Source: Propionivibrio dicarboxylicus
GTDB taxonomy: Bacteria; Pseudomonadota; Gammaproteobacteria; Burkholderiales; Rhodocyclaceae
Assembly: GCF_900099695.1 (NCBI RefSeq)
Contig: NZ_FNCY01000006.1
Location: forward strand, 124,001-188,000
Direction: 5' to 3'
Length of the DNA stretch: 64,000 bases
The notes beneath the pieces are model-generated. The model had not been told where the DNA came from and did not search any database. It was given only the letters and a program-made list of their open reading frames with translations. The position numbers and the translations under genes were made by a program. Numbering within the stretch: the stretch's first letter is position 1; each line of letters starts with the position of its first letter. Shown in pieces: positions 1 to 64,000 of this stretch.

Positions 1-100
1 CGATAACCGTGGCCCCCTGCTTGGCAAGAGCAATCAGAATGGCTGCGCCGATGCCTTGGCTGGCGCCCGTAACAAACGCGATCTGACCTTTCAGCGTCAT
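1..100 (-). CDS. fabG: 3-oxoacyl-ACP reductase FabG, N-terminal fragment
   Basis: Only the first 33 codons are present; the gene runs off the left edge. The start reads MTLKGQIAFVTGASQGIG, the classic Rossmann NADP-binding opening of short-chain dehydrogenases (TGxxxGIG at residues 11-17). FabG reduces 3-oxoacyl-ACP in each round of fatty-acid elongation in the cytoplasm. Its ATG lies 3 bases after the fabD stop, and a GGAG Shine-Dalgarno sequence sits inside the fabD end. Identity comes mainly from this motif plus its place after fabH-fabD; the rest of the protein cannot be checked here. Confidence 0.9.
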   Translation of the reverse strand, partial: MTLKGQIAFVTGASQGIGAAILIALAKQGATVI

Positions 101-103
101 CGA

Positions 104-1042
104 CTACTCCAGGGAAATATTGGCTTCGATCGAAGCTAGATCGGCAAGTGCGACGCCGGTCAGTGTGTCGGCGCAACGCTTCACAAGCCCTGCCAGGACC
201 TTGCCTGGGCCGCATTCCGCCACCGTCGTGACATCCATCGTCGCGATCTTTTGCATCGTCTCCACCCAGCGAACGGGCGAATAAGCCTGGCGAACAAGCG
301 CGTCCTTGATTCTTGCCGGATCCGTTTCGATCAAGACATCGACATTGTTGATGACGGGAATCGTCGGCACCTGGAATTCGATTTCAGCCAAGCGAGTCGC
401 CAGACGATCTGCCGCAGGACGGATCAGCGAGGAGTGGAACGGCGCCGAAACGGGCAACAGCACCGCACGCTTGGCGCCGCGAGCCTTGCAACCCTCGCAG
501 GCGGCCTCGACCGCAGCCTTGCTCCCGGCGATGACCGTCTGACCGGGGCCGTTGAAGTTGACGGGTTCGACAACCTCGCCATTACCCAATTTGGCTTCTG
601 CCTCTGCACACGCTTCGCGAATTTTTTCGTCGTCGAGATTCAGAATCGCAGCCATCGCGCCGGTACCGACGGGAACAGCCTCCTGCATCGCAGTGGCACG
701 CAAGCGAACGAGCGGAACGGCGTCCTTGAAAGCGATCACGCCAGCCGCGACCAGCGCGGAATATTCACCAAGACTATGCCCGGCAACGACCGCGGGAGTC
801 TTCCCCCCCTTCTCTTGCCACAGGCGGTACGCAGAAATCGCGGCCGTTAGCATGAGCGGTTGCGTATTGACCGTTTGTGAGAGCAGTTCCGCCGGGCCAT
901 CAGCAACCATTTGCCAAAGATCCTGCCCCAACGTTGCGGAGGCCTCGTCGAATGTTGCGCGAACGACCGGAGAATCGCCGTACGCCGACATCATTCCTAC
1001 CGATTGGGACCCTTGCCCAGGGAAAACAAAAGCGAACGTCAT
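104..1042 (-). CDS. fabD: Malonyl-CoA:ACP transacylase FabD
   Basis: A 312-residue enzyme of normal family length that moves malonyl groups from CoA to acyl carrier protein, supplying the extender unit for fatty-acid synthesis. The start MTFAFVFPGQGSQ and the nucleophile elbow GHSLGEY (Ser90) are family signatures; a later His in SAPFHS completes the dyad. I chose the ATG at 1042 because it matches the usual FabD N-terminus and is preceded by a strong GAGGAGG ribosome-binding site; the frame stays open upstream but that stretch overlaps fabH. It lies 10 bases after fabH in the leftward fab operon. Confidence 0.97.
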   Translation of the reverse strand: MTFAFVFPGQGSQSVGMMSAYGDSPVVRATFDEASATLGQDLWQMVADGPAELLSQTVNTQPLMLTAAISAYRLWQEKGGKTPAVVAGHSLGEYSALVAAGVIAFKDAVPLVRLRATAMQEAVPVGTGAMAAILNLDDEKIREACAEAEAKLGNGEVVEPVNFNGPGQTVIAGSKAAVEAACEGCKARGAKRAVLLPVSAPFHSSLIRPAADRLATRLAEIEFQVPTIPVINNVDVLIETDPARIKDALVRQAYSPVRWVETMQKIATMDVTTVAECGPGKVLAGLVKRCADTLTGVALADLASIEANISLE

Positions 1043-1052
1043 GGAAACCTCC

Positions 1053-2015
1053 TCAGAATTCGAGCAATGCGGCGCCCCAGGTGAAGCCGCCGCCAACCCC
1101 TTCGAGCAACACTTTTTGCCCACGCTGTATACGTCCGTCGCGCACAGCCTGATCCAGTGCGAGCGGTACTGATGCCGCTGACGTATTTCCGTGCATATCG
1201 ACTGTGACAACAACCTTCTCGACAGGCAAGCCCAATTTCTTGCCAGTCGAATCGATGATACGCATGTTTGCCTGATGAGGCACAAGCCAATCGATATCCG
1301 ACGTCGCGATGCCGGCTTGCGCACAGCATTCCTCGGCCATTTCCGACAAAACACGGACCGCAAACTTGAACACCGCCTGGCCATCCATGCGCAGGAATGG
1401 ATCGCCTACGACCTGGCCATTACGCAAGGAGCCGGGAACCGAAAGGATTCCATTCTGGGAACCATCGGCGTGTGCCACGGTTGCCAGAATTCCGGGCTTT
1501 TCGGACGCTTCCAGTACTACGGCACCGGCACCGTCACCGAAAAGGACGCAGGTCGCCCGATCGTTCCAGTCAAGAATCCGCGAAAAAACTTCCGCCCCGA
1601 CAACCAGAGCCTTTTTATGGCTGCCAGAACGAATGAATTTATCGGCAATCGTCAGCGCATAAACAAAGCCGCTGCAGACAGCCTGGATGTCAAACGCCAT
1701 GGCGCCTTTATTGCCAAGCTTCGATTGCAGCAGACAGGCCGTGCTCGGAAAAATGAAGTCGGGCGTTGTCGTCGCGACGATGATCAGGTCGATCTCCGAG
1801 ACGTCTGTTCCCGCAGAGGCCAGGGCGTTCCGGCATGCTTCCAGAGCCAAGTCGCTCGTTGTGCATTCAGGCGGAGCGATGTGACGCGAGCGAATTCCGG
1901 TGCGTGTTGCCACCCATTCATCGCTGGTATCAACTCCGCGCTGAATCAAATCCGAGTTACTGACCGGATTTCCGGGCAAGAAACTACCGACCCCTGCAAT
2001 ACGGGAAAACGTCAT
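1053..2015 (-). CDS. fabH: Beta-ketoacyl-ACP synthase III FabH
   Basis: A 320-residue condensing enzyme that starts fatty-acid synthesis by joining acetyl-CoA to malonyl-ACP. The full catalytic triad is visible: Cys114 in QAVCSGF, His247 in VPHQANMR and Asn277 in HGNTSAAS. The ATG follows directly on the plsX stop, with an AGGAGGT ribosome-binding site inside the plsX end, so the two are probably translationally coupled. Length and motifs are normal for the family. Confidence 0.97.
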
Positions 2016-3029
2016 CTAGTTGACCTCCTGAATCGTATGCTGCTGCGCGACACGTTCGGAAATGCGTTGGAGAACACCGCTGCGCACTGTGTCTGCGGCG
2101 CGTTCCAGCGCATTGCAAAAAGAAAATGAGTCGGCGGAACCGTGGCTCTTGAGAACAATGCCCTTGAGACCAATCAGCGACGCGCCGTTATACCTGCGGT
2201 GGTCAACCCGGCGTTTGAAATGCTTCAGCACGGGAAGCGCCACAACCGCAGCCATTTTTGTAAACAGATTTCGCCCGAATTCCTGGCGAAGGAATGTCGC
2301 AAGCATTTGCGCCAATCCTTCCGATGTCTTAAGCGCGACGTTGCCGACAAAGCCATCACAGACTACGACATCGGCCTCGCCCTTGTACAAGCCGTCGCCT
2401 TCAACGTTGCCGATGAAATTGAGCCCGGACTCCTTGAGCAGTTCTGCCGCGCGTTTGACGACATCATTTCCCTTAATGTCCTCTTCGCCAATATTGAGGA
2501 TTCCGACCGTCGGGCGATCTTTGTGCTCCAGCGCCCCGACGAGCGACGCACCCATGATGCCGAATTGCAACAAGTGCTCGGGCGAACAGTCGACGTTTGC
2601 CCCCAGATCGAGCACATGGACATGCCCCGACACTGTCGGCAAGATGGCACAAATCGCCGGCCGATCTATCCCCGGCAAAGTTTTGAGCACGAAACGCGAA
2701 ATCGCCATCAATGCGCCGGTATTGCCCGCCGAAACACAAGCGTCCGCCTCGCCACTCTTGACGAGGTCCAGCGCAACGCGCATTGACGAATCCTTCTTGT
2801 TACGAATTGCCAGCGCTGGCGACTCGTCCATGCCAACGACTTCGCTGGCATGATGAAGGCGTAGCCGCGAAGGCAATTCCCCCGGAATCAGCGGGCGAAT
2901 TTTTTCCTCGAGACCAACGAGAATGGCGCACACGTCCTCATGCTTGCGCAAGAGTTCGAGGGCGGCTGGCACGGTAACGATGGGACCGTGGTCCCCCCCC
3001 ATGCAATCGATAGCGACAGTAACCGTCAT
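2016..3029 (-). CDS. plsX: Phosphate acyltransferase PlsX
   Basis: A 337-residue peripheral membrane enzyme that makes acyl-phosphate from acyl-ACP for phosphatidic-acid synthesis. The N-terminus [16 protein letters not shown] is the family hallmark. I start at the ATG at 3029; an in-frame GTG at 3059 would add ten residues (a Phe-rich stretch) that homologues as I know them lack, and neither site has a clear Shine-Dalgarno. It sits between rpmF and fabH, the standard order linking ribosomal L32 to lipid synthesis. Confidence 0.96.
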
Positions 3030-3097
3030 CCGAAAAAAGGCAAAAGAAAAGGCAGGCACTCCCGAATCCGGGAATCGTCCCGCCTGATTCTTAAAGC

Positions 3098-3277
3098 TTA
3101 CTCGCCTGAACCCTTGGCAACTTTCTTGCCGCGGTAGTAACCCGACGGGCTCACGTGGTGACGGAGATGCGCTTCGCCGGTCGTCGGTTCAACAGCCAGC
3201 GGCGGATTGGTCAGGAAATCGTGAGCACGATGCATCCCCCGCTTGGAAGGGGATTTTTTATTCTGTTGAACAGCCAT
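3098..3277 (-). CDS. rpmF: 50S ribosomal protein L32
   Basis: A 59-residue ribosomal protein read directly from the minus strand: it begins [20 protein letters not shown] and ends [14 protein letters not shown]. The conserved N-terminal basic segment and the RGMHRAHD motif are typical of proteobacterial L32. A GGAG ribosome-binding site lies about 8 bases before the ATG. It is 20 bases after yceD and precedes plsX, the conserved yceD-rpmF-plsX-fab arrangement. Confidence 0.96.
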
Positions 3278-3297
3278 AATTTACTCCAATAGTCCAA

Positions 3298-3795
3298 TTA
3301 AGATGCTTTGCCTTTGAACCCTTTAAGCACGGCGAACGGTGAACTACTTCCGTCGTCGCGCCCGGTCTCGGGCAACGCACAGCTTTCATGGCGGGGCGCC
3401 GACGGAAGATCAAGAATAATCTCGTCTTCAATCAACGCCACGACATCCACTTCGCTTTGCACCGGAAGAAAATCTTTGGAATCATCCTCGATATCTTCCT
3501 GCGTCAGCTCGCTTTCGTCGGCAACAAACTCCAGCAAACTGTTGATCCCGAGCGGGTATTCAACCCCCTCAAGACAGCGCTGGCAGCACACCGACAAAAC
3601 TCCGCTGATCTGCAAGAGCAGCTGAGGTCGGTTCCTCTCGAGATTCATACTGCCCTCGATACGGAATTTAAGAACGCCCGCCGAATCGGCCAGCATATCC
3701 AAAATCCGCGTCAGTTGAGCCACCGGCAACTCGCCTTCCAGCGACTTTGCCTCTCTCGCGAAAACCCGACTGTCGATAACGATCTGCTGCGACAT
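3298..3795 (-). CDS. yceD: YceD family protein (DUF177), 23S rRNA accumulation protein
   Basis: A 165-residue DUF177 protein. Family members are encoded with rpmF and are needed for normal 23S rRNA accumulation in bacteria and chloroplasts. Visible features are the CCQRCLEGVEYPL segment with a CxxC pair in the middle and the acidic, conserved LPVQSEVDVVALIEDEIILDL region. It is the first gene of the leftward yceD-rpmF-plsX-fab operon. The only plausible start, ATG at 3795, has no Shine-Dalgarno and lies within a few bases of the predicted transcription start, so the message may be leaderless. Confidence 0.92.
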   Translation of the reverse strand: MSQQIVIDSRVFAREAKSLEGELPVAQLTRILDMLADSAGVLKFRIEGSMNLERNRPQLLLQISGVLSVCCQRCLEGVEYPLGINSLLEFVADESELTQEDIEDDSKDFLPVQSEVDVVALIEDEIILDLPSAPRHESCALPETGRDDGSSSPFAVLKGFKGKAS

Positions 3796-3804
3796 AAGGC
3801 GCGC

Positions 3805-3833
3805 ATGATATTATTTTTGCCCTCCGAAGTCAA
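3805..3833 (-). promoter_or_regulatory. Sigma-70-type promoter for yceD-rpmF-plsX-fab
   Basis: Read on the minus strand, TTGACT (3833-3828) is separated by exactly 17 bases from TATCAT (3810-3805). Both boxes are close to consensus. The expected start of transcription is near 3798, only about 3 bases before the yceD ATG. Confidence 0.6.
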
Positions 3834-3912
3834 AGCCGGAGCCGCAACTATATGGATTTTTTCTGTTTTTTAAACCTGCAGCGAACGTGCTGGTATTTTC
3901 GCCGATCATGTC

Positions 3913-4497
3913 ATGAGTAGCCAACAAATCGTACTTGCCTCGACTTCCCCGTTTCGCCGCGAGCTTCTTCAGCGGCTAAAAATTTCTTTTACCACCGCCA
4001 ATCCCGAGACTGACGAAGCGGTTCTGGATGGCGAAACCCCGCCGCAAACCGCGCTCCGTCTTTCGGAAGCGAAGGCACGCGCTGTCGCCGCCAATTACAA
4101 AGATGCCCTCATTATCGGCAGCGACCAGGTTGCCTTTCTTGGAGACCAAATCTTTGGAAAGCCCGGCAATCATGAAAATGCGGTACGCCAGTTACAAGCC
4201 ATGCGCGGGCAAACGGTAAATTTCTTTACCGGACTGTGCTTGCTGAACACCCAAACAGGTAAGGCGCACGTGTGCGGCGTACCCACTTTGGTTACATTGC
4301 GGGACCTTTCGGACGAGGAAATTGAAAACTACCTCAAACTGGAGCAGCCGTACCATTGTGCCGGCAGTGCCAAGTCGGAAGGATTGGGTATTGCCCTGAT
4401 CGCCCGCATGCAAGGGGAGGATCCCAATGCGTTGATCGGACTTCCGCTGATTGCGCTGTGTGAAATGTTCAGACAGGAAGGTATTCGCATCCTATGA
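3913..4497 (+). CDS. Maf-family nucleotide pyrophosphatase (YceF type)
   Basis: A 194-residue Maf protein, which hydrolyses modified or non-canonical nucleoside triphosphates; the YceF subgroup prefers 7-methyl-GTP. The signatures [11 protein letters not shown] near residues 9-19, the ETDE motif and [10 protein letters not shown] are all present. It is divergent from yceD, the same neighbourhood as yceF in enteric bacteria, which favours the YceF subgroup. Its stop overlaps the start of the next gene by 4 bases (ATGA), so the two are co-translated. Substrate specificity is inferred from synteny only. Confidence 0.92.
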
Positions 4498-5207
4498 GCG
4501 CCGGCACCCTGTTCCTGATCCCCGTTCCGCTCGGGCCATCGGGCGTATCGAGCGTATTGCCGCCGGATGTTTGCCAACAGGCGGCAACGCTTCGGCACTT
4601 TGTTGCCGAAAATGCAAAATCCGCCCGCGCCTTTCTCAAGGCGCTTCCGCATTCGCTCACGCTTCAGGAAATCGCAATTGCCGAACTGAACGAGCATACA
4701 CCCTCATCCGAATTGCTCGGAATGCTCGAACCGCTGATCAGCGGGAGCGATGTAGGCTTGATTTCGGAAGCGGGTTGCCCGGCTGTTGCCGACCCCGGAG
4801 CGCAACTCGTCGCCCTTGCGCACGAAAAAGGAATCCAGGTCAGACCGTTGGTTGGACCGTCTTCAATCCTTTTGGCGCTGATGGCATCTGGCCTCTCGGG
4901 ACAGAACTTTGCCTTCCACGGTTATCTGCCGGCCAAGGAAGATCAACTCCCGCGCAAGATCTCCGCCCTGGAAAAAGACTCACGAGCTGAAAAGCGTACG
5001 CAGATTTTCATCGAAACACCGTATCGCAACCGCCGGATGTTTGATTCCTTATTGACATACTGCTCGCCACACACACGCCTTTGCATTGCAACCGATTTGA
5101 CGCTTGCCGAAGAGTCGGTCAGGACACACGCGATTTCGGCATGGAAAAAAATCGGGGCACCGACTTTTGATCGGCGCCCCTCCATATTTCTATTGCAGGC
5201 TACTTAG
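4494..5207 (+). CDS. Short RsmI-like SAM-dependent methyltransferase
   Basis: A 237-residue member of the tetrapyrrole-methylase fold family, related to RsmI, which 2'-O-methylates C1402 of 16S rRNA. Motifs: [10 protein letters not shown] at the N-terminus, the [12 protein letters not shown] loop, the [15 protein letters not shown] segment and FIETPYRN. RsmI proper is about 280 residues and has a longer C-terminal part, so this is a shorter paralogous subfamily seen beside maf in betaproteobacteria as I recall. The target is unknown. Its stop codon overlaps the convergent sppA stop by 4 bases. Confidence 0.8.
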
Positions 5208-6187
5208 CGCAAGGTGGGAAAGGCGCCTAGAATCCGGCTTCCCAAGGTTTGCCCGGCTTCGGCGCCCAACTTCTTGGCAAAACGTTCGGCAATATTCTCC
5301 TTGACCGAATAATCCAGAACAGTTTCGGCCTTGACGACATCGCGCGCAACGGAGTCGACCGTACCCAAACCGTCTGCGAGCCCCATTTCAATGCTCTGGC
5401 TTCCCGCCCACATCAACCCCGAAAACATATCGGGCGTTTCTTTCAATCGAGCCCCACGCCCTTGGCGTACCACCTCGATAAATTGCTTGTGAACTTCCGC
5501 CAATAAAATCTGAGCGTGCTGTTTCTGCTTCTCATCTTGCGGAGAAAATGGATCCATAAAGCCCTTATTTGTCCCCGCCGTCAGCAAACGACGTTCGACG
5601 CCAAGTTTGTCCATGGTACCGGTAAAACCGAATCCAGACATCAGCACTCCGATCGAGCCGACAATACTGGCCTTATCGACATAGATCTGATCGGCAGCCG
5701 ACGCAATGTAGTAACCACCGGATGCGCAGATATCCTCGACAACGGCATAAAGCGGAATCTGCGGATGTTTCGCTCTCAGCCGACGGATTTCGTCATAAAC
5801 GATTCCGGACTGAACAGGACTCCCTCCAGGGCTGTTGATCCTCAATACAACGCCAGCAGTCCCCTTGTCCTCAAAAGCCGATTGCAGTGCGCCGTTAATC
5901 TTGTCCGCGCTGGTGTCGCCAGATGCCTCGATCGTCCCGTGCAAGTTAATGAGCGCGGTGTGTTTGCCATCAGCGAGTTTTTCCGACCCTCCCCAATCAA
6001 CGACAAGCACAAGCACTGCAAGCAGATATGCCAACGCCGCGAGCTTGAAGAAAACACCCCAACGTCGTTTTGCGCGTTGCTCTTTTAGCGATTCGAATGC
6101 AATTCGCTCAAGTAATTTGCGATCCCAGAGCGGATCGTTGTCGTTTGGAGATTCCACGTTGCCTAAATTATCAGAGAATAAATTCAC
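5204..6187 (-). CDS. sppA: Signal peptide peptidase SppA-type serine protease (S49)
   Basis: A 327-residue inner-membrane protease with its active site facing the periplasm; the family degrades cleaved signal peptides. One membrane helix lies at about residues 46-63 after a charged cytoplasmic start. The fold motif RINSPGG (117-122), the catalytic Ser156 in CASGGYY and the general-base Lys208 in AGTNKGFMD are visible. The length fits the half-size, single-domain SppA. The start is a GTG at 6187; no ATG lies upstream of the conserved region. It follows the HAD phosphatase gene by 51 bases. Confidence 0.93.
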   Translation of the reverse strand: MNLFSDNLGNVESPNDNDPLWDRKLLERIAFESLKEQRAKRRWGVFFKLAALAYLLAVLVLVVDWGGSEKLADGKHTALINLHGTIEASGDTSADKINGALQSAFEDKGTAGVVLRINSPGGSPVQSGIVYDEIRRLRAKHPQIPLYAVVEDICASGGYYIASAADQIYVDKASIVGSIGVLMSGFGFTGTMDKLGVERRLLTAGTNKGFMDPFSPQDEKQKQHAQILLAEVHKQFIEVVRQGRGARLKETPDMFSGLMWAGSQSIEMGLADGLGTVDSVARDVVKAETVLDYSVKENIAERFAKKLGAEAGQTLGSRILGAFPTLR

Positions 6188-6238
6188 CCGACGAAGTATA
6201 ACGCGCCACGCGGCGCACTATTGCACTTGACGAAAATA

Positions 6239-6895
6239 TCAGGCCCGATCCATCAACAACGCTGACAAATCCGCAACGCTATCGACCTGCCATAAAGGAT
6301 TCAAGGCAGCGAGTTGAGTTGAGGAATGCGCCCCATATGTCACCGCCATTCCATTGACACCGGCATTGATCGCCATCTGCATGTCGTGCGTCGTATCGCC
6401 GATCATCAGTACATTTTCGGGGTCGATCGCGAATTCATCCATCAACTCAAGCAGCATTTGTGGATGCGGTTTCGAAAAGCACTCGTCGGCACAGCGCGAT
6501 GCGGAAAAAAACGAACCGATGCCACTGTATTCGAGGACGCGATTCAATCCACGCCGACTCTTGCCCGTCGCTACGGCGAGCAAATATCCTCTGGCGTGGA
6601 GTTCTTCGATCATGTCATGGATGCCGTCGAACAGTTTCAGATCCAAGTCGCTGGCCAGATAATGAAAGCGGTAGCGATCAGCCAGTTCCGGGTAACGGGC
6701 CTCATCAAGTTCCGGCGCCACATGACGAAGAGCGTCAACCAAGCCAAGTCCGATCACCTGCCGTGCGCACAAATCCGTCGGCATGCACTGATCAAGATCA
6801 AGACACGCCCGCTGAAGCGACGTGACAATTGCGGCAACCGAATCATGCAAGGTGCCGTCCCAATCGAAAACCAGCAATTCAAATCGCTTGCCCAT
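6239..6895 (-). CDS. HAD-superfamily phosphatase (phosphoglycolate phosphatase-like)
   Basis: A 218-residue HAD hydrolase, subfamily IA. All four motifs are present: FDWDGTLHDS (nucleophile Asp11, acid Asp13), ATGKSRRGL with the motif II Thr, SKPHPQML with the Lys, and MIGDTTHDMQMA with the metal-binding acidic pair. The cap domain is helical. The closest well-known relative is Gph, but the true substrate cannot be read from sequence. Its start overlaps the rluC end by 17 bases, so it is likely co-translated with the pseudouridine synthase. Confidence 0.85.
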   Translation of the reverse strand: MGKRFELLVFDWDGTLHDSVAAIVTSLQRACLDLDQCMPTDLCARQVIGLGLVDALRHVAPELDEARYPELADRYRFHYLASDLDLKLFDGIHDMIEELHARGYLLAVATGKSRRGLNRVLEYSGIGSFFSASRCADECFSKPHPQMLLELMDEFAIDPENVLMIGDTTHDMQMAINAGVNGMAVTYGAHSSTQLAALNPLWQVDSVADLSALLMDRA

Positions 6896-7871
6896 AATCC
6901 TGCTTTTCTTGACTCGACAGTTTTGTCACAAAGGCGTGCAACGCTTCCGGCAATGGAGCTTCCAGCGCCAATGTTCCGTCGGACAGAGGATGCCGGCATT
7001 TCATTTTCCATGCGTGCAAGAACATTCGCTTCAATCCGTTCTTTGCCAATGTCTTGTTCAGCGCGAAATCACCATATTTTTCATCTCCGGCAATCGGATA
7101 GCCGAGTTCGGCACAGTGAACACGGATCTGGTGGGTTCTGCCGGTACGGAGCTCAGCCTCAAGTAAGCTGAAATGCTCCCAGCGCGCCACCAGGCGAAAC
7201 ACTGTGTGCGATGCTTTTCCCTCTTCGGCCACCCGAACGCGTCGCTCGCCCGACGCCAACAAATACTTTAACAGCGGAAATTTCGCATGCCGCAAAGGGT
7301 CCATCCAGCGTCCGCAAACGAGAACCAGGTAGCGCTTGTCGGCGCCCCGACCCTGTCCGTCAGAACCGCCTTCGCGGAACATGTCGTGCAGCGAGGTCAA
7401 GGCCGAACGTTTTTTTGCCACAAGTAGGAGGCCCGATGTTTCCCGATCCAGACGATGCGCCAACTCGAGAAACTTGGCTTGCGGACGTTGGCGCCGCAGT
7501 GCCTCGATCACACCGAAGCTGACACCGCTACCACCATGCACGGCGATTCCGGCCGGTTTGTCGATGACAACCAGGGCATCGTCCTCATAAACGATCGGCA
7601 AGTCGGCCTTGAGTTCGGCACCGGCAACGACTTCCTCTCGTTTTTCGGCAATCCGGATCGGCGGGATGCGCACGATATCGCCCGTCTGAATACGATAGGA
7701 CACTTCGGCCCGTTTGCCGTTGATGCGAACTTCGCCGCTTCGCACGATGCGATACACGTGGCTTTTTGGAACGCCTTTGCAGATTCTTAGCAGGTAATTA
7801 TCCAGTCGCTGCCCGTGTTCTTCATCTGCAACAATGGCCTGAGTTACTGTTTTTTTGCCAAGCACGGCCAT
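6879..7871 (-). CDS. rluC: Ribosomal large subunit pseudouridine synthase RluC
   Basis: A 330-residue enzyme that isomerises uridines 955, 2504 and 2580 of 23S rRNA in the family's best-studied member. It has an N-terminal S4 RNA-binding domain (about residues 20-70, RLDNYLLRICKGVPKSHVYR) and the catalytic motif HRLDRETSG with Asp142. I start at the ATG at 7871, which gives the normal RluC N-terminus; the frame stays open upstream into the rne leader but that part has no family similarity. It is divergent from rne, as rluC is in many proteobacteria. Confidence 0.95.
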   Translation of the reverse strand: MAVLGKKTVTQAIVADEEHGQRLDNYLLRICKGVPKSHVYRIVRSGEVRINGKRAEVSYRIQTGDIVRIPPIRIAEKREEVVAGAELKADLPIVYEDDALVVIDKPAGIAVHGGSGVSFGVIEALRRQRPQAKFLELAHRLDRETSGLLLVAKKRSALTSLHDMFREGGSDGQGRGADKRYLVLVCGRWMDPLRHAKFPLLKYLLASGERRVRVAEEGKASHTVFRLVARWEHFSLLEAELRTGRTHQIRVHCAELGYPIAGDEKYGDFALNKTLAKNGLKRMFLHAWKMKCRHPLSDGTLALEAPLPEALHAFVTKLSSQEKQDYGQAI

Positions 7872-8118
7872 TTTGAATATACTTCGTAACGATTTACGTC
7901 TCGTGTTGAAAGAGGCGCTGACCCATGAGACCGCTGAGCGACGCCGATTCGTAGTAGCTGCGACGCACTTTCCGGCAGGCTTCAGACGCCTCGCTTGCAA
8001 AAACCTGTGCAAGATCAAGACAACGCAAATCGCCTGGTTAAGTACGCTCACCAAAAGTAGCGATACTACTTGATTTGCGCGCGCCTGACACGTTCGGAAC
8101 GCCCCAAGCAGATTCCTG

Positions 8119-8141
8119 CCCCACCGAAATTTCGGGTGGGG
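8119..8141 (+). promoter_or_regulatory. Hairpin in rne leader
   Basis: The arms CCCCACC (8119-8125) and GGTGGGG (8135-8141) enclose a second self-complementary core (GAAA/TTTC) with one unpaired G. There is no T-run after it, so it is not an intrinsic terminator. It sits about 135 bases before the rne start. Confidence 0.5.
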
Positions 8142-8238
8142 ATGAAAGATTGATTCAGCGATTTATTTCATTAGTTGTCACACTAGGAAGCCCATGAAGC
8201 ATCCCTCATTCAACTAATCGTCGCTGCCTGCACAAGGC

Positions 8239-8270
8239 GCTCCCTTCGTTCGCTCACAGCGCGCGGGAGC
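8239..8270 (+). promoter_or_regulatory. Hairpin sequestering the rne ribosome-binding site
   Basis: GCTCCC (8239-8244) is complementary to GGGAGC (8265-8270), and the GGGAG part is the only Shine-Dalgarno candidate ahead of the rne ATG at 8277. A nested CGCT/AGCG stem (8251-8261) stabilises it. Opening or cutting this hairpin would change rne translation. Confidence 0.5.
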
Positions 8271-8276
8271 CCAGTT

Positions 8277-10934
8277 ATGAAACGCATGTTGTTTAATGCG
8301 ACACAAGCCGAAGAACTCCGTGTCGCCATTGTTGATGGTCAGAAACTGATTGACCTTGACATTGAATCGGCTGCCAAGGAACAGAAGAAAAGCAATATTT
8401 ACAAGGCTGTAATTACCCGCATTGAGCCCAGTCTCGAAGCGGCATTCGTCGACTATGGCGCAGAGCGCCATGGTTTTCTGCCTTTCAAGGAAATTTCCCG
8501 CTCGTATTTCCAACCGGGTGTCGAGGCTGGTCGCGCGACGATCAAGGAAGCCCTGCGCGAAGGACAGGAACTGATCGTCCAGGTCGACAAGGACGAACGC
8601 GGCAACAAGGGTGCCGCCATGACCACGTTCATCAGTCTGGCGGGGCGCTATCTCGTATTGATGCCCAACAATCCTCGTGGCGGTGGTGTTTCGCGCCGCG
8701 TCGAGGGCGACGAGCGCGCCGAATTGCGTGACGTCATGGATCAACTCGAAGTACCTTCCGGCATGAGCCTGATCGCCCGCACCGCGGCAATCGGCCGGAG
8801 TCCCGAGGAGTTGCAATGGGACCTCAACTACCTGATGCAACTCTGGAAGGCGATCGAAGGCGCAGCCAATCAGCAAAAAGGCGCTTTCCTCATCTATCAG
8901 GAAGGCAGCCTGGTCATTCGTGCAATTCGCGATTACTTCCAGCCCGATATCGGTGAAATCCTGATCGACACCGACGATGTTTATGAACAGGCTCGTCAGT
9001 TCATGAGCCACGTCATCCCGGCAACGGTCAACCGAATCAAACGGTATCGCGACGACGTTCCCCTCTTCTCTCGCTTCCAGATCGAACACCAGATCGAGTC
9101 GGCCTATTCGCGCCAAGTGACGCTTCCGTCTGGCGGCGCCATCGTCATCGACCATACCGAGGCGCTGGTGTCGGTCGACGTCAACTCGGGACGTTCGACG
9201 CGGGGTGCGGATATCGAAGAAACCGCGTTCAAGACCAACTTGGAAGCCGCAGAGGAAGTTGCCCGGCAGTTGCGCTTGCGCGACTTGGGTGGCCTCATCA
9301 TCATCGACTTCATCGACATGGAAAGCTCGCGCAACCAGCGCGAAGTCGAGAACCGTCTGCGCGAATCGCTCCGCTTCGACCGCGCTCGCGTTCAAACTGG
9401 CAAGATCAGCCGCTTCGGCCTGATGGAGCTGTCGCGACAACGCTTGCGTCCGGCCTTGGCCGAAACCAGCTACATCCCTTGCCCGCGCTGTTCGGGTACC
9501 GGGCATATCCGTAGCGCCGAATCGGCGGCGTTGCACATCCTGCGAATCCTCGAAGAAGAGGCGATGAAGGACAACACGGCGGCCGTTCACACCCAGGTCC
9601 CGGTGGATGTCGCCACTTTCTTGTTGAACGAGAAGCGCCAGGACATCCAGGCGATTGAGCTGCGTCACAAGGTCAGCATCCTGCTGATCCCGAATATTCA
9701 CCTGGAAACGCCACAACACTTGATCACGCGCTTGCGCCACGACGAGCTCAATCAGGAAGATCTCTCGCAACCGTCCTACAAGATGGTCGAAGCCCCTGCG
9801 GACGATGCCGACAAGAATTCGACGGTCAGCAAAAACGAAGCGCGTGCGCCACGCCAGGAAGCCGCGATCAAAGGCATCACCCCCGACCAGCCGGCACCGA
9901 TCGTTCCGGAAAAGAGTAAGGAACGCGATGCGGAAAGTACGGGCGGTTTCTTCTCGAAGATTCTCTCGTGGTTCCGCAGCACGCCGACGCCGACGGAACC
10001 TGCAAAGCCCGAGCGGAAACCGCGCAGCGGTCCGCGCGAGGGCCGCGATAGTCGTCGCAATGGCCGCGGACATCGTCGTGAGGAAGAACGTGACAACCGT
10101 GGAAATCGCGAGCAGCGCGAGGGACGTCCGGCCGCTCCGGTAGCCCCGCGCGAAGAAGTTGCCGAAAAGCCGCAGCGGGAAAATCGCGAAGCACGCAAAC
10201 CTCGCGAGCCTCGTGAACCGCGCCCCGAGCGTAAGGAACGTCAGGTCGCACAGGCGGTCGATACGGAAGCCACAGCACAGCAAGCCGCAAATAGTGCAGT
10301 TGCCGCGCCTGTCGAGAAAGCGCAGGACGAGTCGAACAATTCGCGCCGGCGTGGACGTCGCGGTGGACGTCGCGATCGCAAGGAGCAACCAACGGACGCG
10401 ACGGCAGAAGTCGCCGTTCAGGCTGCTGCTGGCGAAGCACAACCTGTAGTTACAGCGGCGATCGAAACGACCGCGGTGCCTGCGGTGGAAACGCCGGCTC
10501 CTGTGCTGACGAAGGTTAGCGAAGTGGCGGAACCTGTCGAGGCACCCGAAGCCACGGAAGTCTCGCCGGAAGCGCCTGCAAGCGAGGCCGCGCCGGTCGT
10601 GCAAGAAACGATCGTCTTGGCGCCGGAAGAAGCCGTCATTTCTGCGGAAGGTTCCGAATTTGCCGAAGCGCTGAAAGCAGCCGAGCAGCCTGTCATCGTA
10701 ACGACTACTGTTGCTGAAGCGCCCAAGCCTATCGAAGACATCCCCTCTGTCACGGTCGATCAGGCGCTTGAAAGCTCCGGGTTGGTCATGGTCGAAACGA
10801 AGAGCGACATGCTCCAATCCTGGCAGCCGGAGGCAACGAAGGAAGCAGCGCCGCGTCCGCGCCGTCGCCGTGCGGTCGTCCAAGCGATACCGGACGAGCC
10901 CTTGGTCATGGTTGAAACTCGGAATCCGAACTGA
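8277..10934 (+). CDS. rne: Ribonuclease E
   Basis: An 885-residue endoribonuclease, the scaffold of the RNA degradosome; it processes rRNA and tRNA precursors and starts mRNA decay. The catalytic half is intact: MKRMLFNATQAEELRVAIVDG start, S1 domain at about 35-120, DNase I-like site with VDVNSGRSTRG and IDFIDMESSRNQ carrying the metal-binding aspartates, and the Zn-link CPRCSGTG near residue 400. From about residue 500 the protein is low-complexity: an amphipathic FFSKILSWFRS segment (possible membrane anchor), Arg-rich RNA-binding tracts, then an Ala/Glu/Val-rich tail ending in a short basic block. This tail is poorly conserved in all RNase E proteins. Confidence 0.96.
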   Translation: MKRMLFNATQAEELRVAIVDGQKLIDLDIESAAKEQKKSNIYKAVITRIEPSLEAAFVDYGAERHGFLPFKEISRSYFQPGVEAGRATIKEALREGQELIVQVDKDERGNKGAAMTTFISLAGRYLVLMPNNPRGGGVSRRVEGDERAELRDVMDQLEVPSGMSLIARTAAIGRSPEELQWDLNYLMQLWKAIEGAANQQKGAFLIYQEGSLVIRAIRDYFQPDIGEILIDTDDVYEQARQFMSHVIPATVNRIKRYRDDVPLFSRFQIEHQIESAYSRQVTLPSGGAIVIDHTEALVSVDVNSGRSTRGADIEETAFKTNLEAAEEVARQLRLRDLGGLIIIDFIDMESSRNQREVENRLRESLRFDRARVQTGKISRFGLMELSRQRLRPALAETSYIPCPRCSGTGHIRSAESAALHILRILEEEAMKDNTAAVHTQVPVDVATFLLNEKRQDIQAIELRHKVSILLIPNIHLETPQHLITRLRHDELNQEDLSQPSYKMVEAPADDADKNSTVSKNEARAPRQEAAIKGITPDQPAPIVPEKSKERDAESTGGFFSKILSWFRSTPTPTEPAKPERKPRSGPREGRDSRRNGRGHRREEERDNRGNREQREGRPAAPVAPREEVAEKPQRENREARKPREPREPRPERKERQVAQAVDTEATAQQAANSAVAAPVEKAQDESNNSRRRGRRGGRRDRKEQPTDATAEVAVQAAAGEAQPVVTAAIETTAVPAVETPAPVLTKVSEVAEPVEAPEATEVSPEAPASEAAPVVQETIVLAPEEAVISAEGSEFAEALKAAEQPVIVTTTVAEAPKPIEDIPSVTVDQALESSGLVMVETKSDMLQSWQPEATKEAAPRPRRRRAVVQAIPDEPLVMVETRNPN

Positions 10935-10963
10935 TCCGACACTATCGCCTAACGGCGATCAGC

Positions 10964-10997
10964 AAAATGGGGCGCGGAAAGCGCCCCATTTTTTATT
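10964..10997. terminator. Bidirectional terminator between rne and the tyrosine phosphatase gene
   Basis: A perfect 12-base inverted repeat, AAAATGGGGCGC (10964-10975) and GCGCCCCATTTT (10981-10992), with a GGAAA loop and T-rich flanks in both directions. It ends rne on the plus strand and the uvrB-moa-ptp operon on the minus strand; the phosphatase stop codon lies at its edge. Confidence 0.9.
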
Positions 10998-11478
10998 GGA
11001 TGAGCATCCGGCTCTTTATCAATGCCAGCAATCCTTCGGTTGCTGCTTCGATCTGGTCAAGCACGATCTCGAACCCCTGTGGTCCGCCGTAATATGGATC
11101 GCTGATTTCCTGCGTCGAGGACGGCTGCGCGTAAGCCATGAACAGTTCGAGACAGTCAGCGAACTTTGCCGGACATTGGCGATTCAGCGCTGCCAACACG
11201 GGTTTATCGACTGCCAGAATGAGGTCAAAGCGCTCAAAATCCTGCGCCACAACCTTCCTCGCCCGGATTCCCGAAAGATCGTATCCTCGTTTCAGCGCCG
11301 CCCGTTGCGCGCGACTATCTGGCGCCTGCCCAACGTGATAGGCATCGGTCCCCGCGGAGTCGATGACGACGCGTTCCGACAAGCCTGATTCCACGACTGC
11401 CTTGCGAAAAACGGCCTCCGCCGTCGGCGAGCGACAAATGTTGCCCAAGCAGACAAAAAGTACCGCCAATTTCTTCAT
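10993..11478 (-). CDS. Low-molecular-weight protein tyrosine phosphatase
   Basis: A 161-residue LMW-PTP. The P-loop signature VCLGNICRS has the nucleophile Cys10 and Arg16, and the general acid lies in the C-terminal DPYYGGP motif. Bacterial members dephosphorylate tyrosine kinases (often those controlling capsule or exopolysaccharide) or small substrates. Here it is the last gene of the uvrB-molybdopterin operon, 12 bases after mogA, with no kinase or polysaccharide gene in the window, so its target is open. Confidence 0.93.
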   Translation of the reverse strand: MKKLAVLFVCLGNICRSPTAEAVFRKAVVESGLSERVVIDSAGTDAYHVGQAPDSRAQRAALKRGYDLSGIRARKVVAQDFERFDLILAVDKPVLAALNRQCPAKFADCLELFMAYAQPSSTQEISDPYYGGPQGFEIVLDQIEAATEGLLALIKSRMLIQ

Positions 11479-11490
11479 CGGCGTTTTCGA

Positions 11491-12033
11491 TCAAGGACGG
11501 CGCGCATGCGCCGGCCGGAAAGCCTTGCATTGCGCCGGGTCACTTTCAATGTAAGCGCCTTCGATCAGGTCGATGCAATACGGAATCGCCGGAAATACCG
11601 CATCGAGACAATCATCGATGGCGGATGGCTTGCCTGGCAGATTGACGATCAGACTGTGCCCCCGTATACCGGCCGTCTGACGCGACAGAATTGCCGTCGG
11701 CACGAACTTCAACGACGCCGTGCGCATCAATTCGCCAAATCCCGGCATCATCTTCTCGCAGATGGCTTCGGTCGCTTCCGGTGTAACGTCGCGTAAGGCC
11801 GGGCCAGTACCGCCGGTCGTGACGATCAGGCTGCACTGCTCCTGATCGCTCAATTCCACGAGCGTCTTTTCTATCAGCGCCTGCTCATCGGGAATCACCC
11901 GGGCCACGGCCTCCCATGGTGTCGTCAGGACACGCGAGAACCAAGCGTGAATTGCTGGCCCTCCTTTGTCCTCGTACTCTCCGCGACTGGCCCGATCCGA
12001 GACAGTCACAATGCCGATTCGAACTGCCTTCAT
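11491..12033 (-). CDS. mog: Molybdopterin adenylyltransferase MogA
   Basis: A 180-residue MoaB/Mog-family protein that adenylylates molybdopterin before molybdate insertion. The VTVSDRASRGEYEDKGGP N-terminus and the TTGGTGPALRDVTPEAT nucleotide-binding loop are characteristic of MogA rather than the shorter MoaB. It follows moaE by 30 bases in a leftward molybdenum-cofactor operon. moaA, moaB and moeA are not in the window and must be elsewhere. Confidence 0.92.
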   Translation of the reverse strand: MKAVRIGIVTVSDRASRGEYEDKGGPAIHAWFSRVLTTPWEAVARVIPDEQALIEKTLVELSDQEQCSLIVTTGGTGPALRDVTPEATEAICEKMMPGFGELMRTASLKFVPTAILSRQTAGIRGHSLIVNLPGKPSAIDDCLDAVFPAIPYCIDLIEGAYIESDPAQCKAFRPAHARRP

Positions 12034-12063
12034 GCTTCATGCTCCTTGATAACTTCGGTCTGC

Positions 12064-12489
12064 TTATGGATGCGGAACAACCCAGGCGTCGCCGGTCGGG
12101 GTAATTTCCTTTTTCCAGATCGGCACCCGTTCCTTGAGCGTGTCGATCATCCAGCGACAGGCGTCGAATGCTTCCGCACGATGTTCTGCGCCGGCCGCGA
12201 TAAAAACGATATTGTCGCCACCGTGCACTGTTCCCACCCGATGCACCAGGCGGGCGTCGATCAGCCCGAACCGCTTGATCGCTTCATCGCGAAGCGCGTT
12301 CATTTCGGCCAGTGCCATGCTGTCGTAGGCGTCAAAACTAATCGCTGAGACTTCCCGCCCCTCGGAAAAATCCCGAGCGCAACCAAGGAATGTGGCGATA
12401 CCGCCCATGCGCACCGATACCAACTTTAACGCCGCAATCTCATCATCCTGAGAGAAATCTTCCTCCTGGATTCGCACAGGTGCTTTCAT
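12064..12489 (-). CDS. moaE: Molybdopterin synthase catalytic subunit MoaE
   Basis: A 141-residue large subunit of molybdopterin synthase, which transfers sulfur from the MoaD thiocarboxylate onto precursor Z. Conserved features: FLGCARDFSEGREV, the HRVGTVHGGDNIV segment, CRWMIDTLKERVPIWKKE with the active-site lysines. The ATG follows directly on the moaD stop, so the two subunits are translated together. Length is typical. Confidence 0.95.
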   Translation of the reverse strand: MKAPVRIQEEDFSQDDEIAALKLVSVRMGGIATFLGCARDFSEGREVSAISFDAYDSMALAEMNALRDEAIKRFGLIDARLVHRVGTVHGGDNIVFIAAGAEHRAEAFDACRWMIDTLKERVPIWKKEITPTGDAWVVPHP

Positions 12490-12729
12490 CTATCCTCCCG
12501 AAAATTTGGCCATGAACGCAATTTCACTCCCGTCGACGATTTGGATGTCGTCGTCGCGCGCCTGAACGCCATTCACGGCAACGAAGGAAACCCATCTAAC
12601 AGCCTCTGGATAGTCCTGGGCAAATTGTTGGCGCAGAATGCCGAGTCGCAGCCCTGACGAAAACTCGATCTCGATGCGGCGCTGACCGACGCTGTCAGCT
12701 ACCGGGCCAAAGAACAACAGCGTGATCAC
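12490..12729 (-). CDS. moaD: Molybdopterin synthase sulfur carrier subunit MoaD
   Basis: A 79-residue ubiquitin-like sulfur carrier ending in the required Gly-Gly (FSGG). I chose the GTG at 12729: it overlaps the moaC stop as GTGA and has a GGGGAGAG Shine-Dalgarno a few bases upstream, giving the usual length. An ATG at 12750 would add seven residues inside moaC. The C-terminal glycine is adenylylated by the MoeB-type enzyme encoded three genes upstream. Confidence 0.93.
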
Positions 12730-13226
12730 GATCTCTCTCCCCGGCTCCACAGTCCGCTCTTGCCACCGCGCTTTTCCTCAAGCTGGACCGATTCGATGCG
12801 CATGCCGCGATCCATGGCCTTGCACATATCGTAAATCGTCAGCAGGGCCACGTTGGCGCCGCACAATGCTTCCATCTCAACGCCGGTCTGCCCGACACAA
12901 CGCGCAACGACGACGGCCTTGATGCCGACACAGCCCTCGGCATCAGGTTCGACAATCTCGCTGAAAGAAACATCAACCCCCGACAGTGCGATCGAATGGC
13001 ACATCGGAATGATGTCCGGCGTCCGTTTCGCCGCCATCACGGCCCCGACGTCAGCAACCGCAAGTACGTTGCCTTTGGCGACCCCTCCCGATCGAATCCG
13101 CTCCAGCGTTGCCGGCTGCATCCGCAGTATGCCGCTGGCGGTCGCGCTCCGTTCGGTGACGGCTTTGGCGGACACGTCCACCATGCGCGCGCGTCCTGAT
13201 TCTGAGAAATGGGTCAGTTCATCCAT
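12726..13226 (-). CDS. moaC: Cyclic pyranopterin monophosphate synthase MoaC
   Basis: A 166-residue enzyme for the second step of molybdenum-cofactor synthesis, acting on the product of MoaA. Signatures are [16 protein letters not shown] near the N-terminus, [13 protein letters not shown] and [23 protein letters not shown]. The ATG at 13226 shares one base with the moeB stop (TAATG), which fits the usual N-terminus MDELTHF; a further in-frame start upstream lies inside moeB and is unlikely. Confidence 0.95.
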
Positions 13227-13996
13227 TAGTGTTCCGTATCCGTAGTGTTCAAGGTGGCGCACACACAGCAGGAAGGATCCCGGCTGACGGTGTTGCGCGA
13301 GAAATCCATATCGATTGCATCGACGAGTAAGAGCGCGCCGGACAGACCGCGTTCCATACCCACCAGAAGTTTAAGCGCCTCGGCGGCTTGAATCGTCCCA
13401 ACCAAACCAACGAGCGGTGCAAGAACGCCGGTTGTCGCACAGCGCAATTCCGGCACTTCCGCGCCCTCCGGAAACAAGCAGTTGTAACAAGGCACGTCGG
13501 TTCGGCGGAAATCGAACACCGAAACCTGGCCGTGCATGAGGATTGCGGCGCCAGAAACCAGCGGCTTGCCCAGCTTTCGACAAACCCGGTTCACGGCATA
13601 TCGCGTCGCGAAATTGTCGCTGCAATCGAGGACGACATCCGCCTCTGCCACCAGCCTGCCAAGCTCGGTCTCATCGACGCGCTTAGCCACGGGCGTGCAA
13701 ACAACCTCGGGATTGATCTCTTTCAGCGTATGCTCGGCCGAAGCGACCTTAGGCAAGCCGATGGCTGAAGTCCGATGAACAATCTGGCGCTGAAGATTAC
13801 TGAGATCGACCTGATCATGGTCGCACAAGGTCAGCCGGCCCACGCCGCTCGCCGCCAGATACATGCTGACCGGCGAACCCAAGCCACCCACGCCGATAAT
13901 CAACGCGTGGCTCTGCAACAGCCGCGTCTGGCCTTCGATTCCTACGGCGTCCAGCAGGATATGGCGACTGTAGCGCAGCAACTGTTCATCATTCAT
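13226..13996 (-). CDS. moeB: Molybdopterin-synthase adenylyltransferase MoeB (ThiF/HesA family)
   Basis: A 256-residue E1-like enzyme that adenylylates the C-terminus of MoaD. The N-terminus [15 protein letters not shown], the nucleotide-binding [19 protein letters not shown] and zinc-ligand cysteines in CYNCLFP and the terminal CCVC pair are visible. ThiF is nearly indistinguishable by motif, but the position ahead of moaC-moaD-moaE favours MoeB. I used the ATG at 13996; 20 further in-frame codons upstream lack similarity. Lies 56 bases after uvrB. Confidence 0.9.
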
Positions 13997-14052
13997 GGTC
14001 GTTTCCCCAAAATGCCAGAGCCAGGCGAAATGCAAAATGCACAAGCAAATCC

Positions 14053-16122
14053 TCAAACAGCACGATCGTGTCCCTCAACGCCGAACAGCATTTCTTTGAC
14101 CCGGAAAAGCGCGTCGCGGGTCGCGGCGGCCTTTTCGAACTCGAGGTTTTGCGCAAATTTCTGCATTTCCTTTTCCAACTTTTTAATTTCCCGGGTAAGT
14201 TGTTTTTCGTCCATGGCCAGATACCCCGCCTGCGTTTGTTCTGCCTGCAGGTTCTTCTGCGCCGACTCGGCATCGTAGACACCGTCGATGATGTCCTTAA
14301 TTCGCTTCGACACGCTGCGCGGACGGATACCATGTATTTCGTTGTGGTGCATCTGCTTTTCGCGTCGACGTTCGGTTTCCGCAATCGCCCGGCGCATCGA
14401 ATCGGTAACATGATCGGCATACAGAATCGCCGTGCCGTGCAAATGACGCGCAGCGCGCCCAATGGTCTGGATCAAGGAGCGCTCGGACCGAAGGAAGCCT
14501 TCCTTGTCGGCATCGAGGATCGCCACCAACGACACCTCGGGAATATCGAGCCCCTCGCGTAGCAGGTTGATGCCGATTAGCACATCGAATTCTCCCAGCC
14601 GGAGATCGCGGATGATTTCGACACGCTCAACGGTATCGATGTCCGAATGCAGATAGCGCACCCGCACTCCGTTCTCGCCAAGGTACTCGGTCAGTTCTTC
14701 CGCCATCCGCTTGGTCAGCGTCGTCACCAGCACGCGCTCGTCAATCGCAGCACGCGTCCGAATTTCACCGAGCAGATCATCGACCTGAGAACTGGCCGGG
14801 CGCACCTGAATTTGCGGGTCGACGAGTCCGGTCGGCCGTACCACCTGCTCAACGACCTGTCCTTGATGCTCACTCTCATAGGCAGCCGGGGTCGCCGAAA
14901 CGAAAACACACTGCCTGACGAGGTGTTCGAACTCATTGAACTTGAGCGGGCGGTTATCCAAGGCAGACGGCAGACGGAACCCATAATTCACCAGGTTCTC
15001 CTTGCGCGACCTGTCGCCCTTGTACATGGCGCCAATCTGCGGGATCGCCACATGCGACTCGTCGATAAACATCAGCGCGTCGGCCGCCAAATAGTCGATC
15101 AGCGTCGGCGGCGGTTCTCCGGCCTGTCTTCCGGACAAGTGCCGGGAATAGTTTTCGATCCCTTTGCAGAAACCAAGCTGGTCGAGCATTTCAATATCGA
15201 AGCGGGTACGCTGCTCAATGCGCTGCGCTTCGACAAGACGACCTTCCTTGGTAAAGAACGCCAACCGGTCGCGCAACTCGTCCTTGATCGCCTCAATGGC
15301 ACGCAGCACCGTATTGCGAGGTGTGACGTAGTGCGACGAAGGGAACACGCTAAAACGCTTGAGCTTTTGCTGCAGATGTCCGGTCAACGGGTCGAACAAT
15401 TGCAGCCCATCGATTTCATCGTCGAACAACGACACACGGACAGCATGTTCAGCATGTTCGGCCGGAAAAACGTCGATCACGTCGCCGCGCACGCGAAACG
15501 TGCCGCGATGGAAATCGGTTTCGTTGCGCTCGTACTGCATTTCGGCCAGACGCTTGATGATGTCGCGCTGCCCCATCTGGTCGCCGACGCGCATGGTCAA
15601 GATCATCTTGTGGTATTCGTCGCGATCACCGATACCGTAGATGCATGAAACCGTCGCAACGATGATGCAATCGCGCCGCTCGAGCAGGCTTTTCGTCGCT
15701 GACAGCCGCATTTGCTCGATGTGCTCGTTAATCGCCGAGTCCTTTTCAATGAAGAGATCTCGGGCCGGGACATAGGCTTCTGGCTGATAGTAGTCGTAGT
15801 AAGAAACGAAATACTCGACTGCATTTTCCGGAAAGAACTCCCGGAACTCAGCGTAGAGCTGGGCCGCCAGGGTCTTGTTCGGCGCCAGGACAAGGGCCGG
15901 CCGGCCGGTTCTAGCGATGACATTTGCCATCGTGTAGGTCTTGCCGGAGCCGGTAACGCCGAGCAAGGTCTGGAAAGCCAGACCGTCCTCCAAACCTTCG
16001 ACGAGCGAACAAATCGCTTCGGGCTGGTCGCCGGCGGGCGGAAACGGTTGATGCAACAAGAATGGACTCCCGGGAAATGTCACGAATTCAGGGGAGTCTT
16101 GTATGGAACGTGAATCTGTCAT
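14053..16122 (-). CDS. uvrB: Excinuclease ABC subunit B
   Basis: A 689-residue DNA-damage recognition helicase of nucleotide excision repair, working with UvrA and UvrC. Visible: Walker [13 protein letters not shown], the Tyr-rich beta-hairpin [16 protein letters not shown] that clamps DNA, the Walker B-type [11 protein letters not shown], helicase motif [16 protein letters not shown] (motif VI) and a C-terminal UVR domain that binds UvrC. Length is normal. It heads a leftward run into moeB; I see no convincing LexA box in the 133 bases before it. Confidence 0.97.
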
Positions 16123-16255
16123 GCTAGAATTTTAAGCGGAAACGGATGGACGCGTCCTCTGCTTTCCGGTGAAATTCGTGCTGTTGTTCGCACCGCCCTT
16201 CAACCCCGCAATGCAACACCCGTTGTGTCGCAGCGACATATTTGAGTGACTCGAA

Positions 16256-17458
16256 ATGACAACATCAATATTTTCCGCCGTGGAGATGGCTCCACGCGAC
16301 CCGATTCTCGGATTGAACGAAGCTTTTGGCGCCGATACTCGTACGACGAAAGTCAATCTTGGCGTCGGCGTTTATTTCGATGAATCCGGCAAGATCCCCT
16401 TGCTGGACGCTGTCAAACGGGCCGAAAAAACGCGAATCGAGTCGTTGCCGGCACGCGGCTACCAACCGATCGAAGGCGCTCCTGCCTACAATCAGGCAGT
16501 GCAAAAGCTGCTCTTCGGCAATGATTCGCCCCTGCTGGCCGAAGGCCGCGTCGTCACCGCACAAGCGCTGGGTGGCACCGGCGCCCTGAAAGTCGGCGCC
16601 GATTATCTCCGCCGTCTCCTCCCCGATGCCAAGGTCTATATCAGCGACCCGAGCTGGGAAAACCACCGTGCCCTGTTCGAAACGGCCGGGTTCACGGTCG
16701 AAACGTATCCCTACTACGATGCAGCGGCGCGCGGCGTCAACTTCGACGGCATGGCAGCCTGCCTGAAATCCTTGCCAGCCGGCTCGATCGTCGTGCTGCA
16801 TGCTTGCTGTCATAACCCGACCGGTGCAGACCTAACCGAAGCCCAGTGGCGTGAAATCATCGAGATCACCAAAGCGCGCGGCCTGGTTGGCTTCCTGGAC
16901 ATGGCATATCAGGGCTTTGCCGACGGCATCGCCGAAGACGCGCTGGCACTGAATCTCTTTGCAGCCTCCGGACTTCAGTTCGTCGTTTCCAGCTCCTTCT
17001 CGAAATCCTTCTCGCTGTATGGCGAGCGCGTTGGCGCACTGTCGATCGTTACCGCGTCCAAGGACGAATCGGCGCGCGTCATGTCGCAGATCAAGCGGAC
17101 CATCCGCACCAACTACTCGAACCCGCCGACGCACGGCGGCAGCGTCGTCGCGGCAGTGCTGTCCAGCCCGGAACTCCGCAACGTCTGGGAAACCGAACTT
17201 GCCGGCATGCGCGATCGCATTCGCACCATGCGTCAGAGCTTCGTGCAGAAGCTCCAGGCCAAAGGTGTCGCTCAGGACTTCTCGTTCATCATCAAGCAAC
17301 GCGGCATGTTCTCTTACACCGGCCTCTCCGCCGATCAAGTCGCACGGATGCAGAATGAATTCGGCGTCTATGCGGTCAGCACGGGTCGCATCTGTGTTGC
17401 AGCGATGAACACCCGCAACATCGACTACGTTGTCGATGCCGTTGCTGCGGTGCTGTAA
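16256..17458 (+). CDS. Aromatic amino acid / aspartate aminotransferase (TyrB/AspC family)
   Basis: A 400-residue class I PLP-dependent aminotransferase. Signatures: KVNLGVGVYFDESGKIPLL near the N-terminus, HACCHNPTGAD (PLP and substrate contacts), FLDMAYQGFADG, the Schiff-base lysine in SSSFSKSFSLYGERVG, and RGMFSYTGLS with RICVAAMN near the C-terminus. This subfamily acts on aromatic amino acids and aspartate; which one dominates cannot be told from sequence. It is a single gene divergent from uvrB and ends at a clear terminator. Confidence 0.93.
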   Translation: MTTSIFSAVEMAPRDPILGLNEAFGADTRTTKVNLGVGVYFDESGKIPLLDAVKRAEKTRIESLPARGYQPIEGAPAYNQAVQKLLFGNDSPLLAEGRVVTAQALGGTGALKVGADYLRRLLPDAKVYISDPSWENHRALFETAGFTVETYPYYDAAARGVNFDGMAACLKSLPAGSIVVLHACCHNPTGADLTEAQWREIIEITKARGLVGFLDMAYQGFADGIAEDALALNLFAASGLQFVVSSSFSKSFSLYGERVGALSIVTASKDESARVMSQIKRTIRTNYSNPPTHGGSVVAAVLSSPELRNVWETELAGMRDRIRTMRQSFVQKLQAKGVAQDFSFIIKQRGMFSYTGLSADQVARMQNEFGVYAVSTGRICVAAMNTRNIDYVVDAVAAVL

Positions 17459-17482
17459 CCAAGAGCAACCTCAGCTTCTCCA

Positions 17483-17508
17483 GGGCGCCGTCAGCGGCGC
17501 CCTTTTCG
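17483..17508 (+). terminator. Intrinsic terminator after the aminotransferase gene
   Basis: GGGCGCCG (17483-17490) and CGGCGCCC (17495-17502) form an 8-base stem with a TCAG loop, followed by TTTT. Confidence 0.85.
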
Positions 17509-17597
17509 TTTCAGCACGACAATACACGTGAGTAATACGGGCGCGCCGAACATCACGATGATGTCATCACACCAACAGGGCAAACGCCGGATGGGTG

Positions 17598-17626
17598 TTG
17601 ACGCTCCCTGCTCCGATGTCTATAAT
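17598..17626 (+). promoter_or_regulatory. Sigma-70 promoter of the tRNA-Asn gene
   Basis: TTGACG (17598-17603), a 17-base spacer and a perfect TATAAT (17621-17626). The expected start is about 8 bases before the mature tRNA. This is the best promoter match in the window. Confidence 0.85.
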
Positions 17627-17640
17627 GCCGGCTTCGTTGT

Positions 17641-17716
17641 TCCTCGATAGCTCAGTCGGTAGAGCGCCGGACTGTTAATCCGTAGGTCCCTGGTTCGAGC
17701 CCAGGTCGAGGAGCCA
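17641..17716 (+). tRNA. tRNA-Asn (anticodon GTT)
   Basis: A 76-base cloverleaf: acceptor arms TCCTCGA and TCGAGGA pair perfectly, the D-loop reads AGCTCAGTCGGTAGAGC, the anticodon loop ACTGTTAAT holds GTT, and the T-arm contains GGTTCGAGCC. The discriminator is G and CCA is encoded. It is a stand-alone unit with its own promoter and terminator. Confidence 0.97.
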
Positions 17717-17724
17717 GAAATGCC

Positions 17725-17760
17725 AAAAAGGGCTACGTTTGTAACGTAGCCCTTTTTTTC
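17725..17760. terminator. Terminator after tRNA-Asn
   Basis: A 15-base perfect inverted repeat, AAAAAGGGCTACGTT (17725-17739) and its complement (17743-17757), with a TGT loop and a run of seven T. The A-run on the left arm makes it potentially bidirectional. Confidence 0.93.
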
Positions 17761-17777
17761 TAGCTCAATGCGCGACG

Positions 17778-17790
17778 TCCGAGATTCGGA
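17778..17790. promoter_or_regulatory. Candidate operator ahead of the YdiL/Aca2-like gene
   Basis: A perfect 5-base inverted repeat, TCCGA-GAT-TCGGA, 28 bases before the ATG of the HTH gene. Small HTH repressors such as Aca proteins bind inverted repeats just upstream of their own genes; binding here is inferred only from position. Confidence 0.35.
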
Positions 17791-17818
17791 AAATCGCCCT
17801 TTTCACGACACGACGACC

Positions 17819-18301
17819 ATGAACCGAACCGATTTGCAGGCCATTCGCCAACTGCTTTTTTTCACGCAGGCCGAAGCCGCACGCTATGTAGCATCCAGCC
17901 CCGAACATCCGGAGGGCGTTACGCCGGACACCTGGCAAGCGTGGGAAACCGGCACGCAGCCGATCCCGCCGCATATCGTCGAACGCATTACGGATTTGAG
18001 TGAATGGCGTTACGGGGCCTTGGCGGCCACCGCCGACAACATCCGCATCCAGATTGGCGAACAAGCTGGCACGCCAGATTCCGTCTTCGTCATTTGGTAC
18101 GACAACCTCGACGACTGGCTTTCCCTGCCTGGACGCGAACCGGTCATGTGGCGGCTGCAGCAATCGGTCTGCGCCGGCCTGAGAGAGATGTACAGCATCG
18201 TGAAACTCGTATGTTTCGATGCCGATGCCTATCGCCAATGGCGCGGCGACCGCGAAGATTCCGAATCACTCCGCGCCGAGTGGGCCTCAACCGTCGCCTA
18301 A
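17819..18301 (+). CDS. YdiL/Aca2-like helix-turn-helix protein
   Basis: A 160-residue protein resembling E. coli YdiL (DUF1870) and the Aca2 anti-CRISPR-associated repressors. The N-terminal half (residues 1-75: LQAIRQLLFFTQAEAARYV, then TWQAWETGTQPIPPHIVERI) is a lambda-repressor-like HTH with the conserved W-x-x-WE-G turn; the C-terminal half contains WRLQQSVCAGLREMYSIV, matching the YdiL pattern. Function is unknown outside Aca2. I start at the ATG at 17819 because homology begins there; an ATG at 17768 would add 17 unlike residues. No Shine-Dalgarno is obvious. It stands alone between two terminators. Confidence 0.75.
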   Translation: MNRTDLQAIRQLLFFTQAEAARYVASSPEHPEGVTPDTWQAWETGTQPIPPHIVERITDLSEWRYGALAATADNIRIQIGEQAGTPDSVFVIWYDNLDDWLSLPGREPVMWRLQQSVCAGLREMYSIVKLVCFDADAYRQWRGDREDSESLRAEWASTVA

Positions 18302-18374
18302 GCAGACCATTGCAGCCCCCGCTGGGCGATTGAGCTTAACCAAACGCCCTGACGGCCTGATTCAACGGAAACAA

Positions 18375-18420
18375 AAAACCCGCAGATCTTGGATTTACCA
18401 AGCTGCGGGTTTTAATTTTT
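18375..18420. terminator. Bidirectional terminator between the YdiL-like gene and guaA
   Basis: AAAACCCGCAG and CTTGG (18375-18392) pair with CCAAG and CTGCGGGTTTT (18398-18413), leaving a two-base bulge and a five-base loop. T-runs lie on both sides, so it can stop transcription of both convergent genes. Confidence 0.9.
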
Positions 18421-18459
18421 TACTTTAACAAATAAATCTATGTTTATGCTTTTTAATAA

Positions 18460-20025
18460 TTATTCCCACTCGATAGTTGCTGGTGGTTTTCCGGAGATGT
18501 CATAAACAACGCGGTTGATGCCGCGCACTTCGTTGATGATGCGGTTGGAGACCTTGCCCAGCAGCGCATGCGGCAATTCTGCCCAGTGCGCGGTCATGAA
18601 GTCCTGGGTTTGGACCGCACGCAAGGCAACGACATATTCGTAGGTCCGCCCGTCGCCCATCACGCCAACCGATTTCACCGGCAGGAAAACGGCGAATGCC
18701 TGACTGGTCTTTCCGTACCAATCCGCAGCCCGAAGTTCGTCGATAAAAATTGCGTCGGCACGGCGCAGAAGATCGGCGAACTCCTTCTTGACCTCACCCA
18801 GAATTCTGACGCCGAGACCTGGGCCTGGGAACGGATGGCGGTAAACCATCTCATGCGGCAACCCCAGCGCAAGACCCAACTCGCGCACCTCATCCTTGAA
18901 CAGTTCACGCAAGGGCTCAAGTAGCTTCAACTTGAGCGTTTCCGGCAGTCCACCGACGTTGTGGTGACTCTTGATCGTATGCGCCTTCTTGGTTTTTGAC
19001 CCTGCCGACTCGATTACATCGGGATAAATGGTGCCTTGAGCCAGCCATTTTGCATTGGGCAGCTTTTTGGCTTCGGCCTGGAACACTTCGACAAATTCAC
19101 GACCAATGATCTTGCGTTTCTGTTCGGGATCGGAAACACCCGCCAGATGCCCCATGAACTGAGCTGTCGCATCCACGTGGATCACCTTGACGCCCAAATT
19201 GCGCGCAAACGTCTGCATGACCTGCTCCGCCTCATTCAAACGGAGCAATCCATTGTCGACGAATACGCAGGTCAATTGATCGCCGATGGCGCGGTGCAGT
19301 AACGCCGCCACCACGGAGGAGTCCACCCCGCCGGAAAGGCCAAGGATCACTTCTTCGCTGCCAACCTGCGCGCGCACCTTGGCAATGGCTTCATCGACAT
19401 AGTCCGGCATATTCCAGTCATGCCCACAAGCACAGATGTCATGAACAAAGCGCGCGAACATGTCCTTGCCCTTGAGGGTATGCGTCACCTCAGGGTGAAA
19501 CTGGACTGCGTAAAATTTCCGGGTTTCGTCAGCCATGGCGGCGATCGGGCAGGACTCATTGCTGGCGATGACGCGGAAACCTTCGGGCAAGCCGGTCACT
19601 TTATCGCCATGACTCATCCAGACATCGAGCAAGCCGTGACCCTCTGCATTTTTCCGGTCTTCAATGCCCTGAAACAGTTTTGAATGACCGCGCGCCCGAA
19701 TCTCGGCATAGCCGAACTCGCGCTTCCCGGAACTCTCGACCTTACCACCCAGTTGCTGAGCCATCGTCTGCATGCCATAGCAGATACCGAGCACCGGGAC
19801 ACCCAATTCAAAGACCACCTGCGGCGCACGCCATTCCTCGGCTTCATAAACCGAATTCGGTCCTCCGGAAAGAATGATCCCTTGCGGATTGAATTCGCGG
19901 ATAAACGCTTCACCCACGTCGAACGGATGGAGCTCGCAATAGACCTGCTGCTCACGGATCCGCCTCGCGATAAGTTGCGTTACCTGAGAACCGAAATCGA
20001 GAATGAGGATTTTTTTGTGTGCCAT
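18460..20025 (-). CDS. guaA: GMP synthase (glutamine-hydrolysing)
   Basis: A 521-residue enzyme that aminates XMP to GMP. The N-terminal class I glutaminase has the nucleophile Cys82 in GICYGMQ and the His/Glu pair in QFHPEVTHT; the ATP-pyrophosphatase domain has the P-loop [12 protein letters not shown] near residue 230; the C-terminal dimerisation domain ends in the conserved KPPATIEWE. It follows guaB by 53 bases, a standard guaBA operon for the last two steps of guanine nucleotide synthesis. Confidence 0.97.
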
Positions 20026-20078
20026 TTCTCCGCCTTGAATGAGCGAGGGTCACGTCATCGTGCCCTCGGAACGCAACG

Positions 20079-21539
20079 TCAATCGACGTGGTAATTCGGT
20101 GCTTCCTTGGTGATTTGTACGTCGTGAACGTGGGACTCACGCACCCCCGCGGACGTGATTTCGACAAAAGCCGCCTTGCTGTGCATGTCGGCGATCGTCG
20201 GACAGCCGAGATAGCCCATGGAGGAGCGCAGGCCGCCCATCAACTGATGGATGACCGCAACTACCGAGCCCTTGTACGGGACCCGTCCTTCAATACCCTC
20301 GGGAACGAGTTTCTCGACATTGGACGCGCTGTCCTGGAAATAACGGTCGGCGGCACCTGCCGCCATCGCACCGATCGACCCCATGCCCCGATAGGACTTA
20401 TAGGAACGACCTTGATAGAGTTCTACCTCGCCAGGCGCCTCTTCGGTGCCCGCGAACAGACCACCGAGCATGACCGCATTGCCGCCGGCAGCGATTGCCT
20501 TGCAAATATCGCCGGAATAACGGATGCCACCATCGGCAATCATCGGAACACCACTGCCGGCGAGCGCTTCCGCAACATTTTGAATGGCGGTGATTTGCGG
20601 AACGCCGACACCGGCAACAATACGCGTCGTGCAAATAGATCCCGGGCCGATGCCGACTTTTACGCCGTCAGCGCCATGATCCACCAGCGCTCTCGCCGCG
20701 TCCGCCGTCGCGATATTTCCGCCAACCACCTCGATATGAGGGAATCTAGTCTTGACCCACTGAACGCGTTCGAGCACGCCTTGAGAATGTCCGTGTGCCG
20801 TGTCCACCACGATCACATCAACCCCCGCTTCCGCCAGCAACTCGGCCCGCTCTTCCGTTCCCGCGCCAACGCCGATGGCGGCACCGACACGCAAGCGACC
20901 GGAAGCGTCCTTGCACGCATCCGGGTGTTCGGTCGTCTTGATGATGTCCTTGACCGTAATCAGACCGCGCAACTCGAACGCCTCGTTAACAACAAGAACA
21001 CGCTCAAGCCGGTGTTTGTGGATCAAGGACTTCCCCTCTTCCACCGTGGCACCCTCACGCACGGTGACCAGCCGATCACGCGGGGTCATGATGTTTATGA
21101 TCGGTTGATCGAGATTTGTCTCGAAACGCAAATCACGGTTCGTTACGATGCCGACGACCTTCTTGCCCTCAACGACCGGAAAACCCGAGATCTTGTGCAA
21201 CCGGGTCAATTCCAAAACCTCGCGCACCGTCAGCGTCGGCGCGATGGTGATCGGATCCTTCAGGATTCCGGCCTCGAAACGCTTGACCTTGGACACTTCG
21301 GCGGCTTGGGCCTGTGGCGAAAGATTCTTATGTACGATACCGACACCACCCGCCTGCGCCATGGCGATCGCGAGACGCGCTTCCGTCACGGTATCCATTG
21401 CCGCTGACACGAGTGGCATATTGAGCGTGATGTTGCGGGTGAGGCGGGTACGCAACGAGACGTCGCGGGGGAGAATCGAAGAATGGGCGGGAACGAGCAG
21501 GACGTCGTCAAACGTCAGCGCTTTCTGCAATAAACGCAT
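20079..21539 (-). CDS. guaB: IMP dehydrogenase
   Basis: A 486-residue enzyme oxidising IMP to XMP, the rate-limiting step to GMP. The start [20 protein letters not shown] is canonical; two CBS domains lie at about residues 90-200; the catalytic loop [15 protein letters not shown] holds the nucleophilic Cys, and the flap region and [10 protein letters not shown] are present. I used the ATG at 21539, since further upstream in-frame codons precede the predicted promoter. Confidence 0.97.
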
Positions 21540-21568
21540 GGCCTTTGATCCTAGGGTCACAAAGTCGT

Positions 21569-21577
21569 ATTCTACCA
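21569..21577 (-). promoter_or_regulatory. Extended -10 promoter of guaBA
   Basis: On the minus strand TGG-TAGAAT (21577-21569) is an extended -10 box about 30 bases before the guaB ATG. No good -35 box is visible at 17 bases, which is usual for extended -10 promoters. Confidence 0.45.
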
Positions 21578-21704
21578 AAACCATCCAAAGCACGGAAATC
21601 AAGCGCGCGCCGATGGAAGTGTTTGTTATTTACTTTGGTTGGCGCAAGCGACCGATATTAAGACATCCGAATTCCGCCAAGACCGGTATTGCCATTAATC
21701 TGTC

Positions 21705-22172
21705 ATGAACATCCGATCGCCTAACCTGATCAAGACCGTGCTGGCGCTAAGCCTGATCGCGGCAACCGCTGGCGCTTCGGCGCAAATCTATCGCTGGAAG
21801 GACGAAAACGGCAGGACGGTGTTCTCGGACAAACCACCGGAGGGCCGCGCCCGCCAACAAGAGAAACTGGACGCCCCCCTCTCATCTTCGGCAGGTAGCA
21901 CCGCCCAAAAAAATCTCGCCGAACAAGAAATATCGTTCCAGAAGAGACAGAAGGACGCCAGGGAGCGTGCCGAAAAGACGGGCAAGGATGAAGCCGCACA
22001 AGCTGAAAAACAGGAATACTGCACGTCCTTGCGTCGGCAACTGATGGCACTAGAGTCCGGCGAACGCATCGTCAGGCGAGATGAAAACGGCGAACGGCAG
22101 TTTCTCGACGACGCCCAACGCGAGCAGGAGATCGCGAAAGTCCGCCAGTCGCTACAAAACACCTGCCAATGA
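21705..22172 (+). CDS. DUF4124 domain-containing exported protein
   Basis: A 155-residue protein with a Sec signal peptide (cleavage likely after Ala26, GASA-QIY) followed at once by the DUF4124 core IYRWKDENGRTVFSDKPP. The rest is a charged helical stretch (about 60-150, rich in Lys, Glu, Gln, Arg). DUF4124 proteins are common in the periplasm of beta- and gammaproteobacteria; no biochemical role is established. It is divergent from guaB and convergent with rnfH, whose end lies 5 bases away with no terminator between. Confidence 0.85.
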   Translation: MNIRSPNLIKTVLALSLIAATAGASAQIYRWKDENGRTVFSDKPPEGRARQQEKLDAPLSSSAGSTAQKNLAEQEISFQKRQKDARERAEKTGKDEAAQAEKQEYCTSLRRQLMALESGERIVRRDENGERQFLDDAQREQEIAKVRQSLQNTCQ

Positions 22173-22177
22173 AGTCC

Positions 22178-22510
22178 TCAGTTTGAAGTCGGAGCCTCGG
22201 CGCTTTCGCCGGCACCTTTCTTCATCACTTTTCCTTCGGCCGCGCGCTGCTTTCGGACAGCCTTGGGGTCGGCAATCAGCGGTCGATAGATCTCGACGCG
22301 ATCCCGATGCCGCAAAACGGTTTCCGGTTTGACGAGTTTGGCGAACACACCGATCTTGTTCTTGGCGAGATCAATCTCAGGATATTTTTCGAGCAACCCG
22401 GACCGCTCGATGGCCTGAAACACTGTCGCGCCTTCGCTCAATCTGATTGTGATAATTTCCTGCTTGTCTGGAAGCGGATAAACCACTTCCACGCTGATAT
22501 CTTCAGCCAT
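22178..22510 (-). CDS. rnfH: RnfH family protein (UPF0125)
   Basis: A 110-residue ubiquitin-like beta-grasp protein. The conserved core VEVVYPLPDKQEIITIRL, GLLEKYPEIDL and VEIYRPLIADPK is complete; the last 25 residues are a variable Lys/Ala tail. Function is unknown, but it almost always follows ratA. I start at the ATG at 22510, which overlaps the ratA end by 8 bases and gives the usual N-terminus [10 protein letters not shown]. Confidence 0.9.
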   Translation of the reverse strand: MAEDISVEVVYPLPDKQEIITIRLSEGATVFQAIERSGLLEKYPEIDLAKNKIGVFAKLVKPETVLRHRDRVEIYRPLIADPKAVRKQRAAEGKVMKKGAGESAEAPTSN

Positions 22511-22946
22511 TTCCTTCTCCAAGAACCGCCTCAGCGCGGCGTGCAAAAGCATCGACAAACGTATTGCAAATCTGCCCGAAAACCGGGCCGATCATTTTGT
22601 CAAACAACCGGTTCGAGAACTCGTACGTCAGCCGTAGTTCAACCTTGCAAGCGTGTTCATCGAGCGGATGAAAATGCCACCCTCCGTCCAAACGCCGGAA
22701 AGGGCCGTCGACCAACCTCAGCCCGATGAAAGCGGGATCGTTCTTGTCGTTTTCCGTCGTAAAGTGGGCTTTTACGCCCCGGAAATTGATAAACAGCGTT
22801 GCCACCGTTCTGGTCGCGTCCCGATAGGAGACCTGCGTGCGCTCGCACCACGGCAGGAAATCTGGATACGCCTCGATATTTTCGACGAGATCAAACATCT
22901 GTCGTACCGAATATCCGATCAGGATCGACCTTTCCACCGTGGCCAT
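22503..22946 (-). CDS. ratA: RatA-family START-domain protein
   Basis: A 147-residue polyketide-cyclase/START-like protein. Motifs: [31 protein letters not shown] at the N-terminus and [23 protein letters not shown] in the second half. E. coli RatA was described as blocking 70S ribosome association, while homologues such as Coq10 bind ubiquinone; which applies here is open. It forms a two-gene unit with rnfH and is divergent from smpB, the conserved smpB/ratA-rnfH arrangement. Confidence 0.9.
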
Positions 22947-23020
22947 TTATCGTCGTACTCCGCGAATCCGGTAAAATGCTCATTCTAACATTGCCAGCGG
23001 TCAGTTCCGGGTCTACCCAT

Positions 23021-23467
23021 ATGAGTATCATTACCAACAAGAAGGCTTTCCACGACTATTTCATTGAGGAAAGGTTCGAGGCAGGCCTGGTTCTTGAAGG
23101 CTGGGAAGTCAAGGCGATCCGTGCCGGCCGAGCGAACATCAAGGAATCGTATGTCGTCATTCGCGACGGCGAGATCTTTATCTTCGGCATGCATATCACT
23201 CCCTTGGCGGAAGCTTCAACGCACATCAAACCCGACCCGATCCGCACGCGCAAATTGTTGTTGCATGCCAAAGAGATCAGCAAACTCATCGGCAAGGTGG
23301 AGCGCGCCGGCTACACACTGATGCCGCTCGATCTGCACTTCGAGAAAGGTCGCATCAAAGTAGAAATCGGCTTGGCCAAGGGCAAGAAACTGCACGACAA
23401 ACGCGAGGCCGAAAAATCCCGGGACTGGGAGCGTGAGAAGGCGCGACTGATGCGCGTCAACAACTGA
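23021..23467 (+). CDS. smpB: SsrA-binding protein SmpB
   Basis: A 148-residue partner of tmRNA in rescue of stalled ribosomes. The start [22 protein letters not shown], the oligonucleotide-binding core [19 protein letters not shown] and the basic C-terminal tail [22 protein letters not shown] that enters the decoding centre are complete. The ATG at 23021 is the conserved one. The tmRNA gene itself is not in the window. Its 3' end overlaps the convergent methyltransferase gene by 11 bases. Confidence 0.97.
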
Positions 23468-24257
23468 CCGGTGCGAGGTTCCGCTGTCGCACCGTTTCGA
23501 ACAAACAGACGGCCGCTGCGGCAGCGACATTGAGTGATTCACAACCACCTGGCATGGGTATCCGGACGCGCCGCGCCACGCTCGCCATCACGTCGGGACA
23601 CACACCGGCGCCTTCGCTACCGAACACCCAGGCGACCGCCCCCTGCAAACGCTGTTCGTACAAACCGGTGGAATCTGCCCCCAAGGCCGTTGCCATCGAC
23701 AATCCACGGTATTCGTTCAGGAATTCCGGCAAGCGGACCGATTCATGCAGATTCAGCAAAAAGTGCGCTCCCATGCCGGCACGGAGCACTTTGGGTGACC
23801 AAACCTGCGCGCAATCTTCAGAGAGCAGAACTTGGCGGAACCCTGCGGCCGCAGCACTGCGCAAAATCGAACCGACGTTACCGGGATCCTGAACGCCATC
23901 AAGCAGCACTGCATCACCCGCCAAATCGACTCTCATGGCCTCATCTGGCATCGAGGCAATCGCCAATATTCCACTGGGCGTTTCCACGGGAGCCAACTCG
24001 GCAAAAAGCGCGTCGGACAAACAGATGACACTGGAACACTTTTCGCCGGTTTCGAGAAACCGAGCAATTTCACTTCTGGCTTTTCCAGCATCGCTGATGA
24101 CGATCTCAAGCGGCGACCGACCCGAAGCAAGCAGGCTCTCGACAAGATGCATTCCGTCCAACACGATCTGCCGTGCCTTGCGACGCTCGCGACCGCTCTG
24201 GCAGAGCTTTTTCAGTGCCTTGAAGCGTGGGTTTTCGCGAGAAACGATGTATTTCAC
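23457..24257 (-). CDS. TrmH/SpoU-family RNA 2'-O-methyltransferase
   Basis: A 266-residue SPOUT-class methylase with an N-terminal substrate-binding domain ([17 protein letters not shown]) and the three knot motifs [31 protein letters not shown] and [22 protein letters not shown]. The family includes RlmB and the tRNA enzyme TrmH; the exact RNA target cannot be assigned. It ends the long rpsB-to-rnhB cluster and its start overlaps the rnhB stop by 4 bases. Confidence 0.87.
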
Positions 24258-24838
24258 AGCAGTGACAACTGGGCGACAGGCGCAAAACTACGCCGATGCA
24301 CCGGGCTGATGCCATGTTCGCGCAAAGCTTGCAGGTGCTGTGGCGTCGGGTAGCCCATATGCCGATCGAAACCGTAGTCGGGGTACTGCTTGTGTAATTC
24401 AAGCATTGCCGCATCACGCGTTGTCTTTGCCAGAATTGACGCCGCAGCGATCGATGCTACCTTGCCGTCTCCACCGACGATTGCTTCGACCAGACATGAC
24501 AAGCGCGGGCATTTGTTACCGTCGACCAGCGCTTTCTCCGGTGTAATCGACAAGGCAGAAACGGCGCGCTGCATTGCCAACAGACTCGCCTGCAGAATAT
24601 TGATCCGGTCGATCTCTTCGACACTTGCTTCCGCCACGGCCCATGCCAGCGCATGCTGTCGGATTTCCTCCGCCAACTTTTCACGCCGTTTGGCCGAAAG
24701 CTTCTTCGAGTCGTCAAGGCCATCAATCGGGTGCTGCGGATCCAAAATCACCGCTGCGGCGACAACGGATCCGGCCAACGGGCCACGCCCGGCCTCATCC
24801 ACGCCGCAGACAAGACCTTCAGGCAGCCACAGCGGCAT
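24254..24838 (-). CDS. rnhB: Ribonuclease HII
   Basis: A 194-residue enzyme that removes ribonucleotides from DNA and RNA in RNA-DNA hybrids. The first motif [13 protein letters not shown] carries the Asp-Glu pair; VDGNKCP carries the third acidic residue and [17 protein letters not shown] is conserved. The start overlaps the lpxB end by 20 bases; [17 protein letters not shown] fits family N-termini. The lpxB-rnhB pairing is the standard order. Confidence 0.95.
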
Positions 24839-25997
24839 TACCCGCTCCCGCCGGCAAAAACTCGATTATCTTTGCCGCAGCCTTCTCCGCCGTATTTTGC
24901 CGAAGCTGGAGGTGAATCCCATGAAAAACCTGCTGAATTCGCTCGCAGGACTCCTTGTCGGCATAGAGATTCAGCATGGCCTGTGCCAGATTTTCAGGAT
25001 TGGCATCATCCTGCAGAAATTCCGGGACAACGAACTTGTTGGCGAGAATATTCGGCAGGCCCACATACGGCAGATAACCCATGCGGCGCATGATGCGATA
25101 GCTCATCGGCGCCATCTTGTACGCAATGACCATCGGACGCTTGAGCAATGCAGCCTCGAGGGTCGCTGTGCCGCTCGCTACAAGCACGACATCGGCGGCC
25201 ATCATCGCCTCGTGCGAATGGCCGAACAGCATACGCAAGGGCAACTCTCGCGCCTGGCAACGGTAAAGCGCTTCCTCGAACTGCATGCGCGTTTCACGCG
25301 TCGCCAAGGGGACGAGAAACAAGGCCTCCGGCAACTTACGATGGATTTCGGCAGCTGTAGCGATAAAGGTATCTGCCATGAATCCGAGTTCGGATTGACG
25401 GCTTCCCGGAAGCAAGGCAAAAACGGGGCGTTGCGGCGATAGTTCCAACAAAGTTCGCGCAGATGACCTGCCATCTTCAAGCGGCAATACATCGGCCAGC
25501 GGATGGCCGACATAGGTCACCGGAATACCTTCCTTCTCGTACAACGCCGGTTCGAACGGAAAAAGCGACAGCACGTGAGAGACGGAAGCGCCGATCTTGT
25601 GAATGCGCTTGCCCCGCCAAGCCCAAATCGACGGGCTGACGTAATGAACACAGGGAATTCCACGAACTTTCAGTGCGTGTTCCAAGCCAAGGTTGAAATC
25701 CGGCGCGTCCACTCCGATGAACACATCCGGCTTGTCGCTAAGCAAGCGCCTTTTCAACGCATTTCGTATGCCAGAGATTTCGCGGTACTGCCGCAAGACC
25801 TCCACATAGCCACGAACGGCCAGTTTCTCGAGCGGATACCAGGATTCGAACCCCTGACCTTCCATCTTGGGGCCACCAATACCGTAGAAACGAGCCCCTG
25901 GCAGCTTTGCTTTGAGCGAAGCAATCAGGTGGCTGGCGAGCAGATCTCCCGACGCCTCGCCCGCCACCATGGCGATGCGAACGCCCGTTCCCATCAT
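24819..25997 (-). CDS. lpxB: Lipid-A-disaccharide synthase LpxB
   Basis: A 392-residue peripheral membrane glycosyltransferase (family GT19) that joins lipid X to UDP-diacylglucosamine. Motifs: [14 protein letters not shown] at the N-terminus, [33 protein letters not shown] and [11 protein letters not shown] (UDP binding), and GLPNILA. Its start overlaps the lpxA end by 4 bases. Length is normal. Confidence 0.96.
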
Positions 25998-26773
25998 CGG
26001 ATGATGCCGCGCTTGGACACCGCCAGGAAATCGAGGATCGGCTGAAGTTCGGGATGACTACCGACCTCTTCTTCAAGTCTAAGCTTGGCTTCGTCAAGCA
26101 TGAGTCCGGACTTGTACAAGGTGCGATAAGCACGCTTGAGCGTCAGCAGCGCTTCCGGCGAGAATCCCCGACGTTTGAGCCCCTCGGCATTGATGCCGAA
26201 CGGTGTCGCGGTATTCCCGGCGGCCATGACATAAGGCGGAATATCCTGAAGCACCACAGTTCCAACCGCCGTCATGGTGTGCGCCCCGACGCGGCAGAAT
26301 TGATGTATCCCCGTATAGCCACCGAGAATGGCCCAATCGTCTACGTGCACGTGGCCTGCCAACTGAGCGTTATTGGCGAAGGTCGTCCGGTTTCCGACCT
26401 GACAATCATGGGCGATGTGCACATAGGCCATGATCCAGTTGTCGTCACCCATCCTCGTCACGCCGACATCTTGTGCGGTACCCAGATTGAAGGTGCAATA
26501 CTCGCGAATTGTGTTTCGATCACCGATTTCGAGACGAGTCGGTTCCCCTGCATATTTCTTGTCCTGCGGCACTTCGCCAAGCGAACAGAACTGGAAGATG
26601 CGGTTGTCGCAACCGATCCTGGTGTTCCCGGTAATGACGACGTGCGGCCCAATTCTGGTGTTATCGCCAATTTCCACGTGCTCGTCGATGATCGAGTAAG
26701 CACCAACGGAAACGCCAGCCCCCAGTTTCGCGCCCGGATGAATGATTGCTGTCGGGTGAATCATGCTTGACAT
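25994..26773 (-). CDS. lpxA: UDP-N-acetylglucosamine acyltransferase LpxA
   Basis: A 259-residue trimeric enzyme for the first step of lipid A synthesis. The N-terminal two thirds is a left-handed beta-helix of hexapeptide repeats (for example IHPGAKLGAGVSVGAYSIID), with the catalytic His in VHIAHDCQVGN and the YTGIHQFCRVGAH motif, followed by a helical C-terminal domain. An ATG nine bases downstream (MIHPTA) is an equally plausible start; the upstream one has a GAGAGG ribosome-binding site close by. Confidence 0.95.
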   Translation of the reverse strand: MSSMIHPTAIIHPGAKLGAGVSVGAYSIIDEHVEIGDNTRIGPHVVITGNTRIGCDNRIFQFCSLGEVPQDKKYAGEPTRLEIGDRNTIREYCTFNLGTAQDVGVTRMGDDNWIMAYVHIAHDCQVGNRTTFANNAQLAGHVHVDDWAILGGYTGIHQFCRVGAHTMTAVGTVVLQDIPPYVMAAGNTATPFGINAEGLKRRGFSPEALLTLKRAYRTLYKSGLMLDEAKLRLEEEVGSHPELQPILDFLAVSKRGIIR

Positions 26774-26782
26774 CGCCCTCTC

Positions 26783-27226
26783 TTAGATATCGCGCTTCGC
26801 GCACATCAACTCGGCTTCGGCCGCCACCTCACCGTCAACACGGGCAACGGCGTTATACTTCCACACACCGCGCATCTGCCGGGCAATCTCCACATGCAGA
26901 TGGAGTTGATCACCGGCAGTGACCGGCTTCTTGAAGCGAGCCTTGTCGATCCCGGCAAAATAGAACACCGAATGTTCGCTCGGCATCTCTCCGGCACTCT
27001 TGAACGACAGAATGCCGGCCGCCTGGGCCAACGCTTCCATGATCAGCACGCCGGGCATGACCGGGTAATGCGGGAAATGCCCCTGAAAGAATGGCTCGTT
27101 GATTGTCACGTTCTTGTAGGCGTGAATCGATTTGCCAATCTCCATCGTCACAACCCGATCCACGAGAAGGAAGGGATAACGATGAGGAAGATGCTTGATG
27201 ACTTCGTTAATATCCATTTCAATCAT
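26783..27226 (-). CDS. fabZ: 3-hydroxyacyl-ACP dehydratase FabZ
   Basis: A 147-residue hot-dog-fold dehydratase of fatty-acid synthesis. The catalytic His lies in [15 protein letters not shown] and the Glu in [10 protein letters not shown]; the substrate-tunnel segment [13 protein letters not shown] is conserved. Placement between lpxD and lpxA, sharing the 3-hydroxyacyl-ACP pool with lipid A synthesis, is universal in this cluster. Its start overlaps the lpxD stop by 4 bases. Confidence 0.96.
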
Positions 27227-28242
27227 GGTGTTATATTTTTTTCTTTAAGTGCTTTTTCAAGTTCGGAAACGCGTTCCGCCAGCTTCGACAAGCGCCGGAT
27301 CTGCGCCGCATTATGCAACCAGTCTTCATGCGTATCGAGCGGAAAAACGCTTGTGTAAACGCCTGCCTGCTTCAAACTCTTGCCCACCAGCGTACCGGCA
27401 GAGATATGAACGTCGTCAGCGATCTCAAGGTGACCGGAAACCATGCCGGCCCCGCCAACCGTGCAACGTTTGCCAAATCGCGTACTCCCTGCGACGCCAA
27501 CGCAGCCGGCCATCGCGGAATGATCGCCGATGTGCACGTTGTGGGCGATCTGAATCTGATTGTCGAGCTTGACGCCGTTGCCGATTACCGTGTCGTCGAG
27601 CGCGCCTCGATCGACCGATGTATTGGCACCGATTTCAACGTCATCGCCAATGATCACTCTGCCGATTTGCGGGATTTTTATCCAGCACTCGCCTTCCTTG
27701 GCAAATCCAAAGCCATCGCTACCGATCACCGCGCCCGCCTGGATGACCGCCCGCTTACCGATCACGCAGCCTTGATAGACCACCGCATTCGGATAGATAA
27801 CGGAATCATCGCCGATGCTCACGTCGTCGCCGATCACGCATCCGGGATAAATCACCACATTTTCGCCGCAAGACACGCGCTGCCCGACCACGGCACACGC
27901 CCCCACCGTAACGCTATCTGGCAAGGGAGACGACACCGCCGCACTGGCATCTACGCCAACGGCGGGATGCTTCGCGGGATTGAGCAACGCCACCACGCGC
28001 GCATAGTAGGCGTAAGGATTGGGATGAACGATCCGCGGCAAGTCGGTATCGTCAGCGCTCCTGGCCGCGAGAACCACGGCCGATGCACGCGTATCTTTAA
28101 GCTGGGCCTTGAGTTTCGGGTTGGAGAAAAAACTGATATGTCCTGGCCCTGCCGATATCAGACTCGCAACCTGAACAATCTCTACACTACCATCCCCGCG
28201 CAGTTCTCCCCCGAGCTGAGCAACGATCGCGTCAAGCCGCAT
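27223..28242 (-). CDS. lpxD: UDP-3-O-acylglucosamine N-acyltransferase LpxD
   Basis: A 339-residue enzyme for the third step of lipid A synthesis. An N-terminal uridine-binding domain (residues 1-100) precedes a long hexapeptide beta-helix with the catalytic His in [18 protein letters not shown], and a C-terminal helix ([18 protein letters not shown]). I start at the ATG at 28242 ([14 protein letters not shown]), matching homologues; a GTG at 28263, 5 bases after the skp stop, would add seven residues and cannot be excluded. Confidence 0.93.
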
Positions 28243-28268
28243 CCCCTGTGATTGACCCTGCACGTCGC

Positions 28269-28778
28269 TTACTTGCCGTCAGACAAGGCTTTGATGATTT
28301 TGTCGGTAATATCCAGCTTCGGACTCACCCAGACAACATCCTGCACGATCAGATCGTACTTCTCGGTCTCTGCGATCTGTTTGATGGCCTTGTTGGCTTT
28401 TTCGATGATCGCAGCGTTTTCCTCATTCTGACGCAAGTTCAGGTCTTCGCGGAATTCGCGCTGCTTGCGCTGGAAATCGCGGGAAAGATCGTTAAGCTCG
28501 CGTTCCTTGTTCCGACGCTCGGTTTCCGACATCGTCACTGCATTCTTCTCGAGGTTTTCCTGCATCGACTGAAGTTGCTTGGCGATGCGCTGAAGATCCT
28601 GATCGCGCTTGGAAAACTCGGCCTCAATCTTCTTTGCCGCTTTCACCGCCGTAGGTGCGTCGCGGAAAATGCGTTGCGTATTTACATAACCGACCTTGAG
28701 CGCATCCGAAGCGGAGGCAAACGACACTGGCAACAGCGTCATCAACGCAACCAGCAACGAGGCAAATTTCGTATTCAA
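28269..28778 (-). CDS. skp: Periplasmic chaperone Skp (OmpH)
   Basis: A 169-residue chaperone that holds unfolded outer-membrane proteins on their way to the Bam complex. A signal peptide ends near Ala23 (SFASA), then LKVGYVNTQRIFRDAPTAVKAAKK opens the body domain, followed by long charged coiled-coil arms (about residues 50-130). Length and arm pattern are typical. It follows bamA by 15 bases, its functional partner. Confidence 0.94.
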   Translation of the reverse strand: MNTKFASLLVALMTLLPVSFASASDALKVGYVNTQRIFRDAPTAVKAAKKIEAEFSKRDQDLQRIAKQLQSMQENLEKNAVTMSETERRNKERELNDLSRDFQRKQREFREDLNLRQNEENAAIIEKANKAIKQIAETEKYDLIVQDVVWVSPKLDITDKIIKALSDGK

Positions 28779-28793
28779 GCTTCTTCTCCTGAT

Positions 28794-31121
28794 TTAAAAG
28801 GTCTGTCCCATCTGGAACTGGAACCGTTGGATTTTATCATTTTCCTGGCGGTTGATCGGTTGCGCCAAACTGAATCTCAAAGGCCCAAAAGGCGAAGTCC
28901 AGGTAAGTGCCACGCCGGTCGACATCCGGATCGGGCCTTCCGCAACTACCCCTGCAACCTGATTGGCACTCTTGTCACCGTAAACCTGGCCTGCATCGAA
29001 GAACGGACCGAAACGCACGGACTTATCCTTGCCAAAACCAAGTTCGGATAGCGGCACTGTCAATTCACTGTTGAAGAGAACCCGGCGCACACCCCCGAGA
29101 CGGACGATACCGTTCGTTCCATATTCGTAGGGACCAAGACTGGCGGTGTCATAGCCACGGACCGTCGAAGGACCGCCGGCGTAGAAGTTCTTGTAGTACG
29201 GGAGATCCTGCCCGCCGAGCCCCTTGGCAAAACCAACCTCGCCATTGATCATCAGCACGGTGTTGCGCGTAATTGCAAAATAGTGCTGGCGCTGAAAGAC
29301 GATTTTGTTGTACTTGATGTCACCAACCGGACTGATCTCGTACCCGACGCGCGCAATGCCACCTTTGGTCGGATTGATCACGCTATCCTTGGAATCGCGA
29401 ATCCATCCCGTTGAGAACGGATACGAGGTATTGGAGCAAGTACTAGAACCACCGCAGAACTTGTCGGCAAAGTGAATATATTGCAAAGGTGTATTCGCAT
29501 CACTGCGATCGATATTCACCGTCGTGTAATCCGCGCCGGCGCCAAAGGTCAGCGTTTCCTTTTCACCAATCGGCAAACCGAAACGGATGCCGGCCCCGGT
29601 CGTTTCCTTGCGATAGGCATAGCCCAGGGAGATCGGATTGTATTTGTTGTGGTAGATGTCAAACCCTTGACTAATACCATCCACCGTGAAGTAGGGATTG
29701 GTGTAGCTAAACCCGATCGTCCGATTCAATCGGCCCGTATTGAGCTGTATCGACGCGAACTTGCCGCTACCAAAAATATTGGATTGCGCTATTGCCCCCT
29801 GAACGATAACGCCTTCAGCCTGAGAGTAACCCAGACCTGCCGAAATGCTGCCCGTCGATCGTTCGGTCACATTGACATTGACATCGACCTGGTCTGTCGT
29901 CCCCGGCACAGGAGGTGTTTCGACATTGACCTCGCTGAAATAGGTCGTCTTGTCGATGCGCTGCTTCGAGAGCTTGACGCGCTCGTCATCGTACCAGGCG
30001 CCTTCCATCTGTCGCATTTCCTGGCGGATGACCTCGTCGCGCGTCTTGGTATTTCCCGAAATCGTGATCCGGCGTACGTAAACCCGCTTGCCCGGATCAA
30101 CAAAGATCGTGAATGCAACCTGATGCTTCTCCTTGTCGATCTCCGGCGCCGCGTTGACGTTGGCGAATGCATAGCCTTTTGCCGACAACTTGTCACTGAT
30201 GGCCTTGGTGCTCTCATTGAGCTTTTCGCGCGAAAAGATATCGCCCGGCTTGATTTGAACCGCTTTGCGAAGTTCGTCTTCCGGCAAAGTCAGATCACCC
30301 GCCAGCTTGACTGATGAAACGACGTAGCGCTCTCCCTCATTGACGGAGACGGAAATATAAACGTCCTTCTTATCCGGGCTGATCGACACCTGCGTCGATT
30401 CGATGTTGAATTCGAGATACCCGCGGTTGAGATAGAACGAGCGCAAGGACTCCAGGTCGGCGGAAAGTTTCTGCTTCGAGTATTGATCGTTCTTGGTGTA
30501 CCAACTAATCCAGTTTGGCGTCTGCAACTGGAATTCGTCCAGAAGCAGTTTTTCCTTGAAGGATTGCGCGCCGACGATGTTGATCTGTCTGATCTTGGCG
30601 GAATCGCCTTCATCAATCTTGAAGTTGATTGCCACACGATTCCGCTCCAACGGCGTAATCGTCGTGGTAATCGAGGCTGCATACTTTCCGCGCGTCAGAT
30701 ACTGCCGCTTCAACTCTTGCTCTGCCTTGTCGAGCATGCCGCGATCGAACGACCGGGAAACTGCGAATCCGACCTCTTTGAGCCCCTTCAGAATTTGTTC
30801 CTTGTCGAACTCCTTCAGTCCGACAAAATCGATTTGGGCAATCGCCGGCCGTTCCTCGATGATGACATTGACGACGCCGCCCATGACCTCTATGCGAACA
30901 TCCTTGAAGAACCCTGTCGCGAACAAAGCCTTGATCGCTTGGGATGCTTTCTCGTTCGTCATGGTCTCGCCAACCTTGACGGGCAGATAACTAAAGACCG
31001 TTCCGGCCTCGGTTCGCTGCAGCCCTTCAACCCGAATGTCCTTGACCGTGAAAGGGTCGAAAGCATACGCGCCGGTCGCAAACAAAGCGGCCACCAGTCC
31101 TGACAGGAGGATCTTCTTCAT
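28794..31121 (-). CDS. bamA: Outer membrane protein assembly factor BamA
   Basis: A 775-residue outer-membrane insertase. A signal peptide (residues 1-20, ending GAYA) precedes five POTRA domains (about 22-420; first FTVKDIRVEGLQRTEAG) and a C-terminal 16-strand barrel. The lid-loop signature VRGY (STVRGYDTASLGP) is present and the protein ends in the C-terminal Phe (FQMGQTF) needed for barrel recognition. Located between rseP and skp as usual. Confidence 0.97.
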   Translation of the reverse strand: MKKILLSGLVAALFATGAYAFDPFTVKDIRVEGLQRTEAGTVFSYLPVKVGETMTNEKASQAIKALFATGFFKDVRIEVMGGVVNVIIEERPAIAQIDFVGLKEFDKEQILKGLKEVGFAVSRSFDRGMLDKAEQELKRQYLTRGKYAASITTTITPLERNRVAINFKIDEGDSAKIRQINIVGAQSFKEKLLLDEFQLQTPNWISWYTKNDQYSKQKLSADLESLRSFYLNRGYLEFNIESTQVSISPDKKDVYISVSVNEGERYVVSSVKLAGDLTLPEDELRKAVQIKPGDIFSREKLNESTKAISDKLSAKGYAFANVNAAPEIDKEKHQVAFTIFVDPGKRVYVRRITISGNTKTRDEVIRQEMRQMEGAWYDDERVKLSKQRIDKTTYFSEVNVETPPVPGTTDQVDVNVNVTERSTGSISAGLGYSQAEGVIVQGAIAQSNIFGSGKFASIQLNTGRLNRTIGFSYTNPYFTVDGISQGFDIYHNKYNPISLGYAYRKETTGAGIRFGLPIGEKETLTFGAGADYTTVNIDRSDANTPLQYIHFADKFCGGSSTCSNTSYPFSTGWIRDSKDSVINPTKGGIARVGYEISPVGDIKYNKIVFQRQHYFAITRNTVLMINGEVGFAKGLGGQDLPYYKNFYAGGPSTVRGYDTASLGPYEYGTNGIVRLGGVRRVLFNSELTVPLSELGFGKDKSVRFGPFFDAGQVYGDKSANQVAGVVAEGPIRMSTGVALTWTSPFGPLRFSLAQPINRQENDKIQRFQFQMGQTF

Positions 31122-31134
31122 ACGTTCGTTCGGT

Positions 31135-32502
31135 TCAACCGGAAATCAGTCGATTGATGTCATTATAAAATGAGCAGGCCATGAGCAGGATCAACAGAAA
31201 CATGCCGATCTTCTGCCCAATTTCCACGCTACGCTCGGAGAGTGGTTTCCGCCTGATAGCTTCGGCCACATAATACAGCAAATGACCACCATCAAGAATC
31301 GGTATCGGCATCAGATTGAGCACGCCCAAACTGATGCTTATCAATGCGATGAATTTCAAATATTGACCGGCACCTGATTTTGCCGACTGACCGGCATAAT
31401 CGGCGATCGTGATCGGCCCGCTGATGTTGTGCCATGACACTTCGCCGGTCAGCATCCGCCCCATCATCTTCAGGCTGAAGCCGATCTTGTCTCCGGTTTC
31501 GTCCAACGCCTTGTGCAGCGCCTCGAAAAAGCCGTAACGCACCGTCACCAGCAACTCGTTGCGCATGTCACCGGGATCCCTGACGCCGGCGCCAATCCGA
31601 CCGATCTCGCGGCCGTTTTCGGTGATCAAGGCCGGCTCAATCTGCAGCAGCAGCGCCGCCCCTCCCCGCATGACACCGACGTTCAACACGCGCCCAGGAC
31701 TGGCGCGGACGATACGAACAAACTCCTGCCACGCTGCAATCGAAAGCCCATCGACACTGACAATCTCGTCATCCACGCGCAGCCCCGCCAACGCGGCGCG
31801 TCCGTCAGGACTGAGGCGCCCGACAAATGGCGGAATCTTGGGCTGGTAAAAACGCAAGCCAAGGCGCTCAAGGGCATCGCCATCCCATCCGGCTTGACGG
31901 ATAACGCCAAGATCGAGCCGCCGATGCACGATTTCATGTCGCGCATTGATGACTTCGAGGAGTACCGAATCGCCGGCGGAGGCCTGTGTGACGATCTGCC
32001 AGCGCATTTCCGGCCAGGATTCAGTCGGAACGCCATTGATCGTCAGAACGCGCTCACCGTTGACGATTCCGGCCTGGGCCGCCGGCGTCGCCACCACAGG
32101 CTCGCCGAGGATAGGACGAAGTTCTTCGACACCGACCCAGAAATTGCCCCAATAAATCAGGAACGCCAAGAGAAAATTCGCCAAGGGACCGGCCACAACG
32201 ATCGCCATGCGCCGCCAAACACTTTGCCGGTTGAACGTCCGACTCAACTGATCCGCCGGAACATCGTCCTCGCGCTCATCGAGCATTCGCACATAGCCGC
32301 CCAGCGGAATTATTCCAAGGGACCACTCCGTCTGGTCGCGCCCCAACTTCCTGGTGACAATCGCACGACCGAACCCGACCGAGAAACGCAAAACGCGGAC
32401 CCCCGCCCAGCGCGCGGCGAAATAATGGCCAAACTCGTGAAACAGGATCAATACGCCCAAAACGACGAGGAAAGCGGTCGTCGTGTAGAGAAAGCTGTTC
32501 AC
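31135..32502 (-). CDS. rseP: Intramembrane site-2 metalloprotease RseP
   Basis: A 455-residue inner-membrane zinc protease that cleaves anti-sigma-E RseA and signal-peptide remnants. The zinc motif HEFGH is at residues 22-26 in the first membrane helix; two PDZ-like domains lie in the middle; the third zinc ligand is in ILDGGHL near residue 400. I chose the GTG at 32502 because it overlaps the dxr stop as GTGA and gives the usual short N-terminus; an ATG at 32523 would add seven basic residues inside dxr. Confidence 0.93.
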
Positions 32503-33689
32503 AAACCGCCTGCTTGCCGACACATCCGCGCGGCATAGTCACGCGCAGCTGCGTCTGCCGCCAGCACGTCTTCGAGCGTCTCCGCAGCCGACACCGACAC
32601 ACCGCGCATCGTTGCATCAATGATCTTGGGAATTTCGGTAAACCGGAGTTCTTCTGCCAAAAACGCCGCAACTGCAATTTCGTTTGCAGCGTTGAGGATG
32701 GCGGGCGCCGTTCCTCCCGTTCTCAACGCCTCATACGCCAGACCCAGACACGGGAAACGCTCGAAATCCGGCCGCTCGAAGGTCAGCGAAGCGATCTTGA
32801 ACAGATCGAGCGACGCCACCCCCGACGTAATTCGTTCGGGATAAGCCAGCGCATGAGCGATCGGCGTCCGCATATCGGGCGACCCCAACTCTGCCAGAAC
32901 GGAGCCGTCGATATATTCCACCATTGAGTGGATGACGCTTTGCGGATGAACGACGACCTGAATACGTTCGGGCGGCACATTGAAGAGCCAATGCGCCTCG
33001 ATCACTTCCAGCCCCTTGTTCATCAGGGTTGCGGAATCGACGGATATCTTTCGCCCCATCACCCAGTTCGGATGCGCACACGCCTGATCCGGCGTGACCT
33101 GCTCAAGTTCGGCCCGATCGGCGGACCGGAAGGGACCTCCAGACGCGGTCAGCAGAATTTTGGCAACGCCACTACTTGATAAATCACCCGAATAATCAAC
33201 TGGAAGTGATTGAAATATAGCATTATGTTCGCTATCAATCGGGAGCAAAACAGCGTTATTTTCGCGCACGGCCCGCATGAAAACGGCACCGGCCATGACG
33301 AGCGATTCCTTGTTGGCGAGTAAGACGCGCTTGCCCGATTGTGCTGCAGCCAGGGCCGGCTTCAGCCCGGCGGCACCGACAATCGCCGCCATGACGGTAT
33401 CGACTTCGGGCAAGGCGGACATGCGGACAAGCGCCTCCTCCCCGTACTCAATCTTGGTTGCGCACCCGGCTGCCTGCAATCGATTGCGCAAGGACTCCGC
33501 CAGTAGCGCATTTCCGACGACGGCGTATTGCGGACGGAATTCGATGCACTGCTCGAACAAACGATCTATCTGGCGGTGCGCGCACAAGGCGATGATGCGG
33601 TAACGATCAGGATGGCGCCGGACAACATCCAGCGTACTGACGCCGATCGAACCGGTCGAGCCGAGAACCGTGAGTTGACGAAGGGTCAT
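32499..33689 (-). CDS. dxr: 1-deoxy-D-xylulose 5-phosphate reductoisomerase
   Basis: A 396-residue enzyme of the MEP isoprenoid pathway. The NADPH-binding start [18 protein letters not shown], the [15 protein letters not shown] metal/substrate motif, TASGGPFR and [23 protein letters not shown] are all intact. Its product ultimately feeds UppS, encoded two genes upstream. Start overlaps the cdsA stop by 4 bases. Confidence 0.97.
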
Positions 33690-34534
33690 GCAGCCCCCGC
33701 GGACAAATTTATCAGCCAGATGAGCGCGACCAGCGGCAAGGTCGAGGTCTGACTGTCGATCCGGTCAAGAATACCGCCGTGCCCTGGCAGGATGCCACTG
33801 CTGTCCTTGAGGCCAGCGTTGCGTTTCAACAGGGACTCGAAGAGATCGCCGAGAATGCTCACCACGGTCATGGACAGTGCAACGAGCGCCAGCAGCATCG
33901 GGCTGAGCTTCATGGCCGACGGCAACCAGGGCGCCAGTCCGAAGACATAGCAGGTCACGGCAACGGCAGCGCCAAAAGCGCCTTCCCAAGTCTTTCCGGG
34001 ACTGATCGACGGTGCCAATTTGCGGCGCCCAAAGCGGCGACCGACGAAATAAGCCCCGATATCCGCAACCCATACTGCCGCCATGATGGCCAGCAGAGCC
34101 CAATCGCCTGCTTGCCGCAACTGGACCAACGCCAGCCATGTCGGGAGGATGATCAGCAACCCGATCAGCACTCCGGGAAGGGAAGCCGGCAAACGCCACC
34201 GCCGAGACATCCACACAGGCACAACGGCGACCCAAAACGCCAGTGCCGGCAAGTAAATCCAACGCGAGAAAGGCCACGCCTGGTGCGCGAAATCGTCGCC
34301 GAGCCCCAAAACTGCCGGGCATAAGCGCCAGATAAGAGCGCACACCAAGGCAAACATGACACCGAGAACGATCCGTGCCGAACGCCCCCATGCCATCAGG
34401 CCGCCCCATTCCCAGGCAGCCAGGGAAGCGGTCAGCGTAACTGCCAGCACCCACCCCTCTGGCGGCAGAACAAACACAGCCGAGAGAAAGACGCCGAGCA
34501 GAACGACCGCGGTCAACACCCGTGTCTTAAGCAT
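33686..34534 (-). CDS. cdsA: Phosphatidate cytidylyltransferase CdsA
   Basis: A 282-residue polytopic inner-membrane enzyme making CDP-diacylglycerol. Several hydrophobic helices are apparent; the family signature lies in [10 protein letters not shown] and in the C-terminal [20 protein letters not shown], whose aspartates bind metal. Its start overlaps uppS by 8 bases. Confidence 0.95.
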
Positions 34535-35348
34535 CGATCTGAACTTTCAGGGAACGCCCTTTGATCGTCGCCGGCGCATCGCCCGCGCTCGCGGAATTTT
34601 GGCCTGCTCCAACCAGTTGCTCGCTTGTCCGACCGAACCGACGTTCGCGCTGCTGATAGGACAACACGGCCTCGGCGATCGCGGCTGAACGAAACTCTGG
34701 CCAAAGCGTCTTGGTGAAATAGAACTCTGTGTAAGCGAGTTGCCAAAGCAGGAAATTACTGATGCGCTCTTCACCGCCGGTACGGATGAAAAGATCCGGC
34801 TCGGGGGCGTAGTTCATCGACAGGAAAGGCGCGAGATCGTCCTCTTCCCAGTGCCCTGCCTTTTCCGGATGAGCCAATGCAAGTCGATTGGCCGCCTGGA
34901 GAATGTCCCAGCGCCCCCCATAATTGGCGGCAACCGTCATGGTCAGCCGATCGTTCTGCGCAGTTTTCTCCTCGGAAAGCCGGATCAACTCGCGCATTTC
35001 CGGGTCGAAACGCGACAGATCGCCGATGACCTTGAGTTGAACGCCATTGTCCGCGAGTTTTTCGACTTCTTGCTGCAAGGCTTTGACGAAAAGCTGCATG
35101 AGCAACGAGACTTCGTCGGCCGGGCGCCGCCAGTTCTCGGAGCTGAAGGCAAACAGCGTCAGATAGCGAATACCGTGCTCAAGGCAGTAGCGCACCACTT
35201 CCCTGACCGTTTCCACCCCCCGACGATGGCCGGCAAAACGAGGAAGAAAACGTTTTTTCGCCCAACGGCCGTTGCCATCCATGATGATGGCAACATGCCG
35301 CGGCATCCTGGCCGGCGCAGGAATATCGCTCGTCGAACTGGTAAACAC
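34527..35348 (-). CDS. uppS: Undecaprenyl diphosphate synthase UppS
   Basis: A 273-residue cis-prenyltransferase making the C55 carrier lipid for peptidoglycan. Motifs: [38 protein letters not shown] and [25 protein letters not shown]. It begins at a GTG (35348); the body could also start at an internal ATG (residue 15), but homologues carry a similar short extension. The last 25 residues form a Gly/Ala/Ser-rich tail beyond the usual end, longer than in E. coli. Confidence 0.95.
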
Positions 35349-35375
35349 GTTAGTCGAAAAGATGCGCGGAGAGGC

Positions 35376-35936
35376 TCAGATGGCCATCAATTCGGATTCT
35401 TTTTGCGCAAACTGCTTGTCGACTTCGGCAATGTTCTTGTCCGTCAACTTTTGGATGTCGTCCTGCGCCCGACGCTCGTCATCTTCCGAACACTCCTTGT
35501 TCTTGACGAGATCCTTCAGCGTCGAGTTGGCATCCCGGCGCAGGTTGCGAATGGCCACTCGCGCATTTTCGCACTCATGCTTGACGACTTTGATCAGGTC
35601 GCGGCGGCGCTCTTCCGTCAAGGCCGGCATCGGCACGCGGATCAATTCACCCAGCGCCGCCGGATTCAGGCCGAGGTCAGAATCCCGAATTGCCTTTTCC
35701 ACCTTGCCCACCATCGCTTTTTCCCAAGGCTGCACGCCCAGGGTACGCTGATCCAGCAGAGTGATGTTGGCGACGGTATTGACCGGCACCATCGATCCGT
35801 AGTAATCCACCTGAACGTGATCGAGCAGACCGACGTGCGCGCGTCCGGTGCGAATCTTGGCAAGATCGAGACGCAGCGCCTCGAGCGTTTTATGCATTTT
35901 GTGTTCGGCCGTCTTTTTCACATCTGCAATCGACAT
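35376..35936 (-). CDS. frr: Ribosome recycling factor
   Basis: A 186-residue, tRNA-shaped factor that splits post-termination ribosomes with EF-G. Conserved segments: [51 protein letters not shown] and [14 protein letters not shown]. The ATG at 35936 gives the usual start MSIADVKK; the open frame upstream lies inside pyrH. Confidence 0.97.
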
Positions 35937-35947
35937 CGCACTCTCCT

Positions 35948-36670
35948 TCAGCAGTAGACCAGGGTGCCTTCGTTCTCGCCCATCACGACGCGCTTCAGCG
36001 CACCCGGCTTGAAAATCGAAAAGACATTGATCGGCAGTTTCTGATCGCGGCAAAGCGCGAATGCGGTCGCATCCATGACGGCAAGATTCTTCATCATGAC
36101 CTCATTGAAACTGATGCGGTCATATCGGGTCGCGTGAGGATCCTTTTTCGGATCAGCCGAATAGATGCCATCAACCTTGGTGGCTTTCAACACGATTTCC
36201 GCGCCGATTTCAGCCCCGCGCAATGCGGCGGCGGTATCGGTGGTAAAGAACGGATTTCCCGTACCACCGGCAAAAATAATGGTGCGCCCCTGTTCGAGAC
36301 CGCGGATCGCACGTCCGCGGATATACGGCTCGACGACCTGTTCGATGTTCAGCGCCGACTGCACACGCGTCGGCATGCCAATCGTTTTCATCGCATCCTG
36401 CAGCGCCAGCGCGTTCATGACCGTCGCCAGCATGCCCATGTAATCAGCCTGGGCACGGTCCATACCCGTCGCGGCCGGGGCGACGCCGCGAAAGATATTA
36501 CCTCCGCCGATCACCACGCCGACCTGCACTCCCAAATCAACGACGCTCTTGACCTCGGCGACGATCTCCGAGATCGTCTGACGGTTGATCCCGTAAGCAT
36601 CGGCCCCCATCAGGGCCTCACCCGAGAGCTTGAGCAATATGCGTTTGTATTTAGGAGCGATGTCGGACAT
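35948..36670 (-). CDS. pyrH: UMP kinase
   Basis: A 240-residue bacterial-type UMP kinase (amino-acid kinase fold), allosterically tuned by GTP and UTP. Motifs: [43 protein letters not shown] and [16 protein letters not shown]. The tsf-pyrH-frr order is near universal. It lies 21 bases after tsf. Confidence 0.97.
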
Positions 36671-36691
36671 GGTTCGGCGCTTTCAGTCGGA

Positions 36692-37585
36692 TTATTTCTG
36701 GGCAGCGGCTGCCTGAGCAGCAACTTCGGCGGCAAAGTCGTTGGTGCGCTTTTCCAGACCGTCACCGACGACATACAGCGTGAACGAAGCAACCGACGCG
36801 CCCTTCGACTTGAGCAGTTGCTCGATCGTTTGCTTGCCGTCTTCGGCCTTGACGAAGACCTGACCGAGCAGCGTCACTTCCTTGAGGAATTTCTGCACCG
36901 TCCCTTCAGCGATCTTCTCGAGCATCGCTTCCGGTTTTCCGGCTTCACGCGCCTTCTCGATCGCGACGCGACGCTCGCTGTCGAGCAGTTCGGCCGAAAT
37001 GCCAGATGCATCGAGCGACTTCGGCTTCGACGCAGCGATGTGCATGGCCAGGTCGCGGCCCAGCTGCTCGTCACCACCGACGAGATCCAGCATCACGCCG
37101 ATCTTGGCGCCGCCGTGGATGTAGGAAGACAGACGGCCCTTCGCCTCGACGCGCACGAAGCGGCGCAGCGTCAGGTTTTCGCCAATCTTGCCGACCAGTG
37201 CGGTACGCGCCGATTCCAGCGTTCCTTCGCCGAAGGGCTGCGACGACAAGGCGGCGACGTCGGCCGGGTTCTTCTCGACGACGAGGTCGGCGGCGACCTT
37301 GGTCAACGCCAGGAAGTCGTCGTTCTTGGCGACGAAGTCGGTTTCGCAGTTAACTTCAATGATCGCACCGGTCTTGCCATCGGCAGCGATGCTGACCGCC
37401 ACGACGCCCTCGGCCGTGATGCGGGTGGCGGCCTTGGTCGCCTTGGAGCCCAGTTTGATGCGCAGGATTTCTTCTGCCTTGGCCATGTCGCCAGCGGCTT
37501 CGGTCAGCGCTTTCTTGCATTCCATCATCGGCGCGTCGGTCTTCTCGCGCAATTCTTTTACCATGCCTGCGGTAATTTCCGCCAT
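36692..37585 (-). CDS. tsf: Translation elongation factor Ts
   Basis: A 297-residue nucleotide exchange factor for EF-Tu. The N-terminal module [19 protein letters not shown] and the core motif [12 protein letters not shown] are intact. The ATG at 37585 is preceded by a GAGAG ribosome-binding site; sequence upstream is the intercistronic hairpin. Strong codon bias and high GC fit a highly expressed gene. Confidence 0.97.
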
Positions 37586-37648
37586 TTCATTCTCTCCAGT
37601 TACAGGAACTGGCCGTTGAGGCCAGTCCGATTGAACACAGGACGCGAC

Positions 37649-37677
37649 AAACGATCCGGCGCGCAGCCGGATCGTTT
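37649..37677 (-). terminator. Intercistronic hairpin between rpsB and tsf
   Basis: A perfect 12-base inverted repeat (AAACGATCCGGC and GCCGGATCGTTT, 5-base loop) lies 13 bases after the rpsB stop on the minus strand. It is followed by TTTG rather than a long T-run, so it is probably a partial terminator or RNA-stability element lowering tsf relative to rpsB. Confidence 0.6.
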
Positions 37678-37690
37678 CGGTCGGCAATAA

Positions 37691-38428
37691 TTACTCGGCT
37701 TCTTCGACGAAGTCGTCGTCCGAAGACGCCGCGATGATTTCTTCAACGAACTGGCTGCGGCCTTCGAGGATCGAATCGGCAACGCCGCGCGCATACAGAC
37801 GGATCGCGCTCGAGGAGTCGTCGTTACCCGGGATGACGTAGTCGACGCCTTCGGGCGAATGGTTGGTATCAACCACCGCGATGACCGGGATGCCGAGCTT
37901 GTTGGCTTCGGTGATGGCGATCTTGTGATAGCCGACGTCGATGACGAAGAGCGCGTCGGGCAGCGTGTTCATTTCCTTGATGCCGCCGATCGACTTTTGC
38001 AGCTTGGCAACTTCACGCTGAAGCATCAGCGCTTCCTTCTTGCCCAGCTTGTCGAGCGAACCGTCTTCAAGCGTCGTTTCCATTTCCTTCAGGCGCTTGA
38101 TCGACTGCTTGATCGTCTTGAAGTTGGTCAGCATGCCACCCAGCCAACGCTGGTCGACGAAGGGGGAATCAGCGCGCAGCGCCTCTTCGGCAATGATTTC
38201 GCGCGACTGGCGCTTGGTGCCGACGAACAGGATCGTTCCCTTGTTGGCCGCCAGCTTGCGAACGAAGGCCATGGCTTCGTTGTACTTGACCAGGGTCTTT
38301 TCGAGGTTGACGATATGAATCTTGCTGCGGGCACCGAAAATGTACGGTGCCATCTTGGGATTCCAGAAACGGGTTTGATGGCCGAAATGGACACCGGCCT
38401 CCAGCATTTGACGCATCGTTGCAGACAT
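37691..38428 (-). CDS. rpsB: 30S ribosomal protein S2
   Basis: A 245-residue ribosomal protein. Landmarks: [60 protein letters not shown] and [19 protein letters not shown] used the ATG at 38428 (MSATMRQML); an in-frame ATG five codons earlier exists, but the GAGAA Shine-Dalgarno lies between them. First gene of the long leftward cluster. Confidence 0.97.
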
Positions 38429-38602
38429 ACTCTTCTCTTTCATGTCAGGGTTGAACCACCATTCGCCCAGCTACGTCCGGCCATTAACGGAACCGAACAC
38501 CCTTGATCGGGCGAATGTGCGTAATAAGCTCATCGATCACGACGAGCCCGCGCACCACCATGGCGCGCATTGTTTCCCGGCACTCGCCGGAAAAACCTGG
38601 CA
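38429..38602 (-). promoter_or_regulatory. rpsB 5' leader with long-range inverted repeat
   Basis: The predicted rpsB leader is about 170 bases. ATTCGCCC (38461-38468) and GGGCGAAT (38509-38516) are perfectly complementary and would close a structured arm about 40 bases ahead of the start region. S2 is known to autoregulate rpsB-tsf through its leader in enterobacteria; the same function here is inferred. The rest of the rpsB-map gap (38603-38736) holds the two promoters and nothing else I can recognise. Confidence 0.4.
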
Positions 38603-38611
38603 ATTCTACCA
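38603..38611 (-). promoter_or_regulatory. Extended -10 promoter of rpsB
   Basis: On the minus strand TGG-TAGAAT (38611-38603) is an extended -10 box, identical to the one ahead of guaB. Start expected near 38596. No clear -35. Confidence 0.45.
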
Positions 38612-38673
38612 CTAGAAGCCACCCAAAGCCACCACTATGCACTGTCTCGGTGCTCGTGGCGGACGCCGCAAAA

Positions 38674-38702
38674 TTGCCACGATCGCCCGCATCCTTTATC
38701 CT
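38674..38702 (+). promoter_or_regulatory. Sigma-70-type promoter of map-glnD
   Basis: TTGCCA (38674-38679), 17-base spacer, TATCCT (38697-38702); expected start about 28 bases before the map ATG. Confidence 0.5.
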
Positions 38703-38736
38703 CGTGGCTTTGTGCTGCCATCGAGCCCCTTGAACC

Positions 38737-39546
38737 ATGAGTATCGTCCTGAAAACACCAGAAGAAATAGAAAAGATGCGGGTCGCCGGCCGCCTGGCCG
38801 CCGAGGTGCTTGATTATATTGCGCCGTTTGTAAAACCCGGCGTCACCACCGGCGAACTCGACCGTCTCTGTCATGAATACATGGTCAATGTTCAGGATTG
38901 CATCCCGGCACCGCTCAACTACGCGCCGTCGGGCTACAAACCCTATCCCAAGGCCACCTGCACGTCGGTCAACCACCAGGTCTGTCACGGCGTCCCCGGC
39001 GACAAGCAGCTGAAGAACGGCGACATCGTCAATATCGATATCACGACGATCAAGAACGGCTACCACGGCGATACCAGCCGCATGTTCATCGCCGGCGAAG
39101 CCTCGATCCAGGCCAAACGGCTGTGCGAAATCACCTTCGAATGCCTGTGGCTCGGCATCTGCCAGGTACGTCCCGGCGCCCGCCTCGGCGACATCGGCCA
39201 TGCCGTCCAGCAATACGCCGAGAAGAATGGATACTCGGTCGTCCGTGAATTTTGCGGCCACGGCATCGGCGCACGCTTCCACGAGGAGCCGCAAGTCGTT
39301 CATTACGGCAAGCCCGGAACCGGTGTCGAACTCAAGGAAAACATGATTTTCACGATCGAGCCGATGATCAACGCCGGCAAGGCCGCCATCCGCGAACTCG
39401 CCGACGGCTGGACGATCGTGACCAAGGACCACAGCCTGTCGGCGCAATGGGAACACACGATTCTGGTGACGGCGACAGGTTTCGAGATTCTCACACTCTC
39501 CGAGGGCGCTCGCCCCAAACCGGACTGGATCAAGTGTCCCGCATAA
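38737..39546 (+). CDS. map: Methionine aminopeptidase, type I
   Basis: A 269-residue dimetal enzyme removing N-terminal methionine. Metal and substrate residues are visible: His84 in CHGVPG, Asp101 and Asp112 in the [12 protein letters not shown] segment, the His in [12 protein letters not shown], and Glu residues in FTIEPM and QWEHTI. It is divergent from rpsB, with glnD overlapping its 3' end by 13 bases. Works after peptide deformylase, which is encoded 3.4 kb away. Confidence 0.97.
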
Positions 39547-42125
39547 GCTCCCAGCAAGCGGCCCGCAACGCGCTGATCGCGCGCTACAAGCCGAGAATTC
39601 AAGCCGAACAGGCCAACATTTGCCAGCGCTTTCTTGAGGACCGAGACCCGCCGGGCATGCTGCACGCGCGCTGTCAACTGGTCGATGACGTCCTGCACGA
39701 GATTTGGCAGGAGCTTTGTCCCCACCCCTCCCTGGCTCTGGTTGCTGTCGGCGGTTATGGCCGCGGGCTGTTGTGGCCCTACTCCGACATCGACCTGCTG
39801 TTCCTGTTGCCGAAACGCCCGGACCCCAAACTCGCCGAGACGCTTGAGCAGTTCATCGGCCTGCTATGGGACATCGGCCTGGAAATCGGTCACAGTGTGC
39901 GCACGCCGGAAGAATGCCTGGCTGAAGCCGCCGGCGATCTGACCATCGAAACGGCGCTGGTCGAAGCGCGTCTGCTTGCCGGCAGCGAAGCCTTGTTCGC
40001 CGAACTCTCGGCTGCCTTCCGCAAGCAACTCGACCCGCAGACCTTTTTCCATTCCAAGCGAACCGAGCAAACCGAACGCTACCTCCGCTACCAGGAATCG
40101 CCCTACAGCCTCGAACCGAATTGCAAGGAGAGCCCCGGCGGCCTGCGCGACCTGCAGTCGATCCTCTGGATCGCCCAGGCGGCCGGATTCGGCAACACCT
40201 GGAAAGACCTGCAACTGCACGGATTCATCACGCAACAGGAGGCGCATGGACTGCAGCGGCGCGAACTGTTCCTGCAGCGCCTGCGCATTCAACTGCATAT
40301 CCATGTGCGGCGACGCGAAGACCGGCTGCTGTTCGACCACCAGCGTGCCATCGCCGAGAAAATGGGCTTCGCTGACACGACTTCGCTGCTCGCCAGCGAA
40401 CAGCTGATGCAGGAGTACTACCGGACTGCCAAGGCGATCACGCAACTCAACACCATCCTGCTGCAGAACATCGGTACAGCGATCTTCCCGATGCGCCCCC
40501 ACCCGCCGGTGCCGATCAACAAGCGCTTCCAGGCAGTCAATCAGCTGCTCGACGTGACCAACGAGGACGTTTTCAACCAGAAGCCAGGCGCCATCCTCGA
40601 AGCCTTCCTGATCATGCAGCAGCATTCCGAGCTGCGCGGCATGACCGCCCGGACCATCCGCGCCCTGTGGCGGGCGCGTACCCTGGTCGACCATGCCTTC
40701 CGCGACTCGCCGGAAAACAAGGCCTGTTTCATCTCCCTGTTCCAGCAGGAACGCGGCGTCCTGCACGAGTTGCGGCGCATGAACCAGTTCGAGATTCTCG
40801 GCCGCTACCTGCCCAACTTCGGCGACATCGTCGGCCGCATGCAGCACGACCTGTTCCATGCCTATACGGTCGATCAGCACACCATGCAGGTTCTGCGTAA
40901 CCTGAGGCGCTTTCTCGAAACCGAATTCGCCCACGAATACCCCTTCTGCAGCCAGCTGATCAGCAATTTCGATCGTCCCTGGGTGCTCTACATCGCCGCC
41001 ATTTTCCACGACATCGCCAAGGGCCGCGGCGGCAACCACTCTGAACTCGGTGCCGAGGATGCGCGGGTATTCTGCGAAAGCCACGGCCTCGATCCCGAGG
41101 ACCGCGAACTCATCGTCTGGCTGGTGCGGCAGCATCTCGAAATGTCGAGTGTCGCCCAGAAAAAGGACCTTTCCGATCCCGACGTCATCGCTGCCTTCGC
41201 TGCGCTGGTGGGCGACGAAAGACACCTGATTGCGCTCTATCTGCTGACGGTCGCCGATATTCGCGGCACCAGCCCAAAGGTGTGGAACACCTGGAAGGGC
41301 CAGCTCCTCGAAGACTTGTTCCGGCAGACGCAGCGGGTACTGAACTCCGACGGCGCGACACCGCCGAAGCAGGGCCTGATTCAGGAAAAGCAGCACGAAG
41401 CCGAACGGCTGATGCGCTTTCTGGCGATGCCGGACGGCGCGCACGAAATCCTCTGGAAGCAGCTCGACACGGTCTATTTCCAACGTCATTCCGCCGAGGA
41501 AATCGCCTGGCATGCGCGCATGCTGCACTATCGCGTCGCCAGTGAAGAGCCGGTGGTCAAGGCGCGGATATGTCGGCATGGCGCTGGCATCGAGGTGCTC
41601 GCCTACACGCGCGACATCAAGGACCTGTTCGTGCGCATGGTCGGTTTTTTCAGCCGCGCCGGCTTCAACATCATGGACGCGAAGATCCATACCACCCGCC
41701 ACGGCTACGCGCTCGACAGCTTCATCGTCCTCGACGTCAGCGGCCGCGACGACGATCGCGACCTGATCCAGTACATCGAACACGAACTGCGCGACCGCCT
41801 TAACCGCGAGACGGCACCGGACACCCCTGCCAACGTCCGCCTGTCGCGGCAGGTCAAGCACTTCCCGATCCAGCCGACCGTTTCGATCTATCCCGACGAC
41901 AAGGGCACGAACTTCGTCATGTCAGTGTCGGCAGCCGACCGCCCCGGCCTCTTGTTCACCGTGGCGACAACGCTGACCGAACACGGTGCCAATCTGCAAA
42001 CGGCGAAAATTGCCACCCTCGGTGAACGTGTCGAGGACACGTTCCTGATCAGCGGCGGCGACTTGACCGACAGTGCCAGCCGGATCCGACTGGAAGGCAA
42101 ACTGCTCGAACGACTGAAAAGCTGA
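39534..42125 (+). CDS. glnD: Bifunctional uridylyltransferase/uridylyl-removing enzyme GlnD
   Basis: An 863-residue nitrogen sensor that uridylylates and de-uridylylates PII proteins in response to glutamine. Domains in order: nucleotidyltransferase with [19 protein letters not shown] (about 60-80), the GlnD-specific linker, an HD domain with HTMQVL and [14 protein letters not shown] (about 450-510), and two C-terminal ACT domains (first [21 protein letters not shown] region, second [14 protein letters not shown]) that sense glutamine. I start at the GTG at 39534, overlapping the map end; upstream codons in this frame belong to map. Confidence 0.94.
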
Positions 42126-42171
42126 TGCGAGTAGCATTGCCCGGTGTCCGCGGCCGCGGTTTTACGAGCGC

Positions 42172-42782
42172 CGCCTGGAAATTCTTGCGCCGGTAGAGAA
42201 AGCCCCATTTACCGCGAGTATTCTGGGCGGCGCGGCCGAACAATACCGTCGCGGACGGGTCCGCCGTATAGGTCGAGTCCGTCCAGTTGCCGCGCAGATA
42301 ATCGATCGACACGGGCGTACCGGCGGTGCAGCCGTCCGATGATGATGCCATATCGAGGCAGACGGTCGCTTTGCCGGCGGCACTTGGCTGGCCAAGCGTG
42401 ATCGAACCGAAGCCGTTCGCCAGGGCGCCAACGGCGCTGACCGTCGTGCCCGTCGTCCCGGACAGCGCGATATTCGCTGTGGCATAGGTCGTGCAACTAT
42501 CGGCAAGATTCGTCTGCCCATACGAGCCTGTCCAGTATTGCGCCTCGCTACGCACGACATAAGGCGCCCATTCCGACCCCCGGCCGGAAACCAGGCGCAA
42601 GCGTCCGGAGCGAACCGGCGTCGCGCTCGATTTACTGTCTCCGCTTGCCAATGCGACGCCGCCGTTGCACGGCACCCAGATCGACCCTCAGTTTGTCCAA
42701 CTGGCGCCGGGGCCAGACCCGAGAGAAATAGCCGTGCCCAGACAAACAAGATACCCAGTTTGCGGGAAACAAAAATCGACAT
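42172..42782 (-). pseudogene. Remnant of a DUF6701 (MshQ-like) protein
   Basis: Two broken pieces in different frames. 42782-42683 reads as a start with a hydrophobic signal-like stretch (MSIFVSRKLGILFVWARLFL). From 42687 to about 42175, after an in-frame TGA and a frame change, the sequence matches the C-terminal part of DUF6701 proteins: RSGRLRLVSGRGSE, EAQYWTGSYGQTNLADSCT, then ATVLFGRAAQ and the terminal WGFLYRRKNF. Intact family members, linked to MSHA/type IV pilin loci, are about 1000 residues or more, so most of the gene is gone. The natural stop is lost and the frame runs on into the glnD 3' end. The flanks (42126-42171, 42783-42920) contain nothing else I recognise. Confidence 0.65.
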
Positions 42783-42920
42783 GGAGTCGATAGGATTCAG
42801 CGGCAGGCACGCCCCCTGCCGCGCAGCGTTATAAACAAGCGTTCATCTCAACACGGCATTATCTTGCCGGCATGTTGTCGAGGAAAGATGTTTCACCTCT
42901 TCTAACAGGCCGTATCTGAC

Positions 42921-43445
42921 TTATGCCTGCGCGTCAGGGAACAACACGTCGCTGAATCCGAACTGTCGAAAGTCCCGAATTCGCATTGGATAAAGCATGC
43001 CATCGAGATGATCGCACTCGTGCTGCACGACGCGGGCATGGAAGCCTTCGACCGTGCGTTCAAGCGGATTTCCCTGCGGATCGAATCCGGTATAGCGCAG
43101 ACGCGTCCAACGCGGCACCTTGCCACGCAGGCCAGGCACCGACAGACACCCTTCCCAATCGTCCTCGGTCGCATCGGAGAGCGGTGTCAGAATCGGGTTG
43201 ACGAGCACGGTAAAGGGTACGGCGTCCGCATCCGGATAGCGCGGATTGTGCTCGAAACCGAAGATCACCACCCGCAGATCGACGCCGATCTGCGGTGCCG
43301 CCAGACCAACGCCATCGTACTCGCGCATGGTCTCCATCATCTCCTCGATCAGCGCCAGCAACTCGGGCGTATTGAACTCGGTGACCTCGCGTGCCCGTTG
43401 CAGCAGGCGGGAATCCCCCATCCGGAGCACGGGCCTGCTAGGCAC
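42921..43445 (-). CDS. def: Peptide deformylase
   Basis: A 174-residue metallo-enzyme removing the formyl group from new proteins. All three motifs are present: [18 protein letters not shown] with the metal-binding Cys, and QHECDHLDG with the HExxH-type site. It begins at a GTG (43445) overlapping the upstream gene by 8 bases; [10 protein letters not shown] aligns with normal N-termini. It is the last gene of the leftward smc operon. Being away from fmt suggests a second def elsewhere. Confidence 0.95.
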
Positions 43446-44193
43446 AGCCGCACCCGCTACGCATGACGAGTTCGCCGATGATCGAGCGGACGTGGCTCAT
43501 CGACTCCTGCAGCACGCTCTCGATCGCCTCGAACTTGATCCCGTGACGACTGTCGGCGCGACCGGCCGCGTAATTGACGACCAGGTTGATCGCCGCATAG
43601 GGCACGCCCAATTCACGCGCAAGCGCCGCTTCCGGCATCCCGGTCATGCCGACGACATCGGCGCCGTCGCGCTCGTAACGGTCGATCTCGGCCGCCGTTT
43701 CGAGCCGCGGCCCTTGCGTCGCCGCGTAGACGGAGGAATCGCTGACCGGCACGCCGGCACTGGCGGCGGCATCCATCAGTTGCCGGCGCAAATCGGCGTC
43801 ATAGGGCTCGGTGAAATCGATATGCGTGACCTTGCCATCCGGCCCTTCATGAAAGGTCGATTTCCGGCCCCAGGTGTAATCGATGATCTGGTGAGGAATC
43901 ACGACATCGCCGGGCTTGAGGTCGGGACGGATACTGCCGACCGAAGCTACCGAAACGATGCGCTGCGCGCCGAGCTTCTGCAGCGCCCAGAGATTGGCGC
44001 GGTAATTCACCTCATGCGGCGGAATCGTATGTCCGTAACCGTGCCGGGCGAGAAAGGCCACCGGTTCGCCGCAGATCCGCCCAAGCGTGACCGGACCGGA
44101 GGGATCGCCATAAGGCGTGCGCACGACCTCGCGGTGCGAGATGTCGAGGTTCGCGAGTTGCGAGAGGCCGCTGCCTCCGATCACGGCGAGCAT
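43438..44193 (-). CDS. S-methyl-5'-thioinosine phosphorylase (MTAP/PNP family)
   Basis: A 251-residue trimeric purine nucleoside phosphorylase. Motifs: IGGSGLSQL (phosphate loop), [31 protein letters not shown] and [15 protein letters not shown]. At the base-recognition site of human MTAP (two aspartates) this protein has Asn207 and Ala209 in VVNYAAG, the change that favours 6-oxopurines, so methylthioinosine rather than methylthioadenosine is the likely substrate. That fits its direct neighbour hpt, which would salvage the hypoxanthine released. It starts one base after the hpt stop. Confidence 0.82.
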
Positions 44194-44194
44194 T

Positions 44195-44743
44195 TCATGC
44201 TCCTTTCATCGCATAGATGGCCGGCAGATTGCGGAAATGTCCGCTGACGTCCATGCCATAGCCGAAAACGAAACGATCCGGCACCGTCAGTGCGACGAAA
44301 TCGGCCCGGATCGGCTTTGTCTTGCCGTTCAACTTTTCTGTCGCCACGGCCGTATAGCACTGCCGCGCGCCCAGTTCCGACAGGCGATCGACGATGGCCG
44401 CCAGCGTCAGCCCTTCGTCGAGGATATCGTCGAGCACGATCACCGTCCGGCCTTCGACCGGCGTCCGCGGCGCTGCACGCCAGGACAAGGCGCCCCCGGA
44501 GGTTTCCTGACCGTAGCGCGTGACGTGCAGGTAATCGAACTCGAGCGGGAAATCGAGTTGGGTCATCAGGTGCCCGGCAAAGGGCACACCGCCGCTCATC
44601 ACGCACAGCACGAGCGGATTGGTGTCGGCCAACTGTTGCGTGATCTCGGCGGCAACGCGCGAGACCGCCACTTTGACGGTCTCGGCGGAGTGGATCAGAT
44701 CGGCCGCGGCGAGAATCGCCTTGGCATTTTCAATGTCGGTCAT
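44195..44743 (-). CDS. hpt: Hypoxanthine-guanine phosphoribosyltransferase
   Basis: A 182-residue type I phosphoribosyltransferase. The PRPP-binding motif [15 protein letters not shown], the pyrophosphate loop near [12 protein letters not shown] and the purine-contact FVFGYGMD are visible. It converts hypoxanthine and guanine to IMP and GMP. Start overlaps the galU stop by 4 bases; it sits between galU and the thioinosine phosphorylase, forming a small salvage module. Confidence 0.92.
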
Positions 44744-45612
44744 GCATTTTCCAGGGTATTGAGGTACTGCGAAAATGCGGCGCCCACTTCGGGATGACGG
44801 CGACCGAAATCAACGGTCGCTTCCAGATAACCGAGTTTGGAGCCGCAATCAAAACGTTTGCCGAGATAGCGATAGGCCAGCACCTGCTCTTCCGCCATCA
44901 ACGAAGCAATGCCGTCGGTCAGCTGGATTTCGCCGCCCGATCCCGGCGCCACCGTTTCCAGGTGATGGAAGATCCTCGGCGTCAGGATGTAACGCCCGAC
45001 CACCGCCAGATTCGATGGTGCCACCTCGGGCTTGGGCTTCTCGACGATCGCCTCGATCCGTTCGAGCCGGTCGCCGACCGGCGCCGACTTGACGATACCA
45101 TAACTGGCGGTATCGGCCGGCGGCACGTCGAGGGCACCGAGAATCGAGCAGCGGTAATAGTCGAATTTGTCCGTCATCTGCTTCATCACCGGCACTTCGT
45201 GATCGAGCAAATCGTCCGCCAGCAGCACGGCGAACGGCTCGTCGCCGACCACCGGTTTGGCGCACAGCACGGCGTGCCCCAAGCCCAGCGCTTCGGGCTG
45301 GCGCAGATAGATGCAGTTGATGTTCTTCGGCAGCATGTTGCGGACGAACTCGAGCATTTCCGTCTTGTTCTTGGCGGCGAGTTCGGTCTCAAGCTCATAG
45401 GCCTTGTCGAAATGGTCTTCGATCGCCCGCTTGGTGCGGCCGGTGACGAAGATCATGTCGGTGATGCCGGCAGCGACCGCCTCCTCGACGGCGTACTGGA
45501 TCAGCGGCTTATCGACGATCGGCATCATTTCCTTCGGGCTGGCCTTGGTCGCCGGCAAGAAGCGCGTACCGAGTCCGGCGACCGGAAAGACCGCCTTGGT
45601 AACCTTTTTCAT
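44740..45612 (-). CDS. galU: UTP-glucose-1-phosphate uridylyltransferase
   Basis: A 290-residue enzyme making UDP-glucose for LPS core and other glycans. The nucleotide-binding start [21 protein letters not shown], the LVDK-type [23 protein letters not shown] and the Lys in EKPKPE are conserved. An AGGATAA ribosome-binding site precedes the ATG; gap to ligA is 13 bases. Confidence 0.96.
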
Positions 45613-45625
45613 GATGTTATCCTCA

Positions 45626-47656
<2,031 letters not shown>

Positions 47657-49126
47657 TCAGGAAAACAGCCGCTGGGCGAAAGCGCCGCCGGCAGGCAGCT
47701 TGCGCGTCGCCATCGTCGTCTGGTACTGCGCGATCTGGCGCCGGATCGGTTCGAGCGCACCGTCGGAGAGCGGACGCCGGTTGTCATCGACAAGCGCACC
47801 CTTGAGCACGTCGGCAAAGCGTTTGGCCAGATCGACCATCTGCGCGAAGATGCGATCGCCGTGAGCGACGGTCGGCACATCGAGCAGGAAGGTCAGCCCG
47901 TGCGTCGTCATCGTCTTCATCGCTTCCCCGACAAACCCCGCGGCCTCGTGATTGAGCAGGACGTAGAGGACGTTGCCATCGTCGTCGACGCGGACAAAGC
48001 GGCCATTCTCGATCACCATTCCGGCCGATTCGGCCAAGGCCCGGATTTTCGTTCCCGGCAAGGGCGTGGCAACGCTGACCACGTTGATGCCGATCTGAAT
48101 ATCGACGCCGGCACAGAAGGCGTCGAGCGCCGCGGCCTTCTCGAGCGCGCTCTGCCGTTGCGGCATATCGACGATGGCCATCAGCGCATGCGCAAGATCA
48201 TGCATGGCGACATGGAAGACCGTCAGCTCGGCATCCGACACCGGTCCGCGACGATCGACGAGTTGCAGGCCAATGCGCAGGCTGCGGTACGGGGTATCGC
48301 TGCCGGCCTCGATCGCCTCCCATTCGCGCGTCGTCTCGTTAAAACCGAACCAGAGCACGCGTTTGCGCACATGGGCAAGCGCCTCCTTGACGGCACCGAG
48401 GATTTGCGCCGCCGGCGCCGGTTCGATCGCTTCAAGCGCGGCGATGTAATCGACCTCCGCCGACAACAGGTGCTGCGGTTCGGCCACTTCACGGAATTCG
48501 TCGCTGGTAGCAGGAGCTGCCGGCGCCACCTCGACAGGCTCGACCCGACTGGGCGCAGCCTTCGGCGCTGACATCGGCGAAGCGGTAACCGGCGGACGCG
48601 GCGCTGTCACCGGCCTGGGCGGCACCGCTGCTTGTGCTGACGCTTGGACAGGCGGTGCTGGCCGGGTCGGCACAACCGGCTCGGGGGTGAAAGCAGGCAC
48701 GGAAGCGGGTGTGGCGTCGGGCGCCAAAACGGGCGCCGGGGGCGCCATGACATCGTCCTCGACGCGCAACACCGGTTCGATCCGTTCACCGCTGACGGCG
48801 TCGACACGCAGGACCGGCTCGATGCGTTGCGGCACCGGCTCGGCCGGCATCCGCCGCTCGATCATCGGCGTCTCGGCTACCGGCGCGGGGATATCCTCAT
48901 CCTCCGTCCTCATCGCCGGCTCGTCGTCCGGCAGCGCTTCTTCCGGTTCGACACGCATCGCCGGCGCCTCGTCGTCCGTCGAGGTCACCAGCACGTCTTC
49001 CTCCGCTGGCTCCAGCAGGCGCTGCGCCAAGGTGCGGTGGCGGTATTCAATCCAGGCGTTGTAGGCCACCACGCCCGATACGGCGACGGCCCCGAGGCCG
49101 ATCAGACCTATCTGCAGTTCGGTCAT
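47657..49126 (-). CDS. zipA: ZipA-like cell division protein
   Basis: A 489-residue inner-membrane protein. One N-terminal helix (about residues 5-24, IGLIGLGAVAVSGVVAYNA) is followed by a long acidic, Pro/Ala/Val-rich linker (about 45-215) and a C-terminal ZipA FtsZ-binding-type domain (about 225-470: DYIAALEAIEPAPAAQIL to the TTHGLTFLLDVPTV region). The position between smc and ligA is the usual zipA locus. The C-terminal domain is divergent from E. coli ZipA, so direct FtsZ binding is inferred. Confidence 0.83.
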   Translation of the reverse strand: MTELQIGLIGLGAVAVSGVVAYNAWIEYRHRTLAQRLLEPAEEDVLVTSTDDEAPAMRVEPEEALPDDEPAMRTEDEDIPAPVAETPMIERRMPAEPVPQRIEPVLRVDAVSGERIEPVLRVEDDVMAPPAPVLAPDATPASVPAFTPEPVVPTRPAPPVQASAQAAVPPRPVTAPRPPVTASPMSAPKAAPSRVEPVEVAPAAPATSDEFREVAEPQHLLSAEVDYIAALEAIEPAPAAQILGAVKEALAHVRKRVLWFGFNETTREWEAIEAGSDTPYRSLRIGLQLVDRRGPVSDAELTVFHVAMHDLAHALMAIVDMPQRQSALEKAAALDAFCAGVDIQIGINVVSVATPLPGTKIRALAESAGMVIENGRFVRVDDDGNVLYVLLNHEAAGFVGEAMKTMTTHGLTFLLDVPTVAHGDRIFAQMVDLAKRFADVLKGALVDDNRRPLSDGALEPIRRQIAQYQTTMATRKLPAGGAFAQRLFS

Positions 49127-49135
49127 AGTTCTCCG

Positions 49136-52100
49136 CTATAGGATTTGCTCGCGCATGCGCAAGGCCTCTTCCATATCGACTTCGACAATGCGCGACACCC
49201 CGGATTCCTGCATCGTCACGCCGACCAACTGCTGCGCCATCTCCATGGCGATCTTGTTGTGGCTGATGAAGAGAAACTGGGTGTTCGTCGACATGCGCTG
49301 GACCATCGCGCAGAAGCGTTCAGTATTGGTATCGTCGAGCGGCGCATCGACCTCGTCAAGCAGGCAGAATGGCGCCGGATTGAGCCGGAACATGGCGAAC
49401 ACCAGCGCGATCGCGGTCAGCGCTTTTTCGCCGCCGGAAAGCAGGTGGATCGTCGAATTCTTCTTGCCTGGCGGCTGCGCCATGACCTGCACACCGGCAT
49501 CGAGGATTTCCTCGCCGGTAATAATCAGGCGCGCTTCGCCGCCTCCGAACAGGATCGGGAACAGCTCGCCAAAATTCTTGTTCACCGTGTCGTAGGTTGC
49601 CTGCAGCAAATCGCGGGTTTCGCGATCGATGCGCCGGATGGCGTTTTCCAGCGTTTCCATCGCCTGCGTCAGGTCCTCCGATTGCGCGTCAAGGAAACCC
49701 TTGCGTTCGCGTGCCGATTCGAGTTCGTCGAGCGCCGCCAGATTGACCGGTCCCAGGGCCTCGATCGAGCGCTGCAAAGTGGTGATCGCCCCTTGCAGCG
49801 CGCTCGGACGGGCATTCGGCAGGTCAAGCGACAGGCTCGCCTCATCGGCCTGCGCTTCTTCCAACTGTGCCGCCATCTGCTCGACGTTCAGCGCCGCCGC
49901 CTGTTCCTTCAGACGGAAGTCGCCGATGCGTTCGCGCAGCGGTTCGAGACTCAGTTCGACCTTCATGCGCTGCTCTTCGAGCGTCCGCAGCGCGCCGGCC
50001 GCAGCTTCCTGCGCATCGCGCGCCGTGATCAGTGCCTGTTCGCACGCCACGCGCCGCTCCAACGCGGCCTGCAGTTGCGGCTCGAGATCCTCCGACTGCA
50101 TGGCCTCGGCCGTTTCGGCGCAACGCACCAGCTCGTCGGCAATGCGGTCAATCTGCTTGAGCGCGAGATCGCGGTTGTTCTTGATTTCGCCGAGCTTCGT
50201 CCGGCATTCACGCTGCGAAAACTGCGCTTCGCGCCACTCGCGTTCAGCCGCATTGACGCGTTCGCGCTCGTCACGCAGCGTCCGCTCGGCCTGTTCGAAG
50301 CGGGCGGAAATCGCGTCGAGCCGCATCTGCAACTCGCGAATCGCCTCGCGCGCGCTCTCGACCGCCTCGTCCGCCATGAACAGGCGTTCGTTTTCGGCTT
50401 CTTCCTCGGCGGCCATGTCGGCGAAGCTGGCGTCGATCTGTTCCTGGCGCTCGCGGAAACGGTCGAGCGCCTGCGACAGCTTCAGCGTCTCGACCTGAAT
50501 GGCATGCGCCTGTTCCTGCAGCACATCGAGTTCGCGCCGCGCCTCCTGCAGCGAATTCTGCGCGTCGGCGATCGTCGCCTCGATCTCGGCCAGACGCTCC
50601 TGCGCCTGTTCGACGCGCTCCTCGCGCTCGGCGATGATGCGGCCAAGCTCCTCGATTTCGCGCTGGCGTTCGAGCAGACCGTGTTCGGCAGCATCGGCGG
50701 CAAACAGCGTGACGCTTTGCCGCGTAATGACATCGCCATGAGGCGTGACGCAGCAGGCGTTGCCGGTCAGCGTCTCGCGCCGGTCGAGCGCGGCTTGCAG
50801 ACTGGGGACGGCATGCACGTCGCCGAGCCAGTCGGCAAGAATCGCCGCCAGTCGGGCATCGTCGCAACGGATCTTGGCCATCAGGCTGTCGTGGCGATGC
50901 TTGGTTTCGCCCCCCCCGACCGGCAACAGCAGCGTCAGCTTGCTGCCCGGCCGATCCTTGTCCCAGGCCGGATCGACGTCGTCGGCGGACAGGGCGTTGA
51001 GCCGCTCGCGCAGGACCGCTTCGACCGCGTCTTCCCAGCCGGCATCGACATGCAAGGACTTCCACAGCGGTTCGTGTTTCTCCAGGTGATAGCGGCGCAG
51101 CCATTCGCCGACCTTGCCATCGCCCTGAACGCGCTTTTGCAGTTGTTCCAGCGCGATGCGTCGCGCATGTGCCTCGGCACGTTCCTTCTGCACCAGCTGC
51201 ACATCGGCCATGACCTGCCGGCGCTGCTGATCGAGCCCCGGCAAGGCACGCTGCCGCGACATCAGGTCTTCCTGCGCCGTCGCGATCTTCTCGCGCAGTT
51301 CGGCCAGCAGCTCCTGCTTGAATTCGAACTCGGCATGATCCGGCACCGGCAATGCTTCGCGTTCCTGGTTCAGCCGGTCGCGCCGGCTCGCCAGGATCTG
51401 CAGCGAACGCTGTGCGTGGCCGCGATTCGTCAGCTCGACCTGCAGGCGCTGTTCGGCGCGCGCGATCTCGCCACGCTGCGTATTGACGGCTTCCTGCACT
51501 TCGGCATAGGCCTCCTCGACCAGCGGCAGGCGCTCCTGCTGTGCCGCGAGGCGCATTTCGCCCTGCTCGGCGCGCTCGTCGGCCAGTACCGAAAGCTCTT
51601 CCCAGCGCGTCTGATCGGCGTCGTATTTCTCGACGTCGGCTTCCCACTGCTGCTTGTCGGCCTGCAACTGCGTCAAGCGTGATTCGTACTCGCTCTGCGA
51701 CTCGCGACGATGGCGGATTTCGGCCTCGAGCCGCGCCACTTCGGCACTGGCCTTGTAGTTTTCCGACTGGGCCGACTGCACGCCGTCAGTGGCGATGAAA
51801 TGGTTCTCGCGCGCTTCTTCGAGCTTGGCTTCGGTCTCGCGCAGCGCCGCATTCTGCGCTTCGAGTTCGTTGACGGCACGCTCCACTTCGCGCGCCACGC
51901 GTTCGCGCTCGGTCTGCGCCTCGTTGCGCCGCAGCAGCCAGAGCAGCTGTTGCTTGCGCGTCAGCGATTCGTGGTATTCCCGGAACTGGCGCGCCACCGC
52001 CGCTTGCTCTTCGAGCCGCTCCATCTGCGAGCCGAGTTCGACCCGGATATCCTCGACCCGGGTCAGGTTCTCACGCGTGTCCGACAGCCGGTTCTCGGTT

Positions 52101-52636
52101 TCCTTGCGCCGCTCCTTGTACTTGGTCACGCCGGCGGCTTCTTCGAGGAAGACGCGCAGTTCGTCTGGACGCGCCTCAATGATCCGCGAAATCGTGCCCT
52201 GCCCGATGATCGCATAAGCACGCGGACCGAGGCCGGTGCCGAGGAACAGGTCGGTGATGTCCTTGCGGCGCACGTGCAGGTTGTTGATGTAGTACTCCGA
52301 CTGGCCGCTACGCGTCAGCAGGCGCTTCACCGACAATTCGGAATATTGCGACCACTGCCCGGAGATGCGACCGAGCGAGTTGTCGAAGACGAGTTCGACC
52401 GAGGCGCGCGACACCGGCTTGCGGCCGCCCGAGCCGTTGAAAATGACGTCCTGCATCGACTCGCCGCGCAGTTCGGAGGCTTTCGACTCGCCCAGCACCC
52501 AGCGCACGGCATCCATGACGTTGGATTTGCCGCAACCATTGGGACCGACGACCCCCACCAGCTGACCGGGAAGCGCGATGGTGGTCGGATCGACGAAGGA
52601 TTTGAAACCGGCGAGTTTTAGTTTTGTCAGGCGCAT
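49136..52636 (-). CDS. smc: Chromosome segregation protein SMC
   Basis: A 1166-residue SMC ATPase that compacts and segregates the chromosome. Walker A GVVGPNGCGKSN lies near residue 30; two long coiled coils (about 170-500 and 660-1000, rich in Glu, Arg, Ala, Gln) flank the hinge (about 510-640); the C-terminal head carries the signature LLSGGEKALTAIAL and Walker B FCLLDEVDAPLDD. It is the first gene of the smc-zipA-ligA-galU-hpt-MTIP-def run. Confidence 0.97.
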   Translation of the reverse strand: MRLTKLKLAGFKSFVDPTTIALPGQLVGVVGPNGCGKSNVMDAVRWVLGESKASELRGESMQDVIFNGSGGRKPVSRASVELVFDNSLGRISGQWSQYSELSVKRLLTRSGQSEYYINNLHVRRKDITDLFLGTGLGPRAYAIIGQGTISRIIEARPDELRVFLEEAAGVTKYKERRKETENRLSDTRENLTRVEDIRVELGSQMERLEEQAAVARQFREYHESLTRKQQLLWLLRRNEAQTERERVAREVERAVNELEAQNAALRETEAKLEEARENHFIATDGVQSAQSENYKASAEVARLEAEIRHRRESQSEYESRLTQLQADKQQWEADVEKYDADQTRWEELSVLADERAEQGEMRLAAQQERLPLVEEAYAEVQEAVNTQRGEIARAEQRLQVELTNRGHAQRSLQILASRRDRLNQEREALPVPDHAEFEFKQELLAELREKIATAQEDLMSRQRALPGLDQQRRQVMADVQLVQKERAEAHARRIALEQLQKRVQGDGKVGEWLRRYHLEKHEPLWKSLHVDAGWEDAVEAVLRERLNALSADDVDPAWDKDRPGSKLTLLLPVGGGETKHRHDSLMAKIRCDDARLAAILADWLGDVHAVPSLQAALDRRETLTGNACCVTPHGDVITRQSVTLFAADAAEHGLLERQREIEELGRIIAEREERVEQAQERLAEIEATIADAQNSLQEARRELDVLQEQAHAIQVETLKLSQALDRFRERQEQIDASFADMAAEEEAENERLFMADEAVESAREAIRELQMRLDAISARFEQAERTLRDERERVNAAEREWREAQFSQRECRTKLGEIKNNRDLALKQIDRIADELVRCAETAEAMQSEDLEPQLQAALERRVACEQALITARDAQEAAAGALRTLEEQRMKVELSLEPLRERIGDFRLKEQAAALNVEQMAAQLEEAQADEASLSLDLPNARPSALQGAITTLQRSIEALGPVNLAALDELESARERKGFLDAQSEDLTQAMETLENAIRRIDRETRDLLQATYDTVNKNFGELFPILFGGGEARLIITGEEILDAGVQVMAQPPGKKNSTIHLLSGGEKALTAIALVFAMFRLNPAPFCLLDEVDAPLDDTNTERFCAMVQRMSTNTQFLFISHNKIAMEMAQQLVGVTMQESGVSRIVEVDMEEALRMREQIL

Positions 52637-52730
52637 GTAAACCGGTGGCAGCCGGCCTGGCTGCGCAAATCGTGGCTCTGTTCTTGGTAGACTCGGCGCC
52701 GGCGATATCGCTCCGGCATCATTGACCGCC

Positions 52731-52736
52731 TATAAT
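52731..52736 (+). promoter_or_regulatory. Probable -10 box of the queF transcript
   Basis: A perfect TATAAT 43 bases before the queF ATG. No good -35 at the right distance, and the short leader shows no preQ1 aptamer. Confidence 0.35.
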
Positions 52737-52778
52737 AGCATTTTGGCAGCCCAAATCGTTTCGAATCAGACCCCAGAC

Positions 52779-53198
52779 ATGACGACTCAACCCTCAAAAA
52801 CACTGGAAACCTTTCCCAATCCGGCCCCGCACCGGGATTTTCACATCCACATGGAGATTCCGGAATTCACCTGCCTCTGCCCGAAGACGGGCCAACCCGA
52901 TTTCGCCACGCTGATCCTCGACTACATTCCCGAGAAGACCTGCGTCGAACTGAAAGCACTGAAGCTGTACATCTGGTCGTTCCGTAACGAGGGCTGCTTC
53001 CACGAAGCAGTGACCAACCAGATTCTCGACGACCTCGTCAAGGCGCTCAAGCCCCGCTACATGCGCCTGACGGCGAAGTTCTTCGTGCGCGGCGGCATTT
53101 TCACCAACGTCGTCGCCGAACACCGGAAAAAGGGCTGGAAGCCCGAGCCCAAGGTCGAACTGACCGATTTCGAAACATCGTCGAACACGCGAGGTTAA
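52779..53198 (+). CDS. queF: NADPH-dependent 7-cyano-7-deazaguanine reductase QueF
   Basis: A 139-residue, single-domain (unimodular) QueF that reduces preQ0 to preQ1 in queuosine synthesis. The nucleophile Cys34 and Asp41 lie in CPKTGQPDF, the same 7-residue spacing as in the characterised B. subtilis enzyme; [11 protein letters not shown] carries the conserved Glu/His. I start at the ATG at 52779 because 19 upstream in-frame codons contain the -10 region. Confidence 0.95.
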
Positions 53199-53204
53199 AC
53201 GATC

Positions 53205-53927
53205 ATGAGCGAGACATCCTTCTCCTTCTCGGACGAACAACTGGACCGGCTCGAAGCCTTGCTGTCGTCGCCGACGCTTGAAAACGCCATGGGCCTCGAC
53301 TCGGCGCAGGGCTATCTCTGCGCAGCCCTCGCCGGCCCGCAACCGATGGCGCCGGAGCGCTGGCTGGCCGATATCCTCGGCAGCGAAAACGCCCTGGAAA
53401 TCCCGGAAGGCCTTGAGGCGGCCGGACTGCTGCGCCAGTTCGCCGACGCCATCGAAGCCGAGCTCGCCGAAGGCACGCCGCCGGTGCTGCTGCTCTATCC
53501 GGCCAGCGACGAGGAAGACGCTCCCAGCGACTATGTGCCTTGGTGCCAGGCCTATCTCGCCGGTGTCGACGCCGCCGAACAGGACTGGTTCGAATTTCTC
53601 GGCGAGGAAGACGCCGACGACAATGAAGAAATCCGCGAGGAAGTCGCCTACATCGACGAGTGCCTGTTCCCGCTCATGGTACTGACCGGCGAAGCCGAGG
53701 CAGCCGCCCGCGAACACGGCGAAGAATGGCCGGAAGGCGATGAACTCGAGCAGGTCATCAACGACTGCGAGGAAGACCTGCCGCAAGCCGTTGCCGACCT
53801 CTACTGCTTCTGGCGCGCCAAGCGCGGCGTCGGCACGATCCGCCGCGATGCGCCCAAGGTCGGCCGCAACGACGCCTGCCCCTGCGGCAGCGGCAAGAAA
53901 TTCAAGCAGTGCTGCGGCGCCGAATAG
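53205..53927 (+). CDS. UPF0149 family protein with C-terminal SEC-C zinc motif
   Basis: A 240-residue acidic protein. The first 175 residues match UPF0149/YecA ([31 protein letters not shown]) and the end carries the SEC-C zinc finger [18 protein letters not shown], as found on SecA. YecA binds ribosomes or nascent chains with SecA in recent E. coli work; a similar role here is inference. It lies 6 bases after queF and ends at a strong terminator, so the two form an operon. Confidence 0.85.
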
Positions 53928-53958
53928 TCAGGACGACAATCGGTTCTTCCATCGATCG

Positions 53959-53990
53959 AACGCCTCCGCAACGCGGGGGCGTTTTTTTTT
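53959..53990 (+). terminator. Terminator after the UPF0149/SEC-C gene
   Basis: AACGCCTCCGC (53959-53969) pairs over 11 positions with GCGGGGGCGTT (53973-53983), one G-T pair, loop AAC, then a run of nine or more T. Confidence 0.9.
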
Positions 53991-53991
53991 G

Positions 53992-55944
53992 CTAGGACCA
54001 GAATCGGATGGTGTTGCGGCCGGCTTCCTTGGCCTGATACATCGCCCCGTCGGCCCGCTTGAGGATTTCCCCGGCGTCGATCTCGTGATTGACGAACAGG
54101 GTCACGCCGATGCTGGCCGAACAATGATGCACAACCGACAAGGGGTCGCCTTCGTCGCGCCGCAGGCTGATGCGGTAGGGCTGGGAGAGCGAGAGACGGA
54201 TCTTCTCGGCAACCGCCAGGGCCTGCGCCCGAACCTGCTCGGGATCGTTCGGATCGAGTTCGCAGATCATCACGACGAATTCGTCACCACCGAAGCGCGC
54301 GACCGTATCCATTTCGCGTATGCACCGCCGCATGCGCGCCGCCACTTCGACGAGCAGGAGATCGCCGGCGTCATGGCCGTGGGTGTCGTTAAGCGGCTTG
54401 AAATTGTCGAGGTCGATGAACATCAGTGCGCAGTAGCGCCCGCTGCGCTTGCTCGCCAGCATGGCCTGGATCAGCCGGTCGTGAAGCAGACGACGGTTCG
54501 GCAGGCCGGTCAGCGCATCGTAAAAGGCCAACTGCCGGACATGCTCTTCCATGCGTTTCCACTCGGAAATATCGGTGTGGATGCCGATGATGCGGGCCGC
54601 CCGCCGCGCCTCGTCCCATTCGACCGTCTTGCCGACCGAACGGATCCAGATCCATTCACCGGTCACGGTCCGGCAGCGATATTCGATCGTGTGCGGCACA
54701 CCGTCCAGGGCGCATTGCTCGAGTGCAGCGGTGAACGCCGCCCGGTCCTCCGGATGAACAAGCGCTGTCCACGACTTTAGCGTCGAGTCGAAGACATCGG
54801 GATCGTAGCCGATCAGACGGACATAATCGGCGCTGACATCGATCTTGCCGATCTTCAGGTCGATATCGAACCAGCCCTGATTCGATGCGCTGAGCGCCAG
54901 GCGCAGTCGCTCCTCGCTCTCGCTCAGGGCTTTCTCGACCCGCCGGCGATCGGTGATGTCATGAACGATCGACAAAAGCAACGGCATCCTACTGGTTTCG
55001 ATCGGCGTCACATAGGATTCGACGTCGCGGATCTCGCCCGACGCGAGACGGTGCTGGAACAGGAAGACCGTCCGCTCGCCCTTGATCGCCCGGCGGCGCT
55101 CCAGCGCCACCTGTTCCGGCGACAGAATGTTGATGTCGCCGATCGCCATTTTCAGCAACTGGTCGCGCGCGTAGCCGTAATAACGCACGGCCTCGCCATT
55201 GGCGTCGATGATCTCGCCCGTCACCGGGTTGATCAGCAGCATGACCGAAGAATTCTTCTCGAAGAACAGCCGGAAATTCTCCTCGCTCCGGCGCAGCGCC
55301 TCTTCGGCCTGCTTGCGTTCGGTGATGTCACGTGAAATACCGAAAACGCCGATGATCTGGCCGTCGCTGTCGCGCAGCGGGCCCTTGGTCGCCAGGAAGA
55401 TGCGATCGCCGTCGGCCGTCGTCATGTTCTCTTCGTAGGTCGCGACGTGCCCGCCATTCATGGCAACAAGATCATTTTTCCGCACGATTTCGGCCTGCTC
55501 GGCCGGGAAAATGAAAGTGTCGTCACGGCCGACGATCTGCTCGGCTTCCTTTCTGACCAGGCGACAGACCTCGCGACTGATCATCAGGTAACGCCCGTCT
55601 CGATCCTTGGCGAAAATGGCATCGGAAGAACTGTCGACAATGGCTTCGAGCAGCCCGGCTGTGCGTTCCTTCTCCCGACGCGCCGCCTGTTCAAGTTCGG
55701 CATAGCCCATCGCCTCATTGATCAAACCCCGGACAAGCACGTACAGCAGCAAGGCGGTTACAGCGACGAACAACCATCCCTTGAGCGTGCTGACCAGCGT
55801 CATCAGCTCTCGGTCTTCGAACATGAAGCCGACGGCGGCATCCGAAAACAGAATCCACAGGCTCGAAAACACCGCATAGATCAGGACGACGCGCAACGCG
55901 CCGCCACTCACCCTGATCTTCTGCTTTCGACTGTCCGACCTCAT
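53992..55944 (-). CDS. Membrane PAS-GGDEF diguanylate cyclase
   Basis: A 650-residue inner-membrane sensor that makes cyclic di-GMP from GTP. Two membrane helices (about 18-34 and 55-73) enclose a short periplasmic loop; three PAS domains follow (about 98-215, 217-340, 345-465, each ending in a PAC-type DITER/DITDR/TDISEW segment), then a GGDEF domain (about 475-650) with the intact active site FGGDEF at 551-556. An inhibitory I-site RxxD (Arg543-Asp546) lies the canonical five residues before GGDEF, so product inhibition is expected. No EAL domain. It is convergent with the UPF0149 gene and divergent from the riboswitch-controlled membrane protein. Confidence 0.93.
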   Translation of the reverse strand: MRSDSRKQKIRVSGGALRVVLIYAVFSSLWILFSDAAVGFMFEDRELMTLVSTLKGWLFVAVTALLLYVLVRGLINEAMGYAELEQAARREKERTAGLLEAIVDSSSDAIFAKDRDGRYLMISREVCRLVRKEAEQIVGRDDTFIFPAEQAEIVRKNDLVAMNGGHVATYEENMTTADGDRIFLATKGPLRDSDGQIIGVFGISRDITERKQAEEALRRSEENFRLFFEKNSSVMLLINPVTGEIIDANGEAVRYYGYARDQLLKMAIGDINILSPEQVALERRRAIKGERTVFLFQHRLASGEIRDVESYVTPIETSRMPLLLSIVHDITDRRRVEKALSESEERLRLALSASNQGWFDIDLKIGKIDVSADYVRLIGYDPDVFDSTLKSWTALVHPEDRAAFTAALEQCALDGVPHTIEYRCRTVTGEWIWIRSVGKTVEWDEARRAARIIGIHTDISEWKRMEEHVRQLAFYDALTGLPNRRLLHDRLIQAMLASKRSGRYCALMFIDLDNFKPLNDTHGHDAGDLLLVEVAARMRRCIREMDTVARFGGDEFVVMICELDPNDPEQVRAQALAVAEKIRLSLSQPYRISLRRDEGDPLSVVHHCSASIGVTLFVNHEIDAGEILKRADGAMYQAKEAGRNTIRFWS

Positions 55945-56124
55945 CCGGCGGCCTCCGATGCCAGCGATATCCGACGGCAGACCCTCGCTCCGGCCCGTAC
56001 CACGGCGCTTGTTACGATAACGGCATGACTCACCCTCAGATTACACTGTTTTTACCGATTGGCGAAAATATCGTCGTCTAATGACAGTGACGTACGCCCA
56101 CCGGCTGGCCGAATTGCACAAAAG

Positions 56125-56133
56125 TGCTATAGT
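56125..56133 (+). promoter_or_regulatory. Probable extended -10 promoter for the riboswitch transcript
   Basis: TGC-TATAGT (56125-56133) is an extended -10 box with the start expected near 56140, about 50 bases before the aptamer. No clear -35. The rest of 55945-56124 shows nothing I recognise. Confidence 0.4.
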
Positions 56134-56192
56134 ACTGGTCGCATCCGCATTGCCCTTGTCGTCTGAATGCCGTCCTTCGGCAGATGCCTCAA

Positions 56193-56291
56193 GGTTCTGT
56201 AAACAAGGCAAACCCATCGAAAGGTGGGGACGCAAAATCTCCGGCCTAAAGGGCGTCCGACGTCCCACGGTAGCGGGATCGCCAGGAAACC
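56193..56291 (+). ncRNA. Cyclic di-GMP-I (GEMM-I) riboswitch
   Basis: The aptamer core is nearly consensus: GGCAAACC (56207-56214), a stem CCCATC/GGTGGG capped by the GAAA tetraloop, GACGCAAAATCTCCGGCCTAA, a variable stem (GGGCGT/ACG-T-CCC) and GGTAGCGGGATCGCC. The position equivalent to G20 of the Vc2 aptamer is G, the c-di-GMP form rather than the A found in cGAMP-sensing variants. The closing stem can form between GGTTCTG (56193-56199) and CAG-GA-AACC (56283-56291), which contains the Shine-Dalgarno AGGA of the next gene. No terminator follows, so control is probably of translation, with ligand binding likely turning it off. Confidence 0.9.
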
Positions 56292-56295
56292 CAGC

Positions 56296-56958
56296 ATGAT
56301 GTACTCGACGACGACCAGCCGTCGCATTATCAAGGCCAAGGTCAAGAAAAGCCGCACCTCCCAGCGTAACGTCCGCACGACGCCGCATGCCGCGCCCGTG
56401 AGAACGGAAGCACCGGCCTTGCCGCGCTTCAGCCGGACCGACACGCCGTCACCCAAAGCCTCGCAGCGCCCTTGGTATCTGAGCTGGAAACTGCTCGTGC
56501 CGATCGTGCTCTGCTCGTCCGCGGCCATCGCCTATGCGTTTGTCGCGTCGTCCGAGGACGAGACGGAGCCGTCGATGGCGCAGGAACAAGCGCCGCAACG
56601 GGAGTGGCGCAATGTCAGGACGGAAACGCCCGGTCAGGCCCGGCCAATGGGCTACAGCGGCCACCCGGGGCAGTGGTCGGCAAGCCATGCTAACGGGATA
56701 ACGGGCGCACGTCCTGCCGCCATCCAGGGCTCACCGGAGCTCGGCCTGACGGCGAGCCCCGCCCGCAAGCAGAATACCGTTGCCACCGTTGCCACCGTTG
56801 CCAGTGTCGCCAGCGATGTCGATACGATCGAAGCGTCGTTTGGCGAAAACCGCAGGGTGACGCTGCCCGAGAATGTCTCGGGTCGCTGCAAACTCACGCA
56901 ACCGGGCCTCCGGGACCTGAGTACCTGCCTGGCGCAAAACGGGGCCCGCGCCGACTGA
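56296..56958 (+). CDS. Unrecognised single-pass membrane protein under c-di-GMP riboswitch control
   Basis: A 220-residue protein I do not recognise. Visible: a strongly basic N-terminus (residues 1-60, many Arg/Lys), one membrane helix at about 66-84 (LLVPIVLCSSAAIAYAFVA), then a low-complexity, Pro/Gly/Ser/Ala-rich region and a small conserved-looking C-terminal piece with two cysteines (Cys198, Cys211) in SGRCKLTQPGLRDLSTCLA, possibly a periplasmic disulfide. By the positive-inside rule the C-terminus is periplasmic. The ATG at 56296 (another at 56299) follows AGGA by 8 bases, and that AGGA is in the riboswitch closing stem. Nothing in it suggests an enzyme; a surface, motility or biofilm role is a guess from the regulation only. 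Confidence 0.75.
   Translation: MMYSTTTSRRIIKAKVKKSRTSQRNVRTTPHAAPVRTEAPALPRFSRTDTPSPKASQRPWYLSWKLLVPIVLCSSAAIAYAFVASSEDETEPSMAQEQAPQREWRNVRTETPGQARPMGYSGHPGQWSASHANGITGARPAAIQGSPELGLTASPARKQNTVATVATVASVASDVDTIEASFGENRRVTLPENVSGRCKLTQPGLRDLSTCLAQNGARAD
56779..56814 (+). repeat. Four tandem 9-base units inside the membrane-protein gene
   Basis: GTTGCCACC twice exactly, then GTTGCCAGT and GTCGCCAGC, coding VAT-VAT-VAS-VAS. In-frame 9-base units can change copy number without breaking the frame. Confidence 0.8.
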
Positions 56959-56982
56959 CCCGGCCGGCCCCATGATCCGCCG

Positions 56983-58056
56983 CTAGGCGGACACTTCGAT
57001 GCGCGCTGCGCCGGCGACCATCTCGCCGATCACCGCCGCGCGCGCAAAGCCCTGCGCCCGGAACGTCGCGAGGACTTCGGCTTCGAGTTCCGGCGCACAG
57101 GCGACCAGCAGGCCGCCACTCGTTTGCGGGTCGGTCAGCAGCGCCCGCTCGACGTCGCCGAGACCGGCGCCGAGTACGATGCTATCGCCATAACTCGTCC
57201 AGTTGCGACCGGAAGCGCCGGTGACGCAGCCGTCGGCAATGTACGCCGGCACGTTGGGCAGGATCGGCAGCGCCCGGTAATCGACGCGCGCGGTCAGGTT
57301 CGAGCCCTTGCAGATTTCAAGCAGATGCCCGAGCAGACCGAAGCCGGTGACGTCGGTCAGCGCATTGACACCGGCCAGCCCGCCGAGCGCCGTTCCCGGC
57401 GTGTTGAGCTGCGTCGTGCTGGCGATCATCGTCGCGTAATCCGCGTCCGCCAGACGCGACTTCTTGAAGGCAGCGCTGTAGATGCCGACACCGAGACCCT
57501 TGCCGAGAATCAGCTTGTCGCCGGCCTTGGCGCCGCTGTTGCGTTTGAGTTGCGCCGGATCGACGAGGCCGATGGCGACGAGGCCGTAGATCGGCTCAAT
57601 CGAGTCGATCGTGTGCCCGCCGGCGATCGGAATACCGGCAGCGGCGCAGACCGACTCACCGCCCTCGAGGATGCGCCGGATCGTGTCCATCGGCAGCGTG
57701 CTGACCGGCATGCCGACGAGGCCGAGCGCGAAGAGCGGCGTACCGCCCATGGCGTAGACGTCGGAAATCGCGTTGGTCGCGGCGATGCGGCCGAAATCGA
57801 AGGGATCGTCGACGATCGGCATGAAGAAATCGGTCGTCGCGACGATCGCCTGACGCTCGTTGATCTGGTAGACCGCCGCGTCATCGGCTGTTTCGATGCC
57901 AACCAGCAATTGCGGCGGCACCACCGACTTGGCCGTCTTGGCGAGAATCTGTTCGAGCACGCCCGGCGCGATCTTGCAACCGCAGCCGCCACCGTGCGAG
58001 AGCGAGGTCAGGCGGATCGGCGCTTCTGTTTTTTCAGCGTTCGTTTCAGTCACCAT
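56983..58056 (-). CDS. selD: Selenide, water dikinase SelD
   Basis: A 357-residue enzyme producing selenophosphate from selenide and ATP for selenocysteine and tRNA 2-selenouridine. The glycine-rich N-terminal loop GGGCGCKI has a cysteine (Cys25), not selenocysteine, at the catalytic place, and Lys28. ATTDFFMPIVDDPFDFG and NAISDVYAMGG are conserved. GAGG precedes the ATG. It is the last gene after copA and copZ, 7 bases from copZ. selA, selB and the tRNA-selenouridine synthase are not in the window. Confidence 0.96.
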   Translation of the reverse strand: MVTETNAEKTEAPIRLTSLSHGGGCGCKIAPGVLEQILAKTAKSVVPPQLLVGIETADDAAVYQINERQAIVATTDFFMPIVDDPFDFGRIAATNAISDVYAMGGTPLFALGLVGMPVSTLPMDTIRRILEGGESVCAAAGIPIAGGHTIDSIEPIYGLVAIGLVDPAQLKRNSGAKAGDKLILGKGLGVGIYSAAFKKSRLADADYATMIASTTQLNTPGTALGGLAGVNALTDVTGFGLLGHLLEICKGSNLTARVDYRALPILPNVPAYIADGCVTGASGRNWTSYGDSIVLGAGLGDVERALLTDPQTSGGLLVACAPELEAEVLATFRAQGFARAAVIGEMVAGAARIEVSA

Positions 58057-58063
58057 TGCTGCC

Positions 58064-58276
58064 TCAGATCACGTCGAAACCGGCGCCTTCGATGGCGTCG
58101 CGAAACTGCGCCATCCCGGCTTGCGCCGGATCGAAGACGATGCTGGCCTGCGCCTTTTCGAGCGAGACCTCGACCGCACTGACGCCCGGCAATGCCTGCA
58201 GCACGCCCGTGACATTCTTGACGCAGCCCTGGCAGCTCATGCCACCAACGCCGATCGTTGCTTGTTCCGTTGCCAT
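58064..58276 (-). CDS. Heavy-metal-associated domain copper chaperone (CopZ-like)
   Basis: A 70-residue ferredoxin-like metal-binding protein with the motif GMSCQGC (residues 12-18). Such proteins carry Cu(I) to CopA-type ATPases. It lies 12 bases after copA, which strongly supports a copper chaperone. Its HMA sequence is clearly different from the two HMA domains of the neighbouring ATPase. Confidence 0.9.
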   Translation of the reverse strand: MATEQATIGVGGMSCQGCVKNVTGVLQALPGVSAVEVSLEKAQASIVFDPAQAGMAQFRDAIEGAGFDVI

Positions 58277-58288
58277 GTCAAAACTCCT

Positions 58289-60712
58289 TCAGGAAGTTGA
58301 ATCCGGGTGCCAGCGCTTGAGCAGGAGCGAATTCGAAACGACCGAGACCGAACTCATCGCCATCGCCGCGCCGGCCACCACCGGGTTGAGCATCCCGGCC
58401 GCCGCCAGCGGGATGCCGAGAATGTTGTAGATGAAGGCAAAGAAGAGATTTTGCCGGATTTTGCCGAGCGTCGCACGCGAGAGGCGGATGGCGTCGCCGA
58501 CGCCGTGCAGGTCGCTGCGCACCAGCGTGATGTCGGCGACCTCGATCGCCGCATCCGACCCGGCGCCCATGGCAAAACTGACGTCCGCCGCCGCCAGCGC
58601 CGGCGCGTCGTTGATGCCGTCGCCGACCATGGCGACGAGGCGGCCGCCGGTCTTGAGCGCGTCGACCGCCGCCGACTTGTCGGCCGGCGAGATACCAGCA
58701 CGGAAATCGTCGATACCGACCTGCGCCGCAATCGCCGCCGCCGTCCGCACGTTGTCGCCGGTCAGCATGACGACATGGACGCCGAGCGCCTTGAGCCGCG
58801 CCACCGCGTCGCGCGAGGTCTCGCGCACCGGATCGGCGATCGCCAGCAGCGCCAGCGCCATTGTGCCCTCGGCGAGGACGACGACAGTCTTGCCCTCCCC
58901 CTGGAGCGCGTCGATCTGCGCCGCCGGCAAGGCGATGCCGTCGAACCAGTCGGGCGCGCCAAGCCGCAGGCGCCGCCCGTCGATCGTCGCCTCGACGCCG
59001 CGACCCGGCACCGCGATGAATTCGCTTACCGCAGGCAAGGCGACGCTCTCCGCCGACGCGCACTGCAGCACGGCCTTGGCAAGCGGATGCTCCGACCCCT
59101 GCTCGAGCCCGGCGGCGAAGCGCAGCGCCTCCGGCCGATCCAGCGTCAGCGGCACGACGTCGGTGACAACCGGCTCGCCGCGCGTCAGCGTTCCGGTCTT
59201 GTCGACCGCGAGCACGCGGACTTTCTCGGCGAGTTCAAGCGCGGCGGCGTTCTTGACGAGGATGCCCGAGCGCGCGCCCTGGCCGGTGCCCACCATGATC
59301 GCCGTCGGTGTCGCGAGGCCAAGCGCGCAGGGACAGGCGATGACCAGCACGGCAACGGCATTGACGAGGGCGACGCTGAAGACGCCGCCCTGGCTCCACC
59401 AGAACGCGAAGGTCAGCGCCGCGATGGCGCAGACGACCGGCACGAAGATCGCCGAAATGCGGTCGGCCAAGCGTTGCACCGGCGCCTTCGACCCCTGCGC
59501 CTCGGCGACCAGCCGAATGATGCCGGCCAGCAAGGTATGTTCGCCGACGCCGGTAGCGCGGCAGCGCAGCATGCCTTCGCCGTTGGCCGTCGCGGCGAAG
59601 ACGCGATCGCCGGCGCCCTTGGCCACCGGCATGCTCTCGCCGGTCAGCATCGCCTCGTTGACACTCGACGCGCCTTCGATGACCTCGCCATCGACCGGCA
59701 GGCTCTCGCCGGGACGAACGATGAAAATGTCGCCGGGAATCAGCAGCGCCGCATCGAGTTCGACCAGTTGCCCGTTGCGCTCGACCCGCGCCGTGCGCGG
59801 CTGCAGGCGCACCAGCGACTCGATCGCCGCCGTCGTGCGCGCCTTGGCGCGGGCCTCGAGCAGCTTGCCGAGCAGCACCAGGGTGATCACCGCCGCCGAC
59901 GCCTCGAAATACACCGGCATGGCGTGATGGCCGATCAGCGTGACGATCAGGCTGAAGAAATAGGCGGCGCTGGTACCGAGCGCAACGAGCACGTCCATGT
60001 TGGCGCCGCCGCCGCGCAAGGCCTTCCAGCCGCCGTCGTAGAAACGCCAGCCGATCCAGAACTGCACCGGCGTCGCCAGCGCGAGCTGCAGCCAACGCGG
60101 CAGGAGATCCTGATGGCCGTGACCCGAGAGATCGAATCCGTTGAACATCGTCACCATCTGCGCCACCAGCGGCAAGGTCAGCGCGGCGGAAATCCAGAAA
60201 CGCCGCAATTCCGCCTGATAGGCCGCAAGCTTGCGCGCCTTCTCTTCCTCGCGCGAACGGTCGTCGGCGACGCGCCCCTTGAAGCCGGCCTTCTCGATCG
60301 CCGCCAGGATCCTGGCGGTATCGACGACGCCCGGCACAATGCGCAGCCGGGCGCGTTCGGAGGCGAGATTGACCGCCGCCTCGACGCCAGGCAACCGGTT
60401 CAGCACTTTCTCGATGCGCGCCGCGCAGGCGGCGCAGGTCATGCCTTCGAGGCCGACTTCGAGCGTCTGCGGCGGCACGCTGAAGCCGGCTTTCTCGATC
60501 GCCGCCACCACCTGTGCCGGTGTCGTTCCATCCCCCGCCAGATCGACGCGTGCGCGTTCGGCCGCCAGGTTGACGCTGGCCTCGACACCGGGCAAGCGGT
60601 TCAGCACCTTCTCGATGCGCGCCGCGCAGGCGGCGCAGGTCATGCCGGCGATCGGTAAATCGATCCGGTTTGCCGCCGCGGCCGTGTTCTCATTCGTCAT
60701 CGTCACATCCAT
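58289..60712 (-). CDS. copA: Copper-exporting P1B-type ATPase CopA
   Basis: An 807-residue membrane pump that exports Cu(I). Two N-terminal HMA domains (about 17-79 and 84-146) each have GMTCAAC; then eight membrane helices with the transport motif CPC in [12 protein letters not shown], actuator MLTGES, phosphorylation site DKTGTLTRG, the HP motif [10 protein letters not shown] and [15 protein letters not shown]. The two HMA domains share a 23-residue identical core, evidence of recent duplication or gene conversion. An ATG twelve bases downstream (MTNENTA) is an alternative start. Confidence 0.95.
60401..60646. repeat. Direct repeat within copA (HMA duplication)
   Basis: 45 bases at 60401-60445 recur at 60602-60646 with one mismatch, 201 bases (67 codons) apart; they code the identical core of the two HMA domains. 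Confidence 0.9.
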
Positions 60713-60722
60713 TCACATTCAT

Positions 60723-61400
60723 TCACATGCCGAGGCCGAGCGCATGGGCCCCGCCACGGACACCGATCAGCACCACCGCCAGCCCGACCGAGAACCGTAC
60801 GACCGGCCGCGCCAGCATTTCGTTCAGGCGGGTCGCCAACAATCCTGCCAGCAGCAAGGCCGGCAGTGTGCCGAGCCCGAAGGCCAGCATCGTCGCCGCA
60901 CCGCGCCAGGCCGAACCGGTGGTCAGCGCCGAGATCAGCGCGCTATAGACGAGGCCGCAGGGCAGCCAGCCCCAGAGCGCGCCGAGCGCCAGCGCCTGAC
61001 CGAGCGTGCGCGCCGGCAGGAATCCCCGCGTCAGCGGCGCCACGCGCCGCCACAGATGCTGGCCGCCGCGCTCGATCCAGGCGAGACTGCGTGTCGCGCC
61101 CATCAGATAGAGACCGAGCAGGATCAGCATCAGGTTGGCGGCGATTGCCAGTCCGATGCGCAGCGGCCACTGCGCCGACAGCGCTGTGCCGGCCGCGTCG
61201 AGGCCGCCGCCGAGCACGCCGGCGAGCGCTCCGGCCGCCGCATAGCTGGCGATGCGACCGGCATTGTAGGCAAGATGCAGCACCGGCCGCACTGTGCCAC
61301 CGAACGAGAGCGCGCCGACGATGCCGCCGCACATGCCGATGCAATGGCCACCGCCGAGCAGGCCGACCAGGAAAAGCGCGAGATAACCGGACTCAGGCAT
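60723..61400 (-). CDS. SafE/TauE-like (cytochrome biogenesis-type) membrane protein
   Basis: A 225-residue polytopic inner-membrane protein with about six helices. The first helix carries GGGHCIGMCGG, and WGWLPCGLVYSAL in the middle has the second conserved Cys; this pattern is that of the DsbD-like SafE family often found beside copper ATPases in cytochrome oxidase assembly loci. Metal or thiol transport is plausible, the substrate unknown. I use the ATG at 61400; the upstream codon in frame is a TTG. copA follows 10 bases later. Confidence 0.8.
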   Translation of the reverse strand: MPESGYLALFLVGLLGGGHCIGMCGGIVGALSFGGTVRPVLHLAYNAGRIASYAAAGALAGVLGGGLDAAGTALSAQWPLRIGLAIAANLMLILLGLYLMGATRSLAWIERGGQHLWRRVAPLTRGFLPARTLGQALALGALWGWLPCGLVYSALISALTTGSAWRGAATMLAFGLGTLPALLLAGLLATRLNEMLARPVVRFSVGLAVVLIGVRGGAHALGLGM

Positions 61401-61463
61401 GAAACGCTGCAATGACGATCGGGAAAACCGGCAGTGTACTCCGGAAGCGCACGCGCGCGTCGG

Positions 61464-62402
61464 TCAGAAGAAGATGAGATGCAGGACGCCGCGCACCAGG
61501 ATGCCGAAGGCCGCCCCCTTGATCGCCGGCACGGCGAAGGACGAGAAGCGCGGACCGGCCGAGACCAGCACCGCAAGCCCGACCGGATCGAGCGTGTTGA
61601 TGGTGAAACCGGCGATACGGTTGAGGTCGAGCACGGTCAGCGTCCCGTCCTGCAGCATCGGCAAGGTGGTGCCCATCATCGCCGTGCCGCCGGCAAGATA
61701 CTTGGTGACGATCGGCAGGACCGAGGCCGGCGCCACGCCGATCGCGCCAAACAATGGCCCGCACAGCGATTCCAGGAGGCCGATGGCGCCAACGGCCTTG
61801 AGCACGTTGACGAGCAGCACCGCCAACACCAGCACCGGCACGGCCTTCAGTACCAGCTGAAAGCCCTCTTCGCCGCCGGCGAGGATCATCTGGACGATGT
61901 TCTGGTTGCTGCGGCTGGCGTGGATTTCTTCCTCGGCCGGCAACTCGACGCTGTCGGCGAGATGCGCAGCGAAAAAGCGGTAGGTCAGCGCCGCCGAGAC
62001 GAGTCCGCCGATCACCGAGGTCGCCATGACCACCGGCAGGTTGAGGCCGAAGGCCGACAACGGCAGCGTGGCGTTGGCCTGCGACATGCAGAGAATGGCG
62101 GCGAATCCGGCGGCGACCTTGCGGTCGGAAATCGCCGTGTCCTGGTCCATGATGCGGAAGGTCGACACGGGCGCGGCGAAGCTGACGAAGAGGATCTGGA
62201 CGATGGCGAAGACGCCGAGCCCGGGAATGCCGAAGATCAGCAGCACCGGCGCGGCGAGGATGGCGACGCGGCGCAGCACGCCCTTCTGGTCGAGCACGCG
62301 CATGATCGCCATCATGAAGACCATGATCGGCATCAGGATGAAGAAGGCGAGTTCGAAGCCTTTTTGCCCGGAGGCGAAGAGAATCTTGAGGAATTCCTGC
62401 AT
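61464..62402 (-). CDS. Nucleoside-recognition (Gate) domain membrane protein
   Basis: A 312-residue inner-membrane protein with two related halves: a first set of helices (FELAFFILMPIMVFMMAIM, LLIFGIPGLGVFAI) with the conserved SQANATLPLSAFG, and a second (VLVLAVLLVNVLKAVG, FAVPAIKGAAFGIL). Gate-domain proteins include nucleoside transporters and SpmA/SpmB-like proteins; what this one moves is unknown. The ATG at 62402 opens MQEFLKILFASG. It is upstream of the SafE-copA genes by 63 bases and may share their transcript. Confidence 0.75.
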   Translation of the reverse strand: MQEFLKILFASGQKGFELAFFILMPIMVFMMAIMRVLDQKGVLRRVAILAAPVLLIFGIPGLGVFAIVQILFVSFAAPVSTFRIMDQDTAISDRKVAAGFAAILCMSQANATLPLSAFGLNLPVVMATSVIGGLVSAALTYRFFAAHLADSVELPAEEEIHASRSNQNIVQMILAGGEEGFQLVLKAVPVLVLAVLLVNVLKAVGAIGLLESLCGPLFGAIGVAPASVLPIVTKYLAGGTAMMGTTLPMLQDGTLTVLDLNRIAGFTINTLDPVGLAVLVSAGPRFSSFAVPAIKGAAFGILVRGVLHLIFF

Positions 62403-62528
62403 GAAGCCTGTCTTTCGCGAAGTTGCGCCGGGCTCTAAGGCCATCGGCATGAGGCGCAAGAATGAGCCATTCGCGCCCGGCAGGCAAGCCTCGCTCCGGT
62501 ACAATGGCGGCTTTTGCGCCTCGCCCCG

Positions 62529-63239
62529 ATGCCGATGTCTTCACCCGAACCTGACGCTGCCCCGCCGCTCTCGGCGCTGGCGCTGACCACGCCGGTGGCG
62601 ATGGGCTACATCCCGCTCGGCATTGTCTTCGGTTTTCTCTTCGTCCAGGCCGGCGGCGCCGGCTGGCTGGCCATCCTTACCAGCATCTTCGTCTATGCCG
62701 GCGCCTCGCAGTACATGATGATCCCGATGCTCGCCGCCGGCCTGCCGATCGGCACCATCGCGCTGGCGACGCTGGTCGTCAATCTGCGCCACGTCTTCTA
62801 CGGCCTGTCGCTGCTCGACCGCTTTCCGGCGCGCGGTCCGCTGCGCGCGTACCTGATCTTCGCGCTGACCGACGAAACCTTCTCGCTGCTGACGACGCTG
62901 CCGGCCAGCACGCCGCCGCGCCGGCTGGCGCTCGTCGCCGCGCTCAACCACTTCTGGTGGGTGCTGGGCAGCAGCATCGGCGCGCTCGTCGGCGCCCAGG
63001 CACGCCTCACGCTCGCCGGCCTCGATTTCTGCCTCGCCGCGCTTTTCGCCGTGCTGACGGTCGAACAATGGCGCAGCAAACAGAGTCCGGCGCCGCTCTG
63101 GATCGCCCTCGGCGCCTATGCCATCGTCACCGTGCTGGCGCCCTCGCACGCGCTGCTGCTGGCGATTGCCCTGAGCGTGCTCGGCGGCGTCTTCTGGCAG
63201 TCGCGCGCCAACCCCGCCACGGAGGCCGCCGATGATTGA
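62529..63239 (+). CDS. azlC: AzlC family branched-chain amino acid exporter subunit
   Basis: A 236-residue inner-membrane permease, the large subunit of the AzlCD exporter of branched-chain amino acids or their analogues. The signature PVAMGYIPLGIVFG near the start, IFVYAGASQYMMIPML, VVNLRHVFYGLSL and ALTDETFSLL are typical. The ATG at 62529 is chosen; another lies two codons on. azlD overlaps its end by 8 bases, as is usual. Confidence 0.92.
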   Translation: MPMSSPEPDAAPPLSALALTTPVAMGYIPLGIVFGFLFVQAGGAGWLAILTSIFVYAGASQYMMIPMLAAGLPIGTIALATLVVNLRHVFYGLSLLDRFPARGPLRAYLIFALTDETFSLLTTLPASTPPRRLALVAALNHFWWVLGSSIGALVGAQARLTLAGLDFCLAALFAVLTVEQWRSKQSPAPLWIALGAYAIVTVLAPSHALLLAIALSVLGGVFWQSRANPATEAADD

Positions 63240-63555
63240 CGAACGCACCGCCCTCGCGGTCATTGCTGCAATGACCGCCGTCACCTTCGCGCTGCGCGCG
63301 CTGCCCTTCGTCGCGACGCGCTGGCTGCAACGCCACGCCATCGTCCGCCGCCTCGGTCAGTTCCTGCCGCTGGCGATCATGACCTTGCTGGTCGTCCATG
63401 CGGCGGCCGGCGCTGCGCGCGAACACGCCGCCGGTCCCTGGTTCGAACTGGTCTCGATCGCCATCGTCGTCGTCCTGCAATGGACGCGCCGCAACGCGCT
63501 GCTCAGCATCGCCGTCGGCACCGCCGTCTACGTCGCGCTGCGCAATTTCGCCTGA
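63232..63555 (+). CDS. azlD: AzlD family transport subunit
   Basis: A 107-residue hydrophobic protein with about four membrane helices and the family pattern AAMTAVTFALRALPF near the start and LPLAIMTLLVVHAA in the middle. It forms the AzlCD exporter with the overlapping upstream gene. No terminator with a T-run is seen in the ten bases before the convergent gene. Confidence 0.9.
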   Translation: MIDERTALAVIAAMTAVTFALRALPFVATRWLQRHAIVRRLGQFLPLAIMTLLVVHAAAGAAREHAAGPWFELVSIAIVVVLQWTRRNALLSIAVGTAVYVALRNFA

Positions 63556-63564
63556 GACCGCCGC

Positions 63565-64000
63565 TCAGCGCGGCGCCGACAGCGCCGCATCCCAGCGACT
63601 GAGGAAAAGCTCGCGCTTCATCTTGTCGAGATAGGTGAGCAGACCGGTGCTGATCACCACCGGTCGCAAGGCCGAGCCCATCTGGCGCCGCAGTTCGGCG
63701 ACCGAGTGATCGCCGGCAGGCACATCCTCGCGCACCGAGAACAACCCGACCCGATTGATCATCGCCTGCCCGCGCTGCGACAGGAGATAGTCGATCCAGC
63801 GGCGCGCCGCTTGCGGATGCGGCGCCTGCCGGTTGATGAAGGCGATGCGGCTCAGCACCAGCGTGTAATCCCTGGGCAGCAGCAGGCCGATGTTCGGATC
63901 GACCGCCGCGCGGTTCATCGCGTAGGACAAAAGCACGTTGTAGCCTAGCGCGGCGCGACCGACCGACAGGTGTTCGAGCATCTCGGCCGTCGACGGTTCG
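63565..64000 (-). CDS. Periplasmic solute-binding protein, C-terminal part
   Basis: The last 144 codons of a gene that enters from beyond the right edge (frame open to 64000). The visible part, with LGYNVLLSYAMNRA, PRDYTLVLSRIAFINRQAPHPQAARRWIDYLLSQRGQAMI, is the second lobe of a type 2 periplasmic binding protein of the iron(III)/thiamine/spermidine ABC group. The ligand cannot be named. It is convergent with azlD. Confidence 0.75.
   Translation of the reverse strand, partial: EPSTAEMLEHLSVGRAALGYNVLLSYAMNRAAVDPNIGLLLPRDYTLVLSRIAFINRQAPHPQAARRWIDYLLSQRGQAMINRVGLFSVREDVPAGDHSVAELRRQMGSALRPVVISTGLLTYLDKMKRELFLSRWDAALSAPR

Follow-up and report, generated by a model that had tools for sequence, protein, structure and literature searches.

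Single-pass membrane proteins of an undescribed family found beneath c-di-GMP-I riboswitches in Rhodocyclaceae-like bacteria

Introduction

Riboswitches of the c-di-GMP-I class (GEMM-I; Rfam family RF01051) are known as both ON and OFF switches. In the taxonomic family examined here (Rhodocyclaceae-like), the class occurs in 126 of 249 sampled genomes, and of 92 tabulated riboswitches, 66 have nearby frames assignable to one of ten query classes; targets include DUF1631, subtilases, MCPs, FliE, pilins and HDOD-GGDEF proteins. In the open-access literature, we found nothing that ties a c-di-GMP riboswitch to Rhodocyclales or Rhodocyclaceae, or riboswitches to Accumulibacter or to DUF1631.

We analyzed a window of 64,000 nucleotides from Propionivibrio dicarboxylicus. 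An earlier note on this stretch had described a near-consensus c-di-GMP-I riboswitch leading straight into the gene for a single-pass membrane protein that could not be placed, with a PAS-GGDEF cyclase encoded divergently beside it, and had suggested that cyclase and riboswitch form a local signalling circuit. Here, we report that the riboswitch and the membrane-protein gene occur together in a dozen genomes of this taxonomic family, mostly in the company of other neighbors.

Results

Aptamer and membrane protein

A full-length match to RF01051 (positions 1-87 of 87) is located at 56197-56286 on the forward strand, with a score of 71.8 bits (E 4e-12) against a gathering score of 35 bits. It is the sole match to this model in the whole 4.53-Mb assembly. 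The near-consensus riboswitch described before is thus borne out, its Infernal score being far above rather than below the threshold. The aptamer lies in the 5' leader of the membrane-protein gene, whose ATG starts 10 nt beyond the last aptamer base, and the motifs GGC, ACGCAAA and CCAGG can be read in all 12 leaders of the protein family described below. Three presumed ligand-contact positions, which we take to correspond to G20, A47 and C92 of Vc2, are G, A and C in the leader of the window and in the other 11. Judged by these sequence features, the assignment as a genuine c-di-GMP-I riboswitch belonging to the membrane-protein gene is supported.

The gene extends from an ATG at 56296 to a stop codon at 56958 (forward strand) and encodes 220 residues. 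A longer GTG frame of 244 residues (start at 56224) was rejected, as its start falls inside the aptamer. The ATG was preferred because 7 of the 12 homologous frames, among them that of the window, start 9-12 bases downstream of the aptamer. Compared with its nearest relative, the gene has an overall dN/dS of 0.27, which indicates purifying selection and hence a real coding gene. Only one hydrophobic segment is present, at about residues 60-86 (56473-56553, forward strand; hydropathy peak from residue 66), and it was modeled by AlphaFold as a helix with block-mean pLDDT up to 92. The remainder of the model, including a long linker, is of low confidence, and mean pLDDT is 54. A C-terminal segment (residues 177-220, at 56824-56955 on the same strand) contains Cys198 and Cys211 and has a dN/dS of 0.11, the lowest of the four protein parts tested.

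Searches of Pfam, NCBIfam, PHROGs and PDB gave no convincing relative of the family; the best matches were weak and each was limited to a single member. For the protein of the window, no Pfam family was found at E<=1. A PDB profile search gave three matches, the best with E 0.16. Structure prediction and profile searches agree with the previous description of a single-pass membrane protein without placement.

Members and range of the protein family

A first scan of genome contigs with the window protein alone revealed no relative. In total, we identified 12 full members, including that of the window (alignment A3 plus G099). A search of 395 genomes of the taxonomic family gave 11 strong matches (E 1.3e-36 or better); G099 was a further full member with a weaker match (E 1.1e-4), and G252 a contig-edge fragment. 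Members were seen only in this taxonomic family, and no convincing member was detected outside it in an order-wide search of 300 genomes, in which none of 12 matches in 11 genomes had an aptamer. Flagellin was uninformative as a correlate of the family: it is present in all 12 carriers and also in 110 of 121 sampled genomes of the taxonomic family.

In spite of sequence divergence and differing neighbors, each of the 12 full members, that of the window included, has an aptamer of the c-di-GMP-I type upstream of its gene, and the earlier note's direct association of riboswitch and gene extends to all full members found. Nine members came from protein searches (G026, G012, G328, G105, G149, G056, G154, G344 and G099), and seven of these scored above all set-aside matches of their own search. 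The other two, G344 and G056, scored below L139, the best set-aside match of their search, and were noticed through the adjacent aptamer, so that part of the count of nine aptamers in nine such members is not independent. None of the 30 weak set-aside matches had an aptamer. A layout test based on sequence only was passed by all 12 members versus 2 of 30 set-aside loci, both of these on the strand opposite the match.

The layout is the same in all members: the N-terminal tail is basic and carries an RR pair, a single transmembrane segment follows, and beyond a loose linker the tail contains two cysteines. The RR pair starts at residue 5-12, the N-terminal net charge is +7 to +15, and exactly two cysteines follow the transmembrane segment in the C-terminal part (12/12 in each case). 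Outside the genus, identity to the window protein is 17-23% (alignment without G099). Based on the open-access literature and family libraries searched, this protein family is undescribed.

Leader and direction of control

A P1 closing helix is proposed for the window leader, with a 5' strand at 56193-56199 (GGU+UCUG) complementary, with a 2-nt bulge, to a 3' strand at 56283-56291 (CAGG, bulge, ACC; both on the forward strand); CAGG is present in all 12 leaders. A Shine-Dalgarno-like AGGA (56284-56287) lies inside the 3' strand. We assessed P1 by a partner-swap test, which takes no account of kinship among loci. With 99 leaders, 17 of 5000 permutations were as low as own-partner pairing, and with three other choices of segments, 0-1 of 5000. 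For the 12 family leaders the signal was weak (232 of 5000 with the first segments, 115-256 of 5000 with the others). The first-choice 5' segment was one or two bases short in the G105, G194 and G149 leaders; when it was anchored on the Rfam match instead, the result was equal or stronger. Compared with shuffled letters, P1 pairing was no better in the window leader (0.291) and, at the 0.05 level, in 11 of the 12 family leaders, the only exception being G099 (0.014). An unconstrained fold of the window leader did not show the full aptamer, and its stability equaled that of shuffles (z 0.00).

Because the proposed P1 helix overlaps the Shine-Dalgarno sequence, c-di-GMP should lower translation. 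The opposite arrangement, an ON switch in which c-di-GMP frees the Shine-Dalgarno sequence and the protein is made in a sessile, high-c-di-GMP state, would suit the secreted or surface-type proteins (Ig-domain proteins, subtilases) among other riboswitch targets in the taxonomic family. However, seven of the 12 leaders place the Shine-Dalgarno sequence within the 3' strand of P1, and this, together with the support for P1 from the swap tests, favors an OFF switch; we consider the ON switch a possible but clearly less probable arrangement. In the remaining five leaders the ATG is 19-183 nt beyond the aptamer, so that direct overlap with the Shine-Dalgarno sequence is not the rule there. No terminator-like site was found in 55900-57050, which was counted in favor of the explanation preferred below. 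A consensus scan of the same interval revealed no promoter-like site; a possible extended -10 element, TGCTATAGT, was noted by eye at 56125-56133 (forward strand), has identical letters in the G026 leader, and is proposed as a tentative promoter.

Neighboring genes and the cyclase

The divergent gene at 53992-55944 (reverse strand) encodes a 650-residue protein with a GGDEF domain (PF00990, E 1.8e-40), three PAS stretches recognized by two Pfam PAS models and, by eye, two N-terminal hydrophobic segments. Its GGDEF motif is intact, as had been noted before, and is preceded five residues upstream by RxxD (REMD-TVARF-GGDEF), a motif that ahead of GGDEF is usually read as a product-inhibition site. 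By these marks, the protein is a probable diguanylate cyclase.

A local feedback circuit would have this cyclase increase c-di-GMP nearby, with the membrane protein acting as its dedicated effector. This reading fits the divergent arrangement of the two genes in the window, the same gene order in G026, and the conservation of the cyclase between the two loci (91% identity, dN/dS 0.09). However, these are the only 2 of 12 loci with such an immediate neighbor, both belong to one genus, and G012, the third member from that genus, lacks it. Moreover, in 18 other genomes of the genus with a SelD match, the flank of selD that faces the membrane-protein gene contained no relative of the cyclase, although in four of these the flank is only 23-690 bases long. 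The genome of the window contains 56 GGDEF matches, so one such gene nearby is unremarkable, and a GGDEF match was present within the fetched stretch at 9 of 92 riboswitch loci, which is about the chance rate at one GGDEF per 81 kb. A circuit was thus rejected as a conserved unit and is improbable in the window itself; the adjacent cyclase is probably no more than a neighbor. What remains of the earlier pairing is the riboswitch, kept at all 12 homologous loci, while the cyclase is mostly absent. With 31-73 GGDEF matches in each carrier genome, finding a cyclase next to a riboswitch argues only weakly for a circuit.

The other 10 loci have different immediate neighbors. Six kinds of gene neighborhood were observed among the 12 loci, with groEL ahead of the riboswitch in six. 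Signalling genes near the module include a response regulator-kinase pair behind groEL, an MCP-CheW pair, a hybrid kinase and the cyclase. No neighbor is common to all loci, and hence no partner is indicated.

Discussion

We favor, with a probability of about two in three, a portable module of riboswitch and membrane-protein gene that is present in part of one betaproteobacterial family, with the riboswitch as an OFF switch, the protein perhaps as an adaptor and the cyclase as a neighbor. Because the protein family, for all its deep divergence and its six kinds of neighborhood, was encountered only beneath c-di-GMP riboswitches, the protein is very likely part of the c-di-GMP response.

Binding of c-di-GMP would stabilize P1, which includes the Shine-Dalgarno sequence, and thereby lower translation; with moderate support, we infer an OFF switch and a protein made at low c-di-GMP. 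The basic N-terminal RR tail, single transmembrane segment and two-cysteine C-terminal part are common to the family. The protein is predicted to be oriented N-in/C-out, with the two cysteines forming a periplasmic disulfide. A partner might be bound at each of its two conserved ends, with the disordered linker in between, so that the protein could serve some signalling or surface process as an adaptor or regulator at the membrane. More speculatively, the module could be a dedicated portable c-di-GMP output, plugging c-di-GMP into whichever signalling system adjoins, with the cytoplasmic RR motif and the periplasmic two-cysteine tail as contacts; this idea has a rather low probability.

A relic or fast-evolving dispensable gene without a conserved role, above which the riboswitch merely persists, would account for the patchy range, the low sequence identity and the long low-confidence linker, but it is quite unlikely given purifying selection, strongest in the C-terminal segment, and an RR pair, two tail cysteines and an aptamer in every member. 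Export as a Tat substrate by way of the RR pair was rejected as very improbable: 9 of 12 members fit [ST]-(x)-RR-x-[FVILM], which follows the Tat consensus, but the hydrophobic segment does not follow RR directly, beginning instead about 50 residues later, and the one NCBIfam Tat-signal match (L138, E 0.0053, just over the cut-off) covers the transmembrane residues 61-87 rather than RR.

The neighboring protein bears the marks of PAS-GGDEF diguanylate cyclases and is not conserved beside the module. Two members, G194 and G149, have aptamers best described by the c-di-GMP-I-GGC variant of the same clan (RF03167; 68.7 and 66.7 bits, cut-off 59) and also matching RF01051, whereas nine others, including the window, score best to RF01051; the G026 aptamer was scored against RF01051 only. 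The window protein had no phmmer match at E 1e-4 to the ten query classes of targets, which are under the same class of riboswitch. The aptamer itself matches RF01051 over its full length and contains nothing unusual, whereas the gene it regulates belongs to an undescribed protein family. The riboswitch is ordinary; the novelty lies with the protein family, whose full members (12/12) were all seen beneath c-di-GMP riboswitches and which offers a small and tractable target for finding a new c-di-GMP output.

Riboswitch locus

A full-length c-di-GMP-I aptamer was located at 56197-56286 (+) by Rfam search (RF01051, 71.8 bits against a threshold of 35), and it is the only match to this model in the 4.53-Mb assembly. 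One additional, lower-scoring match from the same clan was seen in the window. Ten bases past the last base of the aptamer, the ATG at 56296 opens a 220-residue frame ending at 56958 (+), which encodes a single-pass membrane protein; a convergent selD-like gene (named from sequence) lies downstream. The strand opposite to the aptamer carries, at 53992-55944 (-), a gene whose 650-residue product matches PAS models and has a GGDEF domain (E 1.8e-40), in which the GGDEF motif is intact and preceded by an RxxD motif five residues ahead; this protein is a probable diguanylate cyclase. The earlier note had thus described aptamer, membrane gene and divergent PAS-GGDEF gene correctly, and the Rfam check for the GEMM-I model that it proposed recovered the aptamer.

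A membrane-protein family

Searches of Pfam, NCBIfam, PHROGs and PDB with the membrane protein gave no convincing relative. A protein search of 99 genomes, its own included, returned besides itself only proteins of two genomes of the same genus, G026 (72% identity) and G012 (40% identity over residues 150-219). Within a table of 92 riboswitch loci, made up of the window and 91 fetched from the matches listed, G135 and G194 were seen to encode proteins of the same layout. A profile of these five proteins (A2), run over 395 genomes of the Rhodocyclaceae-like taxonomic family, added G328, G105, G149, G056, G154 and G344, and a profile of eleven (A3) added one full protein, that of G099, and in G252 a fragment at the edge of a contig, giving 12 full members and one fragment. 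Outside this taxonomic family, no convincing member was detected by profile in 300 genomes of the order.

All 12 members have an N-terminal net charge of +7 to +15, an RR pair beginning at residue 5-12, a single hydrophobic segment beginning at residue 60-71 and, after it, exactly two cysteines close to the C-terminus. For the window protein, AlphaFold predicted a helix at 60-86 whose core is of good confidence, with low confidence elsewhere (mean pLDDT 54). Between the window and G026, dN/dS of the membrane gene was 0.27 overall (N-terminal part 0.30, TM 0.16, linker 0.34, C-terminal segment 0.11), and that of its neighbors was 0.09 (cyclase) and 0.07 (SelD). By these values the membrane gene is genuine, its tail conserved and its middle loose. 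The G099 gene (L186:748-1242) converges on a dsbB-like gene, recognized from sequence, which may be of interest because the membrane protein has two conserved cysteines.

Association with the aptamer

A c-di-GMP-I-type aptamer was present upstream of the membrane gene in all 12 full members (the window, G026, G012, G135, G328, G105, G194, G149, G056, G154, G344 and G099); the G252 fragment, which starts at a contig edge, was left out of this count. For G194 and G149 (loci L133 and L136), the best model was the c-di-GMP-I-GGC variant, RF03167, not RF01051. The window protein was given, G135 and G194 were reached via the riboswitch, and protein searches yielded the remaining nine, of which seven scored above every set-aside hit of their own search. 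The two exceptions, G344 at E 2.2e-4 and G056 at E 0.005, ranked below the best set-aside hit of the A2 search (L139, 8e-5) and are not fully independent evidence because their aptamers drew notice to them; both were later placed in alignment A3 and pass a sequence-only layout test. No aptamer was detected in the fetched stretches of 30 weak set-aside hits (8 from the A2 search of 395 genomes, 12 from the 300-genome order search and 10 from the A3 search).

The layout test, a guard against circular sorting, required RR, a TM segment and, towards the C-terminus, C-x(7-20)-C[LV]. It was passed by 12/12 members and 2/30 set-aside loci, both of the latter on the strand opposite the hit, with a spacing that had been widened after two member misses were known; the narrower first version passed 10/12 members and 0/30 set-aside loci (matched strand only).

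Gene neighborhoods and the cyclase

Half of the 12 loci (G328, G105, G149, G056, G154 and G099) have the membrane gene directly behind groEL, identified by Pfam in G105 and recognized from sequence in the other five; we take this neighborhood as the ancestral arrangement. Flanks were short in G099 and, on one side, in G328. The membrane gene of G105 is followed by response-regulator and kinase genes, identified by Pfam; similar frames follow the G252 fragment and the G056 gene, and probably also the G328 and G154 genes. Elsewhere, the membrane gene precedes MCP and CheW genes (G135) or follows a hybrid kinase (G012), a molybdopterin-binding-domain gene (G344) or a chalcone-isomerase-like gene (G194).

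It had been suggested that the cyclase and the riboswitch form a local signaling circuit. Gene order in relatives bore out only one half of this pairing: the aptamer is kept in 12/12 loci, but the cyclase adjoins the membrane gene in 2/12 (window and G026). In G105 a GGDEF-motif gene is three genes off (GGDEF neighbors in family loci were flagged by motif within a simple gene call). With 56 GGDEF matches in the window's genome, about 1 per 81 kb, roughly 7-9 GGDEF-bearing loci would be expected among the 92 riboswitch loci, and 9 were observed (phmmer, one query domain; fetched stretches mostly ~3 kb each side), some of these GGDEF genes being the riboswitch's own target. Among 20 selD loci of the genus, including the window and G026, no cyclase relative was found on the membrane-gene side of selD in the 18 others (1.5 kb covered in 14, 23-690 bases in 4); four had GGDEF matches of 40-44% identity on its other side. 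Because of the few neighbors, the near-chance GGDEF rate and these 18 loci, the circuit is not supported. A private cyclase-riboswitch arrangement could still exist in the window's lineage alone.

Proposed switching mechanism

We favor a translational OFF switch (probability about 0.65), in which the P1 helix would close over the Shine-Dalgarno sequence. A Shine-Dalgarno-like AGGA (56284-56287) lies within the 3′ strand of the proposed P1 (partner 56193-56199), which argues against an ON switch, an unlikely reading. The ATG is 9-12 nt past the aptamer in 7/12 leaders, and 19, 91, 116, 162 and 183 nt past it in the remaining five. Swapping P1 5′ and 3′ strands between loci weakened pairing: with permutations that ignore relatedness among loci, 17 of 5000 were as strong in 99 leaders (0-1 for three other segment choices) and 0-2 in the 87 leaders outside the membrane-protein family. 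The signal was weak in the 12 family leaders (232 and 115-256 of 5000), and against shuffled letters P1 pairing gave no signal in 11 of them. The free fold of the window leader did not contain the full aptamer, and a scan at the locus found no terminator-like site.

Riboswitch targets in the taxonomic family

RF01051 was present in 126/249 sampled genomes of the taxonomic family and in 16/28 of the genus, own genome included in both. Among the 92 loci, which are a subset of all matches and favor high scores, a frame starting within 600 nt resembled subtilases (17), an Ig-domain protein (7), MCP (4), HDOD-GGDEF (4), FliE (4), EAL (2) and pilin (2); 26 fell outside the target classes, 5 of them belonging to the membrane-protein family. 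The commonest counted class was DUF1631-like (PF07793; 19/92, e.g., L049 and L126), and an open-access search found no literature pairing it with a riboswitch. Another seven loci (L083:2501-3016 (-), L081, L087, L089, L094, L108 and L102; phmmer) encode a second unassigned group, small and apparently secreted WCWY-type proteins that share the pattern W-x-CW(Y)...C; that of L083, the one searched, had no Pfam match. Paired same-strand riboswitches, 2.2-2.4 kb apart and each with its own gene behind, were observed in L069, L070 and L107, the genes in L069 and L070 being subtilase-like in appearance. In L096, two riboswitches lie on opposite strands with ~350 bases between them, and one of them heads towards fliE.

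The membrane-protein family is new with respect to Pfam, NCBIfam, PHROGs and PDB, the libraries searched, and any functional assignment is one that we infer; the riboswitch in front of it is an ordinary representative of an established class.
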